64,000 nt of DNA from positions 434,001 through 498,000 of the forward strand of contig NZ_JALPRS010000002.1 of NCBI RefSeq assembly GCF_023630255.1, read 5' to 3'. Positions 1-64,000 of this stretch are shown in pieces; the stretch's first letter is position 1; the number at the start of each line of letters is the position of its first letter. Position numbers and translations under genes: made by a program. The notes under the pieces are model-generated. The model had not been told where the DNA came from. It did no database searches and saw only the letters and a program-made list of their open reading frames with translations. Source of the DNA: Pontibacter deserti (lineage in GTDB: Bacteria; Bacteroidota; Bacteroidia; Cytophagales; Hymenobacteraceae).

Positions 1-1452
1 CGTGCGGCTTCCGGAGCTGCTGCTCTTTACCTGATGCCACCCGAAAGCTGCAAAGTTTAAATTATACCAGCTTATTACCCCAGATACACTTGTCGATAAA
101 ATCTTATCATCTGTATTTTTAGGTAGTAACTTCAACTCGGTTTCTTTGTCGATGTAGGTGTCCTCATTCATTATTTTGTAATGAATTTCATCGTCATCAG
201 GATAAGCAATCACAACTTTGCCTTTCGGGTCATACGCAACTTCTACGGTTGGCTTTAGCTCATAGCTCTCCATGTCTTTTAGCGGAAAACTATTATCCCA
301 GAGTAATATTCCGTTTTTGTCGAATCCTAGTGCAATGGCTTGTGTACGACGGTACGTTTTAACATTATGGTTTAAGTAGCCATTTGAACCATAAGTGCGG
401 GTAAAGCCACCATTCTGAGATTCGGAAAAGTATATTTCGGCGCTCAGAATGTAGCCATTGTTTGTCGGGTAAATATCGTGCAGCAATACGCGATACTGTA
501 TGCCTGGTTCTTTACCTAATTCAAGACGGGTTTTTTCCCGTTCCCGGGTCCGTTCTTCCCGCTTCGGTTTCATGTACCTGAAAAAGTTCTTGAGCTGCAG
601 AAAACTATAGTAGCGCATGTCGTCAGGCTCAGCAGAAACTGGAGCAGTAAAAAAGCCTGTGGCATAGCGCAGGTTCCGGTTGGCGTAGTTGCCAATCAGT
701 AACCCGGATTCCGTGTTGCCTGGTGTTATCTCTGCTGCTAATGGCCTTTTATCCGACCTTGCATGTATAAAGTAATTTTTAAGGAGCTTCCCATCAGCAT
801 CGAAGAACTTTGTCTGTATCCGCGAAACTCTGCCGTTAGACTCTGACATGACCACACTTAATTGCTGCTGCGGAGCATGGGCAAGAATATCAGAAAAAGA
901 AGACTCAGCTCCATAAGTGGCAGGCAATGGTTTTACTTCTCCTGATTGCTCGTTGAGGTGCAGCAGTATAGGTGTGCTGTCTTTTTTTGAGCGGCAAACC
1001 ATAAAATAGTTATCACCGATTACCTTAAAAACATAAATGGAATCGATGGTACTGATGTTGTATTCATGTTTTGTAACAGCTCCAGTGTTCATGTCTAGTT
1101 TCACAAACTGGAAATCATCGTCGGTTTCGCCGCTAAGCGCAACATAAGTAAATGGCGAAGTATAATAATGATTCATATACTTGCTGAGCTGGTAAAGCTC
1201 AACTTTTTTACTCCACACTGACTGGAGCTGCGGGTTATACTTCGTGAATTCGTAAGTAGGAGGAGTGGACCAGTTACCCTCTGTTCTGGTAAGTACCAAA
1301 AGGCTGCTGTCGGGTGTGGCCATTACTTCCACATTGGTTTTATAGAAGTCGAGGTCCAGTTCTATGCGGGCAGGCTGGGCAGGTTCTTGTGCAAGCAGGG
1401 GCGTAACAGCAAGCACAAGTATAAATAAGGGCAGTAAGCATACTTTGTACAT
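1..1452 (-). CDS. Exported protein of unknown function, C-terminus cut by window edge
   Basis: An open frame runs on the minus strand from an ATG at 1450-1452 to the left edge without a stop, giving at least 484 residues. It begins with a hydrophobic signal peptide (MYKVCLLPLFILVLAVTPLL, then AQEPAQPA), so the product is exported to periplasm or outer membrane. The rest is rich in aromatic and polar beta-strand-like segments with phrases such as YNPQLQSVW and AIALGFDKNGILLWDN, which resemble repeat or propeller proteins, but I do not recognise a family. No membrane span is visible after the signal. A 13-bp stem hairpin (1493-1531) separates it from the EVE gene upstream on the same strand, so it is probably transcribed alone. 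The true 3' end lies outside the window. Confidence 0.8.
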   Translation of the reverse strand, partial: MYKVCLLPLFILVLAVTPLLAQEPAQPARIELDLDFYKTNVEVMATPDSSLLVLTRTEGNWSTPPTYEFTKYNPQLQSVWSKKVELYQLSKYMNHYYTSPFTYVALSGETDDDFQFVKLDMNTGAVTKHEYNISTIDSIYVFKVIGDNYFMVCRSKKDSTPILLHLNEQSGEVKPLPATYGAESSFSDILAHAPQQQLSVVMSESNGRVSRIQTKFFDADGKLLKNYFIHARSDKRPLAAEITPGNTESGLLIGNYANRNLRYATGFFTAPVSAEPDDMRYYSFLQLKNFFRYMKPKREERTREREKTRLELGKEPGIQYRVLLHDIYPTNNGYILSAEIYFSESQNGGFTRTYGSNGYLNHNVKTYRRTQAIALGFDKNGILLWDNSFPLKDMESYELKPTVEVAYDPKGKVVIAYPDDDEIHYKIMNEDTYIDKETELKLLPKNTDDKILSTSVSGVISWYNLNFAAFGWHQVKSSSSGSRT

Positions 1453-1492
1453 ATCGCTAAGTATAATATAGATTAGTACAGGGATAGTATAA

Positions 1493-1531
1493 ATTGGCGG
1501 CTAAAGCTTTGTACTTGTTTTAGCCGCCAAT
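1493..1531 (-). terminator. Intrinsic terminator after the EVE gene
   Basis: Perfect 13-bp inverted repeat (1493-1505 with 1519-1531, GGCGGCTAAA core), just past the stop of the EVE gene and before the next minus-strand start. The T-rich tail is short, so efficiency is uncertain. Confidence 0.55.
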
Positions 1532-1572
1532 CGTTGTTCTGCTGCCCGTAAATTTAAAGTATTGCCACTGAA

Positions 1573-1977
1573 TTAGTTGCCTAATGCTAGTAGCACATCA
1601 AATTCTTCGGCGGTAAGCGGCATAACTGACAGGCGCGACTGGCGCAACAGGGCAATATTCTCTAAGCGCTTGTCTTTTTTTATCTGCTCTAAAGTAACCG
1701 GGTCTTTAAAATCGCGGAACGGAACCAGGTCCACAGCCATCCAGCGTGGGTCGTCAGAAGTTGGGTCAGGGTAAGCGGCTTTGTCTACTTTGGCAATGCC
1801 AACTATAGCCTTCTCAGATACACTGTGGTAGAACAAAACCATTTCGCCGGGTTGCATTTGCTGCAGGTTGTTACGTGCTTGGTAATTCCTAACGCCATCC
1901 CAACAGATGCGCCCGTCTCTCACTAAGTCTGCCCACGAATACGTTTCAGGCTCCGATTTTACTAACCAGTAATGCAT
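1573..1977 (-). CDS. EVE domain-containing protein
   Basis: This 134-residue protein is essentially a single EVE domain, the PUA-like fold that binds modified bases in nucleic acids. The diagnostic stretch WDGVRNYQARNNL lies near residue 26, and the start MHYWLVKSEPETYSW is typical of the family, as is the total length. Related proteins in bacteria and eukaryotes (thymocyte nuclear protein 1) are soluble and thought to recognise modified cytosine in DNA or modified RNA; the ligand here is unknown. It sits alone between an AT-rich lipoprotein operon upstream and an exported-protein gene downstream, with a hairpin terminator at 1493-1531. No restriction or methylation genes are nearby, so a defence role is not supported by context. 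Confidence 0.93.
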   Translation of the reverse strand: MHYWLVKSEPETYSWADLVRDGRICWDGVRNYQARNNLQQMQPGEMVLFYHSVSEKAIVGIAKVDKAAYPDPTSDDPRWMAVDLVPFRDFKDPVTLEQIKKDKRLENIALLRQSRLSVMPLTAEEFDVLLALGN

Positions 1978-2013
1978 TTGATTTTTGTAAGTATAAAAGT
2001 ATGGTTGATTGAA

Positions 2014-2607
2014 TTATAGTTTATAGTCTTTAGGAATTACCCTATGATGCTTTTGAATGATATGTTCTTTTCCTTCCTCGAATTTAAGTAGATTAAAACT
2101 TTCTTTAATTTCAGGATGTACTTCTTTAATAATTCTCCAGATTTTCTGACTTTTCTCTTCGTCAGTAGATTGTAGAATATGATAATTGTACCAATATGTA
2201 GCTCGTATGAAAAAGAAACCAAGTTCTTTAGTCCAGTAATGTTCACTTCCAGCATCTATAGTCCCATCTTTAGTTGAATACTGGTATATAGAGTATGCTT
2301 TGTCATCAACTTTTATTGAATGCTTTTTAACAAACTTAAATACTCCTTTATGACCAACATATGGGAATATATTATTGGCTTGATCAGGAGCTTTAGGATC
2401 AAAAAAATAGTTAAGAGAGTCGAATGGGCTGAAGTATTTTATAACAATTGCACTATCCGTTTCGTGTTTTTCGATCTCTAATGGTATATAAGATACTTCC
2501 TGAAGATCAGTTCTTATAACCTGCCAGTAAAATTCAGACTCTTTCTTATCGCAGGCAAATAAAGCAACAAAGCTAAATGCAAAAAGTATAGCCCTGCATT
2601 TTCTCAC
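2014..2607 (-). CDS. Putative lipoprotein, unknown function
   Basis: A 197-residue product with a lipoprotein signal (FVALFACDKKES, Cys at residue 19), so it is likely anchored in a membrane from the periplasmic side. The mature part is aromatic-rich and I do not recognise a domain. The start is GTG at 2605-2607, overlapping the stop of the upstream 64-residue membrane gene as GTGA, which supports both the start and translational coupling. It is the last gene of a three-gene minus-strand unit (2800-3213, 2604-2798, 2014-2607). Its sequence is clearly more AT-rich than the neighbouring housekeeping genes, as with several other lipoprotein genes of this window. Confidence 0.75.
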   Translation of the reverse strand: MRKCRAILFAFSFVALFACDKKESEFYWQVIRTDLQEVSYIPLEIEKHETDSAIVIKYFSPFDSLNYFFDPKAPDQANNIFPYVGHKGVFKFVKKHSIKVDDKAYSIYQYSTKDGTIDAGSEHYWTKELGFFFIRATYWYNYHILQSTDEEKSQKIWRIIKEVHPEIKESFNLLKFEEGKEHIIQKHHRVIPKDYKL

Positions 2608-2798
2608 TTCTTCCGGTTCATAAAGTATAAACCTACTTCGCCCAGGAACATCACGATAAGTATACCATTCAGGAAGCCCCGCAGGAAATTGAAGAAATCG
2701 CCTTTAGGTTCGGCAACTATAAGTATAGCCAGCACTGCCAGTAGTGAGAACAAAATAATGGTACGGGTTCGGGCGCTAAGTTTTCGGTAACTGAACAT
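2604..2798 (-). CDS. Small two-span membrane protein
   Basis: A 64-residue product with a short basic N-terminus (SYRKLSARTRT) and two hydrophobic segments at about residues 14-28 and 36-58, ending FMNRKK. It is probably an inner-membrane hairpin. It starts one base after the stop of the lipoprotein gene at 2800-3213 and overlaps the next gene by four bases, so the three are an operon. I do not recognise a family. Confidence 0.7.
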   Translation of the reverse strand: MFSYRKLSARTRTIILFSLLAVLAILIVAEPKGDFFNFLRGFLNGILIVMFLGEVGLYFMNRKK

Positions 2799-2799
2799 G

Positions 2800-3213
2800 T
2801 TATTTAAGAGGGTCTCCGGTTACTTCTTCACGTTTCACTTTAAGCACCTCATTTTCCAGAGATACAATTTCTATCTGGTAACGCTGCTGCGGCTGACCTT
2901 CCGGTTTAATAGTTACCAGTATCTTGTCGTCGTCTAAAAACTGCCAGGTGCCCGGTTGTTCTTCCAGGCCATCGGCAGGGGCAATGGAGTAGTTCTTTAG
3001 AATGCCGCCTTTCTCCAGCATAAAGCCGGTTCTGCCACGCGACGGAGCAAAGTCGTAGGTGTTAGGGCGGTATGTGGTTATATCTCCCTGGTCTTCCTCA
3101 AAAGCATGTAGCCAAGTTTTGCCAATTAGTTGAGTTTCCAGTTTATTGGTTTTCTTACAGGTATTGGCCAGCAGCAGCAGGCACACCAGGCAAAGCAACG
3201 ATGCGTATCTCAT
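2800..3213 (-). CDS. Putative lipoprotein with lipocalin-like features
   Basis: A 137-residue exported protein: hydrophobic signal followed by a Cys at residue 19 (LLLLANTCKKTN), a plausible though not ideal lipobox. The mature part has the layout LIGKTWLHAFEED then GTWQFLDDDKILVTI, which resembles the small lipocalin-like or DUF4488/META-like beta-barrel lipoproteins common in Bacteroidota; that assignment is inference. It is the first gene of the minus-strand operon 3213 to 2014. Confidence 0.75.
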   Translation of the reverse strand: MRYASLLCLVCLLLLANTCKKTNKLETQLIGKTWLHAFEEDQGDITTYRPNTYDFAPSRGRTGFMLEKGGILKNYSIAPADGLEEQPGTWQFLDDDKILVTIKPEGQPQQRYQIEIVSLENEVLKVKREEVTGDPLK

Positions 3214-3319
3214 AAGTATAAGTTAGCTGCTAATTGCAGCATATTTTGTAAGCCAAGATAGGGATTTCTGCACTTATATAGAAGCACCTTAATATAAAGT
3301 ATGGTTCAAGTGGTTTTCC

Positions 3320-3327
3320 TATCTTTG
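3320..3327 (+). promoter_or_regulatory. Candidate -7 element for the PolX gene
   Basis: TATCTTTG fits the Bacteroidota -7 consensus TAnnTTTG and lies 19 bases before the GTG start. No clear TTG -33 partner is visible. Confidence 0.4.
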
Positions 3328-3346
3328 TAACTATACGATATAGGCC

Positions 3347-5056
3347 GTGGAAAATAAAAAAATCATACGACTGTTTAAGCTGGCTGCCGAGCTAATGGAG
3401 CTGCACGACGAGAACCCGTTTAAGATACGCTCTTACGTGAATGGCGCCGCCACTTTGGAATTAGTTGAAGAACCACTGGCAGGCATGAGCCAGGCCACGT
3501 TGGAAAGTATACAGGGTGTGGGCAAAGGCATTGCCGCCAAAATAATTGAGATAAACCAGACAGGTTCTTTTGCTGAACTGGATCAAATGCTGGCTGCCAC
3601 ACCTCCGGGCGTTGTAGAGATGCTGCGCATTAAAGGCATCGGTCCTAAAAAAGTGCGCACCATTTGGAAAGAACTGGGCACCGAAACCGTGGAAGAATTG
3701 CTGGATGCCTGCGAGCAAGACAAACTGAGCAAACTGAAAGGCTTTGGCACCAAAACCCAGGAAAACATAAAACAGGCGCTGCTCTTTACCCAGCAAAATC
3801 GTGGCAAACTACTGTATGCCGAAGCTGAACCAAGCGCTGAAGAACTGCTGCAAACTATAAAACAAGCCCTGCCAGATGCCAAAGTAGAAGTAGTAGGGGA
3901 CGTGCGCCGCCGCATGGAAATTGTGGAAAGCCTGCAGTTTGTAGTGGCTACTGATAAGTATAAAGATGCCTGTGAAAAGCTTAGCAAGATTGATGTGCTG
4001 GAACAGGATGTGCGTAACTCTGGTCCACGCATCTGGCGCGGCAACTATAGTTTAAATGGCCTGGCTGTTGAAATAAGATTGGTTGATGATGCCTGCTTTG
4101 CCAATGAAGTGGTGTTACGGTCTGCTTTAGAAGCACACTTAACTCAGGTTTTTGCTGCCGGTAAAACTATGCTGAATGTGTTGCGCGAAGAGAACCACAA
4201 AACCGAAGAGGATGTGTACCATGCAGCAGGTATGGCCTACGTAGTTCCGGAACTGCGTGAAGGAACCAACGAGCTGCAACTGGCCATGGACAATAAACTG
4301 CCTAAACTGCTCGAACTCTCCGACCTGAAAGGTATACTTCATAACCATAGCACTTATTCTGATGGCGCTCATACTTTAGAGCATATGGCCACTTTTTGCC
4401 GCGACATGGGTTACCAATATTTAGGTATTTCGGATCACAGTAAAACGGCATCGTATGCAGGTGGTTTGCGCGAAGGTGATGTGCTGCGCCAGCAAAAAGA
4501 GATAGATGAGCTGAACCAGAAACTGGCTCCGTTCAAAATTTTCAAAGGCATTGAATCGGATATTCTGACTGATGGCTCCTTAGATTATGAGGAAGACATC
4601 CTGAAAACCTTCGATTTTATAGTTGCCAGCATCCACAGTGTGCTGAACATGGATGAGAAAAAGGCCACACAACGCCTGATCACAGCTATAGAAAACCCAT
4701 ACACTACCATGCTTGGCCACCCGACCGGCAGGCTGTTGTTGCGCCGCGAAGGTTACCCGATAAACCATAAAATGGTGATAGACGCCTGCGCTGCCAACAA
4801 CGTCATCATCGAAATAAACGCTAACCCCTGGCGCCTAGACCTGGACTGGCGCCACGTACAATATGCCTTGGAACGCGGTGTAATGCTAAGCATAAACCCC
4901 GACGCACACCACACCAGCGGCTACGACGACATGAAATATGGCGTATTAGTTGGCCGAAAGGGCAGGCTTACCAAAGAAATGACCTTTAATGCCAAGCCGA
5001 TAGAAGAAGTGGAAGCTTATTTTAACAAGCGGAAGGCGGGTATAGTTGGTGGTTGA
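3347..5056 (+). CDS. polX: PolX-family protein: HhH, degenerate polymerase X core, PHP phosphoesterase
   Basis: 569 residues, the usual bacterial PolX length. Helix-hairpin-helix DNA-binding motifs are seen near residues 57 (GVGKGIAAKI), 97 (GIGPKKVRTIW) and 131 (GFGTKTQENI). The nucleotidyltransferase core starts near residue 184 with GDVRRRMEIVESLQFVV; the family usually has GSxRRxxE...DxD there, so the two metal-binding Asp appear replaced (ESLQ, residues 194-197). The third position also differs (VEIRLV for VDLRxV). The C-terminal PHP domain looks intact: HNHSTYSDG (about 332), SDHSKTASYAGGL, GIESDIL, ASIHS, GHPTGRLL (about 457), NANPW and NPDAHH (about 515). PHP domains of bacterial PolX give Mn-dependent 3'-5' exonuclease in repair. 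Expected here: structure-specific nuclease without polymerase activity (inference). GTG start. Confidence 0.9.
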   Translation: MENKKIIRLFKLAAELMELHDENPFKIRSYVNGAATLELVEEPLAGMSQATLESIQGVGKGIAAKIIEINQTGSFAELDQMLAATPPGVVEMLRIKGIGPKKVRTIWKELGTETVEELLDACEQDKLSKLKGFGTKTQENIKQALLFTQQNRGKLLYAEAEPSAEELLQTIKQALPDAKVEVVGDVRRRMEIVESLQFVVATDKYKDACEKLSKIDVLEQDVRNSGPRIWRGNYSLNGLAVEIRLVDDACFANEVVLRSALEAHLTQVFAAGKTMLNVLREENHKTEEDVYHAAGMAYVVPELREGTNELQLAMDNKLPKLLELSDLKGILHNHSTYSDGAHTLEHMATFCRDMGYQYLGISDHSKTASYAGGLREGDVLRQQKEIDELNQKLAPFKIFKGIESDILTDGSLDYEEDILKTFDFIVASIHSVLNMDEKKATQRLITAIENPYTTMLGHPTGRLLLRREGYPINHKMVIDACAANNVIIEINANPWRLDLDWRHVQYALERGVMLSINPDAHHTSGYDDMKYGVLVGRKGRLTKEMTFNAKPIEEVEAYFNKRKAGIVGG

Positions 5057-5078
5057 TAGTTATTAGTTATTAGTAAGA

Positions 5079-5148
5079 TGTCATTTCGAGTGTAGCGAGA
5101 AATCTAAGTAGAATTCCAGATAGATCTCTCACTTAGTTCGAGGTGACA
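5079..5148. repeat. Imperfect palindromic intergenic repeat (TGTCATTTCGAG family)
   Basis: The gap after the PolX gene holds TGTCATTTCGAG followed by GCGAGAAATCTA, and about 40 bases on TAGATCTCTC and TTCGAGGTGACA, an imperfect inverted copy. A half copy of the same word is at 20142-20170. This kind of sequence is a familiar dispersed palindrome in Bacteroidota gaps. Confidence 0.6.
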
Positions 5149-5236
5149 AAGTTTATACACTAAATTCGCTTCTGTCATTCTGGAAGAATCTTGTGTGAAG
5201 GGAGAGACAACTATAACTATAAAACTAAACCCTCTT

Positions 5237-5869
5237 ATGAAAGTCAAGCTCACCCTGTTCGCACTGCTAATGATATGCTTTAGCTGTACCAGTAATGCTC
5301 AGAAAAAAGAACCAAACCTGTTCAACTTTAAGAACTATAAAACTATAACAGGAGCACCAAAAACTGAAAAGGATTCAGCTATAGTTTTTGTCAACTATAT
5401 TCTTGATAATAACTATATGGAAGCAGAAAAGCTGTATCCGGACATGTTTAAGATTGATGTATCTCCTTACATGAACGAAGGCCCTGGCTATGAACCTTAT
5501 TTAGGTTATGCAGGAGAGTTTATAGTTGATTATACTACGTCATATTCTAACATGGCTTTAGCAGTCTTCTTAGAAAATAAATACAGAGCATATGATGGAG
5601 TATATGATATGCTTTTGAGAGGAAGTGTAAATATGGATTCAACTAATCTTGCTGCTATTTTTCTACTTGCTAAGTTACGATATGAAAATGGTATAACTGA
5701 TGATGCATATTTTCTGGTGCAGCATATGATTAATCAGGGACCTGAGAACAAAGAAGTTCAGAAAATCAATGCGTGGTTTAACAAGAACCATAAGCCTTTA
5801 AGTAATAATCTGCCGACATTGGAAAGATTTATGAAAGAAGAAGTGTTTTATCATGGTGATAGTCAGTAA
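5237..5869 (+). CDS. Putative lipoprotein, unknown function
   Basis: The ATG at 5237 gives 210 residues beginning MKVKLTLFALLMICFSCTSN, a compact lipoprotein signal with Cys at residue 17. An in-frame GTG at 5195 would place 14 polar residues before the signal, so I prefer 5237. The mature part has no recognised domain; alternating helices such as MALAVFLENKYRAYDG and AIFLLAKLRYENGITDDA suggest a TPR-like helical repeat (inference). The coding sequence is AT-rich compared with the PolX gene before it and the glycosyltransferase after it, which starts 27 bases downstream on the same strand. Confidence 0.75.
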   Translation: MKVKLTLFALLMICFSCTSNAQKKEPNLFNFKNYKTITGAPKTEKDSAIVFVNYILDNNYMEAEKLYPDMFKIDVSPYMNEGPGYEPYLGYAGEFIVDYTTSYSNMALAVFLENKYRAYDGVYDMLLRGSVNMDSTNLAAIFLLAKLRYENGITDDAYFLVQHMINQGPENKEVQKINAWFNKNHKPLSNNLPTLERFMKEEVFYHGDSQ

Positions 5870-5896
5870 CGATTATTACTTAACCAAACATCTCCA

Positions 5897-6883
5897 TTGC
5901 AAAAAGAGAAGCTTAAAATATTGATTATCCGGTTCAGTTCGATCGGGGATATAATTTATACTACACCGGTAGTCCGTTGCCTGAAGCAGCAGGTGCCGGG
6001 CGTGGAGATCCATTTCCTGACCAAGCCCGGTTTCAGGTTTATACTTGAAAACAACCCGTATGTTGATAAACTGCACCTGCTGCAGAACCACCTGAACGAT
6101 ACGATACAGGAGCTAAAAGCAGAGAAGTTTGATTATGTGATTGACCTGCACAACAGCCTGCGCTCGGTGCTGGTAAAGTATAAACTTGGTGTTAAATCCT
6201 CTACGTTCAAAAAGCAGCGCATCCGGAAAATACTGGCTCTCAAGTTTAAGCTGAATACAGTAAAGCCAACGCATTTAGTAGACCGCTACCTCGAAACAGT
6301 AAAGTTCTTAGGCGTAGTAAACGACCAGAAACCGGTTGATTATTTCCTGCCCGGCGACTATGATCTTAGTATACTTCTACCGGAAACGCACCAGCAGGAC
6401 TATGTAGCTTTTATTATTGGTGCGACGCATTTTACCAAGCGTATGCCAAACGAGCAGGTAGTTAGCATTTGCCAGTCCTTAGATAAGCCTGTTGTGTTGC
6501 TGGGCGGAAAAGATGTAGAAGAAAACGGTGCAATTATAGCGCAAGTTGCCGGCGAGAAAGTATACAATGCCTGCGGTAAACTGAATATGAACGAATCGGT
6601 GTACGTGGTAAAACAAGCTGCAAAAGTAATTGGTTTTGATACCGGACTAACGCACATTTCCGAAGCTTTTAACAAAGAACTGGTTACCATCTGGGGGAGT
6701 ACCGTGCCAGAACTACTGGGCGTACAGCCTTACCAGGTTACCAAACACTACGAAGCAGGAGTAGAGTTACCATGCCGCCCGTGTACTAAATTCGGAAGAT
6801 CAGAGTGCCCGCTTGGCCACTTTAAATGCATGCGCGATATAGACGAGAAAGCTATTGTAGATTTTGTGAACAGAGAAGTATAA
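5897..6883 (+). CDS. Glycosyltransferase family 9 (heptosyltransferase-like)
   Basis: 328 residues with the layout of GT9 enzymes that transfer ADP-heptose or related sugars to lipid A-core: N-terminal ILIIRFSSIGDIIYTTPVVR near residue 9, then VDLHNSLRS, and C-terminal VIGFDTGLTHISEAF followed by TIWGSTVPELLG and a Cys-containing CRPCTKFGRSECP segment common in this family. It would act at the cytoplasmic face of the inner membrane during LPS synthesis; donor and acceptor cannot be told from sequence. The start is TTG (5897), because no ATG lies upstream in frame close to the conserved N-terminus. A short hairpin with T-run follows at 6882-6905. Confidence 0.9.
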   Translation: MQKEKLKILIIRFSSIGDIIYTTPVVRCLKQQVPGVEIHFLTKPGFRFILENNPYVDKLHLLQNHLNDTIQELKAEKFDYVIDLHNSLRSVLVKYKLGVKSSTFKKQRIRKILALKFKLNTVKPTHLVDRYLETVKFLGVVNDQKPVDYFLPGDYDLSILLPETHQQDYVAFIIGATHFTKRMPNEQVVSICQSLDKPVVLLGGKDVEENGAIIAQVAGEKVYNACGKLNMNESVYVVKQAAKVIGFDTGLTHISEAFNKELVTIWGSTVPELLGVQPYQVTKHYEAGVELPCRPCTKFGRSECPLGHFKCMRDIDEKAIVDFVNREV

Positions 6884-6905
6884 TAAGGTAACGTCCTTAT
6901 TTTTT
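6882..6905 (+). terminator. Weak intrinsic terminator after the GT9 gene
   Basis: AATAAGG and CCTTATT form a 7-bp stem with a 6-base loop followed by a T-run; the stem begins at the stop codon. Confidence 0.45.
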
Positions 6906-6915
6906 ATACTTACTT

Positions 6916-7287
6916 TTATTCTTGTATTGTAATTTCATTACCAAAAATAATATTGTTTTCGGTTCTATAATATGCTGAGGCCGCCCAATAATTACCATTT
7001 AATAATTCGTTTGAAAGCCTTCCTTGAAAAGTTCCTAGTTTAGCAGTAGTACCGACAATAATAAACTTTATTGCGTTACGGTTACCATTTGCTCTTGGGA
7101 GACATACAAATCCATATTCTACAATAGGGTCTTTTTCAGGATTCAGTATTTCTCCTGTTACAATAGCCCCATCATTATCGTAGGCAATATTTATAGTTTT
7201 AATCATCAATGGTGACTCATCATTCTTCTTACAGCTAAGAAGCAATAAGCCTGATAAAATGAAGATTAATAAGTTTATCGATTTCAC
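6916..7287 (-). CDS. Putative lipoprotein, unknown function
   Basis: A 123-residue product with a clear lipoprotein signal (FILSGLLLLSCKKNDES, Cys at 19) and an acidic stretch right after the Cys. The body contains VTGEILNPEKDPIVEYGFV and ends NNIIFGNEITIQE, matching the feel of short fibronectin/Ig-like strands in Bacteroidota lipoproteins, but no family can be named. It is convergent with the GT9 gene and AT-rich. Upstream (7288-7422) is very AT-rich sequence that also serves the divergent gene at 7423. Confidence 0.7.
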   Translation of the reverse strand: MKSINLLIFILSGLLLLSCKKNDESPLMIKTINIAYDNDGAIVTGEILNPEKDPIVEYGFVCLPRANGNRNAIKFIIVGTTAKLGTFQGRLSNELLNGNYWAASAYYRTENNIIFGNEITIQE

Positions 7288-7422
7288 AGATTAAACCCTA
7301 AAGGATGACTAAAATAGCACGTTGGGATGAAGGTATTAATAAATATATAATTTTAAGATATAAAATAGTAAAAATATATAAGACAGAAAGTGTTTGTAAT
7401 TTTATAGACTCATATAATTAAT

Positions 7423-7830
7423 ATGTCTAAAAAGAACAACTGGCAGCAAACCGATACCCAATTTTTAGAAGCTATACTTTTAGCCACTAGCGGGGAAGGT
7501 GGCGCACTGTTACAGGAAGTGCTATTAATGGCTGATGCTGTAGACGGAACCGTTTTTGAGCTAAAAGAAGTGGAAGAAGCCCTGATAAAGCTTGTAGCGG
7601 CTAACGTGGTAACTATAGCTAAGAATAAAATTGGTCTTAATCCGGAATTCCTGCAGAAATACGAAGCCCTGACCTTGCAGGAAGGTCTGACTGAGAATGG
7701 CAATCTTCTGATGAACCTGCTGCAACAGCAAACTATAACTGAAGAAAGTATAAAGACTGCTAAAGATGTGGAGTTGAAGAAGTATAAACTCAAAAATTAT
7801 TACAAGCAGTACCAGGAGCAGTTTGGTTGA
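7423..7830 (+). CDS. Conserved-looking hypothetical protein
   Basis: 135 residues, soluble, no signal or membrane span. It is predicted to be mostly helical: an N-terminal half (WQQTDTQFLEAILLATSGEGG, then VFELKEVEEALIKLVAANVV and IAKNKIGLNPEF) that could be a winged-helix-like unit, and a basic Lys/Tyr/Gln-rich C-terminus (KKYKLKNYYKQYQEQFG). I do not recognise it. It is transcribed away from the lipoprotein gene at 6916 and is followed by a run of four hairpins (7848-7962). Confidence 0.65.
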   Translation: MSKKNNWQQTDTQFLEAILLATSGEGGALLQEVLLMADAVDGTVFELKEVEEALIKLVAANVVTIAKNKIGLNPEFLQKYEALTLQEGLTENGNLLMNLLQQQTITEESIKTAKDVELKKYKLKNYYKQYQEQFG

Positions 7831-7847
7831 TTTAGATTTTTGTGCTG

Positions 7848-7962
7848 TTTCGGACATCTGTGTCCGAAACTCATCTGCTGCGGACGTCCACGTCCGTGTT
7901 GTTTGTAATACGGGGATAAGGATGTCCCCAGCAGAGAACTTTCGGATAAGGAAGTCCGAAAG
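7848..7962. repeat. Cluster of four short hairpins with GGA...TCC cores
   Basis: Four separate perfect stems follow one another: 7848-7869 (9-bp stem, TCTG loop), 7881-7896 (6-bp stem, TCCA loop), 7912-7929 (5-bp stem, loop TAAGGATG) and 7939-7962 (8-bp stem, loop TAAGGAAG). All share GGA on the left and TCC on the right, and the last two share a nearly identical 8-base loop while their stems differ. They fill the gap between two convergent genes. Confidence 0.7.
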
Positions 7963-8021
7963 AGCAGCACTGACCTCACAGCGTCTTCCAGACCAGTGAG
8001 CGTCTCAGTCCCCTATAAAAC

Positions 8022-8050
8022 AAAAGCCGCTGAGATCATCAGCGGCTTTT
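8022..8050. terminator. Bidirectional terminator between 7423 gene and serS
   Basis: Perfect 12-bp stem (8022-8033 with 8039-8050, core GCCGCTGA), loop GATCA, with A-run on the left and T-run on the right. It can end transcription from both convergent genes. Confidence 0.8.
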
Positions 8051-8093
8051 GTGCTTCAGCGGAGAAATCTCCACATCTTCAAATCTCCAAATT

Positions 8094-9368
8094 TTAAGAA
8101 ATCTTCTCAAAGCCTAAGTATGAATGTAGTACTTTTGGCATGTTTATACCTTCTGGTGTCTGGTTGTTCTCCAGTATAGCAGCAACTATACGTGGCAGGG
8201 CAAGAGCGCTACCATTAAGTGTATGCAGTAGCTGGGTTTTACCAGATTCTGTTTTGTAACGCAGTTTCAGACGGTTGGCTTGGTATGTTTCGAAGTTGGA
8301 GGCAGAACTTACTTCCAGCCAGCGACCCTGTGCAGCAGAGTATACTTCCATATCATAAGTAAGGGCAGAGGTAAAGCTCATGTCACCACCGCAAAGGCGC
8401 AGCACACGGTATGGCAATTCTAGTTTCTGCAACAGGCTCTGAATGTAGCTGCTCATTTCTTCCAGCACGTCGTAAGACTTCTCAGGCAGCGATATCTGTA
8501 CAATTTCTACCTTATCAAACTGGTGCAAACGGTTCAATCCGCGTACATCAGCGCCCCACGAGCCAGCCTCTCTTCTGAAACACGGTGTATGTCCTGCGTT
8601 TTTAATAGGAAGCTGCTCAACTGGTACAATTACATCGCGGTAAATGTTTGTAATTGGCACCTCCGCAGTTGGTATCAGGTAATAATTATCTTCGGTGGCA
8701 TGGTACATCTGGCCATCCTTATCCGGTAGCTGGCCGGTTCCGTAGCCTGATGCTTCATTTACCAATATAGGCGGCTGTACTTCTACATAACCAGCTTTTA
8801 TGGCTTCGTCTAAAAAGAAGTTAATAAGCGCACGCTGCAAACGGGCGCCCTGCTTTTTATAAACCGGGAAACCAGCACCGGTTATTTTATTGCCCAGGTC
8901 AAAATCAATAATGTCATACTTCTGGATTAGCTCCCAATGCGGTTGTGCGCCGGCATGCAGTTCAGGAATTTCACCATGTTGTAGAACTACTTCGTTGTCT
9001 TCTGCTGTTCTACCAACAGGAACACTCTCGTGCGGAAGGTTAGGCAGCTTGTACAAAGCAGCCTGCAATTCATCTTCCAGGGTAGCTAGCTGGTCGGCAA
9101 GCGTTTTAGCCTGCTGTTTTAACTCTGTAGTTTGTGCTTTATAGGATTCGGCTTTCTCACGTTCGCCGTTTTTCATCAGAATTCCGATCTCTTTAGAGAT
9201 GCTGTTTGACCGGGCCTGTAACTCATCGTGCTCGCTTTGTACTTGTCTGCGGCGCTGATCTAAGTCCAGCAACGCGGCAACTTCTTCGGCTGCATTTTTG
9301 TAGTTTTTCTTGGTCAAGCCTGCCACTACCAGGTCAGTCTGCTCTCTTAAAACGGATAGCTGTAGCAT
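8094..9368 (-). CDS. serS: Seryl-tRNA synthetase
   Basis: 424 residues, the normal length for bacterial SerRS. The N-terminal coiled-coil arm that binds the tRNA variable arm covers about residues 30-100 (RRRQVQSEHDELQARSNSI and following). The class II core shows the TXE serine-binding segment LIPTAEVPIT, motif 2 around CFRREAGSWG, and motif 3 LNGSALALPRIVAAILEN near the C-terminus. It charges tRNA-Ser in the cytoplasm. A candidate promoter lies directly upstream (9391-9423), and the gene appears monocistronic, ending at the terminator 8022-8050. Confidence 0.98.
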   Translation of the reverse strand: MLQLSVLREQTDLVVAGLTKKNYKNAAEEVAALLDLDQRRRQVQSEHDELQARSNSISKEIGILMKNGEREKAESYKAQTTELKQQAKTLADQLATLEDELQAALYKLPNLPHESVPVGRTAEDNEVVLQHGEIPELHAGAQPHWELIQKYDIIDFDLGNKITGAGFPVYKKQGARLQRALINFFLDEAIKAGYVEVQPPILVNEASGYGTGQLPDKDGQMYHATEDNYYLIPTAEVPITNIYRDVIVPVEQLPIKNAGHTPCFRREAGSWGADVRGLNRLHQFDKVEIVQISLPEKSYDVLEEMSSYIQSLLQKLELPYRVLRLCGGDMSFTSALTYDMEVYSAAQGRWLEVSSASNFETYQANRLKLRYKTESGKTQLLHTLNGSALALPRIVAAILENNQTPEGINMPKVLHSYLGFEKIS

Positions 9369-9390
9369 AATTTAGTGTTGTGTATAGGTG

Positions 9391-9423
9391 CAAAAATATA
9401 CTTTTTTGCGTAGTACGTGGCAA
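9391..9423 (-). promoter_or_regulatory. Candidate serS promoter
   Basis: On the minus strand TATTTTTG (9391-9398) matches TAnnTTTG, with TTG (9421-9423) 22 bases further upstream. It ends 22 bases before the serS start. Confidence 0.45.
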
Positions 9424-9652
9424 TTCCGAAATCTTTTAACTGTTTTCTGAAACATTTTCAATAAAATCACGCGTAATATTTGTTAATTAGGTGCTATTGC
9501 AATAACATTGCAGTGCATTTATTAAGAAGGCCCTTTCCTGAGCCTCACTATTTCTACGCTATCTATTCTGTTTCCTGATTTATAATTTTAGACTCTCGCT
9601 GCGTTCGCGTATCAACACGGTTCCGGCATTACATTAACACCATACCACATTT

Positions 9653-11476
9653 ATGTATAATATTGAAGAATTGAAAGATAGGCTTCTTTCAGAACTCAAG
9701 GAAATTGCAGAGCATCTGGGCGTTCAGAACTTTAAAAAACTGAGCAAACAGGACATCATCTACAAGATCCTAGATCAACAAGCCATCACCCCTCCTGAAA
9801 AATTACCAAAAAAGATCAAATCAGCTGCCAGCATTGCTGCCCCAGTAAACGAATCGACCCCGGAAATTACAACTGAAGTAGCTGAAATACCTGTAGTATC
9901 TGAAGCACCTGCCTTAGAAGAAAGAAGACCTATAGTTCGTACCAACCAGCCTGAGCGCGCACCAAGACCTGCCGCAGCACCTGCCAAAGATCATGGTCCG
10001 CAGCAACACCGCGAGCGTATGCAACCACGTCGCGATAACAGGGAACAAGGTAACGAGCAGCGCATTGATAACCGTGAACCAAGACCGGAACGTGTAGATA
10101 ATCAGCCTCGTGAAGCAAGACCGGAGCGCGCTGAAGCTCAGGTTCGTGAACAACGCTTTGAGCGCAACGATAACCGCGAACCACGTCAGGAAAACCGTAA
10201 CGATAACCGTGAGCAACGTCCGGAGCGTGAACCGCGCCAGGACAACCGTGAGCAGCGTAGCGACCAGCAGACAAACAGACCAGATAACCGCTACGATAAC
10301 CAACGCCGTAACAACCCGCAACAGCAGCAGGTTAATGCATCTAGCAGCAACTTTAAAGAGTTCGACGGTATTATCCTAAACGAAGGTGTGCTGGAATTAA
10401 TGCAGGATGGGTATGGTTTCCTGCGTTCTACGCACTATAATTACTTAGCATCTCCGGATGATATTTATGTATCGCCGTCGCAAATCAAATTATTTGGACT
10501 GAAAACGGGTGATACTGTAAAAGGCCAGATCCGTCCGCCGAAAGAAGGCGAAAAGTATTTTGCACTACTTAAAGTAGATTCTGTAAACGGCCGTACAACC
10601 GAAGAAATTCGTGACCGTATTCCGTTCCAGCACCTTACGCCGCTTTTCCCTGAAGAGCGCCTTAAACTAACTACCAAGCCAAGCCAGCTTTCTACCCGTA
10701 TACTTGACCTATTTGCCCCAATCGGTAAAGGCCAGCGTGGTATGATCGTGGCTCAGCCAAAAACAGGTAAAACCGTGTTACTGAAAGAGATAGCCAACGC
10801 TATTTCTGAAAATCACCCGGAAGTATACCTGATGATCCTTCTGATTGACGAACGTCCGGAAGAGGTGACAGATATGGCTCGTAGCGTAAAAGCTGAGGTT
10901 ATTGCATCAACGTTTGATGAAACAGCAGAGCGCCACGTAAAGGTATCAAGCATTGTACTGGATAAGGCGAAACGTATGGTAGAGTGCGGCCACGATGTGG
11001 TTATACTTCTGGACTCTATTACGCGTCTGGCCCGTGCTTATAACACCGTTGTTCCGTCATCTGGTAAGATCTTATCGGGTGGTGTGGATGCAAACGCGCT
11101 GCACAAGCCGAAGCGCTTCTTTGGTGCTGCCCGTAACGTGGAGAATGGTGGTTCACTTACCATCATCGCTACTGCCCTGATCGATACCGGTTCTAAAATG
11201 GACGAAGTTATCTTCGAAGAATTTAAAGGTACTGGTAACATGGAGCTTCAGCTGGATCGTAAACTGGCTAACAAGCGTATCTATCCGGCTATTGATGTTC
11301 CTGCATCTGGTACACGTCGCGAAGACCTGCTGATGGACAGAGACGAACTGAACCGCGTCTGGATCCTGCGCAAGTTTATGTCAGATATGAACTCTGTAGA
11401 AGCGATGGAGTTCCTGAAAGACAGAATGGTAGGAACAAAGAGCAACGAGGAATTCCTGATCTCGATGAACGGCTAA
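9653..11476 (+). CDS. rho: Transcription termination factor Rho with long disordered insertion
   Basis: 607 residues against about 420 in E. coli. An N-terminal Rho_N helical unit ([18 protein letters not shown], then [11 protein letters not shown]) is followed by a low-complexity region, about residues 45-225, dominated by Arg, Asn, Gln, Glu and Pro with repeats of [10 protein letters not shown] type. The cold-shock-like RNA-binding domain follows ([16 protein letters not shown]). The hexameric RecA-like motor has its P-loop near residue 367 (QPKTGKT) and Walker [17 protein letters not shown]. Catalytic motifs are intact, so it should be an active ATP-dependent helicase/terminator. Insertions of this sort are typical of Bacteroidota Rho; in Bacteroides thetaiotaomicron the disordered segment supports phase separation. 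A strong terminator follows. Confidence 0.98.
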
Positions 11477-11500
11477 GTATAAACTTAGTACCAACTATAA

Positions 11501-11535
11501 AAACCGCCTGCTATACTTTGTGTAGCAGGCGGTTT
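11501..11535. terminator. Terminator after rho
   Basis: Perfect 13-bp stem (11501-11513 with 11523-11535, core CCGCCTGCTA), loop 9 bases, flanked by A-run and T-rich tail (CGTTTTTG). Confidence 0.8.
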
Positions 11536-11581
11536 CGTTTTTGTCTGAATCAGGATTCTTCGCTAACTCCTAAACTATAAA

Positions 11582-12055
11582 TCATTGCCAGAAAGAATAC
11601 TCCAGGTGAGAGAGCTGGTAAAACACGTACGTTAATACCAGTCCAAAAATAATATGTCCGAAGATCAGAGCGATCAGGTATTTGTTTAGTTCAACCAAAG
11701 GAGGTTTCGGATGTATCATAAAAAAGAAATACCAGATGATCATGGCAAAAATACCGTTTGCAAACCCCATAAGCAAGCTCCAGGAGAGGGTTACGGTGCC
11801 AACCCCGGATTCCCATAGTGCCAGGTAACCGATTGCATATAAAATACCTACCAGGTAGTGAGCTACTGTACCTACTACTTTTGCACTAACAGACCTGGAA
11901 ATGCCACCGTCAGGGTGTGTTTTACCGAGTAGCATAGTGCCCAGTATTAGTGGTGCTTGCATTACCCGGTTTGTTACTCTGGTGAGCAGGTATAGTACCA
12001 AATTCATTACGGCGGTGCCGGCAAGCCCTGCCAATATTGTGTAAACTAGTTTCAC
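11582..12055 (-). CDS. Four-span integral membrane protein, unknown function
   Basis: 157 residues with four hydrophobic segments at about 3-22, 62-82, 88-112 and 126-148. The opening VYTILAGLAGTAVMNLVLYL, with a Gly/Ala-rich face and polar Asn, is shared by uncharacterised bacterial membrane proteins of similar size; I cannot name the family with certainty. It is convergent with rho and downstream of the UbiA gene (80-base gap), possibly in the same transcript. Confidence 0.75.
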   Translation of the reverse strand: MKLVYTILAGLAGTAVMNLVLYLLTRVTNRVMQAPLILGTMLLGKTHPDGGISRSVSAKVVGTVAHYLVGILYAIGYLALWESGVGTVTLSWSLLMGFANGIFAMIIWYFFFMIHPKPPLVELNKYLIALIFGHIIFGLVLTYVFYQLSHLEYSFWQ

Positions 12056-12135
12056 GTAATCTTTCTAATTTTAGTCGTTATACGCATCTGCATTATATAG
12101 TTTGGCTTGTAACATAAAGTATACTTGCACACGCG

Positions 12136-13008
12136 TTACATAGATTTATAGATAAGTATACAAACAAATGCCAGGCTGATACAGACAGAAGAAATCTTGT
12201 TCATCCACATAGTATTCTCATAATTTACGGCAGCTTTGTTTTTAGATGCATTTATAACCCAACTGGTAAAGAAGTATACAATTGGCGCTGTCGCTACTAT
12301 AAAGATGATGATGTTCTGATATTGCCTTGATGTGAAGTATAACCAAAGCAATACAGCTGTTCCGATAAATAAACTGATAGCCGCAAAAACATAGGTGCCG
12401 GTAATGCCAAGTATAAGACTTAGTGTTCTATCCCCGCGACGACTGTCTTCATCATGCTGATAGATTTGTGTAAGAGGGTAGGAGCCACACAGAAATAATG
12501 TACTAACTATAGCAAACCCTAGATTCGGAAATTGCAGCACTTCCTGCACTTGCAGTCCAACGCCAACCTGTACCATAGCAAATGTGAATGCCCCCTGAAA
12601 AAAGGTAACTATAATGGTACTAATGATCGGGTATTTTTTTAGCCGGATGCCTTCATAACTGTAAGCCTTGGAGATGAGCAGGTATAAAGCCACTAATGCA
12701 CCAAATAATGGCGCTACAAGTATGGCCAGCAGCACAGCCGTCACGTCAAAGAGCAGCACCAGGTGCATCAGTTGCCTGTTTACTTTTGGTGGATTTTTGA
12801 GACCACCTATACTTCCTTCGTCGCGGTCGTAATAAGAGTTGTAGCCGTTGCTGGCCGGGTATACAAGCAAATGCAGTATCAGGAAAACAACTATAGCCCG
12901 GCTTATACTTACCTGCTCCAACACGCTCAGCGCAAACCAGAATACCGGCATCAGGTACACCGAAAAAGGTATTCGCATTAGGGTTATGGCATCGCGGTAG
13001 GCAGTCAT
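12136..13008 (-). CDS. UbiA-family prenyltransferase
   Basis: 290 residues, strongly hydrophobic, with about eight or nine predicted spans. Both Asp-rich motifs of the family are present: NGYNSYYDRDEGSIGG near residue 54 (NxxxDxxxD type) and HDEDSRRGDRTLS near residue 187. These bind Mg-diphosphate of an isoprenoid donor, so the enzyme attaches a prenyl chain to a lipophilic acceptor in the inner membrane. The acceptor is unknown; menaquinone, haem and carotenoid/chlorophyll-type branches all use this family. It lies downstream of a methyltransferase-like gene and an unknown gene on the same strand, which hints at one lipid or quinone modification unit (inference). Confidence 0.9.
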   Translation of the reverse strand: MTAYRDAITLMRIPFSVYLMPVFWFALSVLEQVSISRAIVVFLILHLLVYPASNGYNSYYDRDEGSIGGLKNPPKVNRQLMHLVLLFDVTAVLLAILVAPLFGALVALYLLISKAYSYEGIRLKKYPIISTIIVTFFQGAFTFAMVQVGVGLQVQEVLQFPNLGFAIVSTLFLCGSYPLTQIYQHDEDSRRGDRTLSLILGITGTYVFAAISLFIGTAVLLWLYFTSRQYQNIIIFIVATAPIVYFFTSWVINASKNKAAVNYENTMWMNKISSVCISLAFVCILIYKSM

Positions 13009-13102
13009 TTAGTTAACAGTAAGCAGTTATCAGTAAACAGTTAAGAATTATAAGTTAGTAAGGTGACTTTAATTTACTCATTCAAAATTCAGTTATTCAA
13101 AA

Positions 13103-13885
13103 TTAATTCGGATATCCGATCAGGTAGATAACGTGCTTGCCGGGTTTATTACCTGCTCGGCCGGTGTGCCAGGTATAGTTTGGGGCATTAACCTTTTGTA
13201 GGATACGCTGCAGGTGCTCAGGAGTATAAATACGCAGCAAGGATACTGAGCCATCCCAGATAATGCCTAAAGGTATAAGCGGAAAAAGGTATGTAAAGAA
13301 TAACCTGCTGAGCTTGAACGGCCGGATAAAAGGAGTAACTGCAAGTATAATTACCGGGAAGACTAACCATAGCAACAGCATCTCCAGCCAGCTTTTCCGT
13401 GCTCCTTCAAATATGCCGATGGCTGCACGTTTTTCGGTGGCATCCTGCAAAATGCGTTGCGCTATAGTTGGCGGAAAATGATGGAACGATGAGAAGATTG
13501 TACGTACGCCGGTTATACTTTCAGGTACAGCAGTGGCATCTACTGGAGCAGGTATAAAATTTATACTTCCTCCGGATTGGTGTTGCAGGTATTGGTAAGC
13601 AGAAATGTTGGGGTAAAGATCGGAGAGGGTAACAGTTATAGTTTGGCCCATCTGTTGGCTCAGAGCTTGTTGTATACTTTCTATTCCGCCCCCGGCTCCG
13701 GAGCAAAGGTCTGTAATGTGGTGTTGGTTGGTTCGGGTAAGCAATTCCTGCAGCAGGGGTATAGCGGCTTCGTAAGCATCCAGTTTGGTTATCATAAAAC
13801 GCAAAAAATCCAGCATACCTTGCCGGATCACATGCGGAAACCAATGCTGGTCTTCCAGTTCAAAAAGTTGGAGGCGGATGTTCAA
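13103..13885 (-). CDS. SAM-dependent methyltransferase-like protein with membrane-associated C-terminus
   Basis: 260 residues. A class I SAM-binding motif I is visible as ITDLCSGAGGGIES near residue 57, then VTLSDLYPNISAYQYL (acidic end of strand 2 region) and TIFSSFHHFPP (motif-IV-like position). The usual downstream strands are replaced by two strongly hydrophobic segments, about residues 168-186 (LLLWLVFPVIILAVTPF) and 194-212, so the C-terminal half is probably membrane-embedded or bound. The substrate is not evident. It starts 43 bases after the upstream gene and ends 94 bases before the UbiA gene on the same strand, suggesting shared expression and perhaps a lipid substrate. Confidence 0.75.
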   Translation of the reverse strand: MNIRLQLFELEDQHWFPHVIRQGMLDFLRFMITKLDAYEAAIPLLQELLTRTNQHHITDLCSGAGGGIESIQQALSQQMGQTITVTLSDLYPNISAYQYLQHQSGGSINFIPAPVDATAVPESITGVRTIFSSFHHFPPTIAQRILQDATEKRAAIGIFEGARKSWLEMLLLWLVFPVIILAVTPFIRPFKLSRLFFTYLFPLIPLGIIWDGSVSLLRIYTPEHLQRILQKVNAPNYTWHTGRAGNKPGKHVIYLIGYPN

Positions 13886-13928
13886 CTGCTTTTTTCTTCC
13901 GCATACTGCACATCCGCCTATTTAGTTT

Positions 13929-14423
13929 TTAGATATTGTCTGAGCCAGTGCTGAAACTATAGCCATCGCCGGTATTGCTGAAGACCTGCCAGTAAACATC
14001 CTGCTCTTTTGTAGTATCAGGGGCAACTATAAGCTGCACGCCATAATCGAAGTAAAGTATAAACCCGTTGTTCTCGGTAGGCTCAAAACGTTGTGGCGTT
14101 AACGGACTGCCTGCATTTATAAGCTCCATCAGGCGCTGGTCACGGAGGTTAGCACCCGGTACTTTCCAGTCAAATTTAATAACAGGCATACCAGCTTCAC
14201 GCCTGCGCATAAAAACTTCGTTGTGCTTTATACTTTCGCCATTAGGTAACAGCAACTGCCACGGGCAATTTATGGCAAGTGTAACAGCACCTACATCCAG
14301 AATAAGGCCTTGCGGGGTAGTATAATGTGTTTTACCGAAGTGGAAATATTGTACCACCTCAGAGCGGGTAGTTTTGGTAAGCGGCAGGTTAATTGTTTTA
14401 GCTAAAGCCTCTTGTATAGACAT
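13929..14423 (-). CDS. Hypothetical soluble protein
   Basis: 164 residues, no signal peptide or membrane span. Segments such as LILDVGAVTLAINCPWQLLLPNG, broken by polar loops, and FILYFDYGVQLIVAP suggest a beta-rich fold. I do not recognise a family. It is the first gene of the minus-strand unit leading into the methyltransferase-like and UbiA genes, with a candidate -7 element 39 bases upstream of its start. Confidence 0.65.
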   Translation of the reverse strand: MSIQEALAKTINLPLTKTTRSEVVQYFHFGKTHYTTPQGLILDVGAVTLAINCPWQLLLPNGESIKHNEVFMRRREAGMPVIKFDWKVPGANLRDQRLMELINAGSPLTPQRFEPTENNGFILYFDYGVQLIVAPDTTKEQDVYWQVFSNTGDGYSFSTGSDNI

Positions 14424-14461
14424 ACTCTAAAAGTATAGTTTCCGGGAATAGAGAATTAAGG

Positions 14462-14469
14462 CAAAGATA
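14462..14469 (-). promoter_or_regulatory. Candidate -7 element for the 14423-12136 unit
   Basis: Minus-strand TATCTTTG matches TAnnTTTG and lies 38 bases before the first start codon. No good -33 partner seen. Confidence 0.35.
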
Positions 14470-14553
14470 GGCAGTGCTTTGCTATTAAATAGTGTATAAA
14501 AGTCACTTTACTAAGTTTTGTCTTTATTTAACAGGTTTGTTATCCACTTAAAG

Positions 14554-14561
14554 TATATTTG
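14554..14561 (+). promoter_or_regulatory. Candidate -7 element for the PBP1A gene
   Basis: TATATTTG is a perfect TAnnTTTG match 60 bases before the ATG at 14622. It overlaps an in-frame TTG (14559), which argues that the TTG is not the translation start. Confidence 0.45.
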
Positions 14562-14621
14562 CACCAGTTTCGAAAGAAATGCCATCTGGAATTTTTAGGG
14601 CCTGTACCCTGTTTGCATACA

Positions 14622-16979
14622 ATGCTGAAAGAGCAAGAAGAAATCAAAGAATCAAAACCAGTTTCGGTGTACGGCCGTGTTATCCGGTTTACCTGGAAAA
14701 GCTTTATTATAGGCTTTGGAGTACTGGTTATTTACCTGCTGAGTGTAGAGTTTAACCTGCTGTTCCTGTTCGGTTCATCGCCAAGCCTCGACAGGCTGGA
14801 GAACCCACGCAGCGACCAGGCCTCTGAGCTTTATACTTCTGACGGGCAACTGATAGGAAAGTACTTTAAGGAGAACCGCAGCCCGATCGGGTACGAGAAA
14901 ATGTCGCCAATGCTGCTGAAGGCCTTGATCGCTACTGAAGATGTGCGCTTTTACGAGCACTCAGGTATAGACCCACAAGCTATACTTTCTGCGGCATATG
15001 GCAGCTTTACCGGCGATGCCCGTGGTGCCAGTACCATTACCCAGCAGCTTGCCAAAAACCTGTATAAAACCCGTACCGACGACTCGAAAGGTGTATTGGG
15101 CCACATTCCGGGTCTTAATGTAGTAATTGCCAAAACCAAGGAGTGGCTTACCGCTATAAAACTGGAGCAGCGCTACACTAAAGAAGAGATTCTGGCTATG
15201 TACCTGAACACAGTTGATTTTGGTAGTAACTCCTTCGGTATAAAGGTAGCTTCCAAAACATTCTTTAATGTTTCGGCGGATAGTCTGAAAACAGAGCAGG
15301 CCGCTGTGCTGGTTGGGTTGTTAAAAGCCCCGACATACTATAGCCCTAAGTTTAATCCAGAAAATGCCACCCGCCGCCGTAACACGGTGCTGGAGCAGAT
15401 GGCTAAGTATAACTACATCTCAAAAGCTGCTGCCGACTCATTAAGCAAGATTCCGCTTGTGCTGGATTATAGTGTAGAAAACCACTACGATGGTCCGGCT
15501 ACTTATTTCAGGGGTGCTGTCGCCGATTACCTGAAAGAATGGTGTAAGCAGAACGGCTACGACCTGTACCGCGATGGACTTAAGATCTATACAACTATAG
15601 ATTCGCGGATGCAGAAACATGCCGAGGAAGCCATGGAGAAGCACATGCGTACCTTACAGCGCCGCTTTAACAGCCACTGGCAGGGTAAAAACCCGTGGGT
15701 GGATGAGCAGAACAATGAAATACCGGGCTTTATAGAAGAAACTATAAAACGCACCGACTATTACCAGCGCCTGAAAAAGAAGTATGGCAACGATGTAGCC
15801 GCTATAAACCGTGAACTGAACACGCCGCGCGAAATGATGGTGTTTACCTGGGAAAATGATTCACTGGAGAAGAAGGTGACCATGACACCGCTGGATTCGC
15901 TGGCTTACTATAAGCGTTTCCTGCATGGCGGTATGATGACGATGGACCCGTTTACAGGCCACATCAAAGCCTGGGTAGGGGGTATCAACTTTAAATACTT
16001 TAAGTATGACCACGTGAAACAGGCGCGTCGTCAGCCTGGCTCCACGTTTAAACCATTTGTGTATGTAGCTGCTATCGATAATGGGTATTCGCCGTGCGAT
16101 AAAATTGTGGATCAGCGCATCACTATAAACTACGTAGAGAAAGGGCAGAAGAAAGACTGGTCGCCGACGAATGCCGACTGGCAATATACCGGTGCCCCAA
16201 TGACTTTACGACGTGCGATGGGTAAATCTGTAAACTCAGTTACCGCGCAGCTTACTGAAAAAATTGGCTGGGAAACGGTAGTAAAGTATGCACACCGTTT
16301 AGGTATAACTAGTCCGTTGGAATCTGTGCCTTCTATTGGTCTTGGTCCAAGTGATGTATCGATTTACGAGATGGTAGGCGCTTACAGTACCTTCCCGAAC
16401 AATGGTTTCCATACCAAGCCTATGTTTATTACCCGCATCGAAGACCGCAACGGTAACCTGATACACCAGTTTGTACCGAAGCAGAAAAAGGTGCTTAGCG
16501 AAGAAACTGCCTTCCTGATGATGCACATGCTGAAAGGCGGTATCGAAGAGCCAGGCGGAACATCGCAGGCGCTTTGGGAATACGACCTCTGGAGAGGAAA
16601 CGAAATTGGCGGTAAAACAGGAACTACCTCAAACCACTCTGACGGCTGGTTTATGGGTGTTACCAAAGACTTGGTGACAGGTGTCTGGGTTGGTGGTGAG
16701 GACCGAAGCATCCACTTCCGTACATCCAGTTATGGCGAAGGCTCTAAAACAGCGCTCCCGGTGTTTGGTTTATACATGGAGAAGATCTACCAGGATAAAG
16801 ATTTAGGCTATACCATGGGCCGCTTCCCGGGGCCTACAGTTAAGATCAACAAGAAGTATAGCTGTACCACCGTATTGCCGCGCAAAGTAGAACCAGACTC
16901 TACCGCGCTTGATGCTGACCTGGAGCTATTCGATATACTGGAGCAGCTGAATTCCGGTACTGGTGATACATCGCAGTAA
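14622..16979 (+). CDS. Class A penicillin-binding protein (PBP1A type)
   Basis: 785 residues from the chosen ATG. A short cytoplasmic tail and one membrane span (IIGFGVLVIYLLSVEFNLLF region) precede the glycosyltransferase 51 domain with EDVRFYEHSGIDP and GASTITQQLAKNLYKTR. The transpeptidase domain has all three motifs: PGSTFKPF (Ser nucleophile, SxxK), GKSVNS (SxN) and GGKTGTT (KTG). It therefore polymerises and cross-links peptidoglycan on the periplasmic side. In-frame TTG at 14559 would add 21 residues but overlaps a promoter-like TATATTTG, so ATG 14622 is preferred. Monocistronic by context, ended by a 19-bp terminator. Confidence 0.95.
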   Translation: MLKEQEEIKESKPVSVYGRVIRFTWKSFIIGFGVLVIYLLSVEFNLLFLFGSSPSLDRLENPRSDQASELYTSDGQLIGKYFKENRSPIGYEKMSPMLLKALIATEDVRFYEHSGIDPQAILSAAYGSFTGDARGASTITQQLAKNLYKTRTDDSKGVLGHIPGLNVVIAKTKEWLTAIKLEQRYTKEEILAMYLNTVDFGSNSFGIKVASKTFFNVSADSLKTEQAAVLVGLLKAPTYYSPKFNPENATRRRNTVLEQMAKYNYISKAAADSLSKIPLVLDYSVENHYDGPATYFRGAVADYLKEWCKQNGYDLYRDGLKIYTTIDSRMQKHAEEAMEKHMRTLQRRFNSHWQGKNPWVDEQNNEIPGFIEETIKRTDYYQRLKKKYGNDVAAINRELNTPREMMVFTWENDSLEKKVTMTPLDSLAYYKRFLHGGMMTMDPFTGHIKAWVGGINFKYFKYDHVKQARRQPGSTFKPFVYVAAIDNGYSPCDKIVDQRITINYVEKGQKKDWSPTNADWQYTGAPMTLRRAMGKSVNSVTAQLTEKIGWETVVKYAHRLGITSPLESVPSIGLGPSDVSIYEMVGAYSTFPNNGFHTKPMFITRIEDRNGNLIHQFVPKQKKVLSEETAFLMMHMLKGGIEEPGGTSQALWEYDLWRGNEIGGKTGTTSNHSDGWFMGVTKDLVTGVWVGGEDRSIHFRTSSYGEGSKTALPVFGLYMEKIYQDKDLGYTMGRFPGPTVKINKKYSCTTVLPRKVEPDSTALDADLELFDILEQLNSGTGDTSQ

Positions 16980-16992
16980 GTATAAAACTTAT

Positions 16993-17036
16993 AAAACAGA
17001 AAGGCCGGCTACAAGTATAGCCGGCTTTTCTGTTTT
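16993..17036. terminator. Bidirectional terminator, PBP1A / epimerase
   Basis: 19-bp stem with one mismatch (16993-17011 with 17018-17036) containing AAAACAGAAAGGCC, loop six bases. It ends PBP1A on the plus strand and the epimerase on the minus strand. It shares the AAAACAGAAAGGCC arm with the terminator at 40877. Confidence 0.8.
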
Positions 17037-17049
17037 ATGTAAGTATAAA

Positions 17050-17967
17050 TTACTTTAATTCCTTGTCGTAAAAAGAGTCAAGAGCTTCATCGAGGTAATT
17101 GTACTCAAAGGTAAAGCCCGTCTGGATCACTTTATTTGCACTCACGCGCTGGCTGGCAAGTATAACTTCGCTCTTCTGACCCAATACAAGGTTCAGCGCA
17201 AACTCCGGCACCTTAGGCAAAACAAGCGGCTTGTGCATTACTTCTGCCAACTCTTTGGTAAACTCTTTATTGGTAACCGGATGCGGCGCCACAGCATTAT
17301 AAACACCTTCAAACTGGTAGTCTTCTACAGCTCTTATAAAAAGCCGACAGGCATCGTCAATATGTATCCAGGACATGTACTGATTGCCAGTACCCAGCGG
17401 AGCACCAGCCATCATTTTTATCGGCCTGGCCAGTTGTGGTAGTGCACCTCCTTTATCGCTCAGTACAATACCTAAGCGCAGTATCACCGTTCTGAGGCCG
17501 GCATTCTTTACCTGCCACGCAGATGCTTCCCAGGCTTTACATACTTCAGCCAGAAAATCATCTCCTAAAATACTCTCTTCAGACACCAAGTGGTCGCCTG
17601 TGTCGCCATAAATACCAATAGCAGATGCAGAGATAAGCCCTTTAACATGATGCTCTGTTTTCTGGAGGCAGGCGTACAACAGGTTGGCGCTATCAACACG
17701 GCTTTTCAGTATCTCACGTTTGCGCTCTTCGGTCCATTTTTCATCGGCTACGCCAGCTCCTGCCAAATGAATGATATAGTCAGCATAAGTGATAGCATTA
17801 TCATCAATGTATCCTTCTTTGATATCCCAGCGGAAGGTTTTATACTTCGAGAATTTGCTTGAGTTTCTGCTTAAGTGCGCCACTTCATAGCCCTGATCGA
17901 TGAGCATCTCAGAAAGGCGTGTGCCAATCAAGCCGGAGCCACCAGTAATAAGTATTTTTTCGGGCAT
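17050..17967 (-). CDS. TIGR01777-family NAD-dependent epimerase (extended SDR)
   Basis: 305 residues, normal for the family. The N-terminal Rossmann motif ITGGSGLIGTRL (TGxxGxxG) binds NAD(P); further marks are HLAGAGVADEKWTEERK, ISASAIGIYGDTG (YxxxK region altered as in this family) and ILRLGIVLSDKGGALPQL. The C-terminal DUF1731-like part holds PEFALNLVLGQKSEVILASQRV. Members are often linked to cell division (SulA-like naming) but their substrate is not known. It is convergent with PBP1A and stands alone. Confidence 0.92.
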   Translation of the reverse strand: MPEKILITGGSGLIGTRLSEMLIDQGYEVAHLSRNSSKFSKYKTFRWDIKEGYIDDNAITYADYIIHLAGAGVADEKWTEERKREILKSRVDSANLLYACLQKTEHHVKGLISASAIGIYGDTGDHLVSEESILGDDFLAEVCKAWEASAWQVKNAGLRTVILRLGIVLSDKGGALPQLARPIKMMAGAPLGTGNQYMSWIHIDDACRLFIRAVEDYQFEGVYNAVAPHPVTNKEFTKELAEVMHKPLVLPKVPEFALNLVLGQKSEVILASQRVSANKVIQTGFTFEYNYLDEALDSFYDKELK

Positions 17968-18071
17968 AAGTCGTTATTAGAAATAGCTATATATAGAAGG
18001 TAGCCTATACGTAATTAACGTATATTTTCGTTGTGCTAACTTAGTGAATAACAGTTTTTAACAGCTGATGT

Positions 18072-18737
18072 TTACTTTTTACGGATGTGGGAGAGAAACT
18101 CACTGCGAAACTGTTCTTCCTGAAACAGGCCACTATACTCTGCTGTAATTGTGCTGCTGGTAACATCATTTACTCCACGGCTCATTACACAAAGGTGGTC
18201 AGCTTCAATCAGTACAGCTACGTCTTCTGTTTGCAAAGCCTGTTTCAGTTCGTTAGCTATCTGCATTGTCATACGCTCCTGCACCTGCGGGCGACGGGCA
18301 TAGTACTGCACAATTCGGTTCAGTTTAGATAGGCCGATAACATGCTCACCGGGTATGTAGGCCACATGCGCTTTGCCAATAATAGGTACAAAGTGGTGTT
18401 CGCAGGAAGAATAAAGTGTAATGTCGCGCTCAACCAGCATGCGGTTGTACTTGTATTTATTCTCGAACCTACGGATATCCGGTTTATTGTCTGGGTTTAA
18501 GCCGTGGAAAATCTCTTTTACATACATTTTCGCTACACGGCGTGGTGTACCTTTCAGGCTATCATCGGTCAGGTCCAGGCCTAACGTGTGCATGATCTCT
18601 CTAAAATGCTCTTCAATGATAGTTATCTTCTCCTGATCTGTCAGGTTAAAAGCATCAGGTCGGAGTGGTGTCTCCAACGAGCTCATCACGTGATCGTCCA
18701 TGGCTTCTTTGTCGTTCTCCAGGTCCTGGTTATCCAT
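18072..18737 (-). CDS. folE: GTP cyclohydrolase I
   Basis: 221 residues from the ATG at 18735-18737 (an ATG at 18765-18767 would add ten residues and overlap the upstream gene by 38 bases). The catalytic zinc site is present: SSCEHHFVPIIGKAHVAYIP and later the DHLCVMSRGV Cys loop. It opens GTP to 7,8-dihydroneopterin triphosphate, first step to folate, biopterin or queuosine. The stop of the PTPS gene overlaps its start by a few bases, so the two are translationally coupled and act in sequence. Confidence 0.97.
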   Translation of the reverse strand: MDNQDLENDKEAMDDHVMSSLETPLRPDAFNLTDQEKITIIEEHFREIMHTLGLDLTDDSLKGTPRRVAKMYVKEIFHGLNPDNKPDIRRFENKYKYNRMLVERDITLYSSCEHHFVPIIGKAHVAYIPGEHVIGLSKLNRIVQYYARRPQVQERMTMQIANELKQALQTEDVAVLIEADHLCVMSRGVNDVTSSTITAEYSGLFQEEQFRSEFLSHIRKK

Positions 18738-19137
18738 TATATTCAACAAAGTTTCTTTCGGTTTCATATAGCGTAATACCTAACGCATAGTTCTCGCTAA
18801 TCTGTGGCCGGAGTATGTTCCAGATCACAATAGCTATATTTTCAGCGGTAGGGTTTAAGTCTTTAAATTCTTCGGTATCCAGGTTCAGGTTCTTATGATC
18901 AAAACGTGCTATCACTTCCTGCTTCAGAAGTTCGCTTAGCTGTTTCAGATCATATACATAGCCGGTCTCTGCATTTACAGGCCCGGTCAGCTTCACAATT
19001 AGTTCATAGTTGTGGCCGTGGTAGTTCGGATTGCTGCATTTGTCAAATACAGCTGCGTTCTGTTCGTCGCTCCAACTGGCGTTGTACAAGCGATGCGCTG
19101 CGTTAAAATGTTCTTTTCGGCAAACAGTTACTGTCAT
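18730..19137 (-). CDS. 6-pyruvoyl-tetrahydropterin synthase family protein (Cx5HGH type)
   Basis: 135 residues, full length for the COG0720 family. Zinc ligands are the His of HFNAAHRL (residues 9-14) and HGHNY. The catalytic Cys is in CSNPNYHGHNY, i.e. Cys with five residues before HGH. This spacing is that of animal PTPS (CNNPNGHGHNY), which makes 6-pyruvoyl-tetrahydropterin, whereas QueD enzymes usually have Cys-x3-HGH. The catalytic DHKNLNLD segment and the C-terminal ETERN Glu are present. The product therefore could feed a biopterin-like cofactor, though a QueD role remains possible. It is first in the operon with folE. Confidence 0.9.
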   Translation of the reverse strand: MTVTVCRKEHFNAAHRLYNASWSDEQNAAVFDKCSNPNYHGHNYELIVKLTGPVNAETGYVYDLKQLSELLKQEVIARFDHKNLNLDTEEFKDLNPTAENIAIVIWNILRPQISENYALGITLYETERNFVEYNG

Positions 19138-19214
19138 AGTATCACCAACAACCCTTGATACACAAATGTTATACTTATAAATATACAGATTTATTATCCA
19201 TTACTTTAAGTTTG

Positions 19215-19248
19215 CAAAGGTAGCCAGTCCTGCGGAAAGGGTAAGCAA
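19215..19248 (-). promoter_or_regulatory. Candidate promoter of the PTPS-folE operon
   Basis: Minus-strand TACCTTTG (19215-19222) with TTG (19246-19248) 23 bases upstream; 78 bases before the PTPS start. Confidence 0.45.
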
Positions 19249-19357
19249 TTTTTTGGCTAAATTAGTCTGACTGAACAGGATGTTTTTCATTTGATTTACT
19301 TATTTTCGTAACGTTACATTTCGTAATCATCCAATTTATTATTCCAATTCCAGATTT

Positions 19358-20068
19358 ATGAAACTGAAAGCTTTACTACTGGGGCTGCTGTGTATGGCAG
19401 CTGGTTTGTGTAATGCCCAATCGGGTAAGGTAGAAGAGAGTGAGCAAACCGTGAACGGTATGAACAGACGAGGCCAGCAGCTGACTGTGCAGTTAGATCC
19501 TGCGTTTGTGGAGAAGCTCTGGAAAAACCAGCTAACAGAAAAAGCCGGCAAAGTGAAAGTAAAGTATACCAAAGGTGTTTACTCTTTGGATGGTGTAGTG
19601 CTGGATACAATTGCAAGCACCCCGATGCGTATTATTTCCACAGTAGCAAGCGGGCCTGAAGGGAGCCAGGTGTGGTGGTCGCTGGATATGGGTGTAGCCT
19701 ATGTAGACAAGAATGCCACGCCTAAAGAGTATGCGGCGGCAGAAGGCTTTATGATGGCTTTTGCTCGCAAAGCATACCGCGAAGATATCTTCAGACAAAT
19801 TAATCAGGCAGAAGATGTTCTGAAAGCTACGAAACTGGAGCAGGACCGCGTGGTGAAGCAGGCAAACGATATACAGGCTGGTATAGAGAAAAACAAAATG
19901 CGCAAACAGCAACTGGAAGCTGAACTGGTAAAGAATGCCGATGAGCTAAAGCAACTGGAGCAGAATGTGCAGAATAACTTAAAACAACAGGAAGCTAGTA
20001 AGCTGCAAGTACAGGAAATGGAGAAAGCTGTTGAAGCTGTTCGTGCAAAATTATTGCAAGTGAAGTAG
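19358..20068 (+). CDS. Exported coiled-coil protein, unknown function
   Basis: 236 residues with a cleavable signal (LLLGLLCMAAGLCNAQS, cut near residue 21). A globular N-terminal half (to about 130; ISTVASGPEGSQVWWSLDMG) is followed by a long coiled coil from about 148 to the end, full of Lys, Glu, Gln and Leu. It is presumably periplasmic. I do not recognise a family. It stands alone between the pterin operon and a long repeat-filled gap. Confidence 0.75.
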   Translation: MKLKALLLGLLCMAAGLCNAQSGKVEESEQTVNGMNRRGQQLTVQLDPAFVEKLWKNQLTEKAGKVKVKYTKGVYSLDGVVLDTIASTPMRIISTVASGPEGSQVWWSLDMGVAYVDKNATPKEYAAAEGFMMAFARKAYREDIFRQINQAEDVLKATKLEQDRVVKQANDIQAGIEKNKMRKQQLEAELVKNADELKQLEQNVQNNLKQQEASKLQVQEMEKAVEAVRAKLLQVK

Positions 20069-20087
20069 CAGTTTATACATGGTTTTG

Positions 20088-20117
20088 AAAGCCAGTTGCA
20101 GCGATGCAACTGGCTTT
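20088..20117 (+). terminator. Terminator after the coiled-coil protein gene
   Basis: Perfect 13-bp stem (20088-20100 with 20105-20117), GCGA loop, followed by TTGCTTTT. Confidence 0.75.
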
Positions 20118-20141
20118 TTGCTTTTATAGTACTCGTTTCTT

Positions 20142-20650
20142 TGTCATTTCGAGCCTGAGCGAGAAATCTATCCCGGCTCATAGTTGAAGTGTTTTCTAAC
20201 TCGAACCAAGCTATACTTTCATAGCTACTTTTCATCCTGGGAGCTTTACTAGCCTACAGTCTTATAGTTTACTTTGGTGCCCTTACGGCCGGGAGGCCCC
20301 GTCTTCGGGCATCGCGCTGCTTTCGCTTCCTTTGCTCGTGCCTCGCAATGCCTGGCGGCACCAGAACCTCTCGAGGCGCTCCACCCAAAGACTGTGATTA
20401 GTTCGATAGCTGATGGTGTAGCTAATTGATCGGTTATAGTTGTATAGCCTTTTCGTGGTTGTAACTCCGTAGGGACAAGTCGCGACCTGTCCTTTCTTGA
20501 TCTGTAACTATAGAACTACTGCTTATGCTATAGCAATAGCAGAACTGTCCCCTTGAGGGGACTACAGGGGTGTTGAAACAGCAACTATAAGACAATGTCT
20601 TCAATTATAGCAGCAGCAGAAAAGCTCCCCACCTTAAAGGAGGGGTTGGG
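20142..20650. repeat. Non-coding gap packed with dispersed-repeat fragments
   Basis: The 645-base gap 20069-20713 has no credible gene. Recognisable pieces: a TGTCATTTCGAG...GCGAGAAATCTA half repeat (20142-20170, also at 5079); a 108-base unit (20209-20316) whose second copy is at 23948-24055; a near-palindrome GGACAAGTCGCGACCTGTCC (20473-20492); a perfect GTCCCCTTGAGGGGAC palindrome (20547-20562); and a G-rich TAAAGGAGGGGTTGGGGGTG word (around 20635). Scattered AACTATA words fill the rest. Confidence 0.65.
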
Positions 20651-20713
20651 GGTGGTTGGATAAACGAAAACTATAAAACTATACTTTAGGCTGTACCTTA
20701 CCGATTGATTTAA

Positions 20714-21304
20714 CTATAACTTCATCCAGCGCTGTATTTCCTTTTCTGCAAACTGCTCATCTTTCCAGCTAATAAACTTGTGCCGGCTTGGCTTTGCATC
20801 ACTTACAAACCACTGCTGTAGTATGCTTTTAACTGACGTGTATTCTTTACTTAAACTAGCGTAATCGGTGGCTGTGATAAGGCGTTCGCTTGGGCGAGAT
20901 GGTACGGAAATGATAACTGGATATAGGTCACCGTTTGCCTTTTCTAACATTAAGGTTGCAATAGGTATAACTTCCATTACGGTGCCTGTTTCTGTGCGAT
21001 CAGCAATTATAAACGTGCTAAGTCCTCTGCCATTAGACCCTACTTCAGTAGATGGTATAAACCCATAATTACCCGGATAAGGCAAAGAGTTTATGACTCT
21101 GTCTTTTCCTGCCTCTTTATCATTTTCAAATTCTTTTAGCTGAGGGTTATACTTCATAGTATGGCTGGAACCAGCCGGAGTTTCTACCACAGCCTGTAAT
21201 TGCCTGGCTCCTGAATAAGTAGGCAATGCTGCGTAGTCTGTCTGGCAGCTGTACAGGCATAGTGTTAAAAGGAGCAGAAATAAAGTATAACGGTATGTAT
21301 TCAT
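20714..21304 (-). CDS. Inorganic-pyrophosphatase-like lipoprotein with altered active site
   Basis: 196 residues from the ATG at 21302-21304: a lipoprotein signal (LLLTLCLYSCQTD, Cys near 18) and a family I pyrophosphatase-like body. Landmarks are ETPAGSSHTMKYNPQ (like EIPxxSxxKYE), LPYPGNYGFIPST (the YPxNYGxIxxT core) and VMEVIPIATLMLEKANGDL. In true PPases the segment after NYGFI is GDxxDVLV with metal-binding Asp; here it is GSNGRGLSTFII, so those Asp are missing and hydrolysis of PPi is doubtful. It would sit outside the cytoplasm. An upstream in-frame start (21388) overlaps the rplS terminator region, so 21304 is chosen. Fold assignment is by motif reading only. Confidence 0.75.
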   Translation of the reverse strand: MNTYRYTLFLLLLTLCLYSCQTDYAALPTYSGARQLQAVVETPAGSSHTMKYNPQLKEFENDKEAGKDRVINSLPYPGNYGFIPSTEVGSNGRGLSTFIIADRTETGTVMEVIPIATLMLEKANGDLYPVIISVPSRPSERLITATDYASLSKEYTSVKSILQQWFVSDAKPSRHKFISWKDEQFAEKEIQRWMKL

Positions 21305-21391
21305 ATGTATAAGCTGCGTTGAGGCTAATCCAAATATAATAACAGATGGAGGTCTATCCAATACAGCTCTTTTAGTAAACAGGGACAAATA

Positions 21392-21424
21392 AAAAAGGAG
21401 CCGTTGGTTTAACGGCTCCTTTTT
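21392..21424 (-). terminator. Terminator of the rpsP-rplS operon
   Basis: Perfect 14-bp stem (21392-21405 with 21411-21424), loop GGTTT, A/T-runs at both ends, 29 bases past the rplS stop. Confidence 0.82.
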
Positions 21425-21452
21425 AACTATGGAAAATTTGTGAAAACAGGTA

Positions 21453-21806
21453 TTATCTTTTCTCCTTGATTCTTGCTGCCTTACCAGACAAGCCTCTCAG
21501 ATAGTACAATCTAGCTCTTCTTACTTTACCTTTTCTAACAAGCTCAATTTTCTCAATAGAAGGAGAAAGAAGCGGGAAAATACGCTCTAAACCAATTTGG
21601 TTAGATATTTTTCTTACAGTGAAAGTTTCGCCGTTTGTATTAACGTTCTTACGCTGAATAACAACGCCTTGGAACTGCTGAATACGCTCTTTGTTACCTT
21701 CACGGATTTTAACGTGGATGTTTATAGTATCACCCGCCTGGAAAGCAGGGAAAGCTGCACGTATGTCAGTAGATTCCTGCTCTATTAATTTAATTAATTC
21801 GCTCAT
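21453..21806 (-). CDS. rplS: 50S ribosomal protein L19
   Basis: 117 residues, normal length. The L19 fold is evident from [29 protein letters not shown] and the C-terminal [20 protein letters not shown]. It sits at the 30S-50S interface. It is last in the conserved rpsP-rimM-trmD-rplS order, but a 153-base gap with its own -7-like element (21852-21859) separates it from trmD, so it may also be transcribed independently. Confidence 0.98.
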
Positions 21807-21851
21807 GGCTATGTTGTTAAAGCTAAAGTGTCTTCTTCAAAATTCGGACTG

Positions 21852-21859
21852 CAAAGATA
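21852..21859 (-). promoter_or_regulatory. Candidate internal -7 element before rplS
   Basis: Minus-strand TATCTTTG matches TAnnTTTG, 45 bases before the rplS start, in the trmD-rplS gap. Confidence 0.35.
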
Positions 21860-21959
21860 TGTAATTATTTTTTACATAGGAATACTTGCCCGAAAAATTA
21901 TTTTTGTTGTGTTATAAACTGTTAGCAACTCCTGCTGCTACAGTTGCAAAATATAAATT

Positions 21960-22637
21960 TTAGTCATTAAGCAGGTCTGGCCTTCGCTGCCTGGTGCGTT
22001 CTATGGCTTGCTCAAAACGCCACTGCTCAATCTTAGGCCCATCACCAGATAAAAGTATATCAGGAACCTTCATGCCTTTATATTCTGCAGGCCTGGTAAA
22101 CACCGGAGGCGCAAGCAATCCATCCTGGAAAGAATCTGTCAGTGCTGATGATTCATCGTTCAGAACGCCAGGTATAATCCGGATAATGGCATCAGCCAAT
22201 ACAGCAGCGCCAAGTTCCCCGCCCGATAATACATAATCCCCGATGCTGATCTCATGCGTTATAAACCGCTGACGCACGCGCTCATCTACGCCTTTATAGT
22301 GTCCGCAAAGTATAATAATGTTGTGCAGCAGCGAGAACTTGTTCACTATATTCTGGTTCAGTGTCTGCCCATCAGGTGTCATATAAATAATGGCATCGTA
22401 CGTGCGGTCAGCTTGTAACTCAGAAATGCATTTGTCAATCGGTTCGATCATCATCACCATGCCGGCCCCGCCACCAAAAGCATAATCATCTATTTGGCCA
22501 TACTTGTTTATGGCATACTTACGCAGGTCGTGCACATGTACTTCTACAAGGCCTTTTTGCTGCGCACGTTTAAGTATAGAATGGCTAAAGGGGCTTTCCA
22601 GCAGGTCTGGCTGGCAGCTGATAATATCAATACGCAT
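21960..22637 (-). CDS. trmD: tRNA (guanine-37-N1) methyltransferase
   Basis: 225 residues, typical for TrmD. The SPOUT trefoil-knot SAM site is seen in [13 protein letters not shown] and [34 protein letters not shown] is the conserved N-terminal loop. It makes m1G37 in tRNAs that read CNN and GNN-type codons, preventing frameshifts. Its start overlaps the rimM stop by one base, so the two are coupled. Confidence 0.98.
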
Positions 22638-23206
22638 TACTTTTCCTCATCTGCGTCATCGGCATCATCCGGAGTGCTGGGTTGAGTATAAACTTCAAGT
22701 AATCCCTCCGGCAAGTTTATATGCAGCTTTTTAGCTTCATGGTCGGCATGCAGGAAGATCTCATCTATAACAGGTATAAGCATTTCCTGGTTCTGGTACT
22801 CCATGGACATCAGCTGCTGTTGCGGCAGGTCGTAAAATTCCTTTACAATGCCCAGCTCCCCGTGGTTTTCATCTACTACGGTATAGCCTATCACTTCATG
22901 AAAGTAGAACTGGTCTTCTTCAAGCTCAGGTAATTCATCCAGTGGTAAGTATAAAGCAGTATTGCGAAGCTTTTCAGCCTGCTCCAGGGTTTTGATGTCT
23001 TCAAACTTGATAATGAAGCGGCCTTTTTGCTGCGGCTCCATGGCATCAATAAAAAATGGAACCAGCCTTCCTCCTTGGTCGAGAAAGACTGATTCCAGAT
23101 CTTCATAATCCTCAGGGTAGTCCACGTCAAAAAACGCGACAACCTGCCCCTTTATGCCATGCGTCTTAACGATGTATCCAAGCTGAAAACAAGCATCAAT
23201 ATTCAT
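22637..23206 (-). CDS. rimM: Ribosome maturation factor RimM
   Basis: 189 residues. N-terminal barrel with [18 protein letters not shown], then a PRC-barrel with [20 protein letters not shown] and the ending [11 protein letters not shown]. RimM assists 16S processing and assembly of the 30S head and binds S19. An acidic tail ([10 protein letters not shown]) follows the family core. It starts 11 bases after rpsP ends. Confidence 0.96.
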
Positions 23207-23217
23207 GGCACAGTAAT

Positions 23218-23763
23218 TTATGCTTGCTCTTCAGTAGATTCGCCTTCAGCAGCTGGTGCTTCAGGAGCTTCTTCTTCAGTAGCAGGTGCGTTAGCAGCAG
23301 CCTTCTCAGCATCACGCTGACGGATAGCTTCTGCACGAGCTTCTTTCTTCTTAGTTTCAGCCTCAAGAGCAGCTTTACGAGCAGCTTCTTTAGCAGAGCC
23401 TAAAGATTCAACTTTACCTGCAATCTTAGCATCTTTTGCGTTCTTCCACTCTTCGAAACGAGCATCAGCAGTTTCCTGAGTGATAGCACCTTTGTTTACA
23501 CCAATTTGCAGGTGTTTTTTGAAAAGGATACCTCTGTAAGAAAGCATTGCTTTTACAGTATCAGTTGGTTGCGCTCCGTTCATCAACCACTGGAATGCCT
23601 TCTCATCGCTGAAATCGATAGAAGCAGGGTTAGTGTTAGGGTTGTAAGTACCCAGTTTCTCGATGAATTTACCATCACGTGGTGCACGAGCGTCAGCTAC
23701 TACGATATCGTAGATAGCGGCTTTTTTGCGGCCTCTGCGGGCCAGTCTGATTTTAACAGCCAT
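23218..23763 (-). CDS. rpsP: 30S ribosomal protein S16 with long C-terminal tail
   Basis: 181 residues: the S16 core ([41 protein letters not shown]) occupies the first hundred or so residues, about the size of the whole protein in E. coli. The remainder is a charged Ala/Glu/Lys-rich helix ending in an acidic stretch ([19 protein letters not shown]). Tails of this kind are common in Bacteroidota S16. It is the first gene of the operon, with a full promoter and a leader hairpin upstream. Confidence 0.97.
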
Positions 23764-23783
23764 TTTTTATAAATTTTAAAGTC

Positions 23784-23800
23784 GGCGGAACCCGTCCGCC
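23784..23800 (-). promoter_or_regulatory. Hairpin in the rpsP 5' leader
   Basis: GGCGGA and TCCGCC pair perfectly around a 5-base loop within the transcribed leader, 20 bases before the rpsP start. It could be a regulatory structure or an mRNA stabiliser; function unknown. Confidence 0.4.
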
Positions 23801-23815
23801 AGTTTTTTAGAACCG

Positions 23816-23846
23816 CAAAGGTAAGTATAGTTTCTGTGATTTCAAA
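23816..23846 (-). promoter_or_regulatory. Promoter of the rpsP operon
   Basis: Minus-strand TTTG (23843-23846), a 19-base spacer and TACCTTTG (23816-23823), close to the Bacteroidota consensus in both sequence and spacing. Confidence 0.6.
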
Positions 23847-23947
23847 CTATAGTTAAGGTGTATGTTTTGAGATATCAGAGTCTGTAAGCGTCAGATTTAT
23901 AGTTGGTTTTGTTTGAAAATAAGAGAGGTTAATACTTTCTGCATGTA

Positions 23948-24055
23948 AGCTATACTTCCATAGCCTCCTCTATTCCTGAGAGCTCTACTTACCTATAGTT
24001 TCATCTTTTGCATTGGTGCGCTCATGGCCGTGGGGCCTCGTTTTCGGACATCTTG
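23948..24055. repeat. Second copy of the 108-base dispersed repeat
   Basis: By hand alignment without gaps 80 of 108 positions match 20209-20316. Shared blocks are AGCTATACTT, CATAGC, ATTGGTGC-like TTGGTGC, GGCC and TTCGG. It lies in the 366-base gap 23764-24129 between the rpsP promoter and the desaturase terminator; no gene is seen there. Confidence 0.65.
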
Positions 24056-24097
24056 TTTCAAAATCCCCTTTCTACGTTTTTAGGTCAGGGTTAAAAT

Positions 24098-24131
24098 AAA
24101 AAAAGCCCTCCGTTTCCGAAGGGCTTTTTTT
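24098..24131 (-). terminator. Terminator of the desaturase gene
   Basis: Seven A, GCCC, loop, GGGC and seven T form an 11-bp stem that overlaps the stop codon of the desaturase gene. Confidence 0.75.
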
Positions 24132-24870
24132 ATGCTTTCACCTTTACAGGCTTCAGTTTTATAATTCTCAGCTTATCCAGCGTCCAGATCATTGGCCAGG
24201 TTGGATCAAACTCCCACCATTTTACGCCAAAGTTAACACGGTTAGGCAGTTTATGATGGTTGTTCTGGAAAAGTTCTCCGCCAGTTAAAAAGTCGAAGAA
24301 CAAGGAGTTTCTTGACTTGTCGTTGTTATCAAAGTTCTGGTAACCATACTTGTGGCCGCTCCAGTTTACAATAGCACCATGTACGGGGCCCATTAAGAAG
24401 TGGATTGGCAACAACAGGTACATCCACCAGAACTCCGCAAACTGGATATAGAACAATACATACAACACACCCCAGCCAATTCTGGAGAAGTATGAATCAC
24501 CTACTTTTTCAATAAAATTCCATACCGGATAGTTGCCGTCAAAACGTCGCTCCGGCTCCACACGGTTATTCAGTACATCGTTGTAGATATTTTTGGTCTT
24601 CCACATCATGGTAAACGCATTATTAGAATAATGCGGCGAGTGCGGGTCACGTTCTGTATCTGAGAAGGCGTGGTGCATGCGGTGCAAAATAGCATAGGCG
24701 CGCGGCGACAGGAAAGAAGAGCCTTGTGCAATGTAAGTAAGCAGGTAAAATGCTTTCTCCCAAAATGGGTTCATGGTAAACATTTTATGTGCAGCATAGC
24801 GATGCAGGAAAAATGTCTGCACAAATAGTGACAAGTACCAATGTACTAAAAAGAAAATCAGGATAGCCAT
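24130..24870 (-). CDS. Acyl-CoA/fatty acid desaturase
   Basis: 246 residues, membrane-bound di-iron desaturase of the stearoyl-CoA type. Three His boxes are present: HRYAAH (HxxxxH) near residue 23, HRMHHAF (HxxHH) near 64, and NNHHKLPNR (HH) near 205. Hydrophobic segments surround them. It introduces a cis double bond, probably at delta-9, to adjust membrane fluidity; electron donor unknown. A promoter with TTTG-N16-TAATTTTG lies upstream. Monocistronic. Confidence 0.93.
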   Translation of the reverse strand: MAILIFFLVHWYLSLFVQTFFLHRYAAHKMFTMNPFWEKAFYLLTYIAQGSSFLSPRAYAILHRMHHAFSDTERDPHSPHYSNNAFTMMWKTKNIYNDVLNNRVEPERRFDGNYPVWNFIEKVGDSYFSRIGWGVLYVLFYIQFAEFWWMYLLLPIHFLMGPVHGAIVNWSGHKYGYQNFDNNDKSRNSLFFDFLTGGELFQNNHHKLPNRVNFGVKWWEFDPTWPMIWTLDKLRIIKLKPVKVKA

Positions 24871-24938
24871 TAAAGCGGTTGAATTGGTATTTAATTAGTT
24901 GTTGGGCAAGTATAAAATATAGTTCTGCCACTTGCCTG

Positions 24939-24966
24939 CAAAATTACGACAGGAATTTCTATCAAA
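24939..24966 (-). promoter_or_regulatory. Candidate desaturase promoter
   Basis: Minus-strand TTTG (24963-24966), 16-base spacer, TAATTTTG (24939-24946), 68 bases before the start codon. Confidence 0.5.
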
Positions 24967-25028
24967 ATAGCCAAAGCGGTATAAAAGTTCAGAAAGGTGA
25001 TAAGAATCATCCTTATAGGGAAGTGTAA

Positions 25029-25721
25029 TTATAATTTATACTTGGCAAAAGGTGCCCAGATGGCAGTGTTCGGTAAAGGAGCACTCACAGTTATAGTTGT
25101 TTTCAGAGTAGGATGCTCGAACTGTAACTGACGGGCGTGCAGCGCTATACTTTTATCGGGCAGTGGCTGGGGTGCGCCATATTTCAGGTCACCGGCAATA
25201 GGGCAACGCATGCTGGCCAGTTGTACGCGTATCTGGTGCGGGCGACCAGTGATCGGGTTTACCTCCAGTAAGTATTTGCCTTGCTGTGTTCCCAGTAATT
25301 TATAGTTTAACTCTGAACGTGCGCCTGCCTGGTTTTCTTTAGCATAGGCTTTTGTTACGTTTTTAGATGCATCTTTTACAAGCCAGTGCACCAGTGTATT
25401 GCTTTCCTGTGGTGGTCGGTTAAGCACAACAGCCCAATAAATTTTTCTGGTTTTCTTGCTCCTGAAAAGTTCGTTGAGTCGGGTTAGGGCCTTAGACGTT
25501 TTAGCCAACAGCACTACTCCGCTAACAGGCCTGTCGAGGCGGTGTACCACACCTATAAACACATTGCCTGGCTTGTTATACTTCTGTTTAATATAATCTT
25601 TTGCCAGGTCTGCCAAGGTAATGTCGCCTGTTTCGTCGCCGTGTACCAGCAAGCCCGCAGGTTTATTTACCACCAGCACATGGTTATCCTCAAACAGGAT
25701 TTCTAATTCTTTAACTCCCAA
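25029..25721 (-). CDS. RluA-family RNA pseudouridine synthase
   Basis: 230 residues. The catalytic Asp motif is GVVHRLDRPVSGVVLLAK near residue 60, and TGRPHQIRVQLA follows. There is no N-terminal S4 domain, so it resembles RluA/TruC-type single-domain enzymes acting on rRNA or tRNA; the target base cannot be assigned. It follows panB with a 19-base gap filled by the low-complexity word described in the findings, so they are likely cotranscribed. Confidence 0.93.
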   Translation of the reverse strand: MGVKELEILFEDNHVLVVNKPAGLLVHGDETGDITLADLAKDYIKQKYNKPGNVFIGVVHRLDRPVSGVVLLAKTSKALTRLNELFRSKKTRKIYWAVVLNRPPQESNTLVHWLVKDASKNVTKAYAKENQAGARSELNYKLLGTQQGKYLLEVNPITGRPHQIRVQLASMRCPIAGDLKYGAPQPLPDKSIALHARQLQFEHPTLKTTITVSAPLPNTAIWAPFAKYKL

Positions 25722-25740
25722 ACTCTCTAACTCCTAAACT

Positions 25741-26562
25741 CTAGTACGCTTCTTCTTCGGAAGGGAAATCCCGGTTTTTTACATCCTTCACATAGTTCTG
25801 AACAGCATCGGTCATTATACTGTGCAGGTCAGCGTAGCGGCGCAGGAAACGTGGCTTAAACTCTTTTGTAATGCCCAACATATCATGAACTACCAGTACC
25901 TGGCCATCTACATGCGGGCCAGCACCAATACCAATAATCGGGATGTGTAAGGTTTCGGCAACACGCTTAGCCAGCTCAGAAGGAATCTTCTCCAGCACAA
26001 TAGCAAAGCAACCCAGCTCCTGTAGCAACTGCGCGTCTTCTATCAGTTTTTGTGCTTCGGCCTCTTCTTTAGCACGTACTGTATAGGTGCCAAATTTATA
26101 GATAGACTGTGGTGTTAATCCTAGGTGGCCCATTACTGGTACGCCTGCACTCAGAATGCGGGTAATAGATTCTTTTATCTCGGCGCCGCCTTCCAGCTTT
26201 ACACCATGTCCGCCAGACTCCTTCATGATACGAATAGCAGAGCGAAGCGCCTCTGAAGAATTGCCTTGGTAAGAACCAAACGGCATATCAACCACTACGA
26301 AAGCCCGCTTTACTGCCCTAACCACCGATTGTGCATGATATATCATCTGGTCCAGTGTAATTGGTAGGGTGGTTTCATGCCCTGCCATTACATTTGATGC
26401 CGAATCACCAACCAGCAGCACATCTACACCTGCCGCATCCAGGATAGAAGCCATTGAAAAATCGTAGGCTGTGAGCATGGATATTTTTTCGCCGCGCTCC
26501 TTCATGTTTTGCAACTGGTGCGTGGTGATCACTTTTACATCGCTTTTTTTCTGAACAGACAT
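25741..26562 (-). CDS. panB: 3-methyl-2-oxobutanoate hydroxymethyltransferase
   Basis: 273 residues from the ATG at 26560-26562, matching usual PanB length; an in-frame ATG at 26607 would add a 15-residue basic stretch. Motifs: [38 protein letters not shown] (Mg ligands), [15 protein letters not shown] and [14 protein letters not shown]. It adds a hydroxymethyl group from methylene-THF to ketoisovalerate for pantothenate and CoA. It lies between lptD and the pseudouridine synthase on the same strand. Confidence 0.97.
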
Positions 26563-26608
26563 AAGCAAACCGGTATTTTTTGTAAAACTATAAAACTTCC
26601 TAAACAAT

Positions 26609-26632
26609 AACAGCCACCCGGGGGTAGCTGTT
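26609..26632 (-). terminator. Hairpin between lptD and panB
   Basis: AACAGCCACCC pairs with GGGTAGCTGTT (one mismatch) just past... upstream of panB and beyond the lptD stop direction; it may be a weak terminator or processing site separating lptD from panB. The following T-stretch is interrupted. Confidence 0.35.
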
Positions 26633-26637
26633 AAGTT

Positions 26638-29304
26638 TTATCTGAAGTTTATACCTGAAGTATAAGATCTCTTTGTGAGTCGGAGGTCGCGCAGCAGGGA
26701 TGATCTGGCATTAATTGTAATGTTATACCCCCGCTGAAAACCAAACGGGATCCAGCTTACGCTCATTTCCCAGCAGTGCAGGTCGCGGTAAATATCCAGT
26801 CGGGCACTCGATATTTTCTGATCCATGATGTCGTAGCTGGCATAGTAGCCTACTTTCCATTTATCAGTCAGGTTTACATCGCCATCTAAGCCTACAGTAT
26901 TGTTTATAGTATTTGGCTGGTTCCCAATGCCTCTGTTAAAGTTCAAGGTATAGTCAAAGCTTAACGACCACGGAATTTTAAAATCCACATAGTTTGGCTC
27001 AAACGGGTTCAGGTTCTGCTCCAGTACAGGCAGGTTATCCGGGGTAGATGTCTGGGTGCGCCGGGCCTGTGGGTTGAGGTTAGCACTCAGGTTAAGGCTG
27101 GCATTGGTTAAACGAGCCGGTTTAAATCCAGGTCCGCTTAGCAGGTAACGGTCAATGTTCCGGCCCAGAGAGTCGGTTTCGTATGGGTTAAACGATGAGT
27201 TGAAGTTAATACTCACCACTTTAAACAGGCGAGTGTTCATGTTCATCGATATCTGGCTCAGCTTTAAAGAGTCTGCTGCAAAGTTGTAGCCCCCGCGAAT
27301 ACCAAAGTTGTCGATGATGCTTACTTTCTCAAATTTCTTACCTGTCGTATCTGCTTTCGATTTAACTTTCATCTCGATGTTATTTTGCAAACCAAAGCTT
27401 AAGGCACTTTGCAGTCCGACACCAGGCGCACCAGATTCAAAGCGGCTCAATTGCTGGTAAATCGGACGTCCGTTTGCGTCATCGCCTAAATACAGGTTCT
27501 GGTAAAACCCGAAGTATGGATCGCCAAAATCCGGCTGATAGTTATAGGTGATTGATGGCCTGATCATATGACGGATGGCTTCTACACGCTTGCCGCGTAC
27601 ATACACCGTACCGTAAATGTTAGTGCTGAGCGAGGCACCTGCACTGTACTGATAAACCCTGCCAAATCTGGCAGTATCTACTTCTACCGCATTAGAATCC
27701 GGGTTATACTCATAAGTGAATTTTCTGTCAACCCAACGCTCACTATAACTCACACTTGGCGACAAGTTAAAATACTTGAACAGTTTAAAGCTACCTAAGC
27801 CAATGCTGAAATTGTGTGTTGCCGACCGGCGGCCGTTCTCCCATAAGGTAGTAAAGTCAGATAAGCTGATCGTATCCGCTTCCTCAGTTCCTCCTATAAC
27901 ATCTACACCGCCAAGGCTGTTTCTGCTCGGCTGTGTCAGGTTCGATATTTCGTTTCGGGCTGTAACGTTGTAACCTAAAGTGAAATTCTCAAACCAACGT
28001 CCGGTAGGTGTTTTCTTTGTTAACACCTCGTACAAACTCACCGACGACATACTGAAGTTTAAGTCAGGTAACACAAAGTTCATGATGCCGCCATCCGTCT
28101 GGCCCTGGTTTAGCTTTACAGTGTAGCTGAAAGGGGAGTTTTGCAGCGTTTTCTGATAAGAGATACTTGAGTTGAAGGATGCTGCCAGGTAATCGGAAGT
28201 GCGGCTGTTGCCACTGATTCGATTGTGCTGGGAGCTACCTGCGTTTACACTTGCAGTAAACCGGCCTTTTCCGGGTTTTGCTACAGGGCTGTGCGACCAC
28301 CTTACCCAAAATGTGCGCTGCGTCGGCGGAATCTGGTTTCCAAATTCATTGGTAGATTTCGATTGCTCTACATCTGCCTCGTCATTTTTAAAGTAGTTGT
28401 ATTCAAAACCGAGATTACCCTGGTAAGAGTAGCGTTTTCTGTAGTCGTTGTTAACCCGGATGTCGTAACCACCAAGCGAGTATACATCACCGGTTATAGT
28501 TGTACCTATATAATCGTTCAGAGCCAGGTAATAGCCACCGTTCATCAGGTAAAAACCACGAACTGCGTTTTCACCAAAGCTGGGTACTATAACCCCTGAA
28601 GACCGATTATTTTTAGGTGTAGGAAATAAACCGAACAGGAAACCAAGCGGTGTAGGTATATCCCCTATTACCAGGTTGAATGGTCCTGACATTACTTTGT
28701 CGTTAGGGATGGCCTTTATCTTACCGGCATTTATATAAAAGTGCGGGTGTGCCAGGTTACAGGTTGTATACTTGTTGTGCAGCCCGAAAAATTCATTGGC
28801 CTCATTCTTTTTTACCACCTCAGAGTGTATATAACCTTCGCCTTGCTGCGTTACTACTTCAGCAATGCGGCCACGTTTGGTTTTATAGTTGTAGGCAATG
28901 CGTTTGGCTGAGTACGTTTCGGCGCCATCGGCAAAAACCGGCACACCAATATCCTTACCTGTAGAGTCTTTAAGAGAAGTAGCGGTTAAAGAGTTAGTCT
29001 CGTAATCGATCTGGATATAGGCAGCCTCCAGCGACATAGTGCCATAGTTGATCTTGGCTTCGCCGTATAGGTGAACCACTTTGCGGGCTACTTCAAACTG
29101 TATGGAGTCTCTGGCAGAATATTTGATTGTCGTTTCAATGTCGCCTTTCGGGGCCGACAGGTTAACTGAATCTTGCTTGATTGTGTCTTGTGGCGTGTTA
29201 GACACTGGCCGAAGAGCACGTGTAGGTATACGCTGACCTGTCACCAGCAAGGGAGAAAGTACGGCAAACTGCAGCAGCAGTAAAATTGTCAAAATGTGTC
29301 GCAA
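26638..29304 (-). CDS. lptD: LptD-like LPS/outer-membrane assembly protein
   Basis: 888 residues. After a signal peptide, an OstA/LptA-like N-terminal domain is recognisable (IKYSARDSIQFEVARKVV, LYGEAKINYGTMSLEAAYI). The rest is a large beta-barrel with alternating aromatic strands, including FGLFPTPKNNRSSGVIVPSF (barrel entry typical of LptD) and a C-terminal strand ending in Phe-Arg. It should insert LPS into the outer leaflet with LptE. It is divergent from an amidase and MCE-protein pair, making a small envelope locus, and panB follows downstream. Confidence 0.9.
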   Translation of the reverse strand: MRHILTILLLLQFAVLSPLLVTGQRIPTRALRPVSNTPQDTIKQDSVNLSAPKGDIETTIKYSARDSIQFEVARKVVHLYGEAKINYGTMSLEAAYIQIDYETNSLTATSLKDSTGKDIGVPVFADGAETYSAKRIAYNYKTKRGRIAEVVTQQGEGYIHSEVVKKNEANEFFGLHNKYTTCNLAHPHFYINAGKIKAIPNDKVMSGPFNLVIGDIPTPLGFLFGLFPTPKNNRSSGVIVPSFGENAVRGFYLMNGGYYLALNDYIGTTITGDVYSLGGYDIRVNNDYRKRYSYQGNLGFEYNYFKNDEADVEQSKSTNEFGNQIPPTQRTFWVRWSHSPVAKPGKGRFTASVNAGSSQHNRISGNSRTSDYLAASFNSSISYQKTLQNSPFSYTVKLNQGQTDGGIMNFVLPDLNFSMSSVSLYEVLTKKTPTGRWFENFTLGYNVTARNEISNLTQPSRNSLGGVDVIGGTEEADTISLSDFTTLWENGRRSATHNFSIGLGSFKLFKYFNLSPSVSYSERWVDRKFTYEYNPDSNAVEVDTARFGRVYQYSAGASLSTNIYGTVYVRGKRVEAIRHMIRPSITYNYQPDFGDPYFGFYQNLYLGDDANGRPIYQQLSRFESGAPGVGLQSALSFGLQNNIEMKVKSKADTTGKKFEKVSIIDNFGIRGGYNFAADSLKLSQISMNMNTRLFKVVSINFNSSFNPYETDSLGRNIDRYLLSGPGFKPARLTNASLNLSANLNPQARRTQTSTPDNLPVLEQNLNPFEPNYVDFKIPWSLSFDYTLNFNRGIGNQPNTINNTVGLDGDVNLTDKWKVGYYASYDIMDQKISSARLDIYRDLHCWEMSVSWIPFGFQRGYNITINARSSLLRDLRLTKRSYTSGINFR

Positions 29305-29341
29305 CTTCTTCAGACTTCCCTAAAGTTTTATTTAATTTGTA

Positions 29342-29349
29342 CAAAGTTA
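29342..29349 (-). promoter_or_regulatory. Candidate -7 element for lptD
   Basis: Minus-strand TAACTTTG matches TAnnTTTG, 37 bases before the lptD start, in the 73-base divergent gap. Confidence 0.35.
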
Positions 29350-29377
29350 TTGTTTTAGCTTTTAACTAACGAGCGTT

Positions 29378-30160
29378 GTGAGAAATATTGTTACTGTTTC
29401 AGTTTTAGCCCTGGTATTCTTCTTTCTTTCATCCAATAAGCTAGAATACCGAAACGACTATAGAGTTCGCACTGTGGTAATAGACGCTGGCCACGGCGGT
29501 AAGGATAATGGCTGTAATGGCAAAGTATCGCATGAAGCAGATGTTGCTTTAAGCCTTGCCTTGCAGGTAGGCAAACTTATTGAGACGAACCTACCGGATG
29601 TAAAGGTGGTGTATACCCGTAAAACGGATACGTTTGTGGAGCTTATAGACCGTGCCGGCATTGCGAACAAGAACAACGCAGATCTTTTTATTTCTATTCA
29701 CCTGAACTCAGGGCCTCCGGCTGCTTATGGCACAGAGACCTACTCCATGGGACTTCATACCTCAAAAGGTAACCTTGATGTTGCCAAACGTGAGAACTCG
29801 GTAATCCTGCACGAAGATAACTATAAACAGAACTATGGTGGTTTCGATCCGAACTCCCCGCAAAGCCATATTTTATTTACCCTGCACCAGAGCGCTTACA
29901 TGGATAACAGCCTGCGTTTTGCCCAGAAAGTAGAAAATGAATTTAAACATAGAGTTGGCCGCAGCAGCCGTGGTGTAAAGCAAGCCGGTTTCCTGGTACT
30001 CTGGAAATCCTATATGCCTAGTGTGCTGATAGAGTGTGGCTTCCTTACAAACCCTACTGAAGAAAAATTTCTTAACGATAAAACGGGGCAATCGTATATG
30101 GCTTCAGGTATATATCGCGCTTTCAAGGATTATAAGAGAGAACTGGAAGCTATGAACTAA
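29378..30160 (+). CDS. N-acetylmuramoyl-L-alanine amidase (Amidase_3)
   Basis: 260 residues. A signal anchor (ALVFFFLSSN) precedes the zinc amidase domain: VVIDAGHGGKDNGC (first His), HEADVALSLAL (Glu), FISIHLNSGPP (His) and the catalytic LIECGFLTNPTEE. It cleaves the stem peptide from glycan strands in the periplasm, for daughter-cell separation or turnover. GTG start at 29378. The MCE gene begins 21 bases after its stop, so they form one unit, divergent from lptD. Confidence 0.95.
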   Translation: MRNIVTVSVLALVFFFLSSNKLEYRNDYRVRTVVIDAGHGGKDNGCNGKVSHEADVALSLALQVGKLIETNLPDVKVVYTRKTDTFVELIDRAGIANKNNADLFISIHLNSGPPAAYGTETYSMGLHTSKGNLDVAKRENSVILHEDNYKQNYGGFDPNSPQSHILFTLHQSAYMDNSLRFAQKVENEFKHRVGRSSRGVKQAGFLVLWKSYMPSVLIECGFLTNPTEEKFLNDKTGQSYMASGIYRAFKDYKRELEAMN

Positions 30161-30181
30161 TAGTGTACCTAACACCCCTAC

Positions 30182-31240
30182 GTGAAAATAAGAAAAGAAA
30201 TAAAAGTTGCGCTGCTTGGAATAGTAGCACTTGTAATACTATACTTCGGGTTCAAGTTCCTGAAAGGGGCTGAGCTGTTCTCCGATACCAGGACCTTCTA
30301 CGTGGTGTATAATAACGTAGACGGCCTTACTGCCTCTAACCCTGTTATGCTGAATGGCGTGCAGGTAGGCTCTGTGCAGGAACTGAAGCTTATGCCTAAG
30401 GAGCACAATCATATCCTTGTCTCTATAGAAGTGCAGGAAGATCTGCAGATCGGTGATTCAACTATAGCTGCACTTGCCAGCTCAGACCTTTTAGGTAGCA
30501 AAGCCATTACCTTATACTTAGGCAACAGCAAAAAAATGTACAAAGGCGGGGAACGCCTGATCCCGTTCAACGAAAAAAGTATAGCTGATATGCTTTCGTC
30601 TAAGGCAGTACCGGTTATAGATAAGGTAGATACCACCTTAGCACGCGTTAACCGCCTGCTCGACAGCGAAGCCAAACAAAACATACAGCTTATACTTGCC
30701 AATACTCAGGCTACTACAGAGGCTCTGAATCAGATGCTGCGTGCTAACCAGCGCAATATTAACGATATAACTACCAATACAAACAGGCTTATGGCATCGC
30801 TGGTGAAAACGCAGCGCCACATAGACCGTGTAGCCCTGAACATGGCTGAAATTACCGATACCCTAAAACGCGCAGAGGTAAATAAGCTGGTAGACAATGC
30901 CAACAAAGCCGTAATGGAGATGCAGCAGACAGTTGCTAAACTAAATTCTAACCAGGGTTCTATGGGTAAGCTGATGAACGATGATGTGCTGTATGAAAAT
31001 ATGGCCCGCTCTACGGAGGCACTTAACATGTTGCTGCGCGATATTCAGGCGTACCCGAAACGTTATGTACAGTTCTCGCTGATTGGCAGAAAAGACAAGT
31101 ATAAAGTAGATGCTACAGGCCGTGTAATAACACTGGAGGAAGTGAAAGAGATGCAGGATGAGAACCCGGATGAGTTCAGAAGACCTGTGCCGGATACACT
31201 TAAAGTCCCGTTAAAAACGGATACAACAAAATCTAAATAA
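30182..31240 (+). CDS. MlaD/MCE family protein
   Basis: 352 residues: N-terminal signal anchor (KVALLGIVALVILYFGFKFL), one MCE domain (VVYNNVDGLTASNPVMLNGV, VGSVQELKL) to about residue 115, then a long helical region with repeated polar heptads (NINDITTNTNRLMASL) and a polar Pro/Thr/Lys tail. MCE proteins carry phospholipid between inner and outer membranes as periplasmic rings joined to an ABC transporter. The MlaE/MlaF partners are not next to it. GTG start, coupled to the amidase gene. Confidence 0.92.
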   Translation: MKIRKEIKVALLGIVALVILYFGFKFLKGAELFSDTRTFYVVYNNVDGLTASNPVMLNGVQVGSVQELKLMPKEHNHILVSIEVQEDLQIGDSTIAALASSDLLGSKAITLYLGNSKKMYKGGERLIPFNEKSIADMLSSKAVPVIDKVDTTLARVNRLLDSEAKQNIQLILANTQATTEALNQMLRANQRNINDITTNTNRLMASLVKTQRHIDRVALNMAEITDTLKRAEVNKLVDNANKAVMEMQQTVAKLNSNQGSMGKLMNDDVLYENMARSTEALNMLLRDIQAYPKRYVQFSLIGRKDKYKVDATGRVITLEEVKEMQDENPDEFRRPVPDTLKVPLKTDTTKSK

Positions 31241-31255
31241 GGCTATATAAAATTG

Positions 31256-31263
31256 TATATTTG
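31256..31263 (+). promoter_or_regulatory. Candidate -7 element for the carboxylase gene
   Basis: TATATTTG, a perfect TAnnTTTG, 62 bases before the start. A small hairpin (TCCGCTTTCTGGGCGGA, 31269-31285) with a T-run after it follows directly, which could end the MCE transcript or attenuate this one. Confidence 0.4.
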
Positions 31264-31325
31264 TGAAATCCGCTTTCTGGGCGGATTTTTCTTTGTAAGT
31301 CCCTAATTACAAACCTACACCCTTC

Positions 31326-32954
31326 ATGGATATCGAATTCAATAAAAACGAAGACTCCTTAAAACAGCTTACCTTTCAGCTTAAATCAAAACTAAAAAAA
31401 GTTTACCTGGGCGGTGGTGAAAAACGCATCGAGAAAGAGCACGAAAAAGGCAAGATGACTGCCCGTGAGCGTATTGCTTACCTGCTTGATGAGGGCACTG
31501 AGTTCCTGGAGATGGGTGCTTTTGCAGGCGATGGTATGTACCCTGAAGTTGGTGGCTGCCCGAGCGGCGGCGTGGTTACAGGTATTGGTTACATTAAAGG
31601 TCGTCAGTGCGTGGTAGTTGCCAACGATGCCACCGTTAAAGCCGGTGCCTGGTTCCCGATAACGGCCAAGAAAAACCTGCGTGCCCAGGAGATATCCATC
31701 GAAAATAAACTGCCTATAGTTTACCTTGTAGATAGTGCCGGCGTGTTTTTGCCGATGCAGAACGAAATCTTCCCCGATAAAGAGCACTTTGGCCGCATGT
31801 TCCGGAACAACGCGGTAATGAGCTCGATGGGTATAGTTCAGATTGCTGCCATTATGGGGAGTTGTGTGGCCGGTGGTGCATATTTGCCCATCATGAGCGA
31901 CGAAGCCCTTATAGTTGAGGGTACTGGTTCTGTATTCTTAGGTGGTTCATACTTAGTAAAATCTGCCATCGGCGAAACGATTGATAACGAAACACTGGGC
32001 GGTGCAACCACGCATTGTGAAATATCCGGTGTAACAGACTATAAATGCAAAGACGATAAAGAAGCGCTGGATCACATCCGCACTATTTTCGATAAGCTGG
32101 GTGATAACCCGAAAGCTGGTTTCAGCCGCGTAGAGCCTGCTGCTCCAAAACTAAATGAGCAGGAAATTTACGGTATACTGCCAGCCGACCGTGTGAAACC
32201 TTACGACATGATGGACATCATCCTGCGTCTGGTAGATAACTCGGAGTTCGAACCCTATAAAGAACTATATGGTCAGTCGCTGATTTGCGGGTTGGGACGA
32301 ATTGATGGCTGGGCCGTAGGTATAGTTGCCAACCAGCGCAAGATCGTTAAAAGCAAGAAAGGCGAAATGCAGATGGGCGGCGTAATTTACTCCGACTCAG
32401 CTGACAAAGCTGCCCGCTTTATCATGAACTGCAACCAGAAAAAGATTCCGCTTGTGTTTCTGCAGGACGTATCCGGTTTTATGGTGGGTAGCAAGGCCGA
32501 GCACGGCGGTATTATTAAGGATGGTGCTAAAATGGTGAATGCTATGGCAAACTCGGTGGTGCCTAAGTTCACGATTATAGTTGGTAACAGCTATGGTGCC
32601 GGTAACTATGCCATGTGCGGCAAAGCCTACGATCCGCGCCTGATCTATTCGTGGCCAACAGCCCAGCTTGCGGTAATGAGTGGTGCAGCGGCTGCCAAAA
32701 CATTGCTTCAGATTCAGGTATCGGCATTAAAAGCAAAAGGCGAAGAAATTACACCGGAAGCAGAACAGGAGTTATTGGAGCGCATTACGGCAAAGTATAA
32801 CGAAGAACTGTCACCTTATTACGCGGCGGCTCGTTTATGGGTAGATGGCATCATTGATCCGCTTGAAACCCGAAAAGTAATATCAATGGGTATTGAAGCC
32901 GCTAACCACGCACCTATAGAGAAGCCATATAACGTAGGTGTGATACAGACGTGA
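31326..32954 (+). CDS. Acyl-CoA carboxylase beta subunit (carboxyltransferase)
   Basis: 542 residues, full length for propionyl-/methylcrotonyl-CoA carboxylase beta chains. Carboxyltransferase N and C halves are clear: YLVDSAGVFLPMQNEIF, VAGGAYLPIMSDEAL, GLGRIDGWAVGIVANQ, FLQDVSGFMVGSKAEHGGI and GNSYGAGNYAMCGKAYDP. It moves CO2 from biotin to an acyl-CoA. The AYDPRLIYSWP and MCC-like Q/E-rich details fit several substrates; together with MutA/B and MeaB in this window, propionyl-CoA is the best guess, with methylcrotonyl-CoA as the alternative. The biotin carboxylase partner is not nearby. Confidence 0.93.
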   Translation: MDIEFNKNEDSLKQLTFQLKSKLKKVYLGGGEKRIEKEHEKGKMTARERIAYLLDEGTEFLEMGAFAGDGMYPEVGGCPSGGVVTGIGYIKGRQCVVVANDATVKAGAWFPITAKKNLRAQEISIENKLPIVYLVDSAGVFLPMQNEIFPDKEHFGRMFRNNAVMSSMGIVQIAAIMGSCVAGGAYLPIMSDEALIVEGTGSVFLGGSYLVKSAIGETIDNETLGGATTHCEISGVTDYKCKDDKEALDHIRTIFDKLGDNPKAGFSRVEPAAPKLNEQEIYGILPADRVKPYDMMDIILRLVDNSEFEPYKELYGQSLICGLGRIDGWAVGIVANQRKIVKSKKGEMQMGGVIYSDSADKAARFIMNCNQKKIPLVFLQDVSGFMVGSKAEHGGIIKDGAKMVNAMANSVVPKFTIIVGNSYGAGNYAMCGKAYDPRLIYSWPTAQLAVMSGAAAAKTLLQIQVSALKAKGEEITPEAEQELLERITAKYNEELSPYYAAARLWVDGIIDPLETRKVISMGIEAANHAPIEKPYNVGVIQT

Positions 32955-32976
32955 TTTAGGAAAATTAAAAATTATG

Positions 32977-33050
32977 AATTAGAAATTAGAAGTTGATGTG
33001 TGACAGAAGCTTATAGTAGTTTTAATCTCAATCATTTCTAATTTCTAATT
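32977..33050. repeat. AT-rich inverted repeat in gap
   Basis: AATTAGAAATTAGAA (32977-32991) and its exact complement (33036-33050), 44 bases apart, in the gap between the carboxylase and SirB1-like genes. Low-complexity word, with diverged extra copies on either side. Confidence 0.6.
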
Positions 33051-33074
33051 TTTCATTTCTAATTAAAGCATACA

Positions 33075-33926
33075 TTGACTAAGAAGGAAATAAAGGCGCT
33101 TATCTCGCTGTTGGATGATTCGGATTATGAGGTAGCGTCGCATGTTGAGAAGAAGATAATTTCGCTGGGGGAAGGGGCAATTCCTTTGCTGGAAGAGGAG
33201 TGGGAAGAAACTCTGAACACTGATCTGCAGAAAAAGATCGAAGACCTTATCCACGACATGCAGTTTAACGGGCTGTTGCACCGTTTGCAGCACTGGAAAG
33301 AAGAAGGCGGCACCGATCTGCTGAAAGGGATGTGGCTGGTGAATTCTTACCTCTACCCTGATGTAGATTATGCAAGCATCTCCAAAATTATGGACCAGCT
33401 ATACTTTGATGCCTGGACCCATATGAAGGATGACATGCATCCTTACGACCAGATAAAGTCACTGAACAATGTGCTGTTCCGGGAGAAGAAGTTTACGGCC
33501 AATACCAAGAATTTCCATTCGCCATCAAACTCCATGCTGCACCTGGCCCTGGAAACCAAACGCGGCAACCCGCTTACGCTTTGCGTTATTTACATGGTAA
33601 TTGCACAACGCCTGGGCTTTCCGGTGTATGGGGTAAACCTGCCCAACCTGTTTATACTTACCTATAAAATGGACGGGGTGCAGTTCTACATCAACGTTTA
33701 CAACAAAGGGCTTATACTTTCCAAAGCGGATATCGATAACTATATTCTGCAGCTGAACCTGAACCCGGTTGATATTTTTTACGAACCGACTTCCAACCTC
33801 GAGATCATCAAACGCGCTTTACGTAACTTAGCCTTTTCCTTCGAGAAAATGAAAGACCTCGAAAAAGCCACCGAAGTAACCAAACTGCTCACTGCCATCA
33901 CGGATGATGATCCGGCTATTCAGTAG
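33075..33926 (+). CDS. SirB1-like transglutaminase-fold protein
   Basis: 283 residues, cytoplasmic. An N-terminal HEAT-like piece (KKEIKALISLLDDSDYEVAS) precedes the SirB1_N domain: NVLFREKKFTANTKNFHSPS, LALETKRGNPLTLCVIYMVI (Cys of the transglutaminase-like triad) and FPVYGVNLPNLFIL. Function is unknown; family members are near-universal in Proteobacteria and Bacteroidota. The TTG at 33075 is used because it gives the conserved N-terminus and there is no ATG close by. Confidence 0.88.
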   Translation: MTKKEIKALISLLDDSDYEVASHVEKKIISLGEGAIPLLEEEWEETLNTDLQKKIEDLIHDMQFNGLLHRLQHWKEEGGTDLLKGMWLVNSYLYPDVDYASISKIMDQLYFDAWTHMKDDMHPYDQIKSLNNVLFREKKFTANTKNFHSPSNSMLHLALETKRGNPLTLCVIYMVIAQRLGFPVYGVNLPNLFILTYKMDGVQFYINVYNKGLILSKADIDNYILQLNLNPVDIFYEPTSNLEIIKRALRNLAFSFEKMKDLEKATEVTKLLTAITDDDPAIQ

Positions 33927-33931
33927 GTGAG

Positions 33932-34132
33932 ATGAAAATAGCTTTAAATATCTTGTTAGTAATTCTTATCCTGTTAACCTTAGCAAATTCATTGTTTTGG
34001 CTTATGCTTACGGCTTCAGGACATAACATACCTGAAAGAACTACCAATTATATAGGATTGATTTACTTGAGTTTAGGATTATCAATTATTATAGTAATAA
34101 GTTATAAAAGAAGGTATAAGAAGAATGTATAA
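33932..34132 (+). CDS. Small two-span membrane protein
   Basis: 66 residues starting five bases after the SirB1-like stop: hydrophobic segments at 2-26 and 40-58, then a basic tail KRRYKKNV. AT-rich, unrecognised. Spacing suggests cotranscription. Confidence 0.55.
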   Translation: MKIALNILLVILILLTLANSLFWLMLTASGHNIPERTTNYIGLIYLSLGLSIIIVISYKRRYKKNV

Positions 34133-34175
34133 ACTGTTGATAGGTAATAAGCTTAACAACTTTACGTCTTGATAA

Positions 34176-34421
34176 ATGGAATACTATTGGGATACCTTCC
34201 AAGAATTTATTAAAAAACTAGAAACTCAAAAGCACTTCGAATTAGTAGAAGAATTGGAAGATGCCCAAAAGTATGTTAATGGATTAACAGATGGCTGGTA
34301 TGAATTTCTTAATAAACTCAAAGTAATATATGACCAATCTAGCCATGTATTAGCAAAGGACGATTCAGATAAGCTCAAGTACTTGGTCGAGAGTATAGAT
34401 AGCATGTTGAATAACAGATAA
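34176..34421 (+). CDS. Small hypothetical protein
   Basis: 81 residues, soluble and helical, acidic with aromatic N-terminus (MEYYWDTFQEFIKKLE, then DGWYEFLNKLKVIYDQ). No family recognised. AT-rich like the 66-residue gene before it; its size and charge recall immunity or antitoxin proteins, but no toxin partner is visible, so that is only a remark. Confidence 0.55.
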   Translation: MEYYWDTFQEFIKKLETQKHFELVEELEDAQKYVNGLTDGWYEFLNKLKVIYDQSSHVLAKDDSDKLKYLVESIDSMLNNR

Positions 34422-34481
34422 CCATCTGCCGTTGTTGGTGTTTTCACTAACAACTATAATATAATCCTATACTCCTTGCTG

Positions 34482-34536
34482 GTATAAAACACAGAAGCCG
34501 CTCTTAAATGCTAAGAGCGGCTTCTGTGTTTTATAC
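34482..34536. terminator. Bidirectional terminator with 25-bp perfect stem
   Basis: 34482-34506 pairs perfectly with 34512-34536 (core AGAAGCCGCTCTTA), loop AATGC, between convergent small hypothetical and redoxin genes. It includes GTATAAAAC/GTTTTATAC ends. Confidence 0.85.
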
Positions 34537-34549
34537 TTCAAACTATAAG

Positions 34550-35140
34550 TTAGTATTTCCTGATCAGACAGCCGGTGGCGCGTTTATCAGCTACGGTTAC
34601 AGTTCGGCTGGCCAGTACCTCATCTATCACGTTTTTCAGGTAAGGGTTTTTCACGCCGCTGTCAACCTGTGGGTTATCGTCTATGGCACCTTTATACTTT
34701 AACACAAAGCTGTCGCCGGTGTTATGCAGTACAAATACTTCCGGGGTCTTAGTTGCGCCAAAGCGTGAGCTAACTTTCTGTCCTTCGTCGGCCAGGTATG
34801 GGAATCTATAGTTCTTGGTAGCCATGTCTTCAAGCGTTTCGCTGCCTTCGCCCATACCTACACCCGGGTTAATAAAGATAAACTGCACGCCTTTGCTGGC
34901 ATACGTGCTCGATAAGGTTACCAGTCGGTTTTCGTATAGTTTGGCATAAGGGCAGGTGTTATTGGTAAATACCAGCACCACCGTTTTGCTTTTGGCGAAG
35001 TCGCTCAGCGATACCTTTGAGTTACCCACACCCTGCAACGTAAAATCCGAGACCTTATCGCCAAGTTGGTAGCTGCTGTTCTGTGCAAAGGCACTTACCG
35101 TAAGTATAACGGCAGCCGCTAAGGTTGCTAAAAATTTCAT
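34550..35140 (-). CDS. Exported redoxin / thioredoxin-fold protein
   Basis: 196 residues with signal peptide (TLAAAVILTVSAFAQN). AhpC/TSA-like fold: KVSDFTLQGVGNSKVSLSDF, then VLVFTNNTCPYAKLYENRL with Cys at the active-site position (CPYA rather than CxxC), and ATKTPEVFVLHN with the cis-Pro. A second Cys is near the C-terminus (TGCLIRKY). Likely a periplasmic thiol peroxidase or reductase-like protein; it lacks the CxxC of TlpA. Two bases separate it from the PPTase gene, so it is second in that unit. Confidence 0.88.
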   Translation of the reverse strand: MKFLATLAAAVILTVSAFAQNSSYQLGDKVSDFTLQGVGNSKVSLSDFAKSKTVVLVFTNNTCPYAKLYENRLVTLSSTYASKGVQFIFINPGVGMGEGSETLEDMATKNYRFPYLADEGQKVSSRFGATKTPEVFVLHNTGDSFVLKYKGAIDDNPQVDSGVKNPYLKNVIDEVLASRTVTVADKRATGCLIRKY

Positions 35141-35142
35141 GT

Positions 35143-35793
35143 CTATAGTTTGTTTGTAGAATTATCGATGCAATAAGTAAGTATGTGTTGCTGTAAAACC
35201 TCGTGCTGTACCTGATACAATTTAGAAAATTTATCTGTCTGCACACATCCCAAAAGCAAATTTTCTGTTTCAGGGCTAGGTTGCAGCAGCAGGTTTTCCT
35301 TAAATATCAGCTGCCGTTGGCTATACATTTTATACAATGTTTCTTTGGCGCTCCAGTACAAACAGGTTTTATCTGCTTCGCCGCAGGTATATTCTTTCTC
35401 GGCTTCGCTCAAAAACTTATCTGCCACACGCAGCGCCTTTTCACTTAGTAATTCAACATCTATGCCAACTTCAAATTTATCCGAAAGTATAACCGCCGCC
35501 AGCCCCGGCGAATGACTGATGGATACAAAGTATGGCGCCTGCTCAAATACCGGTTTACCATGCGCATTGCGCTGAAGTACAGGTGTATCTGACGTAAACT
35601 GCTGTAGTAAACTATAAACCAGTACTCTGCTGGCCAGCCACTCTTTTTGCCGGCGCGGATGTGCCTGTTCCAGCATCATATCCAAAGTAATTCCAGCGGG
35701 CAGGGCAAGCAAAAGCTCATCAGTGCGTTCTGTAATAGACCACGCACCAAGTATAGTATGCTCGTTAAGCTGCCGTGAATAGAGTAGGGGCAT
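35143..35793 (-). CDS. 4'-phosphopantetheinyl transferase superfamily protein
   Basis: 216 residues, Sfp-type length. Signatures: SISHSPGLAAV, GIDVELLSEKALRVADKF (Mg-binding Asp/Glu) and YWSAKETLYKMY (WxxKExxxK). It loads the CoA pantetheine arm onto carrier proteins such as ACP. Directly followed by the redoxin gene with a two-base gap. Confidence 0.93.
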   Translation of the reverse strand: MPLLYSRQLNEHTILGAWSITERTDELLLALPAGITLDMMLEQAHPRRQKEWLASRVLVYSLLQQFTSDTPVLQRNAHGKPVFEQAPYFVSISHSPGLAAVILSDKFEVGIDVELLSEKALRVADKFLSEAEKEYTCGEADKTCLYWSAKETLYKMYSQRQLIFKENLLLQPSPETENLLLGCVQTDKFSKLYQVQHEVLQQHILTYCIDNSTNKL

Positions 35794-35877
35794 AAATAAA
35801 GTATAGCCGGTGCTTTTTGTGGGGCTGCCGGGTAAATCGTAAATTTAGCTAAAATTTAATTTACGCTGATTTTACTA

Positions 35878-36807
35878 ATGGCAAGCAACGTACAAGTACA
35901 GAAAATAGCCACCCTTACCGGCCACCGCGATTGTGTTTATAGCTTGGAACAGTCTGCGGATGAGGCGCATTTTTACTCAGCTGCCGGTGATGGCTTGATT
36001 GTGCGCTGGAACCTGAACGACCCTGAAAATGGCGAACTGATTGCCCGTACCGAAAGCTCTGTTTACGCCATTAAATTCCTCCCGGACCGCGACCTGTTGC
36101 TAGTTGGGCAGAACAACGACGGCCTGCAGGTAATTGATGTTCAGGAAAAGAAAATAGTAAAGTCGGTGCCGTTGCCCAAGGTAGCCATTTTTGATATTGT
36201 GTACGCTCCTGATGTAAATAAAGTATTCATGGGGCTCGCCAACGGAAGTATAGCCGTACTTGCTGCTGATACCTTTGAACTGGAAACGATGATTCGGAAA
36301 TCAGAGAAAAGTGTACGTAGCCTGGCATACAACCATAAAACCAGAGAACTGGCAGCCGGCTACAGCGATCACACAGTCAGAATATTTGATGCCGTTTCGT
36401 TTGACCTGAAGTATGAGCTGCAGAACCACACCAATTCGGTGTTTACCCTGACTTACTCACCAAACGGCGAGTTGCTTTTAACAGGCGGCCGTGATGCCCA
36501 TTTACGGGTTTGGGAAGTACAAAACAAGTATAAAGAACGCGGCTATGTGATTGCGCACATGTATACTATAAACCACATCACCTACAGCCCCGATGGCCGC
36601 TATTTTGCTACCTGTAGCATGGATAAAAGTATAAAAGTATGGGACGCAGAAACCTTTAAGTTGTTGAAGGTGATAGACAAAGTACGCAATGCCAGCCACG
36701 GCACATCAGTTAATAAATTATTTTGGTCGGCTCATCAGAATCAGTTAGTTTCGTGTAGCGATGACCGTACCATTTCGGTTTGGGATATAAATTTTAATGC
36801 GTTATGA
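35878..36807 (+). CDS. WD40 repeat protein
   Basis: 309 residues, almost wholly WD40 repeats: for example TGHRDCVYSLEQS...GLIVRWNL, NHTNSVFTLTYSP then GGRDAHLRVWEV, INHITYSPDG then CSMDKSIKVWDA, and a last SCSDDRTISVWDI. Seven blades fit the length. No signal peptide, so cytoplasmic, presumably a scaffold. The stop overlaps the start of the DivIVA-domain gene by four bases (ATGA), showing translational coupling and suggesting a shared function. Confidence 0.93.
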   Translation: MASNVQVQKIATLTGHRDCVYSLEQSADEAHFYSAAGDGLIVRWNLNDPENGELIARTESSVYAIKFLPDRDLLLVGQNNDGLQVIDVQEKKIVKSVPLPKVAIFDIVYAPDVNKVFMGLANGSIAVLAADTFELETMIRKSEKSVRSLAYNHKTRELAAGYSDHTVRIFDAVSFDLKYELQNHTNSVFTLTYSPNGELLLTGGRDAHLRVWEVQNKYKERGYVIAHMYTINHITYSPDGRYFATCSMDKSIKVWDAETFKLLKVIDKVRNASHGTSVNKLFWSAHQNQLVSCSDDRTISVWDINFNAL

Positions 36808-37787
36808 AGATTACACCGTTAGACATCAGACAAAAAACGTTTGAGAAGGCATTCAGAGGATTAGACAAGGATGAAGTAAATGCTTTTTTGCTGACACTGT
36901 CGCAGCAGTGGGAAAAGTTATTGGATGAAAACAAAGACCTGCGTATGAAGCTGGATGCCGCTAACCGCGAAACCCAGAAACTGCGCGAAGTAGAATCATC
37001 GCTTTATAAAACGCTTAAAACAGCCGAAGATACTGGAAACAACATACTGGAGCAGGCTACCAAGTCGGCTGAACTACGTGCCCGCGAAGCCGAGCTGCAG
37101 GCCAATGAACTGCTGAACAAAGCCCGCAACCAGGCACGCCAGGTCCTGGAAGATGCAGCCCGCCAGACCGAGAGAATGGTAGCAGAAATGCAGGAAGAAG
37201 TTAAGTCTTTGGAGCAGGAATACCAGCGCATGGAAGGCTACCTGGATACCATGGTACGTGACCTGAAGAACCTGGCTAACGAAGCCCTTGAAAAAGTGGA
37301 GCGTACAAAAGCTAAACCTAAGAGTTCGGTAAACAGTATGCTTTCAAGAGCAGCCAATGTAACAATTGATAACACAGAGCTGCTGAAAACCTTGAAAGAC
37401 ATGGATACAACAGCAATAGAAATTATACCACAGCAGATACCGGCATCTACAGCAGCCAACGCACCTGTAGTTGTGCAGAACAATGGCAAAGAGTACAATC
37501 CGCTTGGCGACCCGGCACCAGATGTAACACAGCCACACCCGGAGATCCCAAACCCGGTAACACCTGTGCCTAATGTGCCATCACCTGAGATCGAGCCTAT
37601 AAAGCCGGATTACCCGGGCCGCGTGCCTGCACCGGATATTGAGCAACCAGTACCGGAAATTAAGCCTGTGCAGCCAGACAAACCAGAAATTCAGCCACCA
37701 CTAACAGAGCCGTCGCGCAATGCGTTTGCTGCAAACGGTGCTGCTGTTAAACAAGGCGGAGGTTCTTTCTTCGACGAAATAGCCTAA
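36804..37787 (+). CDS. DivIVA-domain coiled-coil protein with Pro-rich tail
   Basis: 327 residues. The N-terminal lipid-binding DivIVA signature is plain: MKITPLDIRQKTFEKAFRG then DKDEVNAFLLTL. A long coiled coil spans about 35-170 (Glu, Ala, Arg and Gln heptads), followed by a Thr/Val linker and a Pro-rich segment, about 240-310, with repeats like PEIEPIKPDYPG, PEIKPVQPDKPE. DivIVA relatives mark poles, septa or curved membrane and recruit partners. In this phylum the role is not established. Sandwiched and overlapping between the WD40 gene and folB (TAATG). Confidence 0.9.
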   Translation: MKITPLDIRQKTFEKAFRGLDKDEVNAFLLTLSQQWEKLLDENKDLRMKLDAANRETQKLREVESSLYKTLKTAEDTGNNILEQATKSAELRAREAELQANELLNKARNQARQVLEDAARQTERMVAEMQEEVKSLEQEYQRMEGYLDTMVRDLKNLANEALEKVERTKAKPKSSVNSMLSRAANVTIDNTELLKTLKDMDTTAIEIIPQQIPASTAANAPVVVQNNGKEYNPLGDPAPDVTQPHPEIPNPVTPVPNVPSPEIEPIKPDYPGRVPAPDIEQPVPEIKPVQPDKPEIQPPLTEPSRNAFAANGAAVKQGGGSFFDEIA

Positions 37788-38143
37788 TGGGGCAGATCGC
37801 ACTGGAAGGCATGGAGTTCTTTGCCTTCCATGGTTTTTACGACGAAGAGCAGAAGATCGGAAACAAGTATGGCATCGACCTGATCATAAACACCGACCTG
37901 CGTCGTGCCGCTGAATCTGATAACCTGGATGAAACCGTAAACTACGAAATGCTGTACGCGCTGGTGCTGGAAGAAATGAAAGTGCCGGCTCGCCTGCTGG
38001 AACACCTCGGCCACCGTATCATCGACAAAGTATACGAGCGGTTTCCGTTTGTGCAGTCGGTGAAGGTAAGCGTTTACAAGTATAACCCACCGCTCGGAGG
38101 CATCTGCAAATGGGCTAAGGTTACCTTAGAAGAAGCAAGGTAA
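37787..38143 (+). CDS. folB: Dihydroneopterin aldolase
   Basis: 118 residues, family length. FFAFHGFYDEEQKIGNKYGI, VNYEMLYALVLEEMK, LLEHLGHRIIDKVYE and YKYNPPLGGICKWAKV are the FolB core including the catalytic Lys/Tyr and Glu region. It converts dihydroneopterin to 6-hydroxymethyl-dihydropterin for folate. Its ATG overlaps the stop of the DivIVA gene by one base. Confidence 0.95.
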   Translation: MGQIALEGMEFFAFHGFYDEEQKIGNKYGIDLIINTDLRRAAESDNLDETVNYEMLYALVLEEMKVPARLLEHLGHRIIDKVYERFPFVQSVKVSVYKYNPPLGGICKWAKVTLEEAR

Positions 38144-38161
38144 AAAGATACTTATTGATAG

Positions 38162-38195
38162 AAAGCAGCTGGTTCAGAAATGGATCAGCTGCTTT
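38162..38195. terminator. Bidirectional terminator folB / meaB
   Basis: 10-bp stem AAAGCAGCTG / CAGCTGCTTT with a 14-base loop, between convergent genes, T-run on the plus side. Confidence 0.65.
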
Positions 38196-38205
38196 TGTTT
38201 TATAG

Positions 38206-39186
38206 TTACACCAACTTCAGCAACTCATGCGCAGCGGCAAAAGCAGACTTTTGTCCCAGCTTAACCTGTTCGGCTATAGTTGGTAACTGCTCTTTTACTT
38301 GCTGGTGTGCATAGAAATTATCTTCCAGCCCCTGTCGGATTGCTTCATACATCCATTGCAGGTTCTGGTCGCGGCGCTTCTTTTCAAAGTAACCGTTGTT
38401 TTGTGTCAGCTTTAGATAGTCTGCTATAGTTTGCCAGATGGTGTCGAGGCCGGTTTGTAGTAGCGCGGAGCAGGTGGATACTTTGGGCAACCAGCCGGAG
38501 GCGCTCATGGGGTAAAGGTGCAGGGCATTCTGGTATTCGGCGCGGGCAGCTTTGGCTTTGCCTGCATTAGTGCCGTCGGCTTTGGTAATGGCAATGCCAT
38601 CTGCCATCTCCATGATGCCACGTTTTATACCTTGCAGCTCATCACCCGCACCGGCCAGCATCAGCAGCAGGAAAAAATCAACCATGGCATGAACCGCCGT
38701 TTCAGACTGGCCAACCCCAACAGTCTCAACGATAATGGCATCAAAACCGGCGGCTTCACAAAGTATAATGGTTTCACGGGTACTTTTGGCAACACCACCA
38801 AGCGATTTCCCAGCCGGAGAAGGACGGATAAAAGCCTGCGGGTTTATAGACAGCGACTCCATACGGGTCTTGTCGCCGAGTATACTTCCGCCGGTGCGCT
38901 GGCTGGTAGGGTCTATAGCCAGTACAGCTAGCTTCTTCTGTTCGTGCTCTATCAGGTAGTTGCCAAATGCTTCTATAAAGGTGCTTTTACCTACACCCGG
39001 CACGCCGGTTATACCTATGCGCACAGCATTCCCAGCATAAGGCAATACTTTATCTATCACTTCCTGGGCCAGTTCCTGGTCCTGTGGTAATTTGCTTTCT
39101 AACAATGTAATGGCACGGCTCAGCAGTACCCGGTCTCCGCTTAAAATACCATTCACATAAGTGTCAGTAGAAAATCTTTTAGCCAT
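38206..39186 (-). CDS. meaB: MeaB-type methylmalonyl-CoA mutase chaperone GTPase
   Basis: 326 residues, G3E P-loop GTPase of the MeaB/ArgK group. Walker A is GITGVPGVGKST near residue 58; LAIDPTSQRTGGSILGDKTRM, IVETVGVGQSE and ITKADGTN follow. It protects methylmalonyl-CoA mutase from inactivation and gates adenosylcobalamin loading. The mutase genes are 7 kb away on the same strand, so it is not in their operon but serves them. Confidence 0.95.
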   Translation of the reverse strand: MAKRFSTDTYVNGILSGDRVLLSRAITLLESKLPQDQELAQEVIDKVLPYAGNAVRIGITGVPGVGKSTFIEAFGNYLIEHEQKKLAVLAIDPTSQRTGGSILGDKTRMESLSINPQAFIRPSPAGKSLGGVAKSTRETIILCEAAGFDAIIVETVGVGQSETAVHAMVDFFLLLMLAGAGDELQGIKRGIMEMADGIAITKADGTNAGKAKAARAEYQNALHLYPMSASGWLPKVSTCSALLQTGLDTIWQTIADYLKLTQNNGYFEKKRRDQNLQWMYEAIRQGLEDNFYAHQQVKEQLPTIAEQVKLGQKSAFAAAHELLKLV

Positions 39187-39219
39187 AGATGTATAATTTA
39201 AAGCTGCCGTCGGGCTTCA

Positions 39220-39227
39220 CAAAGTTA
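39220..39227 (-). promoter_or_regulatory. Candidate -7 element for meaB
   Basis: Minus-strand TAACTTTG, 33 bases before the start. No clear -33 partner. Confidence 0.35.
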
Positions 39228-39460
39228 GCATAATGAGTGGTAGATTATACTTCAGGTAAACTGCTACATCCAAATTCAATTTACTTATATAATTTATAGT
39301 AACTATATTCTGATATTCAGGAAAAAAGCAGAAATTGCGCCCCGCTTAATACCATTACCTGTACTAACAGCTTAGCTTATAGTTGCTTGCTATGTGGTTA
39401 AAAACCAGGTTAGGTAAAGGCTTGATCTTCCTTTTAAAATAATTATTGTTTAACCGTTTT

Positions 39461-40864
39461 ATGAAAAAGGTACTTTTGGCTGCCACAGCTTTGCTGGTAG
39501 GGCAGGTTACCGCTTTGGCACAGTCTGAGAGCAGCAGCTACTCTGTTGTGAGCCGTGGTGGTGTAATGAACACGTTTGTGCACGACTACCAAGCAATAGG
39601 GGTAAACCCTGCCAACCTGGGCAGAAGCACATCATTTATCTCCTTTACAGTAGCTGAATTCGGTGGATACTACAGCTCGCAGGCTTTTACCCGCAGAACC
39701 CTAAAAAATGCTATCAAATTAACTTCTGATTCCTCTATAGGAGAGGCAGAGCGTCAGGAGCTTGCCAGCGCATTTACCAGCGACAACGTGCTGAACATAG
39801 GTGCAGATGTAAATACGTTAGCATTGTCAGTTAGCCTGCCTAAGATCGGTGGTTTTGCCATCAGCAACAGGCAGCGTATGCTGGGCCATGCCGGCTTTAA
39901 CAAAAACTTTGCTGAGTTGCTTTTCCTAGGTCAGGATGCTTCTATGTTTAACGAGGTAGCGCCTGATGAGACATTATATGTTTCTGAACTGTTTGATGGC
40001 TCTGAAATAAAAATGTCGTGGGTAAATGAATGGAACCTGGCATACGGCCGCAAAATTATGGACCTACCACTGATCAATATTTATGGTGGTGTCGGCTACA
40101 AATATCTGCAGGGATTAGGCTTGTACGAATTCAGTGCAAAAGGTGGCAAAGTAAAAGCTTACAACGCTTTCTCTCCGGTGCTGGATGCCAATTACGATGA
40201 CTATAGGGATGATCCGAAATTTAACTACGATGGTGCAGACGGATTGCTGAACCCCGTTGGACGTGGCCATGGGGTAGATCTTGGTTTATCTGCTGAGATC
40301 ATCAAAATTGTAAAAGTAAGTGCTTCGGTAACCGATATTGGTAACATTAAGTGGACAGAGAACCTGCTGGAAGGTCAGGACAAAGGCTTTACGCTGGAAC
40401 AAATGGCAGAAGACGGTGCAAACAATAATGATTTCTGGAAAGACGCTGGCAAAATGGCCCGGTCTATAGTTGACAGCGCGTTGGTTTTCTCTCCGGTAAG
40501 TGAAATGAAAGTAAGCCTGCCTACACGTTTCCGTTTTGGTGCTGGTGTTAAAATTGGCCAGCGTGTTGAAGTAGGTGTTGACTATGTGGCGCCGCTCAAC
40601 AAAGCTCCAGGTAACCTTGCCGGCGATTTTGTAGGCTTAGGTATAGATTTCTCCCCGGTTCCGGTATTCCGCCTGAGCTCCGGTGTTTCTTCAGGGGCAG
40701 GTGATAAGGTTAATATTCCTTTTGGTTTTGCTATTACATCGCCGGTATATGAGTTTGGTATAGGTATGCGCGACGTAACAGCTCCATTCACAAAAAATAA
40801 CCCGGGAGCATCTGTTGCCATGGGCTTCCTGAGATTTAAGATCGGTAAACCACAGCTTCTTTAA
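39461..40864 (+). CDS. Exported DUF5723-like outer-membrane protein
   Basis: 467 residues from ATG 39461 (an in-frame TTG at 39446 adds five). Signal MKKVLLAATALLVGQVTALA, then SVVSRGGVMNTFVHDYQAIG and INPANLG-like VNPANLGRSTSFI, the opening typical of DUF5723/PorV-like beta-barrel proteins of Bacteroidota. Regular aromatic/glycine strands continue to the end (VEVGVDYVAPLNK, GFAITSPVYEFGIG), implying an outer-membrane barrel. Exact role unknown. Followed by a long terminator. Confidence 0.8.
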   Translation: MKKVLLAATALLVGQVTALAQSESSSYSVVSRGGVMNTFVHDYQAIGVNPANLGRSTSFISFTVAEFGGYYSSQAFTRRTLKNAIKLTSDSSIGEAERQELASAFTSDNVLNIGADVNTLALSVSLPKIGGFAISNRQRMLGHAGFNKNFAELLFLGQDASMFNEVAPDETLYVSELFDGSEIKMSWVNEWNLAYGRKIMDLPLINIYGGVGYKYLQGLGLYEFSAKGGKVKAYNAFSPVLDANYDDYRDDPKFNYDGADGLLNPVGRGHGVDLGLSAEIIKIVKVSASVTDIGNIKWTENLLEGQDKGFTLEQMAEDGANNNDFWKDAGKMARSIVDSALVFSPVSEMKVSLPTRFRFGAGVKIGQRVEVGVDYVAPLNKAPGNLAGDFVGLGIDFSPVPVFRLSSGVSSGAGDKVNIPFGFAITSPVYEFGIGMRDVTAPFTKNNPGASVAMGFLRFKIGKPQLL

Positions 40865-40876
40865 GCTGAAGTATAC

Positions 40877-40939
40877 TTAAACTATAAAAACAGAAAGGCC
40901 AACCTATAGTAGGTTGGCCTTTCTGTTTTTATAGTTTAA
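40877..40939. terminator. Bidirectional terminator with 30-bp perfect stem
   Basis: 40877-40906 and 40910-40939 are exact complements around a 3-base TAG loop, with AACTATAAAAACAG and AGGCC in the arm. It lies between convergent genes (39461 and 40946). Confidence 0.9.
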
Positions 40940-40945
40940 ACGTCT

Positions 40946-42070
40946 TTATCGTTTTACATCCTGTGCAAAATTAGGTAAGCCTAGGTCACTCTTTCGGCCG
41001 GCCAGCCTAAAACCATTGTCTTTATACTGCACAGCTTTGCCCTTAGCATTTGGTTTATAGATCACACCCAGGTATAAGTTATCTCTGCGGGCTACATAAA
41101 TTCTGCCGTCTGGCCCAAGTTGCAACGAGCCGAGCGTAGGGCTGCCGGAAGTAGCTACTATAGTTGCTGATTTTGTTATGGCATCCGGGGTGCCAGCCCG
41201 AAGGTCAAACTGTATGATCTGGCCTTTGCCCGTTCCTTTGTTATTAGTTGTTCCGTAAAGTTTGCTGCCATCCGGTGAGAAGGCTATACCATAAGCCTCG
41301 GAAAAGCCTTTAAAAAGTATAGGATCAGATACCTTGCCGGTACTACGGTCAAACTTAAGTAGCTCAAAATTGCTGTTGTCGTTCCAGAGAGCTGCTGCCA
41401 GTTTGGTGCCGTCCGGTGACGGTTTCAGATAGCCGATTGCTTTACGGTTGGCGCCCCCATGCACCGTACCTACATTGCTCAACACAGGCTCTGTGGCAAC
41501 TCCTTCTTCCGAAACCAGGAAAGACATATAGGCATTACTGTTCCAGCGATGCGCAATGACCCACCAGTCTTTGCCGTTTTTGTGACGCACTGCAGTTAAC
41601 TTTTCGGTGGCCGGAGCTATCATAAACGTATTTTTGAAGACGATGTCGCCGTTGCCATTGTCTTTGCTCATATCTAGTATACTATAGCGTAACCCATCAG
41701 ACTGCGCTTGTATATCGGTCGTGAAAATATAGTAGATGGCTTCGCTGCCGGGTTTTGGAAGTATAAGTGCCGATTGTGTTGATGAATTGCCGCCCAACAG
41801 CCCATTGCCATTTGGCATTACTTTATGGTTGCGGTTCCAGACCGTGATGCCATTAGTGTAGAACAGCAGATTACCGTTTTTATCAGAAATGCTGGCGCTG
41901 CCCTCTTCTGTATTAAGCCTGCCATTGGTTACAGCTACTGCTGAGTCGCCGGTAAAAGTAATGCCGGCACCTTTGCCGAAGTACCAGTTCTTTTGTTCGC
42001 CCTGTGCCTGGGCCACAATAGCAGCACAGCAAAGTATAAAAGCTGCTGCCAGGTGTTTAAATCTGATCAT
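40946..42070 (-). CDS. Exported propeller-like protein (NWYFG type)
   Basis: 374 residues with signal peptide (LAAAFILCCAAIVAQAQG). It opens with KNWYFGKGAGITF, EEGSASISDKNGNLLFYTNG and VWNRNHKVMPNG, which is the beta-propeller domain common at the start of very large secreted Bacteroidota proteins; later blades show IGYLKPSPDGTKLAAAL and IAFSPDGSKLYGT. Here it is a stand-alone domain without PKD repeats or a type IX sorting tail. Ligand unknown. Confidence 0.85.
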   Translation of the reverse strand: MIRFKHLAAAFILCCAAIVAQAQGEQKNWYFGKGAGITFTGDSAVAVTNGRLNTEEGSASISDKNGNLLFYTNGITVWNRNHKVMPNGNGLLGGNSSTQSALILPKPGSEAIYYIFTTDIQAQSDGLRYSILDMSKDNGNGDIVFKNTFMIAPATEKLTAVRHKNGKDWWVIAHRWNSNAYMSFLVSEEGVATEPVLSNVGTVHGGANRKAIGYLKPSPDGTKLAAALWNDNSNFELLKFDRSTGKVSDPILFKGFSEAYGIAFSPDGSKLYGTTNNKGTGKGQIIQFDLRAGTPDAITKSATIVATSGSPTLGSLQLGPDGRIYVARRDNLYLGVIYKPNAKGKAVQYKDNGFRLAGRKSDLGLPNFAQDVKR

Positions 42071-42129
42071 GATGTATGCATTTTACCAATAACGCGGCAG
42101 TTGCAAACGTAGTGCCAGTTTCTAAAAGT

Positions 42130-42157
42130 AAAAGGACAAGCTTACACCTGTCCTTTT
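42130..42157 (-). terminator. Terminator after the 88-residue lipoprotein gene
   Basis: AAAAGGACA and TGTCCTTTT form a 9-bp stem just past the lipoprotein stop. Confidence 0.55.
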
Positions 42158-42175
42158 CTGTTGTTTACTTTATAG

Positions 42176-42415
42176 TTATTGTATACTATCACCGGATGCT
42201 GCGTTATCGTCCCCGATTACTTCATTTACATATTCCGACGTATCCTCAGCGGCTGTGCCTGGTAAGTCACCTGATCCTTCCACACCGGTTTCCTGGGTGT
42301 TGCCGGTAGTTGATTCCGGTGGCATGTCGCGGTTCTCACCTGTATCGCAGGCTGTTAGCAGTAAGGGTACACTTAGCAGCAGTACAGCTGCGATATTTCT
42401 AAGCTTCATTTTCAT
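42176..42415 (-). CDS. Small acidic lipoprotein
   Basis: 79 residues from the ATG at 42415 (a longer in-frame start at 42442 adds nine). Lipobox SVPLLLTACDTG, then a mature part of mostly Glu, Asp, Gly, Thr and Ser without aromatic residues, likely disordered. Similar in style to the next gene upstream at 42482. No family named. Confidence 0.6.
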   Translation of the reverse strand: MKMKLRNIAAVLLLSVPLLLTACDTGENRDMPPESTTGNTQETGVEGSGDLPGTAAEDTSEYVNEVIGDDNAASGDSIQ

Positions 42416-42481
42416 ATTTGTCTTTGTTATCAAATGCATCAAACTAAATAAAACCCTGGCTAAAGATTTGCAGGACGGCCA

Positions 42482-42688
42482 TTACATAGTTGTTGCAGTA
42501 TCTCCCATCATGGTTGTATCCTCTGATATATCATCCTGCATAGTACCATTGTTTTGTGTTTCTTCTGTTTCAATAGAAGTTTCGTCCTGGGCATCATTAT
42601 TAGCATTATTTCCGCCACCACATGATGTTAAAAATAAAGTAGTACCACTAAATGCAGCGCCCAAAAGTATTATTCTTGCTTTTTTCAT
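42482..42688 (-). CDS. Small acidic lipoprotein
   Basis: 68 residues. Lipobox TTLFLTSCGGG, followed by a disordered acidic, Asn/Thr/Met-rich mature chain (DETSIETEETQNNG). Upstream of and similar in design to the gene at 42176-42415; a tandem pair of small acidic lipoproteins. Confidence 0.6.
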   Translation of the reverse strand: MKKARIILLGAAFSGTTLFLTSCGGGNNANNDAQDETSIETEETQNNGTMQDDISEDTTMMGDTATTM

Positions 42689-42790
42689 TGTATCCGTTCT
42701 TAAGGTTTAACTATCTTATATTGTACGGAAGCAAGACATTCACAGGTGTTATTTTCTGCACTAACACTTAAATACTATACTTAACTATAG

Positions 42791-43189
42791 TTAGCGACGG
42801 AACGGAAACTTGATGAAAGTAACCATACCCATTGCATCTTTTTCATACTTAGCAATACAAGATTCCTGGTACTGCGCCGATATGTGCTGATCGTCGGCTG
42901 ATACTTTTTCAGGTGACGGGCCATTGCTTAAAAAGAAGTATACTTTGGTGTTGCCATACTTGGTGTGCGGCATAAAATCTCCGTACTGTTTCATCTTGGT
43001 CCACAAAGTGTCTGCTACTGTTGCAGCATATATTCTCACAATAGGGCCGGTATTATTCTCATTCCGGTAAAAAGCGACCTCTTTAAAATCTCCTTCCAGG
43101 TTTTGTGGGCCGGGCTGCGAAAAAGAATCATAAATAAACCAAAGTGCTAAGACTGCTACAATGGCTATTAACAAGTATTTTAATTTCAT
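42791..43189 (-). CDS. Membrane-anchored hypothetical protein
   Basis: 132 residues with one N-terminal span (KYLLIAIVAVLALWFIYDSF) and a periplasmic domain of about 105 residues including RIYAATVADTLWTKMKQYGD and YGNTKVYFFLS. I do not recognise the domain. Ends KFPFRR. Confidence 0.65.
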   Translation of the reverse strand: MKLKYLLIAIVAVLALWFIYDSFSQPGPQNLEGDFKEVAFYRNENNTGPIVRIYAATVADTLWTKMKQYGDFMPHTKYGNTKVYFFLSNGPSPEKVSADDQHISAQYQESCIAKYEKDAMGMVTFIKFPFRR

Positions 43190-43354
43190 AAAGTATAGTT
43201 ATAGGAACCGGTATTTATTGTTTGCTTAGAATTCTGATTATAGAGAAAGTCTTCTTTTTATAAATTTTCAGACATACCCAAAAGTAAGTATTGTAGGATT
43301 GATATATTAATATGAACTTTGCCAATTATTCAATCTATCTAACAAAATAAAACA

Positions 43355-44158
43355 ATGAAATTAAACATTACCAGCAAATTGCTGAGCCTGTTCGTAGCTT
43401 CAGCACTAGTTTTAACATCCTGCGGCGATAAGGATGATGATGCGCAACCAAATACTGGCACCGAAACAGCCTGTAAAGTAACTTCTATGGATGTAGAGAC
43501 TATGTTCGGAAGCGTTGGAGGCAATTTAGAGTATAACTCTAATGGGAAAGTAAGTAAAGCTATAAACGCCGAAGATGAGTCAACCTACACCTTATTTGAA
43601 TATGATAATCAGAATCGGTTAGTAAGGGAAGAAGAGTATGAGCTTGATGAATTAACCGCTTATACTGAGTATACATACACGAATGGAAATATAACTAAGG
43701 CAGAGTGGTTTTATGCTGACGGTGAACCAAATGGACATATGACTATAAAGTATGATGGCAGTAACCGTGTTATTGAAGTAAATGAGATTTATTCAGAAGG
43801 TTTTGATGGTGAAGGTACTGAAACTGTCTCTACAACTAAGCATACTTACAATAATCAAGGGAATGTAGCCAAAACGGTGTATTTAACTGATGATGTTGAG
43901 GAAATGACAGTTACTTATGAAAGCTACGATAATAAGATCAATTATGCAGCTGCTATGAAAGGTGCTTTTGATCCATGGTCTGGTACTAACAAGAATAATC
44001 CTTTGAAAGCTACTATGACATTTATTGTTGAAGATGAACCACAATCAATGTCTGCTACTTATTCTTATGTTTATAACAGCAATAATCTTCCAACAAAAAT
44101 TACTATGACCACTCCGATTGGTAATTTTATAAGCAACTTCACTTACCAGTGTAACTAA
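43355..44158 (+). CDS. Lipoprotein with YD-like repeats, paralogue 1
   Basis: 267 residues. Lipoprotein signal ASALVLTSCGDKDDDAQP; the Lys/Asp-rich stretch after the Cys resembles the Bacteroidota surface-export signal. The body has repeated strand pairs such as LFEYDNQNRLVREEEYE, YTEYTYTNGNITKAEW, TIKYDGSNRVIEVNE, HTYNNQGNVAKTV and ending NFTYQCN, like RHS/YD beta-repeats. Two extra Cys, one near the mature N-terminus and one at the penultimate residue, could join the ends. Clearly related to the gene at 44894, with a YdjM-like gene between. Confidence 0.8.
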   Translation: MKLNITSKLLSLFVASALVLTSCGDKDDDAQPNTGTETACKVTSMDVETMFGSVGGNLEYNSNGKVSKAINAEDESTYTLFEYDNQNRLVREEEYELDELTAYTEYTYTNGNITKAEWFYADGEPNGHMTIKYDGSNRVIEVNEIYSEGFDGEGTETVSTTKHTYNNQGNVAKTVYLTDDVEEMTVTYESYDNKINYAAAMKGAFDPWSGTNKNNPLKATMTFIVEDEPQSMSATYSYVYNSNNLPTKITMTTPIGNFISNFTYQCN

Positions 44159-44186
44159 TCCGTTAGCGATATTATAAATTCTAATT

Positions 44187-44226
44187 AATAAAAGAGCGGG
44201 CTTCTTCAGGAGCCCGCTCTTTTATT
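44187..44226. terminator. Bidirectional terminator with 16-bp stem
   Basis: 44187-44202 pairs with 44211-44226 (core AGAGCGGGCT) and has A/T-runs on both sides; between convergent lipoprotein and YdjM-like genes. Confidence 0.82.
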
Positions 44227-44233
44227 TTGTGTT

Positions 44234-44779
44234 TTAGCTTTTCTTGCTAACGCTCTTGATCAGAACAACACAAGCAATATAAACTACAGAAGGAAAGCCT
44301 ACCCACAGCAGTTCGCTTTTAATGACCCGCCAGCCCCACTCGCTAAAGAAGTTGCCAACACCAATAGGGGAGACTTGTATCGGACGCCAGGGTAGGAAGT
44401 AGCGGGTATTATCGAAAGGGGCAAATATAGCCACACCTAAACCACCGTTAGTTAGCGCATCCAGCAAAGTATGCGAAGCAGTGCAGATCGTAAAGAAAAG
44501 TGTAAACACTATCCCCTGTATACTTATGAGTTTTATACTTCTATAGAAAACAGCTGTAACTATAACCCCTAGTATAACTGCAAAAACCAGTGAGTGCGAA
44601 AAGCCCCTGTGCCCGAACAAATGCTCGTAAGGCACCCCAAACTTAAACATTACCACGTCCGCATCCGGAAGTATAGTACAAAGCGCGCCAAGTAGCCAGA
44701 ATTTAGCTGAAGTATACTTGCTTGGGTAAGTTTTACCGATAGTTAAAGCTGCTACAGCGTGTGCAAATGCTGATGCCAT
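44234..44779 (-). CDS. YdjM/DUF457-like membrane-bound metal-dependent hydrolase family
   Basis: 181 residues with about four spans. It has the family pattern of His and Asp at span edges: SAFAHAVAALTIGK, LCTILPDADVV, FGHRGFSHSLVF and ASHTLLDALTNGG, FAPFDNTRYFLPWRPI. Members are predicted metal hydrolases acting in the membrane, related to LexA-regulated YdjM; substrate unknown. Lies between two paralogous lipoproteins on the other strand. Confidence 0.88.
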   Translation of the reverse strand: MASAFAHAVAALTIGKTYPSKYTSAKFWLLGALCTILPDADVVMFKFGVPYEHLFGHRGFSHSLVFAVILGVIVTAVFYRSIKLISIQGIVFTLFFTICTASHTLLDALTNGGLGVAIFAPFDNTRYFLPWRPIQVSPIGVGNFFSEWGWRVIKSELLWVGFPSVVYIACVVLIKSVSKKS

Positions 44780-44893
44780 ACGTTAGGTTATACTTTATGA
44801 ATATAAATTCTGAATAAATAATATATAATGATGATATGATTTCTAATTTATATATCTTGTGTTATATATTTAGTAATTAATATAGACAAGCAA

Positions 44894-45691
44894 ATGCATG
44901 TACTTAGTAAGTATAAATTAATTATCCTATTAGCAATTATTTCTTTAACGATTACAGGCTGCTGGGAAAAAGAAAATGATCAGCCTACTAATTTGGCTGA
45001 GGGAGAATGTAGAATAGTAAAAAGTGATCAGGGTGATGGAGTATTAAGTACACTGGAATATAATTCTGATGGCTATTTAGTTAAAGAAAGAGCAGTATAT
45101 AAATCAGCTACTGGGAATAGTATTTATCTCCATCTTTACTCTTATGATGCTGATAATAAGCTGGTAAAATACGATGTATATGTTGACGATGAGCCTATAG
45201 AATATACTGTATACGAGTACATTAATGGGGTAGTAAGCCTTTTGAAGAAGTATACTTATTCAGATATAGGTTTAAAAGAAGAAATACAATCTTTTAAGTA
45301 TAGCACTGATAATAAAGTGATTGAACAGATTATGGGAGATTATAAGTCAGTTTATACTTATGATGAGAATGAAAACATAGTTTTAACAGAAACTTACTTT
45401 ATAAGTACAGGTAAATTAATGCATCGCACTCGGTATGAAGATTATGATGATAAACCCAATTATCACAGTGCTTTAAAGGGAATATTTTTAGATCCGATTT
45501 ATAGTTCAAGAAATAATCATAGAAAAGAAAGTAATGAATCTGTCTATGAAGATGGTAGTGTAAATAAAGGTTTTGAAGGATATTATACTTATGAATATAA
45601 TGGTAATGGTTATCCCTCAAAAGTAACCTTAACAGATGATACCGGAACCCGAAGATTTTATAACATTAGTTATACTTACCAATGTAATTAG
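44894..45691 (+). CDS. Lipoprotein with YD-like repeats, paralogue 2
   Basis: 265 residues. Signal IISLTITGCWEKENDQP, acidic after the Cys. Same architecture as the product at 43355: ECRIVKSDQGDG opening, LEYNSDGYLVKE, YSYDADNKLVKYD, VYTYDENENIVLTE, ALKGIF (compare AMKGAF) and the same C-terminus YTYQCN. It arose by duplication and then diverged strongly. Very AT-rich. Immediate upstream sequence is a 110-base AT-rich gap. Confidence 0.8.
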   Translation: MHVLSKYKLIILLAIISLTITGCWEKENDQPTNLAEGECRIVKSDQGDGVLSTLEYNSDGYLVKERAVYKSATGNSIYLHLYSYDADNKLVKYDVYVDDEPIEYTVYEYINGVVSLLKKYTYSDIGLKEEIQSFKYSTDNKVIEQIMGDYKSVYTYDENENIVLTETYFISTGKLMHRTRYEDYDDKPNYHSALKGIFLDPIYSSRNNHRKESNESVYEDGSVNKGFEGYYTYEYNGNGYPSKVTLTDDTGTRRFYNISYTYQCN

Positions 45692-45783
45692 TTAAATGGT
45701 AAAATCCATGCGACTAATCTGCTTATAAAGATATCAGTAATTAGAGGTTAAAAGCTGATAAATAATTCCGGCGGCAGAAGCAA

Positions 45784-45819
45784 AAAGGCCGCAGCTGAAA
45801 TGTGTCAACTGCGGCCTTT
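45784..45819. terminator. Terminator between lipoprotein paralogue 2 and mutB
   Basis: 11-bp stem AAAGGCCGCAG / CTGCGGCCTTT, 14-base loop, followed by T-run on the plus side. Confidence 0.65.
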
Positions 45820-45845
45820 AATCTTTTTTTAAACTCCTAAACTCT

Positions 45846-47996
45846 CTAACTCTCTAACTCATTAACATTAGAGATCAACTTCTCCAAAATATTCTGTGCG
45901 GCAACAGAGATAATAGTTCCCGGACCAAACACACCTGCAGCGCCAGCTTTAAACAGGAAGTCGTAGTCCTGGGCCGGGATAACGCCGCCAACTATAACCA
46001 TAATATCATCGCGGTTTAGCTTGCGGAGTTCTTCTATCAACTGTGGAACCAGTGTTTTATGGCCGGCTGCCAAACTGCTTACACCCACCACGTGCACGTC
46101 GTTTTCGGCGGCTTGCATGGCTACTTCGGCTGGGGTCTGGAATAATGGGCCAATGTCCACATCGAAGCCGAGGTCGGCGAAGGAGGTGGCGATTACTTTA
46201 GAGCCGCGGTCATGACCATCCTGGCCCATTTTGGCAACCATAATGCGTGGGCGGCGGCCTTCCAGTTCTTCAAACTGATCAGCTAATGCCTTAGCACGCT
46301 CAAAATTCTCGTCGTCGGTTATTTCTGCTGAATACACTCCTGATATAGCTCTTATTACTGCTTTGTGTCTGCCGTATACTTTCTCTAAGGCATCTGAAAT
46401 CTCGCCCAACGTAGCGCGGTGGCGAGCTGCTTCTACGGCCAGGTCCAGTAAATTGCCTTCACCAGACTGTGCCGCATTTGTTAGTGCCTCCAGTGCTTTT
46501 GTAACAGTATTCTGATCACGGTTTTCTTTAACATTGGCAAGTCTTCGCAACTGCGATTCACGAACGGCTGTGTTGTCGATATCCAAGATCTCGATTTCCT
46601 GTTCCTGCTCTGGTTTATACTTGTTTACGCCAACTATAATGTCTTTGCCAGCATCTATTCGGGCTTGTTTGCGGGCAGCGGCTTCCTCAATGCGCATTTT
46701 AGGCAGGCCAGTTTCTATAGCCTTCGCCATACCACCCAGTTCTTCCACTTCTTCTATTAATGCCCAGGCTTTATGTGCCAGCTCGTGCGTCAGAGCTTCC
46801 ACGTAATAAGAGCCACCCCAAGGGTCAACCACTTTGGTAATGTTGGTTTCCTGCTGAATATAGATCTGTGTGTTTCGGGCAATACGAGCAGAGAAGTCAG
46901 TTGGCAGGGCAATGGCTTCATCCAAGGCGTTGGTGTGTAAGCTTTGTGTTCCACCAAGTGCAGCCGCTAAAGCTTCTACACAAGTTCGGGTTACGTTATT
47001 GAACGGGTCCTGCTCGGTTAAGCTCCAGCCTGAGGTCTGGCAGTGTGTTCTAAGTGCTAAAGATTTCGGGTTTTTAGGGTTGAATTGCTTCAAGAGTTTA
47101 GCCCAAAGCATACGCGCAGCACGCATCTTGGCGATCTCCATAAAGTGGTTCATGCCAATAGCCCAGAAGAACGATAAGCGCGGCGCGAAATCATCGATGT
47201 CCATGCCTGCCTGCAAACCGGTGCGCACATACTCCAGGCCATCAGCCAAGGTATAAGCCAGCTCAATATCAGCGGTGGCGCCGGCTTCCTGCATATGGTA
47301 CCCCGATATGGAAATGGAATTGAAGCGCGGCATCTTTTTAGAAGTATAAGCGAAGATGTCGGCGATGATCTTCATACTTGGCTCCGGCGGATAGATGTAG
47401 GTGTTGCGCACCATAAACTCCTTCAGGATGTCGTTCTGAATGGTACCACTCAGTTGCTCCGGTTTTACCCCCTGCTCTTCAGCAGCCACAATGTAAAACG
47501 CCATGATCGGCAACACTGCACCGTTCATAGTCATGGAAACCGACATTTCGTTCAGCGGGATCTGGTCGAACAGGATTTTCATGTCCTCCACAGAGTCGAT
47601 AGCCACACCGGCTTTACCAACATCGCCAACTACACGCGGATGATCGGAGTCGTAACCACGATGTGTAGCCAAATCAAAAGCTACTGACAAACCTTTTTGC
47701 CCGCCAGCCAGGTTGCGGCGATAAAAGGCGTTACTTTCCTCAGCTGTAGAGAAACCGGCATACTGACGAATGGTCCAGGGCTTTTGCACATACATGGTGC
47801 TGTAGGGGCCACGTAAATAAGGCGGTAAACCGGCAGTAAAATCCAGGTGTTCAAAGTGCGCGGCATCTTCCGAAGTATAAAAGGTCTTTACCTTTATCTG
47901 CTCCGGCGTTTTCCAGACGTTGGCATCAGCTGGTGCTGGTGTACCATTAGCTGCCGCAACTTTACTTATGTCTATTTTCGAAAAATCAGGCTTCAT
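45846..47996 (-). CDS. mutB: Methylmalonyl-CoA mutase, large (catalytic) subunit
   Basis: 716 residues, full length. The TIM barrel carries [51 protein letters not shown] and [11 protein letters not shown]. The C-terminal B12 domain has [16 protein letters not shown], with the DxHxxG His that ligates cobalt base-off, then [16 protein letters not shown]. It isomerises methylmalonyl-CoA to succinyl-CoA. The very C-terminus (NELES, stop) is built from the same GAGAGTTAG word seen in other gaps. Third in the order mutA, NTF2-like gene, mutB. Confidence 0.98.
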
Positions 47997-48008
47997 TTAT
48001 CTTAATTA

Positions 48009-48145
48009 TGAATGAGTGATTGAGTGAATGTGTGAATAGGTTTACTATCAGTTCATCCGCTCATCAAAATCCATTTATCTTTATAGTCCAGAATGAGAGT
48101 TTAAGCGAGTTTAAATTCATAATTATTCACTCAATCACTCATTCA
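48009..48145. repeat. 21-bp inverted repeat upstream of mutB
   Basis: TGAATGAGTGATTGAGTGAA type word at 48009-48029 and its exact complement at 48125-48145, about 95 bases apart, in the gap between the NTF2-like gene and mutB. Confidence 0.65.
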
Positions 48146-48161
48146 AAATTCTTAATTAAAT

Positions 48162-48614
48162 CTAACTGGCGTGCTCGGAGGTTACTACCCAGCGGCTGCC
48201 AATTTTCTTCCAGACCTGCGATGATACACCTCCCATCAACAGTTCGCCTTCTAGTTCTATCTTCCACCGGAAAACAAAGTATACGGCTTTATCAGATACC
48301 TGCTCTATGTGCAGCGGCTCATAAGTATAAATTCCCATTTTACTGCGGTCAGTAAAGTCCTGCAGAAACATGTCGTATACTTGCTGATATCCTTTTTCGG
48401 TACCGTTCTTACTTACCCAGAGCATTTCCGGAGAGTTCCAGTAAAAGGTCATGGCTGTTTCCAGGTCGCCTTTGTTCCAGGCAGCAATCTGCCCTTCCAG
48501 CGCTTTCTTTACTTCCTGTACGGCATCGCCTTTAGGCATGGTAAACGACGAAAGTATAGTTGTAGCAGCCATAGTTAGTAGTGTCAGGTAAAGTAGTTTC
48601 AGGTTACTGGCCAT
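48162..48614 (-). CDS. Exported NTF2-like (SnoaL/DUF4440-type) protein
   Basis: 150 residues from the ATG at 48614 (another ATG at 48623). A signal peptide (LYLTLLTMAATTILSSFT) leads into an NTF2-like cone fold: EVKKALEGQIAAWNKGDLE, TFYWNSPEMLWVSKNG, GYQQVYDMFLQDF and VYFVFRWKIEL, SRWVVTSEH. This family includes small-molecule isomerases and uncharacterised secreted proteins. It overlaps the end of mutA by 11-20 bases and precedes mutB, an unusual guest inside a mutase operon; a functional link is unproven. Confidence 0.82.
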   Translation of the reverse strand: MASNLKLLYLTLLTMAATTILSSFTMPKGDAVQEVKKALEGQIAAWNKGDLETAMTFYWNSPEMLWVSKNGTEKGYQQVYDMFLQDFTDRSKMGIYTYEPLHIEQVSDKAVYFVFRWKIELEGELLMGGVSSQVWKKIGSRWVVTSEHAS

Positions 48615-50442
48615 TGTTGCCATGCAATTTTCTATGAACCAAGTCCAGGATGCTCTTCATGTCGCAGTCCTCGAAAATAAATTCATCATACCCGTTAGCA
48701 ATCATTTCATCTTTCATGTGCTGTGGGTTGTCAGCCAGAATCATAGTTGGCTTGGCATGGTGGCTGCGCAGGCGCGGACCAAACTCGCGTATATAAGCGG
48801 CTTCAGAAGAGGCTACCACTAACACCTCAGCGGCTGTACTTTGTAATTTATCTGATGCTTCTTCAACGCTGTTGTATTGTTGCATCTCGGTATCGAAGCC
48901 GGCACAGCTAAAGAACTCTTTTGCAAAGCTGGCATTTACCTGGCGTTTCTCAGCATCTCCGATAACCGCAACTATAACTTTAGGGCGGCGCAGGCGCTTG
49001 CGCAAATGCAGTTCAGTGGCCATACGCATTACTTCGGTTGGATAAGCAGCGCGGGTGGTATCAAACTCATGGCTTTGAATAAGCTCTTCCGGGTCAAAAT
49101 CTATTTTTTCTTTCGGGTTCGGATATTTGTTTGTGCCAACCAGCACCATACGGCCAGTAGCAATATCACGGAACTTACGGCGGCTTACTTCAGTGATCGA
49201 GCCAAGTATAAATCCGCTTTCGTAGGCTGCTTCAAAACCACCTTTGGCTTCTACTTCCTGAAATAGTTCCCAGGCTTTAGTTGCCAGCTGATTCGTGAGT
49301 GACTCCAGGTAATAAGAGCCGGCAGCCGGATCAATGGCTTTATCCAGGTAAGCTTCTTCTTTCAGTATAATAGATACGTTGCGGGCTATGCGCTCCGAAA
49401 ATTCTTCTGAAGATCTGAATGTACTGTCGAATGGAGAAACCGTAAGCGAATCAGCACCGGCAATAACTGCCGACATGGCTTCAGTAGTTACACGCAGCAT
49501 GTTCACGTATGGGTCCAGGGTGGTTTGGTACCAGCTGGATGTACTGCTATGGATGCGCAACCTGGCAGCCAGCGAAGGCGGAGCCATATACGCATCAACC
49601 ACGGCAGCCCAGAGCAGGCGCATAGCACGCAGTTTTGCTATCTCGAAGAAATAATTGGTGCCAGCTGCCATATGAAACTGCATATCCTGGAGCACAGATT
49701 CCGCAGATTCTCCTGCATTAGTCAGGCGGTGCATATAAGCAACAGCAGCACTTAAAGTATAAGCAATTTCCTGGGTAGCCGAAGCACCAATGCTGCTGAA
49801 GTTAGTACCACTAATGGTGATGCCGTAAAATTCAGGGCTTTCTTTGGCAAGATTCAGAACCTCAACTATAGCTTTATTTTCTTCCCTCGACAGTTCCCCC
49901 TTGGCGGTCATGGGGTCATACTTAATGAAACCACGCAGTTTTTGAGGTGATACCTGGTTTGCCGCCAGTTTGCTGTAGAGGCGGTTCGGGAAGTGATCCA
50001 GTTTGTTGGGTAATGTATAGGCTACAAAATGTTTGTTCAGGTCTATTTTGCCCAGCAGGTATACAATGTCAAAGTGATCGGGGTGTGGAAGTATAAAATG
50101 TACTCCGTCAGCTCCGCGGCTCAGTGCATCTGCAGCCTTGTCTATGGCAGCATTGCTATCGCCGTCTACTTTAATTTCCTGTATGTTCTGCCAGGTGTTT
50201 GCATCTGTTTTGCTGCCGCGCAGGTACGGGTAAGTACCAGGCTTTTGCTGTAACGCAGGCAGTTGTTGTACGTCTTCTTTGGTATAATAAGGTTTGACAT
50301 CGATGCCTTCGTAGGTATGCCAGGTGAGCTGCTCCAGGGGTGTGTCGCGGAGGTCTTTACGGGCGCGCTCTTCCCAGTCGGCTGCCGTGGCAGGAGTAAA
50401 TTCCGAGAATAGCTTCTGAGTATGTTTGTTCTCGTCCGTCAT
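48604..50442 (-). CDS. mutA: Methylmalonyl-CoA mutase, small subunit
   Basis: 612 residues. It shares the barrel layout of MutB (YPYLRGSKTDANTWQNIQE, FYGITISGTNFSSIGASATQ, LRIHSSTSSWYQTTLDPYVN) and the helical PAAGSYYLESLT segment. The C-terminal B12-like domain is degenerate: AVIGDAEKRQVNASFAKEFF lacks the cobalt-ligating DxHxxG, as expected of the non-catalytic subunit. It pairs with MutB as heterodimer. First gene of the operon; starts with ATG at 50442. Confidence 0.96.
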   Translation of the reverse strand: MTDENKHTQKLFSEFTPATAADWEERARKDLRDTPLEQLTWHTYEGIDVKPYYTKEDVQQLPALQQKPGTYPYLRGSKTDANTWQNIQEIKVDGDSNAAIDKAADALSRGADGVHFILPHPDHFDIVYLLGKIDLNKHFVAYTLPNKLDHFPNRLYSKLAANQVSPQKLRGFIKYDPMTAKGELSREENKAIVEVLNLAKESPEFYGITISGTNFSSIGASATQEIAYTLSAAVAYMHRLTNAGESAESVLQDMQFHMAAGTNYFFEIAKLRAMRLLWAAVVDAYMAPPSLAARLRIHSSTSSWYQTTLDPYVNMLRVTTEAMSAVIAGADSLTVSPFDSTFRSSEEFSERIARNVSIILKEEAYLDKAIDPAAGSYYLESLTNQLATKAWELFQEVEAKGGFEAAYESGFILGSITEVSRRKFRDIATGRMVLVGTNKYPNPKEKIDFDPEELIQSHEFDTTRAAYPTEVMRMATELHLRKRLRRPKVIVAVIGDAEKRQVNASFAKEFFSCAGFDTEMQQYNSVEEASDKLQSTAAEVLVVASSEAAYIREFGPRLRSHHAKPTMILADNPQHMKDEMIANGYDEFIFEDCDMKSILDLVHRKLHGNNGQ

Positions 50443-50518
50443 CTTAGGTATAGGTATAATTTGATGTAAAGATATACTTTACTTTATGTTTTTAATAGGT
50501 TCAGCTTTTAGCGCTGGT

Positions 50519-50902
50519 TTATTTAATACGTGAAATGTAGGCTTGGTATACCCAATACCCGATCAGTAACCAGATAATAACGATCACGGCAGCCATAGTG
50601 TAACTGGTTTTTCGTGGGTGCTGTAAGGTCTGGCGGGCTTTCTGGCGGTATTCTTCCAGCACATCAGCAGGCATTAATTTTATACTTAGCCATATGCCAA
50701 GGGGTAATAGCAGCAGGTCATCCAGGTAACCCAGCACAGGTATAAAATCCGGAATCAGGTCGATGGGGCTGAAGGCGTAGGCTACTGTAAGTACAAGCAC
50801 CACTTTAGCCATAAACGGAATGCGCGGGTCCCGCGAAGCCAGGTATAAAGTATAAATATCTTCTTTCAGTTTACGAACAATCTCTTTCCAGTTGCGGAGC
50901 AT
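50519..50902 (-). CDS. YkvA-like (DUF1232) membrane protein
   Basis: 127 residues. The DUF1232 signature AYAFSPIDLIPDFIPVLGYL lies at about 43-62, with further spans at 64-78 and 103-121 (YTMAAVIVIIWLLIGYWVY). Family function unknown. It lies 76 bases before the mutA start region on the same strand and could be the head of that transcript. Confidence 0.88.
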   Translation of the reverse strand: MLRNWKEIVRKLKEDIYTLYLASRDPRIPFMAKVVLVLTVAYAFSPIDLIPDFIPVLGYLDDLLLLPLGIWLSIKLMPADVLEEYRQKARQTLQHPRKTSYTMAAVIVIIWLLIGYWVYQAYISRIK

Positions 50903-51028
50903 ATTTATACTACGGGAAGCAGCAGGGTAGGAGTTCTCTTCTAAGTGCCGTGTGTAAATGGTTGTATGTATTTGTAGGATTAATTACTATATTTCTACTT
51001 AAACTCACTGAATACAAAACTCACTTAT

Positions 51029-52351
51029 ATGCAACAGAAAGCTTTACTAACTATACTTGGTGCCGGCTTACTTACCTTGTCTGCCCAGGCGCAGGATACC
51101 AAACTACTCGCGAAGGCAAATGCCTTGGCCGATAAAATAGAGCCTAAAGTAATAGAATGGCGTCGCGATTATCATCAGTACCCGGAACTAGGTAACAGGG
51201 AAACCAAAACAGCGGCAAAAATTGCAAAGCAGCTGAAGTCGTATGGCATTGAAGTAGAAACCGGCGTGGCGCACACCGGTGTGGTCGGTATTTTAAAAGG
51301 AGATAAACCCGGACCTGTGGTGGCTTTGCGTGCCGATATTGATGGATTGCCTGTAACAGAACGTGCTGACCTGGCTTTCGCCTCCAAAGAAAAAAGTACT
51401 TATAACGGGCAGGAAGTAGGGGTAATGCACGCCTGCGGCCACGATACACATATTGCCATGTTGTTAGGTGCAGCTGAGATTCTGGCAAGTATGAAAAAGG
51501 ATCTGAAAGGCACGGTAAAATTTATTTTTCAGCCTGCCGAGGAAGGTGCTCCGATAGGCGAAGAAGGCGGCGCTTACCTGATGGTGAAAGAAGGGGTACT
51601 GACCAAAGGTCCCAAGCCGGAAGTTATTTTTGGCCTGCATATTAACTCTCAGACTGAAGTGGGGCAGATAAAGTATAGACCGGGTGGTACTATGGCCAGT
51701 GCCGATATCTTCAGAATAAATGTGAAAGGCAAGCAGGTGCACGGCGCTTACCCGTGGGCTGGAGTAGATCCGATCGTGGTTTCTGCACAGATCATAAATG
51801 GCTTACAAACTATAATCAGCAGGCAAACCGAACTTGCGGAAGATGCTGCAGTTGTAACGGTGGGAAGTATACACGGTGGCGTGCGCAATAACATTATACC
51901 GGAGGAGGTGAAGATGGAAGGAACCATACGTGCCCTGAACACCGAGATGCAGAAAAAGATACATGAGAAGGTAAAGCTAACAGCTACTAAGATTGCCGAA
52001 AGCGCCGGTGCCACCGCCGAAGTCTCTTTTCATCCGCAGACACCGGTAACCTTTAACGACCCTGCTTTAACTGGTAAAATGCTGCCAACACTGCAGGCAG
52101 TTGCTGGCCGCGAAAATGTGATTCTTAGTAAAGCAGTAACAGGAGCCGAAGACTTCGCCTTCTTTCAGGAGAAAATTCCGGGGTTATACCTGTTTGTGGG
52201 TGGCATGAAAAAAGGCACAAAACCTGAAAATGCACCGGCACACCACACCCCTGATTTCCATATAGACGAAGCTGGTATGAAGTTGGGCGTAAAAACCCTG
52301 ACTCACCTGACGCTGAACTATATGGAAGGCAAAGGGAAGAAAGCATTGTAA
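51029..52351 (+). CDS. Exported M20 amidohydrolase / carboxypeptidase
   Basis: 440 residues with signal peptide (LLTILGAGLLTLSAQAQD). M20D metallopeptidase: WRRDYHQYPELGNRETKTA, VALRADIDGLPVTE, VGVMHACGHDTHIAMLLGA (metal ligands), IFQPAEEGAPIGEEGG (catalytic Glu) and VTGAEDFAFFQEK, APAHHTPDFHID near the end. Probably hydrolyses N-acyl amino acids or hippurate-like amides in the periplasm. A hypothetical gene follows after 22 bases. Confidence 0.95.
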   Translation: MQQKALLTILGAGLLTLSAQAQDTKLLAKANALADKIEPKVIEWRRDYHQYPELGNRETKTAAKIAKQLKSYGIEVETGVAHTGVVGILKGDKPGPVVALRADIDGLPVTERADLAFASKEKSTYNGQEVGVMHACGHDTHIAMLLGAAEILASMKKDLKGTVKFIFQPAEEGAPIGEEGGAYLMVKEGVLTKGPKPEVIFGLHINSQTEVGQIKYRPGGTMASADIFRINVKGKQVHGAYPWAGVDPIVVSAQIINGLQTIISRQTELAEDAAVVTVGSIHGGVRNNIIPEEVKMEGTIRALNTEMQKKIHEKVKLTATKIAESAGATAEVSFHPQTPVTFNDPALTGKMLPTLQAVAGRENVILSKAVTGAEDFAFFQEKIPGLYLFVGGMKKGTKPENAPAHHTPDFHIDEAGMKLGVKTLTHLTLNYMEGKGKKAL

Positions 52352-52373
52352 AAGAAATGAAAGTAGCAAAATA

Positions 52374-53102
52374 ATGAGATACCTGATTCTATTAATTTTC
52401 TTTACTGTTCCCTTAAGTGTTTATGCTCAGCATTCTCAATTATCTGTTAAAAATCCAAGCCCAAGGGTAGGGGAGCAGATAGAGATAGTTATGACACTTA
52501 AAAAAGAAGATCTTGAGACACTTGAAAAGAAGAAAAGCAAAACCATAGAAGAATTTAGTAAAATACAGGATAACTTCTATGGAAGCGGTTCTCTTAAGTT
52601 TTCAAATGTTGCTACAGAGCCTGGAATAAAACAGTTTGGGCCTTTTGATTTTAAATTCGGAGATATAACTGTTAAAACCGATTCAATAAAATTGAATATT
52701 GTACCAGCACTACCAGCTGACAAAAAGGAAGGGCTATGGGTAAGAGTGGTTGAGTTTAGAAGGGAGAACTATTTAATTCTTGAACAGCGAATTCCAAACC
52801 AATTGAAAAGTGAAAAGAGAGACGACCAAATAACTCATGAATTTTCAGCTGGTGGAGTAAAATTTGCAGAGCTAGATCAAGCTAAATTTGAGTTAAAAGG
52901 CTTTGATATTATTTCTACCAATACTAGTTCAAATAGCCAAACTATTGATAAAGGTAATCTGGCTACAGGAACAGTGAGTTATAAGATTTCCATTTACAAA
53001 TTTAGTAAGACTGATAAGTTTAGTAAGAAAGTTGAATTAGATCAGAGCATGTTTTCAAATTTTCCAGGCAAAATAGAAGATGGTAGAGTATGGATTGAAT
53101 AA
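52374..53102 (+). CDS. Exported protein with BatD-like Ig N-terminus
   Basis: 242 residues, signal peptide (LILLIFFTVPLSVYAQHS). The first mature segment HSQLSVKNPSPRVGEQIEIV resembles the Ig-like opening of BatD/oxygen-tolerance proteins; the rest is unassigned. The coding sequence is AT-rich, unlike the M20 gene just upstream, suggesting separate origin although the 22-base gap suggests cotranscription. Confidence 0.7.
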   Translation: MRYLILLIFFTVPLSVYAQHSQLSVKNPSPRVGEQIEIVMTLKKEDLETLEKKKSKTIEEFSKIQDNFYGSGSLKFSNVATEPGIKQFGPFDFKFGDITVKTDSIKLNIVPALPADKKEGLWVRVVEFRRENYLILEQRIPNQLKSEKRDDQITHEFSAGGVKFAELDQAKFELKGFDIISTNTSSNSQTIDKGNLATGTVSYKISIYKFSKTDKFSKKVELDQSMFSNFPGKIEDGRVWIE

Positions 53103-53149
53103 CAGCTACTGTTAATTCATTGAACTCTAATTATACTTACTTTAACCTG

Positions 53150-53180
53150 GTAAACTGGTGCTATTGCAGCACCAGTTTAC
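53150..53180 (+). terminator. Terminator after the BatD-like gene
   Basis: Perfect 13-bp stem (53150-53162 with 53168-53180, core ACTGGTGCT), 5-base loop, then GGGCTTTTT. Confidence 0.8.
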
Positions 53181-53253
53181 TGGGCTTTTTATGTCCTAAA
53201 CTATAAAGTGTTTAAAATATATAAGTTTTAAGATATAAACCTTAACTTAAGTT

Positions 53254-53337
53254 ATGAAACCGTTGGCAGGTTATTTGATGTTGTGCCACAAGCGCGATAT
53301 CCGTACTTTTGTGGATAACCCGCACCTGACCTTATGA
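53254..53337 (+). CDS. Possible 27-residue leader ORF
   Basis: ATG at 53254, stop TGA at 53335-53337, sharing ATGA with the start of the nucleotidase C-terminal gene. The peptide (MKPLAGYLMLCHKRDI, then RTFVDNPHLTL) has no recognised motif. The four-base overlap is the only support, so it may be chance or a coupling leader. Confidence 0.3.
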   Translation: MKPLAGYLMLCHKRDIRTFVDNPHLTL

Positions 53338-54098
53338 AATACCCGATCCATAGTTATATAACTGCCCTTTTTCTGGCTGCATCTACCGTGGGGTGCCAGC
53401 AGAAGGTATGGCAACCACAAGCCAGTCTCGAACAAACCGATGTACCAGTTGATAGTACCGTAATTGCCGACCCGGAAGCCGAGGCCATGATAGCGCCATA
53501 CCGTACGCAGGTGAGCACCAAGATGAGTGAAGTAATTGGTACGGCAGCTACAGAGCTCCGCAAAGCAGATTACGAATCGCCACTGGGTAATTTTGTAACA
53601 GACCTGCTGCTGGAGCAGACAAACAAGCTGATGGATACGCCAGTAGACATGGCCCAGACCACGAACGGCGGTTTGCGTGTACCGCTTCCGGCAGGCCCTG
53701 TAAACGTGGGCAATATTTTTGAGCTGATGCCTTTCGAGAACGAAGTGGTAGTGCTGACGCTGGATGGACCAACTACGCAGGAACTATTCGATTTTGCAGC
53801 TAAAACCGGAATATCGCCTATAGCCAATGCTACCTACACTGTAAAAGATGGCAAAGCTGCTGATGTTAAAATAGGAGGAAAGCCACTGGATACTTCCCGC
53901 AACTATACTATCGTAACTTCTGATTACCTGGCCAGCGGAGGCGATAACATGGCTATGTTCAAGAAAGCCATTAAGACAGAGAAAGCAGGCATGATGATGC
54001 GCGACATGATCATCAACCACATAAAAGAACTGACAGCTGCCGGTAAACAAATAACAGCCGATACTAAACCACGAGTTGCCGGGGTACAGAAAAAATAG
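53334..54098 (+). CDS. 5'-nucleotidase C-terminal domain lipoprotein
   Basis: 254 residues. Lipobox LAASTVGCQQK, then only the 5'-nucleotidase C-terminal (substrate-binding) domain: ESPLGNFVTDLLLEQT, AQTTNGGLRVPLPAGPV, ELMPFENEVVVLTLDG and VTSDYLASGGDNMAMF. The metallophosphatase half is a separate gene starting six bases downstream, so the usual N-to-C order is reversed and split. Together they should hydrolyse nucleotides or related phosphoesters in the periplasm. Confidence 0.92.
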   Translation: MKYPIHSYITALFLAASTVGCQQKVWQPQASLEQTDVPVDSTVIADPEAEAMIAPYRTQVSTKMSEVIGTAATELRKADYESPLGNFVTDLLLEQTNKLMDTPVDMAQTTNGGLRVPLPAGPVNVGNIFELMPFENEVVVLTLDGPTTQELFDFAAKTGISPIANATYTVKDGKAADVKIGGKPLDTSRNYTIVTSDYLASGGDNMAMFKKAIKTEKAGMMMRDMIINHIKELTAAGKQITADTKPRVAGVQKK

Positions 54099-54104
54099 CC
54101 AGCC

Positions 54105-55040
54105 ATGAAGAGAAGAGATTTTTTAAAGTATAGCGCAGTAGGAGCGGCCGGTTTATCTGTACTTGGGTTACCGTTCAGCACAGAAGCTGCCAGCAAAACT
54201 ATAAGACTTACCATTCTGCATACCAACGACCAGCACTCGCGCATCGATCCGTTTCCGAACGATGGCCGCAAGCATGCCGGAATGGGTGGTATGGCCCGCC
54301 GCGCCAGTTTGGTAGATAAGATCCGAAAGGAAGAACTGAATGTGTTATTGCTTGATGCCGGTGACATCTGGCAGGGAACACCATACTTCAACTTTTTTAA
54401 CGGCGAGCTGGAGTATAAGCTGATGAGTGACATGAAGTACGATGCTGCCACATTAGGTAACCATGACTTCGACCTGGGGCTGGAAGGACTGGCAAAGCAA
54501 TTACCTTTGGCTGGTTTTGAGTTCCTGAATGCTAACTACGATTTTTCTAAAACCATTCTGAAAGATAAATTTAAGCCTTACAAGGTTTTTGAAAAGGACG
54601 GACTGCGCATTGGGGTATTCGGCTTAGGGATAGAACTGGAGGGCCTGGTTGGTAAAAAGCAGTTTGGTGAGACTGTATACTTAGACCCTGTAGCAAAAGC
54701 GCAGGAAATGGTAACCGAGCTTCGCGAGAATCAGAAGTGCCACATGGTTATTTGCCTGTCGCATTTGGGTTATAGTTACCAGTCTGAGAAAATTGATGAT
54801 CGGAAGCTAGCAGGGCAGGTAAGCGGCATCGATCTTATACTTGGTGGTCATACCCATACTTTTATGGAGCAACCGGAGGTGCTACGCCACGAAAACGGGC
54901 ACGAAACACTCATCAACCAGGTAGGTTGGGCCGGTATTTATTTGGGCAGAATCGACTTTGAATTCAACAAAAAAACGAAGCAAAAGACAAGTATAAAAAC
55001 GGCTGCGCTGCCTGTGGATAACCCTGTATTAACTTCGTGA
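54105..55040 (+). CDS. Metallophosphatase domain (5'-nucleotidase N-terminal half), Tat-exported
   Basis: 311 residues. Tat signal RRDFLKYSAVGAAGLSVLG. Calcineurin-like metal motifs: HTNDQHSRIDPFP, LLDAGDIWQGTPYF, ATLGNHDFDLGLEG, ICLSHLGYSYQ and LILGGHTHTFM, all intact. It corresponds to the catalytic half of UshA-type nucleotidases. It follows the C-terminal-domain lipoprotein with a six-base gap, so the two halves are cotranscribed but exported by different routes (Tat versus Sec lipoprotein). Confidence 0.94.
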   Translation: MKRRDFLKYSAVGAAGLSVLGLPFSTEAASKTIRLTILHTNDQHSRIDPFPNDGRKHAGMGGMARRASLVDKIRKEELNVLLLDAGDIWQGTPYFNFFNGELEYKLMSDMKYDAATLGNHDFDLGLEGLAKQLPLAGFEFLNANYDFSKTILKDKFKPYKVFEKDGLRIGVFGLGIELEGLVGKKQFGETVYLDPVAKAQEMVTELRENQKCHMVICLSHLGYSYQSEKIDDRKLAGQVSGIDLILGGHTHTFMEQPEVLRHENGHETLINQVGWAGIYLGRIDFEFNKKTKQKTSIKTAALPVDNPVLTS

Positions 55041-55051
55041 AAAAATAATTT

Positions 55052-55079
55052 TTTGTTTACTTATATTTAAGCAAATTTG
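55052..55079 (+). promoter_or_regulatory. Candidate dnaA promoter
   Basis: TTTG (55052-55055), 16-base spacer, CAAATTTG (55072-55079; one mismatch to TAnnTTTG). A perfect DnaA-box word TGTGGATAA lies just upstream at 55013-55021 and could allow autoregulation. Confidence 0.35.
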
Positions 55080-55145
55080 TAGCCCCCTGTCGGTTAAGGA
55101 GAGATTTGCTTCACCAAAATAGTCTTGTGAGCTTTGGAAAACTGG

Positions 55146-56570
55146 ATGATTAAAGATTGTACAACTGTATGGAGTAACTGCCTGCAGGTGATTAAGGAAA
55201 ATATTGGCGATCAGAGCTTTAAAACCTGGTTTGAGCCAATTAAACCGATATCGCTGCGCGATGGCGTATTAACCATACAAGTGCCGAGCCAGTTCTTTTA
55301 CGAATGGCTGGAGGAGCATTATGTGCAACTTCTGAAGAAGGTAATTTACCAGGAACTTGGTGCTGAAGGCCGACTGGAATACTCTATTATAGTTGACCGC
55401 GGCAACGAGTCTAACAAGCCACAAACGGTTAACATCCCGACCAAAAAAATACCGGCAGCTGTTGTAAACTCTTACCGCCCCGAGCAAAACTTTATTAAGA
55501 GCCCGTTCGAGTCTAAGACCATCGACAGGAACTTCCTGAACTCGCAGCTCAACAGCTCTTATACTTTCGAGAACTATATTGAGGGTGACTGCAACCGTTT
55601 GGCGCGTTCTGCAGGTTATGCCGTGGCTAACAAGCCAGGCACTACATCCTTTAACCCGCTGATGGTTTATGGTGGGGTAGGTCTTGGTAAAACGCACCTG
55701 GTGCAGGCCATTGGTAACCACATCAAAAACAGCAACCCCGATAAGTTTGTACTTTACGTGTCGTCGGAAAAGTTCGTGAACCAGTTCATCGAGTCTTTGA
55801 AAACGAACAACGTGCAGGATTTTGCCAACTTCTATTTGTTGGTGGATATCCTGATCATAGACGACGTGCAGTTTTTAAGCGGTAAAGAGAAGACACAGGA
55901 AATGTTCTTCCACATCTTTAACCACTTGCACCAGTCCGGCAAACAGATCGTGATGACCTCTGATTGTCCGCCACGCGATTTGAAAGGCCTGGAAGAGCGA
56001 CTGTTGTCCCGTTTTAAGTGGGGTTTAACTGCCGACCTGCAGAGCCCGGATTTTGAAACGCGTATGGCCATCATCCAGAAAAAGATGCAAGGCGATGGAA
56101 TCGATATACCAGATAACGTAATCGAGTACCTTGCTTACAGCGTGGATACTAACGTGCGTGAACTGGAAGGTGTACTGATCTCTTTGATCGCACAGTCATC
56201 ACTGAACCGTAAAGAAATTGACCTGGAGCTTGCCAAGCAGGCCCTGAAACATATTATTGAGGATGTTGAGACAGAAGTGAATCTTGACTTCATCCAGAAA
56301 ACTGTAGCGGAGTACTTCCAGGTTAGCCTGGATTCTCTGAAAGCTAAGACGCGTAAGAAGGAGATCGTGACGGCGCGCCAGGTGGCCATGTACTTTGCTA
56401 AGGAGTTCACAAGTCATTCGCTAAAGTCTATCGGTTACCATTTTGGTGGCCGCGACCACAGTACCGTTATCCACTCCGTACAAACCGTTTCCGATCTGAT
56501 CGATACGGACAAGAAATTTAAGGCAAGTATACAGGAGCTTCAGAAGAAATTTAAATCGAAAGCCGGATAG
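55146..56570 (+). CDS. dnaA: Chromosomal replication initiator DnaA
   Basis: 474 residues from the ATG at 55146; an in-frame TTG at 55134 adds four. Domain I (VWSNCLQVIKENIGDQSFKT), a linker (about 90-130), AAA+ domain III with P-loop YGGVGLGKTHL near residue 180, ILIIDDVQFLSGKEKTQ (Walker B) and LEERLLSRFKWGL, and domain IV with the DnaA signature GGRDHSTVIHS. It melts oriC and controls initiation. Two perfect DnaA boxes lie upstream (53310, 55013), but no cluster that would mark oriC. A terminator follows. Confidence 0.98.
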   Translation: MIKDCTTVWSNCLQVIKENIGDQSFKTWFEPIKPISLRDGVLTIQVPSQFFYEWLEEHYVQLLKKVIYQELGAEGRLEYSIIVDRGNESNKPQTVNIPTKKIPAAVVNSYRPEQNFIKSPFESKTIDRNFLNSQLNSSYTFENYIEGDCNRLARSAGYAVANKPGTTSFNPLMVYGGVGLGKTHLVQAIGNHIKNSNPDKFVLYVSSEKFVNQFIESLKTNNVQDFANFYLLVDILIIDDVQFLSGKEKTQEMFFHIFNHLHQSGKQIVMTSDCPPRDLKGLEERLLSRFKWGLTADLQSPDFETRMAIIQKKMQGDGIDIPDNVIEYLAYSVDTNVRELEGVLISLIAQSSLNRKEIDLELAKQALKHIIEDVETEVNLDFIQKTVAEYFQVSLDSLKAKTRKKEIVTARQVAMYFAKEFTSHSLKSIGYHFGGRDHSTVIHSVQTVSDLIDTDKKFKASIQELQKKFKSKAG

Positions 56571-56593
56571 AGAAACTTATACTTAATAAATGG

Positions 56594-56626
56594 CCGGGGC
56601 TATAGTTTCAGTAACTATAGCCCCGG
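56594..56626 (+). terminator. Terminator after dnaA
   Basis: Perfect 14-bp stem (56594-56607 with 56613-56626, CCGGGGCTATAGTT), 5-base loop, then TTTGTTTT. Confidence 0.8.
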
Positions 56627-56654
56627 TTTGTTTTAGGAAAACTAGAACCTAACC

Positions 56655-56883
56655 TATGGCGCGAGCGTCTTCGCTCGTGACTTACTATAGTTGGGCCTTC
56701 GGCCCCTAAGGTTATAGTCCTTACATAAAAGAATAAATAATAGGTAAGGTTTAGCTGCTTATTTTATAGTTGCCGCATTTCATCCCCCTACCCCCTTCAA
56801 AGGGGGACACTCAACAATGCTAGTTCAAAAATGTTATTTTACATTAGTAGATAAGGTCCCCCTTTGAAGGGGGTAGGGGGATG
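56655..56883. repeat. Hairpins and 28-bp inverted repeat in the dnaA downstream gap
   Basis: The 401-base gap 56571-56971 has no gene. It holds CGAGCG-TCTT-CGCTCG and GGGCC-TTC-GGCCC hairpins (about 56663-56714), then a perfect 28-bp inverted repeat (56781-56808 and 56856-56883) whose arms each contain CCCCCTTCAAAGGGGG, and the terminator at 56917. Confidence 0.75.
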
Positions 56884-56916
56884 ACCAGTATCTGGATAAT
56901 TCTAAACCTGTACCAC

Positions 56917-56959
56917 AAAAAATCGGGCTATACTTTTAGAAAGTATAGCCCGATTTTTT
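56917..56959 (-). terminator. Terminator of the PH-like gene
   Basis: Perfect 19-bp stem (56917-56935 with 56941-56959, core TCGGGCTATACTT), 5-base loop, T-run; past the stop of the minus-strand gene. Confidence 0.82.
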
Positions 56960-56971
56960 ATAGATATTACC

Positions 56972-57481
56972 TTATTGGTTACTACTTGCTTCGGTTACTT
57001 CAAAACCATGCTGCATTGCCAGATCTCGTACTTTGTTTTTGATCTTCTCTTTGTCGCGGCGCTTCCTAACCTGCTTTAAATCGAAGTAGGTCTGGTTATC
57101 GTTGTTTTCCGTCACACGAAGAGCAAGTGGTGAAATATACACGGCTTTGATATCAGGTATAGCTACCACAAACTTCGGACGGAAAACACCGTGCTTGCGC
57201 ACAATATATTCGGGGGTAACCTCAATATAAGACTGGAACCCGAAAATAGAAGTGTTCTGAAGTATAACGTACACCAAAAAAGCAATTGCCAGGGCCAGAA
57301 AAGCATAAAACAGGTACGATTCTCCTGAAGAAGTTGTATCTGAAAATGCCAGCATGGCTGCCCAAACCACCCACAATAATGTGAGCATGAGCTGAATGGT
57401 GAACGACAGCTTTGCGCTGCGCGAAGGGCTTAACTGAATGAATAACGACGATCGTGCACTGCTACTGCCAGATGCTGCCAT
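56972..57481 (-). CDS. Two-span membrane protein with PH-like domain
   Basis: 169 residues: polar N-terminus, spans at about 27-46 and 55-74 (LFYAFLALAIAFLVYVIL), then a soluble beta domain with SYIEVTPEYIVRKHGVFRPK, VAIPDIKAVYISPLALRV, similar to bacterial PH-like domains. Ends in a basic helix. Role unknown. Confidence 0.75.
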   Translation of the reverse strand: MAASGSSSARSSLFIQLSPSRSAKLSFTIQLMLTLLWVVWAAMLAFSDTTSSGESYLFYAFLALAIAFLVYVILQNTSIFGFQSYIEVTPEYIVRKHGVFRPKFVVAIPDIKAVYISPLALRVTENNDNQTYFDLKQVRKRRDKEKIKNKVRDLAMQHGFEVTEASSNQ

Positions 57482-57540
57482 GCCTTACTGATTTGGTTGA
57501 ACATATAACCCTTCCTGCGGGTCTAGTGCAAGATAATAAA

Positions 57541-57975
57541 TTATTCGGTAAGTGTAGCGTTTACGGTAATTTCAGGAACAGACGCCAGCGCTTTGGAAAC
57601 AGGGCAGCCAGCCTTGGCATCTTTTACCAGTTGCTGGAAATCAGCTTCCTGTATGTTTGGTATTTTAGCTTCAGTGGTAAGTACTATTTTTTGGATTGTT
57701 GGTGCGCCATCGGTTTCACCTAATGTTACATCAGCGCTCGTTCTGATATAATCTGCTTTCAGGTTCTTCTTATCAACCAAGGCGCTCAGAAACATAGAAA
57801 AACAACCGGCGTGTGCTGCCCCAATCAGTTCTTCCGGCGAAGTAGCCCTGGTATCGTCGCCGAAGCGGGATGCGAAAGAATAACCTGTTTTTACATTGCC
57901 ACGGCCGGTTTCAAATTCGCCAGAACCTTCTTTCAGGCTGCCGTTCCATTGTGCTTTTGCTTTGTGCTGTTTCAT
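57541..57975 (-). CDS. OsmC-family peroxiredoxin
   Basis: 144 residues, OsmC type. The peroxidatic Cys is in AAHAGCFSMFLSALVDK (near residue 57) and the resolving Cys in AGCPVSKALASVP (near 123); the GYSFASRFGDD loop and Arg supply the active site. It reduces organic hydroperoxides in the cytoplasm. Monocistronic. Confidence 0.94.
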   Translation of the reverse strand: MKQHKAKAQWNGSLKEGSGEFETGRGNVKTGYSFASRFGDDTRATSPEELIGAAHAGCFSMFLSALVDKKNLKADYIRTSADVTLGETDGAPTIQKIVLTTEAKIPNIQEADFQQLVKDAKAGCPVSKALASVPEITVNATLTE

Positions 57976-58139
57976 AGTTTTATGGTTTAGGTAAAGTATA
58001 GAACCAATTTTATGGTTATAGGTTACTTGTTTAAAGTAGTTTTTGTTGGATTTGCCGACAGGTCGTGCTTTGTGAGCTGTAACTTTATGGCATTAGCTGA
58101 TATCTGCCTATATTTACCAACTATAAATAATAGCAATCT

Positions 58140-59639
58140 ATGGGTTTAAAGGCGTGGTTGAGTAAGTACCTGGCAGCGTATGTGCATAAAAAGCAGCAGC
58201 ACTGGATGCAGAATCCGGTGGAGGCGCAGCAGGCTATTTTCAGAAAAATCATCTCCGGTGCAAAACAAACCGCTTTTGGCCGCGACCATCAGTTTGAAAG
58301 TATAAAAACACATGCTGATTTTATAAAAGCTGTACCTGTACGTGATTACGAAGGATTGAGCAGCTATTTTAACCGCATCAAACAAGGCGAAGCGGATATT
58401 ACCTGGCCGGGTAAACCTATTTATTTAGCTAAAACCTCCGGCACCACATCCGGCACCAAGTATATTCCCATCACCAAAGACTCTATCCCGAACCATATTA
58501 ACGGTGCTAAAAACGCGCTGCTGGCTTACATTCACGAAACAGGTAATGCTAAATTCCTGGATGGTAAACTGATATTTTTGTCTGGGAGCCCGGTGCTGGA
58601 AGAAGTAGGGGGTATCAAAACCGGCAGACTTTCGGGGATTGTAAACCACCATGTACCAGGTTACCTGCGCACCAACCAGTTGCCAAGCTACGAAACCAAC
58701 TGCATCGAAGACTGGGAAACAAAGCTGGATCAGATCATTGAGGAAACCATAGATCAGGACATGACGCTGATTTCAGGTATTCCGCCGTGGGTGCAGATGT
58801 ACTTTGATAAACTGATGCGCCAGACGGGTAAGCAGATAAAAGATATTTTTCCGAACTTCTCGCTGTTTGTGTATGGTGGGGTAAACTTCGAGCCGTACCG
58901 CAAAAAGATGTTCGAATCGATTGGCCGCCACGTAGATAGCATCGAAACGTTTCCGGCTTCTGAAGGCTTTTTTGCTTACCAGAACGAACAGAACGACAAA
59001 GGACTATTGCTGCTGCTGGATGCCGGCATTTTCTATGAATTTATACCTGTAGAGGAATATTTTAACGACAACCCGACCCGCTTAACGATTGGCGAAGTAG
59101 AATTGGGTAAGAATTATGCGCTGGTAATAAATAGTAATGCTGGTTTATGGGGCTACTCGATCGGTGATACCGTGAAGTTTACAAGTATAAAACCTTATAA
59201 GCTTATCGTTTCAGGCCGCATCAAACACTTTATTTCCGCTTTTGGCGAGCATGTGATAGGGGAAGAAGTAGAAAAGGCCATGCAGCAAACTATGAAGAAA
59301 TTTCCGAATGTAGAGTTGGTGGAGTTTACGGTGGCCCCCTTTGTAAGCAGTGGCGAAGGAGAGTCGTACCATGAATGGCTGATCGAGTTCTCGAAAGCAC
59401 CCCATAACCTGGATGACTTTGAGAAAGACCTGAATGAACAACTTCAGAAGCTGAACAGTTATTACAATGACCTTATTACGGGCAACATCCTCGCAAACCT
59501 GAAAATACAGGCTTTACCGCTGGGCACGTTCCGTAACTACATGAAGTCGCAGGGCAAACTAGGAGGGCAAAACAAAGTACCGCGTTTAAGTAATGATCGG
59601 ATCCTGGCGGATGGCTTGCTTTCAATTACTAATTCCTAA
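58140..59639 (+). CDS. GH3 auxin-responsive-promoter family acyl-adenylating protein
   Basis: 499 residues, full GH3 length. Motifs: LAKTSGTTSGTKYIPITKDS (ATP/AMP loop), MTLISGIPPWVQMYFDK, FVYGGVNFEPYRKKMFE, FPASEGFFAYQNE, WGYSIGDTVKF and LIVSGRIKHFISAFGEHV. Plant GH3 enzymes join acyl acids (jasmonate, indole-acetate) to amino acids through acyl-adenylates. Bacterial members have unknown substrates. It precedes dxr by 47 bases on the same strand. Confidence 0.92.
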   Translation: MGLKAWLSKYLAAYVHKKQQHWMQNPVEAQQAIFRKIISGAKQTAFGRDHQFESIKTHADFIKAVPVRDYEGLSSYFNRIKQGEADITWPGKPIYLAKTSGTTSGTKYIPITKDSIPNHINGAKNALLAYIHETGNAKFLDGKLIFLSGSPVLEEVGGIKTGRLSGIVNHHVPGYLRTNQLPSYETNCIEDWETKLDQIIEETIDQDMTLISGIPPWVQMYFDKLMRQTGKQIKDIFPNFSLFVYGGVNFEPYRKKMFESIGRHVDSIETFPASEGFFAYQNEQNDKGLLLLLDAGIFYEFIPVEEYFNDNPTRLTIGEVELGKNYALVINSNAGLWGYSIGDTVKFTSIKPYKLIVSGRIKHFISAFGEHVIGEEVEKAMQQTMKKFPNVELVEFTVAPFVSSGEGESYHEWLIEFSKAPHNLDDFEKDLNEQLQKLNSYYNDLITGNILANLKIQALPLGTFRNYMKSQGKLGGQNKVPRLSNDRILADGLLSITNS

Positions 59640-59686
59640 AGACAAACTAATGGTGCAGCTCGTAACTGTACTTATGAAATAATTAG

Positions 59687-60847
59687 ATGAAAAGAATAGC
59701 CATACTTGGTTCAACAGGCTCAATTGGTACGCAGGCACTGGAAGTGATTGCAGCCAACCCTGACAGCTTTGAACTGGAAGTAATAACCGCTTATAACAAC
59801 GCTGATCTACTGATAGAACAGGCTTTGCAGTTTAAGCCCAATGTGGTGGTAATTGCCCGTGAAGACCTTTATGAGCAAGTGCGCGATGCCCTGCAGCGCG
59901 AAGACATTAAAGTATACGCCGGTGCTAATGCCCTGTGCTCAGTAGTAGAAATGGGCACAGTAGATATGGTGCTTACAGCAATGGTAGGGTATGCCGGGCT
60001 TCAGCCAACTATACGCGCTATACAAGCCGGCAAAGAAATAGCCTTGGCAAATAAAGAAACCCTGGTTGTAGCCGGACAACTGATAACCGACCTAGCGCGC
60101 GAGAAAGGTGTGAACATTTACCCGGTAGATTCGGAGCACAGCGCCATTTTCCAGTGCCTGACAGGTGAGTTTCATAACCCGATCGAGAAAATTATACTTA
60201 CTGCATCAGGTGGGCCATTCCGTGGCAGAACTGCTGAAGATCTAAAATTTGTAACCAAAGCACAGGCCCTCAAACACCCGAACTGGGACATGGGTGCTAA
60301 GATTACGATAGACTCTGCCAGCCTTATGAACAAAGGCCTGGAGGTGATAGAAGCGAAATGGTTGTTTGGCTTGCGCAACGACCAGATAGAAGTGGTGGTG
60401 CATCCGCAGTCTATAATTCACTCGCTGGTGCAGTTCGAGGATGGCTCTATTAAAGCACAACTTGGTTTGCCTGACATGAAACTGCCGATACAATATGCCA
60501 TGGGCTACCCAAACCGCCTGAAGTCTGACTTCCCGAGGTTCAATTTCATGGATTATCCGCAACTTACCTTTGAGCAGCCTGACCTGAAAACATTCCGGAA
60601 TCTGCAGCTGGCATTTGATGCCATGGCACAGGGCGGGAATATGCCGTGCATATTAAACGCAGCCAACGAAGTTGCTGTGGGTGCTTTTCTGCAGGATGAA
60701 GTTGGATTTCTGGAGATGTCGGATCTGATAGAAAGCTGTATGGCAAAAGTTGCGTATATTGCAAACCCTTCTCTTGCCGACTATGTTGATACAGATAGGG
60801 AAACCCGCCTGTTAGCCGCTGATTTTGTGAAAAACAAAAAGGTTTAG
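59687..60847 (+). CDS. dxr: 1-deoxy-D-xylulose 5-phosphate reductoisomerase
   Basis: 386 residues, normal length. NADPH site ILGSTGSIGTQALEVI; ALANKETLVVAG, YPVDSEHSAIFQCL (metal and substrate binding), LTASGGPFRG, HPNWDMGAKITIDSA and VVHPQSIIHSLVQF. Second step of the MEP pathway to isoprenoids, which would supply the UbiA enzyme. rseP follows after 50 bases, a common pairing. Confidence 0.98.
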   Translation: MKRIAILGSTGSIGTQALEVIAANPDSFELEVITAYNNADLLIEQALQFKPNVVVIAREDLYEQVRDALQREDIKVYAGANALCSVVEMGTVDMVLTAMVGYAGLQPTIRAIQAGKEIALANKETLVVAGQLITDLAREKGVNIYPVDSEHSAIFQCLTGEFHNPIEKIILTASGGPFRGRTAEDLKFVTKAQALKHPNWDMGAKITIDSASLMNKGLEVIEAKWLFGLRNDQIEVVVHPQSIIHSLVQFEDGSIKAQLGLPDMKLPIQYAMGYPNRLKSDFPRFNFMDYPQLTFEQPDLKTFRNLQLAFDAMAQGGNMPCILNAANEVAVGAFLQDEVGFLEMSDLIESCMAKVAYIANPSLADYVDTDRETRLLAADFVKNKKV

Positions 60848-60897
60848 GAGGACATCGGTTCTTAATAACACAAATTATACTTGCATATATTTCTTAG

Positions 60898-62211
60898 ATG
60901 GACATAGTAATCATGGTAGCCCAGCTCATTCTGGGACTTACAATTTTAGTTGGTTTGCACGAGCTGGGGCACATGCTCACGGCAAAGTGGTTTGGAATGC
61001 GCGTAGAGAAATACGCTATTGGCTTTCCTCCAAAAGTTTTCGGTAAAAAGATTGGTGAAACAGAGTACATGCTGGGCCTGATCCCACTGGGTGGTTTCGT
61101 AAAAATTTCGGGTATGGTGGATGAGTCGATGGACACAGAAGCGCTGAAAGAAGAGCCAAAACCATGGGAATTCAGAGCTAAACCGGCCTGGCAGCGCCTG
61201 ATCGTAATGATGGGCGGTATCATTGTAAACGTGATCACGGGTATCGTTATTTATATTTTCCTGACCTATAACTATGGCGAAAGCTACCTGCCGGCCCAAG
61301 AGGTAAAGTATGGTGTAGCGCCTAACGAGATCGGTAAAGAGATCGGTTTCCAGACAGGTGATAAGATAGTGGCAGTAAACGGTAAGCCACTGGAAAAATT
61401 TGAAGATGTATATTCAATGGATGCCCTGCTGAACCAGGACGCATTTTATACAGTAGAGCGCAACGGCGAAAAAGTAAACATACCTGTGCCTGTTGATCTG
61501 ATGGATAAACTGGCCGATAAGGAAGAGCGCATGTTATTCGTGCAGCCTCGTCAGCCGTTTATGGTTGACCAGGTAATGGCCGGAAGCAACGCTGCTGATG
61601 CAGGACTAAAACCAGGCGATTATATACTTACTGTAAATGGTGAGGAAGCCCGTTTCTTCGATGAGTTTAAACAACTGTTGATCAAGAATGCAGGCAAGCA
61701 AATAACACTACAGGTAGAGCGCGGTGAGAAAGTTGTGGACCTGAAAGCCAGTGTAGAGCCGGATGGCACAATTGGTTTTATCCAGAAGCCATTGCTAAAC
61801 TATGCCACTAAAGAATACAGCATTGGTGAAGCCATTCCGGCAGGTACAGAGCAGGCGTTTGGTGTGATAACAGCTAACCTGAAAGGCTTCGGTAAGATTT
61901 TCCGTGGTGAAGTTTCAGCATCAAAATCTGTTAGCGGCCCGATAGGTATAGCGCAGATCTTTGGCGACACCTTTAACTGGTACAAGTTCTGGTCTATCAC
62001 GGCTATGCTTTCTATGGTACTGGCTTTCATGAACTTCCTGCCGATTCCTGCTCTGGATGGCGGACACGTAATGTTCCTGACGTATGAGATGATAAGCGGC
62101 CGCAAGCCATCAGATAATTTTTTAGAGAATGCCCAGAAAGTGGGTATGGTATTGTTGTTAGGCTTAATGGCTTTCGCTATATTTAACGATGTGTTCAAGT
62201 TGATCTTCTAA
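60898..62211 (+). CDS. rseP: RseP/site-2 zinc metalloprotease
   Basis: 437 residues. VGLHELGHMLTAKWFGM (HExxH) in the first span, then PDZ domains (about 120-190 and 215-290; SNAADAGLKPGDYILTVNG), and the C-terminal FLPIPALDGGHVMFL (NxxPxPxxDGG) in a later span. It cleaves transmembrane anti-sigma factors and signal peptides inside the inner membrane. Follows dxr. Confidence 0.97.
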   Translation: MDIVIMVAQLILGLTILVGLHELGHMLTAKWFGMRVEKYAIGFPPKVFGKKIGETEYMLGLIPLGGFVKISGMVDESMDTEALKEEPKPWEFRAKPAWQRLIVMMGGIIVNVITGIVIYIFLTYNYGESYLPAQEVKYGVAPNEIGKEIGFQTGDKIVAVNGKPLEKFEDVYSMDALLNQDAFYTVERNGEKVNIPVPVDLMDKLADKEERMLFVQPRQPFMVDQVMAGSNAADAGLKPGDYILTVNGEEARFFDEFKQLLIKNAGKQITLQVERGEKVVDLKASVEPDGTIGFIQKPLLNYATKEYSIGEAIPAGTEQAFGVITANLKGFGKIFRGEVSASKSVSGPIGIAQIFGDTFNWYKFWSITAMLSMVLAFMNFLPIPALDGGHVMFLTYEMISGRKPSDNFLENAQKVGMVLLLGLMAFAIFNDVFKLIF

Positions 62212-62222
62212 AGATTGCTGCT

Positions 62223-63338
62223 ATGAAAGCCATCGTTACGCTTATTTTAACAAGTACCCTTATTGCTTTTGCCTTTATCACAGCCTCAGCCGCCCCGGCT
62301 GTTAAGCTGCAAACTATAACCCAAAACGCTGTCGCCCTGCAAAGCGACAGCGTTTACATGGTACAGAAAGGCGACACCTACTATAGTCTTTCCCGCCGCT
62401 TTCAAATTCCACTGGACTCGCTCCAGAAATGGAATAACAATCAACTACAAATTGGGCAGTCGCTATACTTAAAAAGACCTGGCCAGCTTAATACTATAGC
62501 TGTTGCTGCTAAGCCGGCACCAGCTCCAAAGGCACCCGCTAAGCCCGCAGATAAACAACTTACAACTGCCCCTGCTACTTCACCTGTCAGTACTTCTGCG
62601 TCTGTTTCACCGGTTCCTACCAGCGCGGCCCGTAAAACAAAACAGCGTGTAATGGTAGTGCCTTTCGACCCATACTTATACTTTTCAGATGCGGATGATG
62701 AGATAGCCCGACACTCTAAAATACCACGCCAGAACGTGCGCCATGCTTTCCGTAGCCGGTTAAATGCCATGCTGGCACCTGAGGGTTATGAAACCATACA
62801 TTTACTAGGCGGCGTGTACCGCGACAGCGTGAGTGAATTGAGCAGGCTTTATAAATCCCTGAGCTATAGTTACCAGGATAACCACAAATCAAAGTATAAC
62901 ACACAACCTGAGGTAAAAGAAGAAAAAGGTGGTGTGCTGAACTGGGTGACAGAGCAGAAAGAGAAATTAGGTATTGAAGGAGAGCCTGCCACGGTGCCTG
63001 TGGCCAAAGATCCGAACAAGCATTTTGGTGTAAAGGTGAAAGACCCTGAGTTTTATACTTACTTCAACAACCAGTACGGCATCGACTACTATGTGTTCAT
63101 CAACCAATTTGAGGTAAAGACCAACTATGAGAACTGTCTGGACCGTGCTGCCCTGAACTATGAGCGCGAGTTTCTGGTTCATTATTCGATCTATAACAAC
63201 AAAGGCGAACTGGTATCAGGTAACAAGATAAAAGTACCTTATCAGTCTAACATCAACGATGTACAGCGTATTGTAAGCGATAATATGCCAAATATGGCCC
63301 AACGTGTACTTGCTGACCTGCCGCCTTCGCACAATTAA
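62223..63338 (+). CDS. LysM peptidoglycan-binding exported protein
   Basis: 371 residues. Signal peptide (LILTSTLIAFAFITASAAPA), LysM motif MVQKGDTYYSLSRRFQI...LQIGQSLYLKRP at about 46-88, a Pro/Ala/Thr-rich linker to about 138, and a C-terminal domain of unknown type (MVVPFDPYLYFSDADDEI, YFNNQYGIDYYVFIN). It probably binds peptidoglycan in the periplasm. It starts 11 bases after rseP; the DUF6702-like gene follows in five bases. Confidence 0.9.
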   Translation: MKAIVTLILTSTLIAFAFITASAAPAVKLQTITQNAVALQSDSVYMVQKGDTYYSLSRRFQIPLDSLQKWNNNQLQIGQSLYLKRPGQLNTIAVAAKPAPAPKAPAKPADKQLTTAPATSPVSTSASVSPVPTSAARKTKQRVMVVPFDPYLYFSDADDEIARHSKIPRQNVRHAFRSRLNAMLAPEGYETIHLLGGVYRDSVSELSRLYKSLSYSYQDNHKSKYNTQPEVKEEKGGVLNWVTEQKEKLGIEGEPATVPVAKDPNKHFGVKVKDPEFYTYFNNQYGIDYYVFINQFEVKTNYENCLDRAALNYEREFLVHYSIYNNKGELVSGNKIKVPYQSNINDVQRIVSDNMPNMAQRVLADLPPSHN

Positions 63339-63343
63339 TTACC

Positions 63344-63844
63344 ATGAATTTGAAGTCTTTTATAGTAGCTATACTTTGCCTGTTTAGTAGCACCGCCGCT
63401 ATGGCTCACGACTACCATTCCAGTATTACTGATATCAAGTTTAACCCACGCACACAGAGCCTGCAGGTTGCTATTAAGGTGTTTACTGATGACCTGGAGA
63501 CTGTGCTTACCAAGAGAAGCAAAAGCAAGGTAACTTACAGCGCAAATTCTGAAAGTATAAAACAACAGCTGGCCGGGTATATGGCTGCTGCCATGTCTTT
63601 TGAAGTGACGAAAGGAAAGCCGTTAAAGCAGCGCTTTGTGGGCTCGGAAGAGGAAGCAGATGTTGTGTGGGTTTACCTGGAAGTTCCTGTTCAAAATACT
63701 TCACTGTCGCAACTATACATTAAAAATGCAGTTCTGACAGAGCTTTTCGATGACCAGATGAACATCGTGAATCTGGACTATAAAGGCAATATGCACAGCA
63801 TGCTTTTACAGAAAGACGAGACAGCTAAGAAGCTGACATTTTAG
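63344..63844 (+). CDS. DUF6702-like exported protein
   Basis: 166 residues, signal peptide (IVAILCLFSSTAAMAHD). The mature start HDYHSSITDIKFNPRTQSL, VAIKVFTDDLETVLTK and VYLEVPVQNTSLSQLYIKNA matches the layout of DUF6702 proteins, often encoded near M1 peptidases or related exported proteins. Function unknown. Last of the rseP-LysM unit; its stop overlaps the stop of the truncated convergent gene. Confidence 0.82.
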   Translation: MNLKSFIVAILCLFSSTAAMAHDYHSSITDIKFNPRTQSLQVAIKVFTDDLETVLTKRSKSKVTYSANSESIKQQLAGYMAAAMSFEVTKGKPLKQRFVGSEEEADVVWVYLEVPVQNTSLSQLYIKNAVLTELFDDQMNIVNLDYKGNMHSMLLQKDETAKKLTF

Positions 63845-64000
63845 TTTCCTTTAGTAGAACTATAAAGCAGGGAGCGTAGCTTTGATAAACCTCCCAATAA
63901 AATAACTGCCAGTAAATTTCCGGTAAGAAAAGGTATTACAAGTCTTTCCAAATTATCCAGTCGCAGGTGCCCCGGCAGTTTCAGGAGCATAAGAACGGCA
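63841..64000 (-). CDS. Truncated C-terminus of a hydrophobic protein
   Basis: A minus-strand frame enters from the right edge and stops at 63841-63843, giving 52 residues: VLMLLKLPGHLRLD, then ERLVIPFLTGNLLAVILLGG and SKLRSLLYSSTKGN. It holds one good span. Too short to identify; likely the end of a membrane protein. It overlaps the stop of the DUF6702-like gene by four bases. Confidence 0.5.
   Translation of the reverse strand, partial: AVLMLLKLPGHLRLDNLERLVIPFLTGNLLAVILLGGLSKLRSLLYSSTKGN

Follow-up and report, generated by a model that had tools for sequence, protein, structure and literature searches.

A DivIVA-family protein with a conserved terminal motif in a WD40–DivIVA–folB gene block of Pontibacter deserti and its relatives

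The gene order WD40–DivIVA–folB is deeply conserved in the order (Cytophagales) to which Pontibacter deserti belongs. We encountered it in a 64,000-nucleotide stretch of the P. deserti genome, the whole of which is referred to here as the window. The middle gene of the trio encodes a protein that joins the N-terminal domain of the DivIVA family to a short, conserved C-terminal motif, SFF[DE]-x-[ILFVM]. We regard it as moderately probable that this protein is a polar or septal scaffold of the DivIVA type with a terminal docking motif, inherited within an ancestral block of mixed functions in which the WD40 protein is a possible partner and folB a passenger.

The gene trio and the DivIVA protein

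The features of the window that bear on this reading are as follows.

35143–35793, minus strand: gene for an Sfp-type phosphopantetheinyl transferase (PPTase; PF17837/PF01648), divergent neighbour of the WD40 gene
35816–35847, plus strand: promoter-like site of the Bacteroidota type, 5' of the WD40 gene (pattern scan, one mismatch)
35878–36807, plus strand: WD40 gene (309 aa, predicted single seven-bladed propeller)
36804–36807, plus strand: ATGA overlap of the WD40 stop codon (TGA, 36805–36807) and the DivIVA start codon
36804–37787, plus strand: DivIVA-family gene (327 aa; matches PF05103 and 2wuj)
36852–36857, plus strand: codons for F17-R18, the membrane-tip residues of Bacillus subtilis DivIVA (by register with 2wuj)
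36867–37313, plus strand: long predicted helix, residues 22–170, probable coiled coil (AlphaFold2)
37314–37763, plus strand: proline-rich linker, residues 171–320, predicted to be mostly disordered (low pLDDT over most of it)
37764–37784, plus strand: C-terminal motif SFFDEIA (SFF[DE]-x-[ILFVM]), conserved in relatives
37785–37789, plus strand: TAATG overlap of the DivIVA stop codon and the folB start codon
37787–38143, plus strand: folB, dihydroneopterin aldolase (118 aa; PF02152, TIGR00525)

The initial annotation had named the three genes from the sequence alone, and Pfam (PF00400, PF05103 and PF02152) and NCBIfam (TIGR00525) agree with all three names. PF00400 matches the WD40 protein in four stretches (146.3 bits against a cut-off of 27), and AlphaFold2 predicts one seven-bladed propeller of 28 strands (mean pLDDT 94.4, pTM 0.92). 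The folB product matches PF02152 (E=2.8e-31) and scores above the cut-off of the FolB equivalog model TIGR00525 (100.5 bits against 72.15). Both junctions are likewise as first described: ATGA joins the WD40 and DivIVA genes, and at TAATG the DivIVA stop codon (TAA, 37785–37787) gives its final A to the folB ATG. Promoters of the Bacteroidota type follow the consensus TTTG-N20-TAnnTTTG, and a second one-mismatch match to this pattern lies within the WD40 gene (36722–36753). A gene for a MeaB-type GTPase (38206–39186, minus strand) is convergent with folB.

The DivIVA-family protein carries the N-terminal lipid-binding domain of its family, matching PF05103 over residues 3–114 (E=1.5e-26; 93.3 bits against a cut-off of 28). 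Residues 1–52 align without gaps to the N-terminal domain of B. subtilis DivIVA (2wuj; E=6e-08, or 1.6e-15 with a profile), with F17-R18-G19 in register, so that both membrane-tip residues are present in the window protein. Tips, tails and motifs were compared across 103 of 105 proteins from the order; the other two, L068 and L069, extend past the ends of their contigs. At position 17, 88 of the 103 relatives have F, 14 have L and one has M; R18 is kept in 63 and replaced in 40, by G in 33 of them; and G19 is invariant. Substitutions at R18 have been argued to suggest a loss of inherent curvature sensing (PMC7186360). If that argument holds, curvature sensing may differ in the part of the order in which R18 is replaced.

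The tip is followed by a helix, predicted by AlphaFold2 for one chain with pLDDT values of 81–97 (ten-residue blocks from residue 21), and then by the predicted disordered linker, which holds 28 prolines in its 150 residues. The proline-rich tail of the initial annotation is therefore present here, but it is a lineage-specific trait and not a conserved one: proline makes up 19% of the tail in the window protein against a median of 6.5% over 102 relatives. DivIVA frames of about 510–530 aa are found in two genomes of Emticicia and in one Cytophagaceae MAG, where the tails are far longer than those of the other relatives listed (L219:5098-6696, L231:5096-6628 and L258:5111-6691).

Conservation of the gene order

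The distribution of the trio was surveyed in 118 genomes of the order, which were searched for DivIVA (E<=0.001), WD40 (E<=1e-20) and folB (E<=0.001); matches no more than 1500 bp apart were counted as adjacent. Linkage counts took one match per gene per genome. For WD40 this removed a second match in G018 and in G099 and a second fragment in G081 and in G069; it also removed a second PPTase match in G073, and weak secondary pieces of DivIVA. Two genomes with weak partial DivIVA matches alone (G018 and G094) were scored as having no DivIVA. DivIVA was matched in 107 of the 118 genomes (above the Pfam cut-off in 105), the WD40 protein in 87 and folB in 107.

Of the 85 genomes that have both, 55 place the WD40 gene immediately 5' of the DivIVA gene and in the same orientation; 15 of the order's 22 families include the pair. 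In the 30 remaining genomes the two genes are split between contigs (25, some of them perhaps owing to assembly breaks) or lie apart on one contig (five). DivIVA immediately precedes folB in 80 of 102 genomes with both. Among the best 80 named loci from an alignment search with the WD40 protein, a set skewed to close relatives because it was ranked by similarity, the DivIVA gene comes next in 71 and folB follows it in 68 of these. These loci include Pontibacter, Adhaeribacter, Rufibacter, Hymenobacter, Spirosoma, Emticicia, Arcicella, Fulvivirga, Roseivirga and Marivirga; of the nine without DivIVA at that place, five are titled Runella. The pair thus stands up to the conservation check that had been proposed for it. 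No natural WD40–DivIVA fusion was seen: among the WD40 matches listed for the order, the surrounding reading frames do not exceed 379 aa, except for one of 1076 aa that belongs to a second, weak WD40 match.

Of the 105 genomes of the order that have DivIVA, 20 show no WD40 match (E<=1e-20), one of these having a WD40 gene cut by a contig end. Family f2 (the family numbers are labels from the tool) retains DivIVA with no WD40 match at this threshold, no folB neighbour and an altered tail end, for example VIFDLSDL (L044–L050). In five loci of family f23 (L141, L142, L144, L146 and L148), the WD40 gene stands after what we take to be a hisIE-like gene, and in four of these a presumed NlpC/P60-like gene is convergent on its other side.

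How much the adjacency says about a functional pair can be gauged from the gene on the other flank. The unrelated PPTase gene adjoins the WD40 gene in 51 of the 83 genomes that carry both, and in every case the two are on opposite strands. Since the WD40–DivIVA linkage (55 of 85) is no tighter than this, adjacency gives no special reason for pairing these two proteins. Among the 80 genomes that have all four genes, 39 keep the complete block, 13 are broken only between PPTase and WD40, 10 only between WD40 and DivIVA, and none only between DivIVA and folB; five retain only the DivIVA–folB link and 13 no link at all. In genomes without a WD40 match, the PPTase gene adjoins DivIVA in 12 of the 19 having both, as if WD40 had been lost from the block.

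Protein divergence gave a similar picture. Partial correlations of protein distances over 32 genera are 0.26 for WD40–DivIVA, 0.25 for WD40–folB and 0.31 for DivIVA–folB (permutation p 0.04–0.07), so that no extra co-divergence of WD40 with DivIVA over folB was found in this set. When the PPTase is added (22 genera), the strongest partial correlation is that of WD40 with PPTase (0.45). Co-divergence was accordingly discarded as a sign of a WD40–DivIVA partnership.

The overlaps are less widespread than the gene order. By crude ORF calls, an ATG at -4 or -1 occurs in three of the 35 same-strand neighbour pairs of the window. Packing of the trio is locally unusual, because two of these three are the WD40/DivIVA and DivIVA/folB junctions (against one of the 33 other pairs). 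Gaps in relatives were measured by taking the nearest ATG as the DivIVA start and placing the folB start by a motif rule, which settled it in 67 loci. The -4 overlap of WD40 and DivIVA is present in six of 56 adjacent loci of the order (the window's own included; the set also holds L112 of genome G033, whose WD40 gene is cut by a contig end and which is not among the 55 above). These overlaps are spread over four families, with three of nine loci in the window's own family. Across the 56 loci the gap is 0–30 bp in 12, 31–100 bp in 13 and more than 100 bp in 25. The DivIVA/folB junction is at -1 or -4 in 15 of the 67 loci. Overlap at both junctions is therefore a feature of the window that most relatives do not share. 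The initial annotation had called the trio a translationally coupled unit; coupling is possible in the window, judging from its junctions, yet it is no general trait of the block.

Beyond the order, 296 genomes of the class were examined with a WD40 threshold of E<=1e-45, and DivIVA matches were counted at E below 1e-25, weaker ones being excluded. The WD40 protein is a class-wide family, with one match each in 178 of these genomes. Outside the order, 24 genomes have DivIVA, and 20 of the 24 also have WD40; 145 of the 165 WD40-bearing genomes have no DivIVA at this threshold (counts read off tables), and the WD40 protein therefore leads a life independent of DivIVA. Only six of the 20 genomes with both have them adjacent: five in family f70 and one in f91, both outside the window's order and perhaps in different orders. 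In f70 the WD40 gene is 5' of DivIVA in five of six genomes, the gaps being -4, -4, 11, 38 and 131; the stretches retrieved for these loci hold no folB. The sixth genome (G623) has a DivIVA locus without WD40. The single f91 genome has WD40 5' of DivIVA with a gap of 228, followed by other downstream genes and no folB. In families f104, f109 and f126 (L294, L296–L298, L300, L301 and L308), DivIVA is followed by genes that we take to be dcd- and lpxD-like; f104 and f109 have a -4 overlap of DivIVA with the presumed dcd-like gene.

In a sample of 296 Bacteroidota genomes, PF05103 was found above its cut-off in 137, of which 125 belong to classes other than that of the window. Four control genomes were also matched in this search (Bacillus subtilis, Thermus, Deinobacterium and Lactococcus), and the looser threshold of the order search matched seven, including a Bacteroides. 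In 20 loci from other Bacteroidota classes (L329–L348), neither WD40 nor folB was seen near DivIVA in the fetched stretch. In the eight of these loci whose neighbours were inspected, what is presumably a yggS-like gene lies upstream of DivIVA in five and a presumed purine nucleoside phosphorylase-like gene downstream in four.

The terminal motif and the WD40 protein

The C-terminal motif of DivIVA is conserved well beyond the window. The strict form, SFF[DE]-x-[ILFVM], occurs in 82 of the 103 relatives. FF[DE] falls within the last 14 residues of 89 of them, against 0.35 expected from shuffled tails, and is absent from this stretch in 14; the position of the motif ranges from residue 201 to residue 366. 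By eye, FF[DE] was also recognised at the DivIVA end in 68 of the 71 named loci. Several DivIVA tails from members of the class outside the order contain an SFF[DE]-like motif and continue past it to an end that also looks conserved, and 13 of 20 tails from other classes end in I-[ILV]-x-x-L without SFF[DE] (again by eye).

Docking sites often take the form of a conserved motif at the end of a variable tether, and SFF[DE] may dock a partner in this way. A second protein with the motif, as might share such a partner, was looked for in the genome of the window. The degenerate pattern fits 24 places there (55 for the pattern reversed), and among the 24, DivIVA alone closes a long reading frame; this candidate was set aside.

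The motif and the WD40 gene were compared across the same 103 proteins. Both are present in 80 cases and neither in eight, with the motif only in nine and WD40 only in six (Fisher p=1.8e-4). The association is owed to one clade, because family f2 supplies seven of the eight proteins with neither, and the motif was for this reason down-weighted as a WD40 ligand. It is kept in nine of the 17 complete DivIVAs from genomes without WD40, and in these comparisons it appears separable from the WD40 pairing.

In the WD40 protein itself, no DivIVA-specific feature was found. A loop between the last blades, H-x-x-[SG]-[VI]-N, occurs in all 35 WD40 proteins compared; since it is common to genomes in which DivIVA was not found, it points to a DivIVA-independent function. 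A loop that looked specific to the order, KVID[KR]xRxxGHGTS[VI]N, is present in 54 of 54 WD40 proteins from the loci of the order and in none of 11 outgroup proteins. It was considered as a DivIVA-binding site and rejected: its AGHGTSVN part is found in G475 and G500 (f78) and nearly the entire loop in G018, three genomes that gave no DivIVA at the thresholds used, and the DivIVA-linked WD40 proteins of f70 and f91 hold it only in part.

Interpretation and comparison with known systems

Under the favoured reading, the block of a divergent PPTase gene and the series WD40, DivIVA and folB would have been inherited from the ancestor of the order. The DivIVA protein would dimerise and assemble through its long coiled coil, as other DivIVAs do, and the F17-R18 tip of its N-terminal domain would contact concave membrane at poles and septum. 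The last residues of the flexible tail, SFF[DE]-x-[ILFVM], may then catch a partner that belongs to the machinery of division or of the wall. The WD40 protein would be a cytosolic propeller, widespread in the class, that has its own function and may dock on DivIVA in the paired lineages, although the evidence does not require this; folB would be a metabolic passenger, at most co-expressed. A passenger block explains the pairing in f70 and f91 less well, because WD40 precedes DivIVA there without folB.

That pairing is the best argument for a genuine WD40–DivIVA pair, and hence for the proposal that the two form one polar or septal scaffold, in which the membrane is marked by DivIVA and clients are recruited by the propeller, docked on the DivIVA coil or tail; the pairing and overlap of the genes would then reflect a fixed stoichiometry. 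The spread of the pair over 15 families and, with other downstream genes, into f70 and f91 is in keeping with this proposal, as are the -4 overlaps, seen at two f70 loci and in four of the order's own families, and the presence of WD40 in 20 of the 24 DivIVA genomes outside the order against 178 of 296 overall (kinship ignored). We nevertheless hold it to be rather unlikely. The linkage of WD40 to DivIVA is no stronger than its linkage to the PPTase, and the two proteins show no extra co-divergence. Each is also found without the other, DivIVA in 20 of the order's 105 DivIVA-bearing genomes (one with a cut WD40 gene) and WD40 in 145 of 165 WD40-bearing genomes outside it, where only six of 20 genomes with both have them adjacent; the order-specific WD40 loop also occurs without DivIVA. 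The DivIVA sequence fits the polar or septal role given to it by the initial annotation, and the proposed single scaffold of both proteins is no more than possible. A more specific form of partnership, binding of the terminal motif to the propeller, seems very unlikely: the association of motif and WD40 that would recommend it comes from f2, both partners occur singly, and similar tails are seen where DivIVA is not beside WD40 (f109, f121, f123 and f126).

A simpler account holds that the trio is joined by a shared transcript alone and that its overlaps are neutral compaction. This is a serious contender, to which we would give somewhat less than an even chance. It is favoured by the few and scattered overlaps, by the fact that a metabolic gene, folB, is the most stable neighbour of DivIVA, and by the presence elsewhere of dcd-lpxD-like or yggS and purine nucleoside phosphorylase-like genes beside DivIVA. 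It sits less easily with two successive overlaps in a window where only one of the 33 other same-strand pairs is so tight, and with the occurrence of the WD40–DivIVA pair outside the order. At the other extreme, Bacteroidota might possess a DivIVA polarity system of their own, present in almost all members of the window's order and widespread in other classes of the phylum. The Bacteroidia branch would have added to it the SFF[DE] motif for docking and, in two orders or more, a dedicated WD40 propeller as an adaptor from the same operon; we think this unlikely. Better supported is the view that these bacteria have a DivIVA of the usual membrane-marking kind, which ends in a docking motif particular to the lineage and was inherited as part of a mixed block.

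With PF05103 present above its cut-off in 105 of the 118 order genomes and in 137 of the 296 from across the phylum, DivIVA may mark the poles or septum in a large group of Gram-negative bacteria. A 2020 paper describes Gram-negative DivIVA homologs as typically confined to other groups. Neither a study of Bacteroidota DivIVA or of the WD40–DivIVA pair, nor published work on the WD40 protein in Bacteroidetes, was found in the literature searched, whose coverage leaves out most subscription journals. The terminal motif offers a short handle for finding what DivIVA recruits at the pole or septum.

Compared with known systems, the folB product is an ordinary dihydroneopterin aldolase apart from its location. 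The best fold match of the WD40 protein is WDR61 (3ow8), and RACK1 and G-beta are also among the matches listed; the 50 listed matches have TM-scores by query of 0.78–0.89 at 16–25% identity. It differs from these eukaryotic seven-bladed propellers in being a bacterial single-domain protein. The DivIVA-family protein has its N-terminal domain in common with GpsB and Wag31, but falls far short of the models for both (NF010725, 30.1 against 91 bits; NF050102, 41 against 260 bits). B. subtilis DivIVA is a protein of about 164 aa. With this protein (2wuj, 2wuk) the window protein shares the gapless N-terminal domain, the register of F17-R18-G19 and a long helix after it, and it differs in its greater length (327 aa), its predicted disordered tail and its terminal SFF[DE] motif. 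The gene context also differs: the window gene lies with WD40 and folB, while the B. subtilis gene lies with a yggS-type gene, a neighbour that is also described for Bdellovibrio and several Firmicutes (PMC7186360). The DivIVA of Bdellovibrio bacteriovorus, likewise from a Gram-negative bacterium, is reported to control progeny morphology and possibly to interact with ParA (PMC7186360). It has R18 substituted and is encoded with yggS and proC homologs, whereas the window protein keeps F17-R18 and is encoded with WD40 and folB.
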